11,106 nucleotides of DNA from an uncultured Cytophagaceae bacterium (lineage in GTDB: Bacteria > Bacteroidota > Bacteroidia > Cytophagales > Spirosomataceae): assembly GCA_903960725.1 (NCBI GenBank), contig CAJCBY010000220.1, positions 1 through 11,106 on the forward strand, written 5' to 3'. The notes beneath the pieces are model-generated. The model did not search any database. It was not told the origin of the DNA and saw nothing but the letters and a program-made list of their open reading frames with translations. Position 1 is the first letter of the stretch. Each line of letters begins with the position of its first letter. The position numbers and the translations under genes were made by a program. Shown piece after piece: positions 1-11,106 of the stretch.

Positions 1-1212
1 CATACCCTCTCTAACGGAATCACAGTGGTGCACCGACAAGTGCTTCACACAGAGATCTCCCATTTAGGGCTTATGCTAGACATCGGAAGCCGGGATGAAT
101 TAGCAGGTGAAGAGGGTTTAGCGCACTTTTGGGAGCATTTGGCCTTCAAAGGGACGAAGAAAAAGAACAACATGCAGATCATTAACCGCCTAGAAATTTA
201 CGGCGGAGAATTAAATGCGTATACCACTAAAGAAAAAATCTGTTTTCATGCCTCCATTCTTAGCCCCTATTTTGAACGGGCTTTGGAACTATTAACTGAT
301 ATCACCTTTGAATCTGTTTTCCCTGAAAAGGAAATAGAGAAAGAGCGTTCGGTTATTTTAGAGGAGATGTCTATGTACTATGACGCTCCTGAAGAGGCGA
401 TTCAGGACGATTTTGATGAATTATTATTCCCTAATCACCCCTTAGGAGTGAATATTTTAGGAACCACGGAGACGGTTCAAGCCTTCCAAAAAAAGGACCT
501 CGAAACCTTCATCGAACGCAATTTAGACACCTCCCGCATCGTCTTTTCATCGATAGGAAAATTAGATCCAGCCAAAGTTTTTGCTTGGGCAGAAAAGCAT
601 TTGGGATCTATCCAAGCAAAGAAGCAAATCGTGAAACGGATTGTTCCATCACCGATGATTCCTCAGACCAAAGTCATCAAAAGAGGCATTACACAGTCTC
701 ACGTTGCTTTAGGACGTCAATCTTTTGCTATTGAAAACCCCAATCGATTAGCCTTTTTCTTGTTAGTCAATCTACTTGGTGGGCCTGGCATGAATTCCTT
801 GCTGAACGTTTCGGTTCGGGAACGTCATGGCTTGGTTTATTCGATAGAAGCCAATTTGACTTCGTTTTTAGACTCAGGTTATTGGGCCATTTATTTTGGA
901 ACAGAGCCTAACCAGGTGAATAAATCAATGAAATTGATCCATAAAGAATTTGCCAAACTGCAAGAAAAGGAGTTGACGGCTCCTCAATTAAAGAAGATAA
1001 AAAGCCAATTAAAAGGACAATTAGCCATGGCTGAGGAAGGGAACCTCAATTTCATGTTGATGATGGCCAAAAACCTATTGGATAGAGAGAAAATCGAGAG
1101 TTTAGACGAAATTTTCGAACAAATTGATCTCATCGATAGTGCCCACATCCAATCACTGTCTACAGAAATGTTGAATCCAGATTCCTTGAGCTATTTGATT
1201 TTCGAACCCTAA
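1..1212 (+). CDS. M16 family zinc metallopeptidase (5' end cut by window)
   Basis: This is a pitrilysin/processing-peptidase-type (M16) zinc endopeptidase. The reading frame is open from base 1 and the residues before the first possible GTG (base 25) read HTLSNGIT, the usual family N-terminus, so the true start lies just upstream of the window and GTG 25 is not it. Counting from that GTG, the inverted zinc motif HFWEH is at residues 34-38 (His, catalytic Glu, His), and the third zinc ligand is expected at the Glu pair 113-114 in ERSVILEE, the normal distance away. The C-terminal half has the family's GGPGMNS and RERHGLVYS segments, where the conserved Arg and Tyr help bind substrate. About 400 residues fits a single-unit M16B-like protein. 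No signal peptide can be judged because the N-terminus is missing. hemW starts four bases after its stop, so the two are probably co-transcribed. The natural substrate is unknown. Confidence 0.93.
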   Translation, partial: HTLSNGITVVHRQVLHTEISHLGLMLDIGSRDELAGEEGLAHFWEHLAFKGTKKKNNMQIINRLEIYGGELNAYTTKEKICFHASILSPYFERALELLTDITFESVFPEKEIEKERSVILEEMSMYYDAPEEAIQDDFDELLFPNHPLGVNILGTTETVQAFQKKDLETFIERNLDTSRIVFSSIGKLDPAKVFAWAEKHLGSIQAKKQIVKRIVPSPMIPQTKVIKRGITQSHVALGRQSFAIENPNRLAFFLLVNLLGGPGMNSLLNVSVRERHGLVYSIEANLTSFLDSGYWAIYFGTEPNQVNKSMKLIHKEFAKLQEKELTAPQLKKIKSQLKGQLAMAEEGNLNFMLMMAKNLLDREKIESLDEIFEQIDLIDSAHIQSLSTEMLNPDSLSYLIFEP

Positions 1213-1216
1213 TCCG

Positions 1217-2332
1217 GTGCATCTTTACCTCCATATACCCTTTTGTAGACAAGCCTGTCATTATTGCGACTTCCATTTTTCGACCAATACAAGCCGAAAA
1301 GAAGAAATAGTTCAGGCGCTTTGTCGCGAAATAGCGGCTCAGAAGGACTATTTAGGTGGTTCAGAACTTAAAACCATTTATTTTGGTGGGGGAACGCCGT
1401 CTCTCCTATCTGCGTCAGAATTAGATTTGATTTTTGACTCGATTCATAGCTATCATTCCGTCGCCAGCGATGCTGAGATTACCTTAGAAGCAAATCCGGA
1501 GGATTTAACGCTGGAATATTGCTTATTGATTGCTTCTAAAGGAATTAATCGCCTGAGTATCGGTGTACAATCCTTTCAAGAGAAAAACCTAGTGCTGATG
1601 AACCGTAACCACCAGGCATTCGATTCGATTCAAGCGATTCAAAATGCCCAGAAAGCAGGTATCAACAACATCAGCATCGATTTGATTTACGGAATTCCGT
1701 CTAATTCCGAAGCAGATTTAGACTTCGATTTAGAAAAAGCCACCACGTTGGGAGTCCAACACATTTCAGCCTATAGCTTAACGGTAGAACCTAAAACGGT
1801 TTTTGGCGTTCAAAAAAAGAAAGGATCCTTCGTGGAAATTCCAGATTCGGCTATGGCAAACGCCTTTATGCAGGTGCGTCATTACTTAGAATCCAAAGGT
1901 TACGAAGGTTACGAAACCTCCAATTTTGCGAAAGAAGGCCATTATTCTATTCATAATACGAGTTATTGGCAGCAGGAACCTTATCTGGGAATTGGTCCAT
2001 CTGCCCATAGTTTTAATGGACATTCACGCCAATGGAATGTGTCGAATAATGCGAAATACCTGGCGTCAGGACTCGAATTAGCAGAGAAAGAAGACCTCAG
2101 CCTAGCTGATCAATACAATGAATATCTGATGGTACGCCTACGTACTAAATGGGGTATAAATCTCGTTTATGTTCGGAAAACCTTAACACGATTAGGCTTA
2201 GAATATCCGGAAAAAGAATTCCAAGACTGGATAGACAAGGGATATGCGCAAATTGTCGACCAGCAATTAATCCTGAAAGGAGAAGGAAAACTACTGGCAG
2301 ATCGCCTAAGTAGTGATATTTTTGTGGTCTAA
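1217..2332 (+). CDS. hemW: Radical SAM haem chaperone HemW (coproporphyrinogen III oxidase-like)
   Basis: 371 residues, the family's usual length. The radical-SAM cluster motif CX3CX2C is at Cys10, Cys14 and Cys17. The position of the fourth Cys found in HemN is Phe19 here, which is typical of HemW and argues against true oxygen-independent coproporphyrinogen oxidase. Further landmarks are GGGTPS (57-62), EANPED (91-96), the NRLSIGVQSF segment (111-120), IDLIYGIP (154-161), and an HNTSYW segment in the C-terminal half that matches the HNxxYW pattern described for HemW. From family knowledge HemW binds a [4Fe-4S] cluster and SAM and transfers haem to apoproteins. The start is GTG 1217, because homologues begin within a few residues of IHIPFC and no ATG lies between the upstream stop and that motif. 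There is no clear ribosome binding site, as is common in Bacteroidota. It follows the peptidase gene by four bases and probably shares its transcript. Confidence 0.93.
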   Translation: MHLYLHIPFCRQACHYCDFHFSTNTSRKEEIVQALCREIAAQKDYLGGSELKTIYFGGGTPSLLSASELDLIFDSIHSYHSVASDAEITLEANPEDLTLEYCLLIASKGINRLSIGVQSFQEKNLVLMNRNHQAFDSIQAIQNAQKAGINNISIDLIYGIPSNSEADLDFDLEKATTLGVQHISAYSLTVEPKTVFGVQKKKGSFVEIPDSAMANAFMQVRHYLESKGYEGYETSNFAKEGHYSIHNTSYWQQEPYLGIGPSAHSFNGHSRQWNVSNNAKYLASGLELAEKEDLSLADQYNEYLMVRLRTKWGINLVYVRKTLTRLGLEYPEKEFQDWIDKGYAQIVDQQLILKGEGKLLADRLSSDIFVV

Positions 2333-2350
2333 GGCCTTTTTGTAAATTTA
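2321..2350 (+). promoter_or_regulatory. Candidate mtgA promoter overlapping the end of hemW
   Basis: TTTG at 2321-2324 is followed after 18 bases by TAAATTTA at 2343-2350, one base away from the Bacteroidota -7 consensus TAnnTTTG. If transcription starts about seven bases after the element it begins at or next to the ATG at 2358, giving a leaderless or nearly leaderless mRNA. The -33 part lies inside the last codons of hemW. This is a pattern match only. Confidence 0.45.
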
Positions 2351-2357
2351 CGTCCGC

Positions 2358-3137
2358 ATGGCAAAGAGAATCGAATACACTAAGAAAACAACCAACCCAA
2401 CTACTGGTGGGAATAAGTTTGAACGCCTATCTAAAAAAAGTCCAAAGAAACGCTCTTGGTTCAAAAAGATCCTCTTATTTTTTCTTTATCTCTGGGGATT
2501 CAGTCTATTTACAGTCGTATTTCTGAAGTTCTTTCCCGTCTATTTTACCCCGACAATGGCCTCCCGAAAAATCGAAGCCTTGCTAGAGGGGAAACCATCC
2601 AAAATTTACAGTCAATGGACACCTTACAAAGAACTAGATAAAAATGTAGCCATTGCTGTGGTTGCCTCTGAAGATCAAGTTTTCCCAGATCACAATGGAT
2701 TTGATTTCGATGCCATGCTAGGTGCCGTAAAACACAATATGAAAGGGAAAAAAATCAGAGGAGCTAGTACTATTTCCCAGCAAGTAGCTAAAAATGTATT
2801 TCTTTGGCAAGACCGAAGTTATATTCGAAAAGGCCTAGAAGTATACTTTACGTTCCTGATAGAATTGATTTGGGGGAAAGAGCGAATTCTAGAAGTGTAT
2901 CTAAATGTGGCAGAAACTGGGCCTATGACTTTTGGCGTTGAAGCAGCTTGCAGACGATATTATGGGCATAGTGGTTCAGAAATCTCAACATCAGAAGCAG
3001 CCAGAATTGCAGCCGTATTACCAAGTCCGAATCGATTCTCAATAGAAAACCCATCCGCCTATGTGCGTAAACGCACATCCGCTATTCAACGCCAAATGAA
3101 AGGTTTAGGAGGCAAAAACTACTTGAAAAATCTATAA
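2358..3137 (+). CDS. mtgA: Monofunctional peptidoglycan transglycosylase (GT51)
   Basis: A membrane-anchored glycosyltransferase that polymerises lipid II into glycan strands on the periplasmic side. A basic N-terminus (Lys/Arg-rich, residues 1-37) is followed by one membrane segment at about 36-59, so the topology is N-in. The GT51 domain follows: motif 1 VASEDQVF holds the catalytic Glu105, motif 2 RGASTISQQ is at 134-142, and motif 3 KERILEVYLN at 174-183 holds the second active-site Glu179. There is no transpeptidase domain after it, so at 259 residues this is the monofunctional enzyme and not a class A PBP. ATG 2358 is chosen because it gives the usual short cytoplasmic tail and sits just after a promoter-like sequence. 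Its last two codons overlap the tail of the convergent ATL gene by six bases: the final Leu codon CTA read backwards is the ATL stop TAG. Confidence 0.95.
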   Translation: MAKRIEYTKKTTNPTTGGNKFERLSKKSPKKRSWFKKILLFFLYLWGFSLFTVVFLKFFPVYFTPTMASRKIEALLEGKPSKIYSQWTPYKELDKNVAIAVVASEDQVFPDHNGFDFDAMLGAVKHNMKGKKIRGASTISQQVAKNVFLWQDRSYIRKGLEVYFTFLIELIWGKERILEVYLNVAETGPMTFGVEAACRRYYGHSGSEISTSEAARIAAVLPSPNRFSIENPSAYVRKRTSAIQRQMKGLGGKNYLKNL

Positions 3138-3449
3138 TAACTCGATTGAGGGATCCCAGAAATGGGAGGAAAAATTCAGAATCTGATCGTCTTTAATGGT
3201 AAGGCCTTCCGCTTCAAGTAATTCTTGCATTCGATTTCCACCGAAAAAATTCTTACCAGTCAAAACGCCAGTGCGGTTTACAACGCGATGAGCAGGAATA
3301 TTCGCTTGCGTATGTGAGGCATTCATTGCCCAACCTACTAATCTAGCACCGCCTTTGGAACCTAAATACCCCGCAATAGCGCCATAGGATGTCACTCTCC
3401 CCTCAGGGATCAACGCTACTACCTGGTAAATTGCCTCAAAATCTGCCAT
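3132..3449 (-). CDS. Alkyltransferase-like protein (MGMT-fold, catalytic Cys replaced)
   Basis: 105 residues corresponding to the C-terminal DNA-binding domain of O6-alkylguanine-DNA alkyltransferase. The family segments are all present: GRVTSYGAIAGYLG (17-30) with Tyr22 in the place of the nucleotide-flipping Tyr, ARLVGWAM (35-42) with the arginine-finger Arg36, and IPAHRVVNRTG (51-61). The active-site PCHR reads PAHR at 52-55, so the methyl-accepting Cys is Ala and the protein cannot do the suicide alkyl transfer. From family knowledge, such ATL proteins bind O6-alkylguanine lesions and hand them to nucleotide excision repair. Here Ala is found where well-studied ATLs have Trp. The start codon overlaps the DUF3109 stop in TAATG, indicating translational coupling as the second gene of a two-gene operon. 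The 3' end overlaps mtgA on the other strand. Confidence 0.9.
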   Translation of the reverse strand: MADFEAIYQVVALIPEGRVTSYGAIAGYLGSKGGARLVGWAMNASHTQANIPAHRVVNRTGVLTGKNFFGGNRMQELLEAEGLTIKDDQILNFSSHFWDPSIELL

Positions 3450-4021
3450 TATTCTTCTTTGCGCTCCTCAATCTCTTGACACAACTCGGCATACCATTTC
3501 TCGCCAAATTTTCGAATCAACGGCTCTTTCAAAAATACATATATGGGAACTCCTAGGGACGCGCCATTCGAACAAGCATCGGAACAAATAGACCATCGAT
3601 CGTAATTCAAAGCCGTATAGTCAGCTAATTTCGCTAAACGAATCGGATACAAATGGCAGGAAATAGGCTTTCTGAAATCCGTTTTTCCGGCAAAATAGGC
3701 CTGCTCAATGCCACATTTCAAATGACCCTTATCATCATATAGCGCATAGGCACATTCTCTCCCTTTGATCACCGGCGTAGAGAAATCGCCATCATCATCC
3801 TTTACCCAAGCCCCTGATTTTTCAATTTCTTTCAACCCTATTTCAGATAAAAACGGTTTGATTTCGTCTTGAATACGCTCTAAAATCTCTAATTCGTCTT
3901 CTTCTAAGGGTGCGCCTAAATCGCCTTCTACACAGCAAGCACCTTTACATTTCGCTAAATCACAAACGAAAAATTCGTCTGCCACGTCGGAAGAAATTAC
4001 CGTATCATCAATTAAAATCAT
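3449..4021 (-). CDS. DUF3109 family cysteine-cluster protein
   Basis: About 190 residues, recognised as DUF3109 by its cysteine pattern. Near the N-terminus is [11 protein letters not shown] followed by EGDLGAP, in the middle are a Cys in GRECAYAL and one in LKCGIE, then ISCHLYPIR, and finally CSDAC. That makes nine cysteines, resembling the metal or Fe-S binding arrangement of YkgJ-like zinc/iron-chelating proteins. The molecular function is not established and I do not assign one. No signal peptide or membrane segment is visible, so it is probably cytoplasmic. The start is taken as ATG at 4021. A longer frame could begin at TTG 4042, but that would put the start inside a perfect promoter element (4040-4047) and adds residues (WFKNKQ) before the normal [10 protein letters not shown] start. 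It is the first gene of an operon with the ATL gene (TAATG overlap). Confidence 0.85.
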
Positions 4022-4039
4022 CTGCTTATTTTTGAACCA

Positions 4040-4047
4040 CAAAGGTA
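4040..4047 (-). promoter_or_regulatory. -7 element of the DUF3109-ATL operon promoter
   Basis: Read on the minus strand this is TACCTTTG, a perfect match to the Bacteroidota -7 consensus TAnnTTTG. Transcription would start near 4033, giving a leader of about 12 bases before ATG 4021. I see no convincing TTTG at the -33 distance. The element decides the start of the DUF3109 gene by excluding the upstream TTG. Confidence 0.6.
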
Positions 4048-4067
4048 CAGATTATAGTTTATATAGG

Positions 4068-4075
4068 TAATTTTA
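4068..4075 (+). promoter_or_regulatory. Weak candidate -7 element for the lytic transglycosylase gene
   Basis: TAATTTTA matches TAnnTTTG in all but the last base and resembles the mtgA element. It ends only four bases before ATG 4080, so the usual seven-base distance to the transcription start would fall inside the start codon. No -33 element is clear. It is listed because this 38-bp divergent gap must hold a promoter for each strand. Confidence 0.25.
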
Positions 4076-4079
4076 CAAG

Positions 4080-4988
4080 ATGAAATCCCTTTGGATACTT
4101 TTGATTTGTTTACCGGTTTTGGCCAAAACCTCATTCCCCGACTCACTCTTGATCGGGAACGTAAAAGTATACATCCATCCGTCCGCGAAAGCCATACTAG
4201 AAACGGAGCAAAAACGATTAGGCAGCAGCAAAAAATTCGTCGAAGGCATGAAGGAGAAAATGCGCTACTATTTCCCGGTGATGGAGCCATTGTTGCAATC
4301 TGCAGGGATTCCCAATGAGTTTAAATACCTCTCCGTACAAGAAAGTGGGTTAAATCCGGTGGCTGTTTCCACTTCTCAAGCCGTCGGATACTGGCAATTT
4401 AAGGCTGGAACTGCGACAGATATGGGACTGAAAGTGAATGAAAACGTGGACGAACGCAAGCATATTATCGAGGCTACAAAAGGGGCTGCAAACTACTTTA
4501 CCCGCAATAACCGCGTTTTAAATAACTGGGTGGGGACGCTTCTCTCCTACCGAATTGGTTTAGGGACAGCGAAGAAAACACCTTATGTGATGGATTGGGT
4601 GGGGAAATCAGACATTCAGGTGGATTCGACTACAGATTGGTATGTGCTGCGTTTTTTAGCCTATCAAAAATTCTGGGCTGATGAATTCAAAAAGGACGAC
4701 TCCCTAGGCATCAAACCTAGTAAACAATCCAAATTAGTGATCTATGACAATACCTGTGGTAAAAATCTATTTGAAATCGCAGATGAATTGAATTTTAGCT
4801 ATGATGACTTAAAGAAGCACAATCCTTGGATTTTGAATGATTTCGTTCCAGACGACAAGAATTACATTCTGTACCTTCCCTCCCATGTTCCCTTTTTCGA
4901 TAATTCGAAGCCCATTCCACAAATAAAAGAGCCTGAAGAATTTCTATTACCTCCCAAAAAGAAGTTAGATAACCCGCAGCAGGAATAA
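4080..4988 (+). CDS. Secreted lytic transglycosylase, SLT domain with LysM-like C-terminal region
   Basis: A peptidoglycan-cleaving transglycosylase of the MltD/Slt kind. A short hydrophobic signal sequence covers about residues 3-15 (cleavage plausible after LAKTS). The SLT domain runs from about 62 to 185: the GIPNEFKYLSVQESG segment holds the predicted catalytic Glu88, followed by SQAVGYWQF (99-107) and the later LLSYRIGLG segment (154-162). In this last segment the usual Ala-Tyr-Asn is Ser-Tyr-Arg, a variation noted without a known consequence. Residues about 218-267 (LVIYDNTCGKNLFEIA, then SYDDLKKHNPWI, then YILYLP) have the spacing of a degenerate LysM-like fold, suggesting a wall-binding module; this part is inference. 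The C-terminus is Pro/Lys-rich. It is a single gene divergent from the DUF3109 operon. Its last 24 bases overlap the tail of the convergent O-methyltransferase gene. Confidence 0.87.
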   Translation: MKSLWILLICLPVLAKTSFPDSLLIGNVKVYIHPSAKAILETEQKRLGSSKKFVEGMKEKMRYYFPVMEPLLQSAGIPNEFKYLSVQESGLNPVAVSTSQAVGYWQFKAGTATDMGLKVNENVDERKHIIEATKGAANYFTRNNRVLNNWVGTLLSYRIGLGTAKKTPYVMDWVGKSDIQVDSTTDWYVLRFLAYQKFWADEFKKDDSLGIKPSKQSKLVIYDNTCGKNLFEIADELNFSYDDLKKHNPWILNDFVPDDKNYILYLPSHVPFFDNSKPIPQIKEPEEFLLPPKKKLDNPQQE

Positions 4989-5603
4989 TCCATCACGGAT
5001 AGGTAACAATAAGGGTTCTACACGTGGATCATTTGCCACTTTTGTATTAAAATCCCGTAAAGCTTCTGTCGATTTATCTTTAGCCGTTTCCTCGATGATT
5101 TTACCACTCCAAAGCACGTTATCTACAAGAATTAATCCACCAGAACGCATCTTGCTAATCACCAGATCAAAATACAACGCATAATTACGCTTATCCGCAT
5201 CGATAAATACTAGATCAATAGGCCCATCCAGTTTAGGGATTTCGACAGCCGCATCAGCAATACGGTAATCAATTTGATCCCGGTAGGCAGAGCGGTTAAA
5301 GAATGAACGGGTGAAGCTTTCTAACTCCTCATTTACATCAACCGTTATCAAACGACCAGTTGGATTCAATCCTTCCGCTAAACAAAGGGCTGAATAACCC
5401 GTATAAGTGCCTATTTCGAGGATGAGGGAGGGTTGGTAGACTTTGGCAATAAAAGATAAGAAACGACCCTGCAAGTGACCTGAAAGCATTCGAGGCTGCA
5501 ACACCATGGCATGCGTTTCGCGAACTAACTCCTTCAATAAGTCATTTTCAGGCTCCGTATGCTGCCGAGCATATTCCTCTATACCTTCGTCAATGAATTC
5601 CAT
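4965..5603 (-). CDS. Cation-dependent O-methyltransferase (CCoAOMT/TrmR-like)
   Basis: 212 residues, a class I SAM-dependent O-methyltransferase of the family that includes caffeoyl-CoA methyltransferases and the Bacillus tRNA 5-hydroxyuridine methyltransferase TrmR. The SAM-binding loop LEIGTYTGYSALCLAEGL is at 62-79. The acidic SAM-ribose contact is in the TVDVNEE stretch (88-93). The divalent-metal site is formed by Asp135 and Asp137 in DADKRNY together with Asp161-Asn162 in VDNVLWSGK. The substrate cannot be read from the sequence: a tRNA role like TrmR is possible, a small catechol-like substrate equally so. The ATG overlaps the stop of the upstream methyltransferase in TAATG, so it is the translationally coupled second gene of a two-methyltransferase operon. 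It ends inside the lytic transglycosylase gene on the opposite strand. Confidence 0.9.
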   Translation of the reverse strand: MEFIDEGIEEYARQHTEPENDLLKELVRETHAMVLQPRMLSGHLQGRFLSFIAKVYQPSLILEIGTYTGYSALCLAEGLNPTGRLITVDVNEELESFTRSFFNRSAYRDQIDYRIADAAVEIPKLDGPIDLVFIDADKRNYALYFDLVISKMRSGGLILVDNVLWSGKIIEETAKDKSTEALRDFNTKVANDPRVEPLLLPIRDGLFLLRVI

Positions 5604-6373
5604 TATTTAATCCCGGTATAGAAAAAGTCTAGTGAATTGTCAGGATCCTGGCTAAGGAAGTAATCGTCTACGTGAATCGATGAAACAAGGGAATCATTCG
5701 ACTTAGACAAAGATAAGCGACTCATTCGATTCGCGATATCGTAGGGTACCTGTAACCAGGTTCTTGGTAATTTATATTGGAGATTGAAAATATCAAAGCG
5801 GGTAATTTTCTTCACTGCCACCTTGTTTTCTTCATAATAATCCATCACTTTTTGATTTCCGTGCACCCCTTCCGTCACTACTTCAGAGAAGTGTTTCTTC
5901 ATCAAATCGCGTAATTCCGGCGCTAAATACTCGCGTACATGCCATGGATTACGGGTTAAGGAGAATTTCTTATTCACGGTCGTTAAATATAGCTTCCCGC
6001 CTGGCTTTAACACGCGTGCCGCTTCCGCTAAGAAAAAATCATCGTTTTCGATGTGTTCAATCACTTGGAAAGTAACCACGTAATCAAAGTGATTCGAAGG
6101 TAAATCCTGTAAAGGAGGCAAAAACATATCGATAAACTTGAACTTAGGATAGGTCTTCGAAAGACTCTCCATTAATTCCGTATTCTTATCCACTCCCGTA
6201 TAGTCACTCACCGCATCCGCTAACACACCTACACCACGTCCTGTGCCGCATCCAATCTCTAACACATTGCCTGAGAGCAATTTGCTGACGTGGATATAAG
6301 GATACAAAAGGCGCTGGTGAACGGGATTATCTGAAGGAATATCAGAGGACGCAATTTCGGTTGTTTTATACAT
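5603..6373 (-). CDS. Class I SAM-dependent methyltransferase of unknown substrate
   Basis: 256 residues. The Rossmann-like methyltransferase core occupies the first 150 or so: motif I VLEIGCGTGRG (37-47), an acidic residue in YTGVDKNTE (58-66) for SAM ribose, FQVIEHIEND (motif IV-like, about 102-111), and RVLKPGGKLYLTT (motif VI-like). The C-terminal 100 residues (Lys/Arg- and aromatic-rich, ending in DNSLDFFYTGIK) fit no family I recognise and may shape the substrate pocket. The IEHI segment and overall layout resemble UbiE/Methyltransf_11-type enzymes, but the substrate is not assigned. No signal peptide. It is the first gene of the operon, with a perfect TACCTTTG element upstream, and overlaps the O-methyltransferase start by one base. 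The pairing does not by itself show a shared pathway. Confidence 0.87.
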   Translation of the reverse strand: MYKTTEIASSDIPSDNPVHQRLLYPYIHVSKLLSGNVLEIGCGTGRGVGVLADAVSDYTGVDKNTELMESLSKTYPKFKFIDMFLPPLQDLPSNHFDYVVTFQVIEHIENDDFFLAEAARVLKPGGKLYLTTVNKKFSLTRNPWHVREYLAPELRDLMKKHFSEVVTEGVHGNQKVMDYYEENKVAVKKITRFDIFNLQYKLPRTWLQVPYDIANRMSRLSLSKSNDSLVSSIHVDDYFLSQDPDNSLDFFYTGIK

Positions 6374-6401
6374 TCTAAATGGATTATGACTCTTTCGGAC
6401 A

Positions 6402-6409
6402 CAAAGGTA
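6402..6409 (-). promoter_or_regulatory. -7 element of the two-methyltransferase operon promoter
   Basis: On the minus strand it reads TACCTTTG, identical to the element before the DUF3109 operon and a perfect TAnnTTTG. It implies a start near 6395 and a leader of about 22 bases before ATG 6373. No clear TTTG lies 17-23 bases upstream. Confidence 0.6.
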
Positions 6410-6444
6410 AGGAATTATCTAGCTGAAATGTTAAAAAAAATGCC

Positions 6445-6452
6445 GACCTTCG
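6445..6452 (+). promoter_or_regulatory. Weak candidate -7 element for rlmB
   Basis: GACCTTCG matches four of the six fixed positions of TAnnTTTG, and shares the CCTTCG ending with the candidate element before the dehydrogenase gene (TACCTTCG, minus strand). It would give a leader of about 15 bases before GTG 6474. It may be a local variant of the -7 sequence or chance. Confidence 0.25.
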
Positions 6453-6473
6453 TGCAAAATTTCAAGCAACAAC

Positions 6474-7268
6474 GTGTCAGAAGAAAACGAATCAAGACCC
6501 CCATTTAAGAGACCATTTAGGCATTTTACTGCTCCAGTAACAGACAATAAAGAGTTTGTATTTGGAGTTCAATCTGTGCTGGAAACCCTTCGTTCTGGGA
6601 AAGAAATTGATCGTTTATTAGTCCAAAGAGAACTGGGAAACACGGAAATTCTTGATTTAGCTAAAGAAAAAGGTATCCAAGTACAAAAGGTACCTTTGGA
6701 AAAATTAAATCGCATCACGCGTAAGAATCACCAAGGAGCTATCGCTTTCGTTTCGGCTATTCACTATGCTAAATTAGAGAATGTCATTGCTGATACGTTT
6801 GAGAAAGGCGAAATTCCTTTCATTTTGATTTTAGATCGGATAACGGATGTCAGAAACTTTGGAGCCATCGCTCGTACAGCAGAATGCGCAGGTGTTCATG
6901 CGATTGTTTTACCGTCACGTGGAGCCGCACAAATCAATGCGGATGCGATGAAAACCTCGTCTGGTGCCTTGAATTTTATTCCCGTTTGTAAGGAAGATAG
7001 CTTAATTCAAACGATTGACTTCTTGCAAAATTCAGGCTTGCGCGTAGTTGCTTGTACTGAAAAGGCCAAAAGCACGATTTACGAAATAGACTACAAAGAC
7101 CCGATCGCCATCATTATGGGATCAGAAGAAGACGGAATCACAGACGAAATCATCCGCAAATCAGATGAGATCGCTAAAATCCCTCAGACTGGTCAAGTAG
7201 GATCCTTAAACGTATCGGTTGCGGCGGGTGTCATCATTTTTGAAACCGTGCGCCAACGTTCTATTTAA
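6474..7268 (+). CDS. rlmB: 23S rRNA (guanosine-2'-O-)-methyltransferase, TrmH/SpoU family
   Basis: 264 residues. A basic, probably flexible N-terminal tail (1-25) precedes the SpoU substrate-binding domain: FVFGVQSVLETLRSG (28-42) to NHQGAIAFVS (85-94). The SPOUT catalytic domain follows. Motif 1 is DRITDVRNFGAIARTAECAG (121-140) with Asn128 and Arg134. Motif 2 is IIMGSEEDGI (213-222). Motif 3 is IPQTGQVGSLNVSVAAG (236-252) with Asn246, forming the knotted SAM site. RlmB methylates the ribose of G2251 (E. coli numbering) in the peptidyl-transferase region of 23S rRNA. A closely related TrmH-type substrate cannot be excluded, but the N-terminal domain favours RlmB. The start is GTG 6474, since the first internal ATG falls far inside the catalytic domain. 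The gene is monocistronic and its stop overlaps that of the convergent dehydrogenase by four bases. Confidence 0.9.
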   Translation: MSEENESRPPFKRPFRHFTAPVTDNKEFVFGVQSVLETLRSGKEIDRLLVQRELGNTEILDLAKEKGIQVQKVPLEKLNRITRKNHQGAIAFVSAIHYAKLENVIADTFEKGEIPFILILDRITDVRNFGAIARTAECAGVHAIVLPSRGAAQINADAMKTSSGALNFIPVCKEDSLIQTIDFLQNSGLRVVACTEKAKSTIYEIDYKDPIAIIMGSEEDGITDEIIRKSDEIAKIPQTGQVGSLNVSVAAGVIIFETVRQRSI

Positions 7269-8014
7269 TTTTTTCGAAGAATCTGAAATGCTGAGGCTTG
7301 CGCTGTTGGCAAAATAGTCACGTCCGCAATATTCACATGGGCAGGAGCAAGAACGATATATCGAATTAATTCAGCCACATCTTCAGCCATTAAAGGTTCG
7401 TATCCGGCATAAACCGAATCTGCTTTTGATTGATCCCCTTTAAAGCGCACCTCTGAGAACTCCGTTGCTACAGCTCCTGGAGCCACATTAGACACTTTAA
7501 TTCCAAAAGGATTTAAATCCTGGCGCATCCCTGCAGATAAAGCTTCTACAGCTGCTTTAGAGGCACAGTACACATTTCCATTCGGATAGGTTTGCTTACC
7601 TGCAATCGAAGACAAATTAATAATATGGCCTGATTTTCGATCCACCATACCCTTCATAACCTCCTTCGATACATATAATAAACCTGTCACATTCGATGAC
7701 ATCATCGCATCCCAATCCACCACATCGCCATCTTGAATGGCAGACATCCCGTGAGCATTTCCCGCGTTATTTACCAAAACATCAATATTTTCCCATTCAG
7801 CTGGAAGGGATTCAAACGCCTTGATAACGGAAGGTTGATCACCCACATCAAATGTCAAAATAGTAGAATGAACAGATAAACTAGCCTGCAGTTCCTCTAA
7901 ACGTTCTTTTCTTCGACCACACAGGATCAATTGAAAACCCTCTTTTGCCAAGGATTGAGCAGTGGCACGACCAATTCCGGAACTCGCACCCGTGATGCAG
8001 GCTATCTTTTTCAT
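7265..8014 (-). CDS. Short-chain dehydrogenase/reductase (SDR), classical type
   Basis: 249 residues, a complete classical SDR. The cofactor loop TGASSGIG is at 8-15, and Arg34-Arg35 in CGRRKERL after the second strand point to NADP(H) over NAD(H). NNAG is at 82-85. The catalytic set is Asn108, Ser136 (in INLSSIAG), Tyr149 and Lys153 (YCASK). The overall sequence resembles the YdfG group (NADP-dependent 3-hydroxy acid or serine 3-dehydrogenases), including the APGAVATEFSEVRF segment, but substrate assignment is only a suggestion. It is a single gene, divergent from pth and convergent with rlmB. Upstream on its strand lies TACCTTCG at 8031-8038, one base from the -7 consensus. Confidence 0.9.
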   Translation of the reverse strand: MKKIACITGASSGIGRATAQSLAKEGFQLILCGRRKERLEELQASLSVHSTILTFDVGDQPSVIKAFESLPAEWENIDVLVNNAGNAHGMSAIQDGDVVDWDAMMSSNVTGLLYVSKEVMKGMVDRKSGHIINLSSIAGKQTYPNGNVYCASKAAVEALSAGMRQDLNPFGIKVSNVAPGAVATEFSEVRFKGDQSKADSVYAGYEPLMAEDVAELIRYIVLAPAHVNIADVTILPTAQASAFQILRKN

Positions 8015-8030
8015 ACGAATAAATTTTATG

Positions 8031-8038
8031 CGAAGGTA
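8031..8038 (-). promoter_or_regulatory. Candidate -7 element for the SDR gene
   Basis: TACCTTCG on the minus strand, one mismatch from TAnnTTTG and from the perfect TACCTTTG elements at 4040 and 6402. It gives a leader of about 10 bases to ATG 8014. The -33 region has only a T-run. Confidence 0.4.
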
Positions 8039-8096
8039 AGTGCAAAGAGGTGTTCTAAAAAATTTGAGCGTAATTTGTATGAAAATTCAATACCCT

Positions 8097-8657
8097 ATGA
8101 ACTTTTTAATCGTTGGATTGGGCAACATAGGCCCGCAATATTTATTTACACGACATAATATTGGTTTTATGGCGGTGGATTTTTTGGCCAAACAAAAAGA
8201 TATCTCCTTCAAAACAGATCGATTAGCCTCCATCGCTTCCTATAAAGAAAAGGGGAACACGATTTACTTGATTAAACCCACTACGTTCATGAACCTAAGC
8301 GGCAAAGCGGTGAACTATTGGCTTTCCTATTATAAGATCGAGAAAGAGAATATGCTAGTCTTAGTAGATGACTTGGCCATCCCTTTCGACACATTACGAC
8401 TGAAACCCAAAGGATCTTCTGGCGGACATAATGGCCTCAAAAGCATTGAAGGCGTTCTAGGTGGTACAGAATATCCACGCTTGCGAATGGGAATCGGGAG
8501 TGATTTTGCCAAAGGAAGGCAAGCCGATTATGTCCTAAGTAACTTTTCAGACGCAGAAATTGAGACAATTCCTTTCATTTTGGACAAAACCACGGATATA
8601 ATAGAATCATTCTGTGCTGAGGGATTAACGAAAACAATGAACAAATACAACCAATGA
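8097..8657 (+). CDS. pth: Peptidyl-tRNA hydrolase
   Basis: 186 residues, the bacterial Pth that releases peptides from peptidyl-tRNAs dropped by the ribosome. The N-terminus MNFLIVGLGNIG carries Asn10, and TRHNIGF carries the catalytic His20. KPTTFMNLSGKAV holds Asn66, VDDLAIPFDTLRLK holds the Asp at 92 that orients the His, and GSSGGHNGLKSI (107-118) holds Asn112. The numbering from ATG 8097 matches that of the E. coli enzyme (Asn10, His20), so this start is preferred over the in-frame ATG 8079 and GTG 8040, which would add unrelated residues. The gene is divergent from the SDR gene and is followed by a 248-bp AT-rich gap. TAATTTG at 8071-8077 resembles a -7 element with one base missing. 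Confidence 0.95.
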   Translation: MNFLIVGLGNIGPQYLFTRHNIGFMAVDFLAKQKDISFKTDRLASIASYKEKGNTIYLIKPTTFMNLSGKAVNYWLSYYKIEKENMLVLVDDLAIPFDTLRLKPKGSSGGHNGLKSIEGVLGGTEYPRLRMGIGSDFAKGRQADYVLSNFSDAEIETIPFILDKTTDIIESFCAEGLTKTMNKYNQ

Positions 8658-8840
8658 TTGTACTATTTAAAGAATATTTGAATTTTTCCGCAATTTGTAA
8701 TCAAGAATTATTCAAATGATTTAAATTAATATACAAAATATTATTCTGCTAAACACCGATAATTATAGATTTAATTCTGATTTTAATGTATAAATCGGAA
8801 TTTAACAAAAATTAATTCACTAAATAGACTAAAATAAAGT
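8658..8840 (+). other. AT-rich intergenic stretch with two imperfect palindromes
   Basis: No gene of convincing size is visible here. Two dyads stand out. ATTTGAAT (8676-8683) and ATTCAAAT (8710-8717) are perfect inverted copies 26 bases apart. AATTCTGATTT (8773-8783) and AAATCGGAATT (8792-8802) form an 11-pair stem with one G-U pair and an 8-base loop. Neither has a T-run after it on either strand, so they are not standard intrinsic terminators. In DNA this AT-rich, chance is a real alternative. Confidence 0.4.
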
Positions 8841-8871
8841 TTTGCCATATTGAAAAAATGCAATAATTTTG
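8841..8871 (+). promoter_or_regulatory. Strong Bacteroidota-type promoter of the secreted orphan gene
   Basis: TTTG at 8841-8844, then 19 bases, then TAATTTTG at 8864-8871. Both elements match the consensus exactly and the spacing is ideal, the only full match in the window. Transcription is expected near 8878, with a leader of about 28 bases before ATG 8906. An inverted repeat covers the -7 element. Confidence 0.75.
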
Positions 8872-8875
8872 CATT
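8857..8875. promoter_or_regulatory. Perfect inverted repeat over the -7 element, possible operator
   Basis: AATGCAA (8857-8863), five bases, TTGCATT (8869-8875): seven perfectly complementary positions on each side, centred on the -7 hexamer at 8864-8871. A dyad here would let a dimeric regulator block RNA polymerase. No binding protein can be named from the sequence, and no regulator gene is adjacent. Confidence 0.4.
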
Positions 8876-8905
8876 GTTGATTTAGATAATAAATATAACA
8901 AAAAT

Positions 8906-9364
8906 ATGAAGAAGACATTATTATTAGCTAGTTGTTTAATTGGATTAAACCTAGTTGCGGTTGCAGGAGAAGACGCACGTTCATTTAATCGTTCAAACGA
9001 TTTATCAGTAAAATCAGAAACTTTATCAGAAGTGATCACTTCGTTGATTCGCAAAGACGCTCAATTGAAAAGCGCAAGCGCAGCGAGTTTGACTATATCG
9101 ATTTTAGAAGATTTCCAAAATAACAAAGCTGAGTTCTTAAAAGTATCTGAATCAGAAAAAGTGGTTTTCAACCAAACCATTAAAACTATTTCTGAGCAAG
9201 GACAAAATTTTTCAGACACTAAGACGTTAAACTGGATCAAAGAAATTAATCAATCAGCAAAAAAGATCAACCTAGTTTGGTCCATTGTTAGCACTGAGCC
9301 AGTTATCGACAGCAATTTCGATAACAATTCAGAACAACAAGAGCACTTTATTGTTGTGTTGTAA
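8906..9364 (+). CDS. Small secreted protein of unknown function
   Basis: 152 residues that I do not recognise. Residues 1-20 form a signal peptide (MKK, a hydrophobic core LLLASCLIGLNLVAV, then AVA before Gly21), so the mature protein of about 132 residues is exported. An LASC sequence at 7-10 formally fits a lipobox, but the hydrophobic stretch before Cys10 is very short, so ordinary cleavage after AVA is more likely. The mature part has no cysteine, is rich in Ser, Asn, Lys and Glu, and reads as mostly helical (about 34-65 and 75-125), with a hydrophilic DNNSEQQEH stretch before a hydrophobic FIVVL end. No enzyme motif is seen. It is monocistronic, with the best promoter in the window, a possible operator, and two tandem repeat-plus-terminator units after it. 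Confidence 0.75.
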   Translation: MKKTLLLASCLIGLNLVAVAGEDARSFNRSNDLSVKSETLSEVITSLIRKDAQLKSASAASLTISILEDFQNNKAEFLKVSESEKVVFNQTIKTISEQGQNFSDTKTLNWIKEINQSAKKINLVWSIVSTEPVIDSNFDNNSEQQEHFIVVL

Positions 9365-9379
9365 TTAGATTGTTAGTAG

Positions 9380-9406
9380 TTTTCATAGTTAAATAGGTTT
9401 AGAGGT
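9380..9406 (+). repeat. 27-bp direct repeat, copy 1
   Basis: It begins TTTTCATAGTTAAATAGG and ends in GAGGT, and is identical over all 27 positions to 9502-9528. Copy starts are 122 bases apart. Downstream similarity continues at 9 of 12 aligned positions with one gap, up to the base of each hairpin. Confidence 0.95.
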
Positions 9407-9411
9407 AATCG

Positions 9412-9445
9412 AAAAAGGTGGAGTTTATAACTCCACCTTTTTTTT
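9412..9445 (+). terminator. Intrinsic terminator 1
   Basis: GGTGGAGTT (9417-9425), loop TAT, AACTCCACC (9429-9437): nine perfect pairs, extended to 14 by A5 before and T-run after. Eight T follow directly (9438-9445), then more T to 9455. A strong terminator for the + strand, ending unit 1 and any transcript from the secreted-protein gene. The A-tract also makes it partly bidirectional. Confidence 0.93.
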
Positions 9446-9487
9446 ATTTTTTTTTGCATTAAACTTATAAAATATCCACTAAAGCAT

Positions 9488-9495
9488 TATATTTG
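9488..9495 (+). promoter_or_regulatory. -7 element before repeat unit 2
   Basis: TATATTTG is a perfect TAnnTTTG. Seven bases on, the expected transcription start is 9502, exactly the first base of repeat copy 2. TTTG at 9453-9456 is too far upstream (31-base gap) to be its -33 partner, so the upstream element is unclear. Confidence 0.5.
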
Positions 9496-9501
9496 TATAA
9501 A

Positions 9502-9528
9502 TTTTCATAGTTAAATAGGTTTAGAGGT
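9502..9528 (+). repeat. 27-bp direct repeat, copy 2
   Basis: Identical to 9380-9406. Flanks diverge: 8 of 14 positions match immediately upstream, and no similarity is evident further up. Confidence 0.95.
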
Positions 9529-9534
9529 TAAACA

Positions 9535-9568
9535 AATAAGGCCAGAAGTTTCTTCTGACCTTATTTTT
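9535..9568. terminator. Intrinsic terminator 2, probably bidirectional
   Basis: AATAAGG (9535-9541) and CAGAAG (9543-9548) pair with CTTCTG (9552-9557) and CCTTATT (9559-9565) around a TTT loop, with one C-A mismatch at 9542/9558. Thirteen pairs in all. T-rich sequence follows on the + strand (9564-9573), and TTATTTGTTT follows on the minus strand, so it can end both unit 2 and metG, whose stop is about 30 bases away. Confidence 0.85.
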
Positions 9569-9595
9569 ATTTTATACCTATCCTGTTCTAGAGGC

Positions 9596-11106
9596 CTAAT
9601 TTACGGTCCCTCCATTCCAAATTGGCTTATTAGGCTGCACTAAGGCTAGACTTCCATCCGCATCTTCTGCCATCAAAATCATACCCTCACTTTCAATACC
9701 CATCATTTTACGTGGAGCAAGATTCGCTAAGAAGGTCACCTGCTTTCCCACTAAATCTTCTGGCGCGAAATGCTCTGCAATGCCTGACAAAATCGTTCGA
9801 GTCACGAAACCATCATTTACTTGAAGCTTCAATAGTTTCTTGCTCTTTTCCATTTTCTCGGCTGCAACGATTTCACCAATGCGAATATCCATTTTGGCAA
9901 AATCATCAAAAGTCACCGTCTCTTTTAAAGCTGGCACTGACTTAGTCGTTAATTCCATCTGTGCTTTTGTTTGAGTTAATTTATCAACCTGCTTCTGAAC
10001 AGCCTCATCTTCGATTTTATCGAATAATAAACCTGGATTTTGCAAAGACGTTCCTGCTGAAATCACCTCGAAATCACCAATGCTGGACCATTCAAAACTT
10101 TCCATTCCCAGCGCCGAACGCAATTTCTGAGCACTAAACGGAATAAACGGCTCTAAAGCGATACTTGCCTGAGCTACTAACTGCACCGCATAATTCAATA
10201 CGGTTCCAGCCTTTGCCGTATCCTCCTTCATGATCTTCCAAGGCTCCGCTTCCGCTAAATACTTATTCCCTAATCGCGCAATTTCCATTGCTAATACGAG
10301 CGCATCGCGGAATTTATAATTTTCCAAAGCAGCCGCCAGTTTAGCTGGAATATCAGCCACTGCTGCGATTAAATCAGCTTCTAATCCTGTACCCTCGCCT
10401 TTAGGAGGCACCACAGAACCAAAGTTTTTATCAATTAGCACAAAGGCGCGGTTCACAAAATTGCCTAAAATGGCTACTAATTCGGAATTATTTTTGGTCT
10501 GAAAATCAGCCCAGGTAAAATCTGCATCCTTCGTTTCTGGACTTGAAGCCGTCAAAGCATACCGCAATACGTCCTGCTTGCCTGGAAAATCCACTAAATA
10601 TTCATGCAACCAAACCGCCCAATTACGCGAGGTTGAAATCTTATCCCCTTCTAGGTTCATAAATTCATTCGCCGGCACCTGATCAGCTAACTGATAACCT
10701 CCATGTGCCATACACATCGCCGGGAAGATCAAACAATGGAATACGATATTGTCTTTCCCGATAAAATGCACAATGCGGCTATCTTTCGCCTTCCAATAGG
10801 TCTCCCAATCCGGCGTTAATTGCTTCGTCATGGAGATATATCCGATGGGGGCATCAAACCACACATAGAGCACTTTGCCATCCGTATCCGGCAAAGGAAT
10901 AGGCACACCCCAATTCAAATCACGCGTCATCGCACGTGGTTTCAAGCCTTCCTGCAACCAGGATTTAACCTGTCCCGTCACATTCGACTTCCATTCTGGG
11001 TGTGAATTAATGTATTTCTCCAGTTCAGGTTGCCATTGATCTAAGGGCAAGAACCAGTTTTTAGTCGGCTTCAACACAGGCTTAGAGCCACTTAAAGCTG
11101 ATTTAG
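9596..11106 (-). CDS. metG: Methionyl-tRNA synthetase, C-terminal 502 codons (5' end cut by window)
   Basis: The frame is open to the right edge, where it reads KSALSGSKPVLKPTKNWFLPL, the segment just after the zinc-binding insert of MetRS, so the N-terminal HIGH region and zinc knuckle lie outside. The GTG at 11077 is an internal Val codon, not a start. Counting from it, YVWFDAPIGY (71-80) and the catalytic-fold segment HFIGKDNIVFH (104-114) are present, and the KMSKS loop reads KISTS (146-150), a known kind of variation. The anticodon-binding helical domain follows (about 165-365). The last 110 residues (VTFDDFAKMDIRIGEIV onward) are a Trbp111/EMAP-like OB-fold that binds tRNA and promotes dimerisation. 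The enzyme charges tRNA-Met and initiator tRNA. The stop lies 30 bases from a hairpin that can terminate it. Confidence 0.96.
   Translation of the reverse strand, partial: KSALSGSKPVLKPTKNWFLPLDQWQPELEKYINSHPEWKSNVTGQVKSWLQEGLKPRAMTRDLNWGVPIPLPDTDGKVLYVWFDAPIGYISMTKQLTPDWETYWKAKDSRIVHFIGKDNIVFHCLIFPAMCMAHGGYQLADQVPANEFMNLEGDKISTSRNWAVWLHEYLVDFPGKQDVLRYALTASSPETKDADFTWADFQTKNNSELVAILGNFVNRAFVLIDKNFGSVVPPKGEGTGLEADLIAAVADIPAKLAAALENYKFRDALVLAMEIARLGNKYLAEAEPWKIMKEDTAKAGTVLNYAVQLVAQASIALEPFIPFSAQKLRSALGMESFEWSSIGDFEVISAGTSLQNPGLLFDKIEDEAVQKQVDKLTQTKAQMELTTKSVPALKETVTFDDFAKMDIRIGEIVAAEKMEKSKKLLKLQVNDGFVTRTILSGIAEHFAPEDLVGKQVTFLANLAPRKMMGIESEGMILMAEDADGSLALVQPNKPIWNGGTVN

Follow-up and report, generated by a model that had tools for sequence, protein, structure and literature searches.

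Two repeat and terminator units between a small secreted-looking protein and metG

The window analyzed here, a stretch of 11,106 nucleotides from a freshwater bacterium, is contig C220 of a draft assembly (G000; 2.3 Mb, 84% complete) that, judged from its sequence, belongs to Aquirufa (Spirosomataceae, a family name taken from the title of PMC10821818) or a very near relative; its MetG is closest to those of Cytophagaceae MAGs, at up to 97%, and of A. antheringensis, at 96%. Its plus strand carries pth for peptidyl-tRNA hydrolase (8079–8657; PF01195), which is the conserved upstream neighbor of the locus described here, and a gene for a small secreted-looking protein of unknown family (8906–9364) without match in a Pfam search. 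The latter lies directly upstream of a pair of repeat units, the first of which begins 15 bp past its stop codon, and metG on the minus strand (9596 onward) forms the downstream flank. The small protein gene adjoins the pair in Aquirufa, and diverged relatives of it occur in some sister genera.

Each unit opens with a perfect 27-bp direct repeat, TTTTCATAGTTAAATAGGTTTAGAGGT, that is found on the plus strand at 9380–9406 (copy 1, predicted to act as a 5′ seed that is antisense to the region of a start codon) and 9502–9528 (copy 2, likewise a predicted 5′ seed), and the probability that such a repeat would arise within 122 bp by chance should be negligible. The block is followed after 10 (copy 1) or 11 bases (copy 2) by the GG of a 21-base hairpin at 9417–9437 (GGTGGAGTT-TAT-AACTCCACC) or 9540–9560 (GGCCAGAAG-TTT-CTTCTGACC), which form the cores of intrinsic terminators at 9411–9443 and 9535–9565 on the same strand. 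All seven inner pairs differ between the copies, six of them on both arms and one as a C-A mismatch; repeat, spacing, hairpins, and pair differences are exactly as an earlier note on this DNA had described them.

Two terminator-like sites were found compared with 0.1 expected in shuffles. RNA folding gave z = −5.0 for copy 1 (0/200 shuffles equally stable) and z = −2.8 for copy 2 (3/200), with minimum-energy folds predicting a weak helix of 4 to 5 bp at the end of the block. The predicted sRNA genes would span 9380–9445 (copy 1, ca. 66 nt) and 9502–9568 (copy 2, ca. 67 nt) on the plus strand. A covariance model built from copy-2 orthologues only (R1; 11 units, ten from Aquirufa and one from Arcicella) matches copy 1 with 66.7 bits and copy 2 with 99 bits, though the sequence of copy 2 is itself among the builders of the model.

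Conservation, copy types, and promoter boxes

A 22-base core of the block, searched with 2 mismatches allowed and three positions free, is present in two exact copies in 34 of the 36 other genomes of the genus, the exceptions being G002 (83% complete) with none and G008, whose only copy lies at the end of a contig. No exact copy was found in the 22 genomes of other families in the same draw; eight of these hold places with one or two mismatches, and a control pattern also matches some. At E ≤ 1.3e-7, R1 matches 37 of 38 genomes of the genus and 25 of the 184 remaining family genomes, spread over nine further genera, with weaker matches in other genera (E about 1e-4 to 0.05) left out of these counts. 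The 57 units chosen by R1 (two from the window) retain the 22-mer exactly in 53 and the 27-mer in 50 cases, numbers to be read with the caveat that R1 itself favors the block, and an alignment of 54 copies is descriptive only since 21 of its positions were fixed by its own search. Conservation of block plus hairpin in relatives, which the earlier note had named beforehand as one half of the test of its proposal, was found across ten genera.

The same note had regarded the two hairpins of the window as covarying; two paralogous hairpins alone cannot demonstrate covariation, but the hairpins of their orthologues do covary. Exact matches to the block gathered 46 occurrences of copy 1 and 48 of copy 2 that reduce to 18 and 11 distinct 67-mers, respectively, with some loci representing one genome twice. 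In addition to folding and pattern, the terminator of copy 1 is supported by covariation in its 18 distinct orthologues, where 99.6% of hairpin cells pair with 15 double changes (0/500 shuffles) and pairing falls to 40% to 74% when the partner is slid, and that of copy 2 by pair counts in 11 distinct orthologues, where 98.1% of cells pair with 3 double changes (2/500 shuffles). The pair that is mismatched in copy 2 is C-G in seven, G-U in one, U-A in one, and unpaired in two of these 11 distinct relatives; given that it is standard in most of them, the unpaired state is confined to some lineages. Across 51 distinct units of the family, 207 double changes fall in 12 of 14 pairs (0/500 shuffles), in an alignment that was fitted to the structure. 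In all three groups examined, Aquirufa, other genera, and phages, the 52-mers downstream of the block reach mean folding energies between −18.1 and −18.8 kcal/mol, compared with −5.8 to −7.9 kcal/mol for mononucleotide shuffles.

The units are multicopy paralogues, with two in Aquirufa, at least three in six of the nine further genera, and up to seven per genome in several sister genera, mostly as tandem arrays. Array copies resemble copy 1 of the window (AGGTAA), and what we call type-2 copies resemble copy 2 (AGGTTAA, TAnnTTTG box). Genome G636 combines six type-1 copies, all within 0.8 kb, with a single type-2 copy; one type-2 copy likewise accompanies five type-1 copies in both G530 and G534, four in G633, three in G529, and two in G565. 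Four copies were found in G635, two in G586, and one in the fetched loci of G538 and the g219 genomes. A pth homologue is present in 12 of 16 sRNA loci examined from other genera, those lacking one being for the most part solitary type-2 copies or ends of contigs, which suggests a single inherited locus. In Arcicella aurantiaca (G633, contig C25), a lone variant unit lies directly before a tRNA-Met gene (L333, ca. 1700–1780; tRNA gene at 1779–1853).

Copy 2 is preceded by a −7 promoter box of the Bacteroidota TAnnTTTG type, TATATTTG (9488–9495, plus strand), which ends 6 nt before the block, and copy 1 by a weak −7-like box, TAGATTGT (9366–9373, plus strand), that aligns to it. Of 22 distinct Aquirufa copy-2 upstreams, 16 have a TAnnTTTG box 14 to 7 nt before the block and the other six have TATATTCG; the box is also present in all 11 type-2 copies of other genera, at a background of 0.007 per 25 nt. 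None of 20 distinct Aquirufa copy-1 upstreams has a TAnnTTTG box, with TAGATT kept in all 20, and none was found in 39 array copies. A promoter box overlapping the block of array copies was considered by eye and dropped due to its absence from many copies. Type-1 copies in four loci (L211, L217, L224, and L227) closely trail the preceding terminator and have no canonical Bacteroidota box.

The block as a complement of translation starts

The reverse complement of the block reads as a translation start, TAAACCTATTTAACTATGAAAA, and the antisense ORFs that begin there measure only 3 to 57 aa across the 34 copies tested, so that the block is not itself a gene start. Using the block complement with C-to-T changes allowed for G-U pairing and sRNA copies excluded, we found seven start-codon complements with at most 1 mismatch in eight Aquirufa genomes, distributed over three ortholog groups, and, with ATGAAAA kept, 11 at ≤ 2 and 23 at ≤ 3 mismatches; one of the eight genomes (G010) has no target at ≤ 2. 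A first-order null from 303 ORF starts of genome G007 predicts 0.0068 (≤ 1) and 0.086 (≤ 2) matches per 2500 ORFs, and a control with ATGAAAA kept gave 0 at ≤ 2 and 7 at ≤ 3 mismatches, an excess that has to be read knowing that the control is one pattern and that several matches represent one ortholog in related species.

The 11 sites at ≤ 2 mismatches are gene starts: four genomes contribute that of a BNR-repeat protein, two that of a carboxylesterase, and two that of a Kelch protein, with single sites at genes for a 3-keto-disaccharide hydrolase, a Porph_ging protein, and a product that has no Pfam match. Pfam identities were obtained for one member per ortholog group. Overall, the candidate targets comprise secreted and sugar-related genes, and their products include 3-keto-disaccharide hydrolases, GFO/IDH/MocA oxidoreductases, and a xylose-isomerase-like protein; a known link to sugars is absent for some, such as the Porph_ging protein and the one without Pfam match. 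Among 303 ORFs sampled from one genome, the three best duplex energies belong to a PD40 protein, a GFO/IDH/MocA protein, and a GH43 hydrolase. On these 303 start regions, full shuffles of the block equal the real one in 1/100 and 0/100 cases and shuffles that keep TTTTCAT in 12/100 and 6/100, meaning that the duplex energies of the real block are only slightly better than, and weakly different from, those of the latter.

In the genome of the window, two places outside of the sRNAs match the core with at most 2 mismatches, and both are starts of long frames, one a GFO/IDH/MocA gene (L003) and one membrane-transporter-like by eye (L004). The BNR-repeat ortholog in another genus (G586) has a start-site complement with 2 mismatches. 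Near-perfect targets are few in ten genomes of other genera, with nine non-sRNA rows at ≤ 2 mismatches, and five of the seven examined are frames of at least 64 aa. In G633, a block complement with 2 mismatches forms the start of a 64-aa frame (L322, 2724–2915) that by eye looks like a bacteriocin precursor.

The nearest known system, with a comparable mechanism, is that of the FopS sRNAs of Bacteroides thetaiotaomicron; the published account (PMC11697453) describes 14 of them as pairing with susC-type and glycoside hydrolase mRNAs at their start regions and as being antagonized by the RRM protein RbpB, and places the family in Bacteroidaceae as well as in a Caudovirales phage. We consider it likely that 9380–9445 and 9502–9568 are paralogous trans-acting sRNA genes of about 66 nt that block start codons by a FopS-like mechanism. 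The proposal of paralogous trans-acting small RNAs, made in the earlier note, gains support from the conserved block and hairpin in ten genera and from the compensatory changes, and is further backed by a promoter box of the copy-2 type at the required position and by a block that no gene start explains. Each RNA would start at or just before TTTTCAT and leave its 5′ seed mostly single-stranded; the seed would then pair with translation-initiation regions (ATGAAAA plus ca. 15 nt upstream) and keep ribosomes off the mRNA, resulting in repression of mainly secreted and sugar-related functions. Given that the block mirrors the start of many mRNAs, the predicted sRNA pair probably switches off nutrient-scavenging genes.

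It seems unlikely to us that these are real RNAs whose block mainly binds a protein, RbpB-like or other, and that act as decoys or sponges without pairing to mRNAs. The near-invariance of 27 bases would exceed what a short pairing seed needs, FopS is described as bound sequence-specifically by RbpB (PMC11697453), and an RRM protein is encoded by 18 of the 25 non-Aquirufa genomes with strong sRNA matches (the seven without are G586 and six g219 genomes). However, the block spells the complement of a start codon, and RRM_1 (PF00076), present in 117 of 222 family genomes, was not found in 37 of 38 Aquirufa genomes, where the core is unchanged; the lone match (G451) is weaker (E 6e-11) and comes from a draft with 4% contamination. 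Some unit-bearing genomes thus encode such a protein and others do not, and Aquirufa unexpectedly lacks the type of RRM protein that partners FopS. Under the start-codon-blocking mechanism that we favor, the Aquirufa RNAs would act in the same way without a detectable RRM protein. From the fetched loci, we had the impression that arrays are larger in RRM-bearing genera.

We regard it as very unlikely that the locus is an element at the DNA level, i.e., tandem terminators with a repeated protein-binding or recombination site and no independent RNA. The closeness of copy 1 to the preceding stop codon and the resemblance of arrays in other genera to tandem duplications would fit such an element, but the promoter box lies at a fixed distance, the order of block and terminator is conserved, and phage copies bring their own box (see below). 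We find it hardly credible that the block would instead be translated from the minus strand, opening short peptides behind a leader hairpin. Its reverse complement does contain AACTATGAAAA and opens frames of 12 aa (copy 1) and 9 aa (copy 2), but the antisense ORFs have no common length among the 34 copies and the poly-T tails come after the hairpins on the plus strand.

Copies in phages and comparison with known systems

The exact 27-mer occurs in one and the 22-mer in 18 IMG/VR contigs, each with a match to R2, a model built without FopS, that includes the terminator, and a TAnnTTTG box was found in 13 of 14 distinct upstreams of exact phage copies. One of these loci (L317) holds an array-type copy (4716–4786) next to a pair of tRNA-like genes and also encodes terminase and portal proteins. 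An Erf-like gene lies in the examined stretch of nine of the 18 contigs with the 22-mer. Of 80 loci gathered by their Erf protein, ten hold the exact 22-mer and are contigs already among the 18, and in 57 the stretch upstream of erf contains, on the strand of that gene, an R2 match at E ≤ 0.003; a further locus (L423) has its match farther upstream, and some of the 80 end short upstream of erf. In 27 of these units inspected by eye, TTTTCATA and AGGTTTA are retained, a TAnnTTTG-like box is often present, and the length of the linker varies. Examples of Erf-phage loci with block and terminator are L351, L353–L355, L358, L363, and L364. Searches with blastn found no match of copy 1 in annotated phages or of copy 2 in plasmids, and no literature on phage-encoded sRNAs in Bacteroidetes was found among open papers.

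We tentatively propose a class of start-codon-mimicking sRNAs that is common to Bacteroidota and their phages, in which the phage unit (box, TTTTCATA, linker, and AGGTTTA) upstream of an erf-like gene might rewrite host translation of surface or sugar genes and the Aquirufa RNA would run without an RRM partner. On this view, one lineage of phages would have retained the unit, with a TAnnTTTG box of its own, as its version of a regulator of the host. If true, phages would here have borrowed a regulatory RNA from their hosts, in a phylum whose sRNA biology is known from few species.

A refinement that is compatible with the start-codon-blocking reading is that the units are diverged true FopS homologues from a common Bacteroidota ancestor, which we see as possible yet somewhat less than probable. 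In the genome of the window, copy 1 is the top match of the FopS covariance model RF04319 (E 0.03), R2 suggestively matches RF04319 loci in G286 (2/2), G407 (1/1), and G294 (1/1), and FopS loci have a similar TAnnTTTG-to-seed layout. However, RF04319 scores copy 1 with 28.4 bits and copy 2 with 20.7, not reaching the gathering cut-off of 56, and has no match at E ≤ 2 in the five array loci and ten phage loci tested; R2 matches in G403 are not FopS (0/2), none was found in G450, and the agreement of R2 may be explained by a common TTTTCATAG and hairpin layout. Beyond TTTTCATRGT, an alignment to FopS as good as the real one was reached by 217 (copy 2), 438 (copy 1), and 275 (array) of 2000 shuffles; among 303 antisense gene starts, 3, 15, and 15, respectively, did as well. 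Convergence on start codons would look alike, and in FopS-free genomes seven of the nine R2 matches tested lie antisense to the starts of real genes, as do four RF04319 loci (L141, L144, L146, and L153); none of these were counted as sRNAs. With a score below the cut-off and similarity beyond TTTTCATRGT within chance, we did not accept membership in FopS (RF04319); the shared architecture suggests that the units work like FopS. Matches to the Rfam families sraA, HrrF, and L20 leader do not reach the cut-off and owe most of their score to the terminator, and we attribute them to chance. Units composed of TTTTCATAGGATAAGGTTTA and a terminator occur at L143 and two further places in G447 and at L142 in G147 (another family of the same class); they are below the RF04319 cut-off, have antisense frames of just 21 and 10 aa, and are perhaps a further related sRNA family.

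No literature on Cytophagales sRNAs was found by title among open papers. Enterobacterial tandem sibling sRNAs such as OmrA and OmrB are adjacent and share the same 5′ end but differ in their 3′ parts; they belong to another phylum, and their likeness to the units described here is one of arrangement. According to the published account (PMC11697453), GibS of B. thetaiotaomicron has the R1 seed in common with FopS and likewise targets translation-initiation regions by pairing but, as a difference from our units in a comparison by description, has a second seed (R2). Like FopS, the Spirosomataceae units are multicopy, with folding and pattern indicating a single-stranded 5′ seed that begins with TTTTCATRGT and is followed by a terminator hairpin, and a TAnnTTTG box lies just upstream in the FopS loci examined; the FopS account (PMC11697453) describes pairing to start-codon regions and one phage carrier. 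Unlike FopS, the units score below the Rfam cut-off, differ in the extension of the seed, are clustered in tandem largely beside pth, and occur in Aquirufa without RRM proteins, and no SusC gene is among the predicted targets examined. The long, near-unchanged seed and the few near-perfect targets make direct tests simple. FopS has been described as a system of Bacteroidaceae tied to RbpB, and a similarly built family that exists in Spirosomataceae both with and without RRM proteins constitutes a natural experiment on the requirement for this protein.
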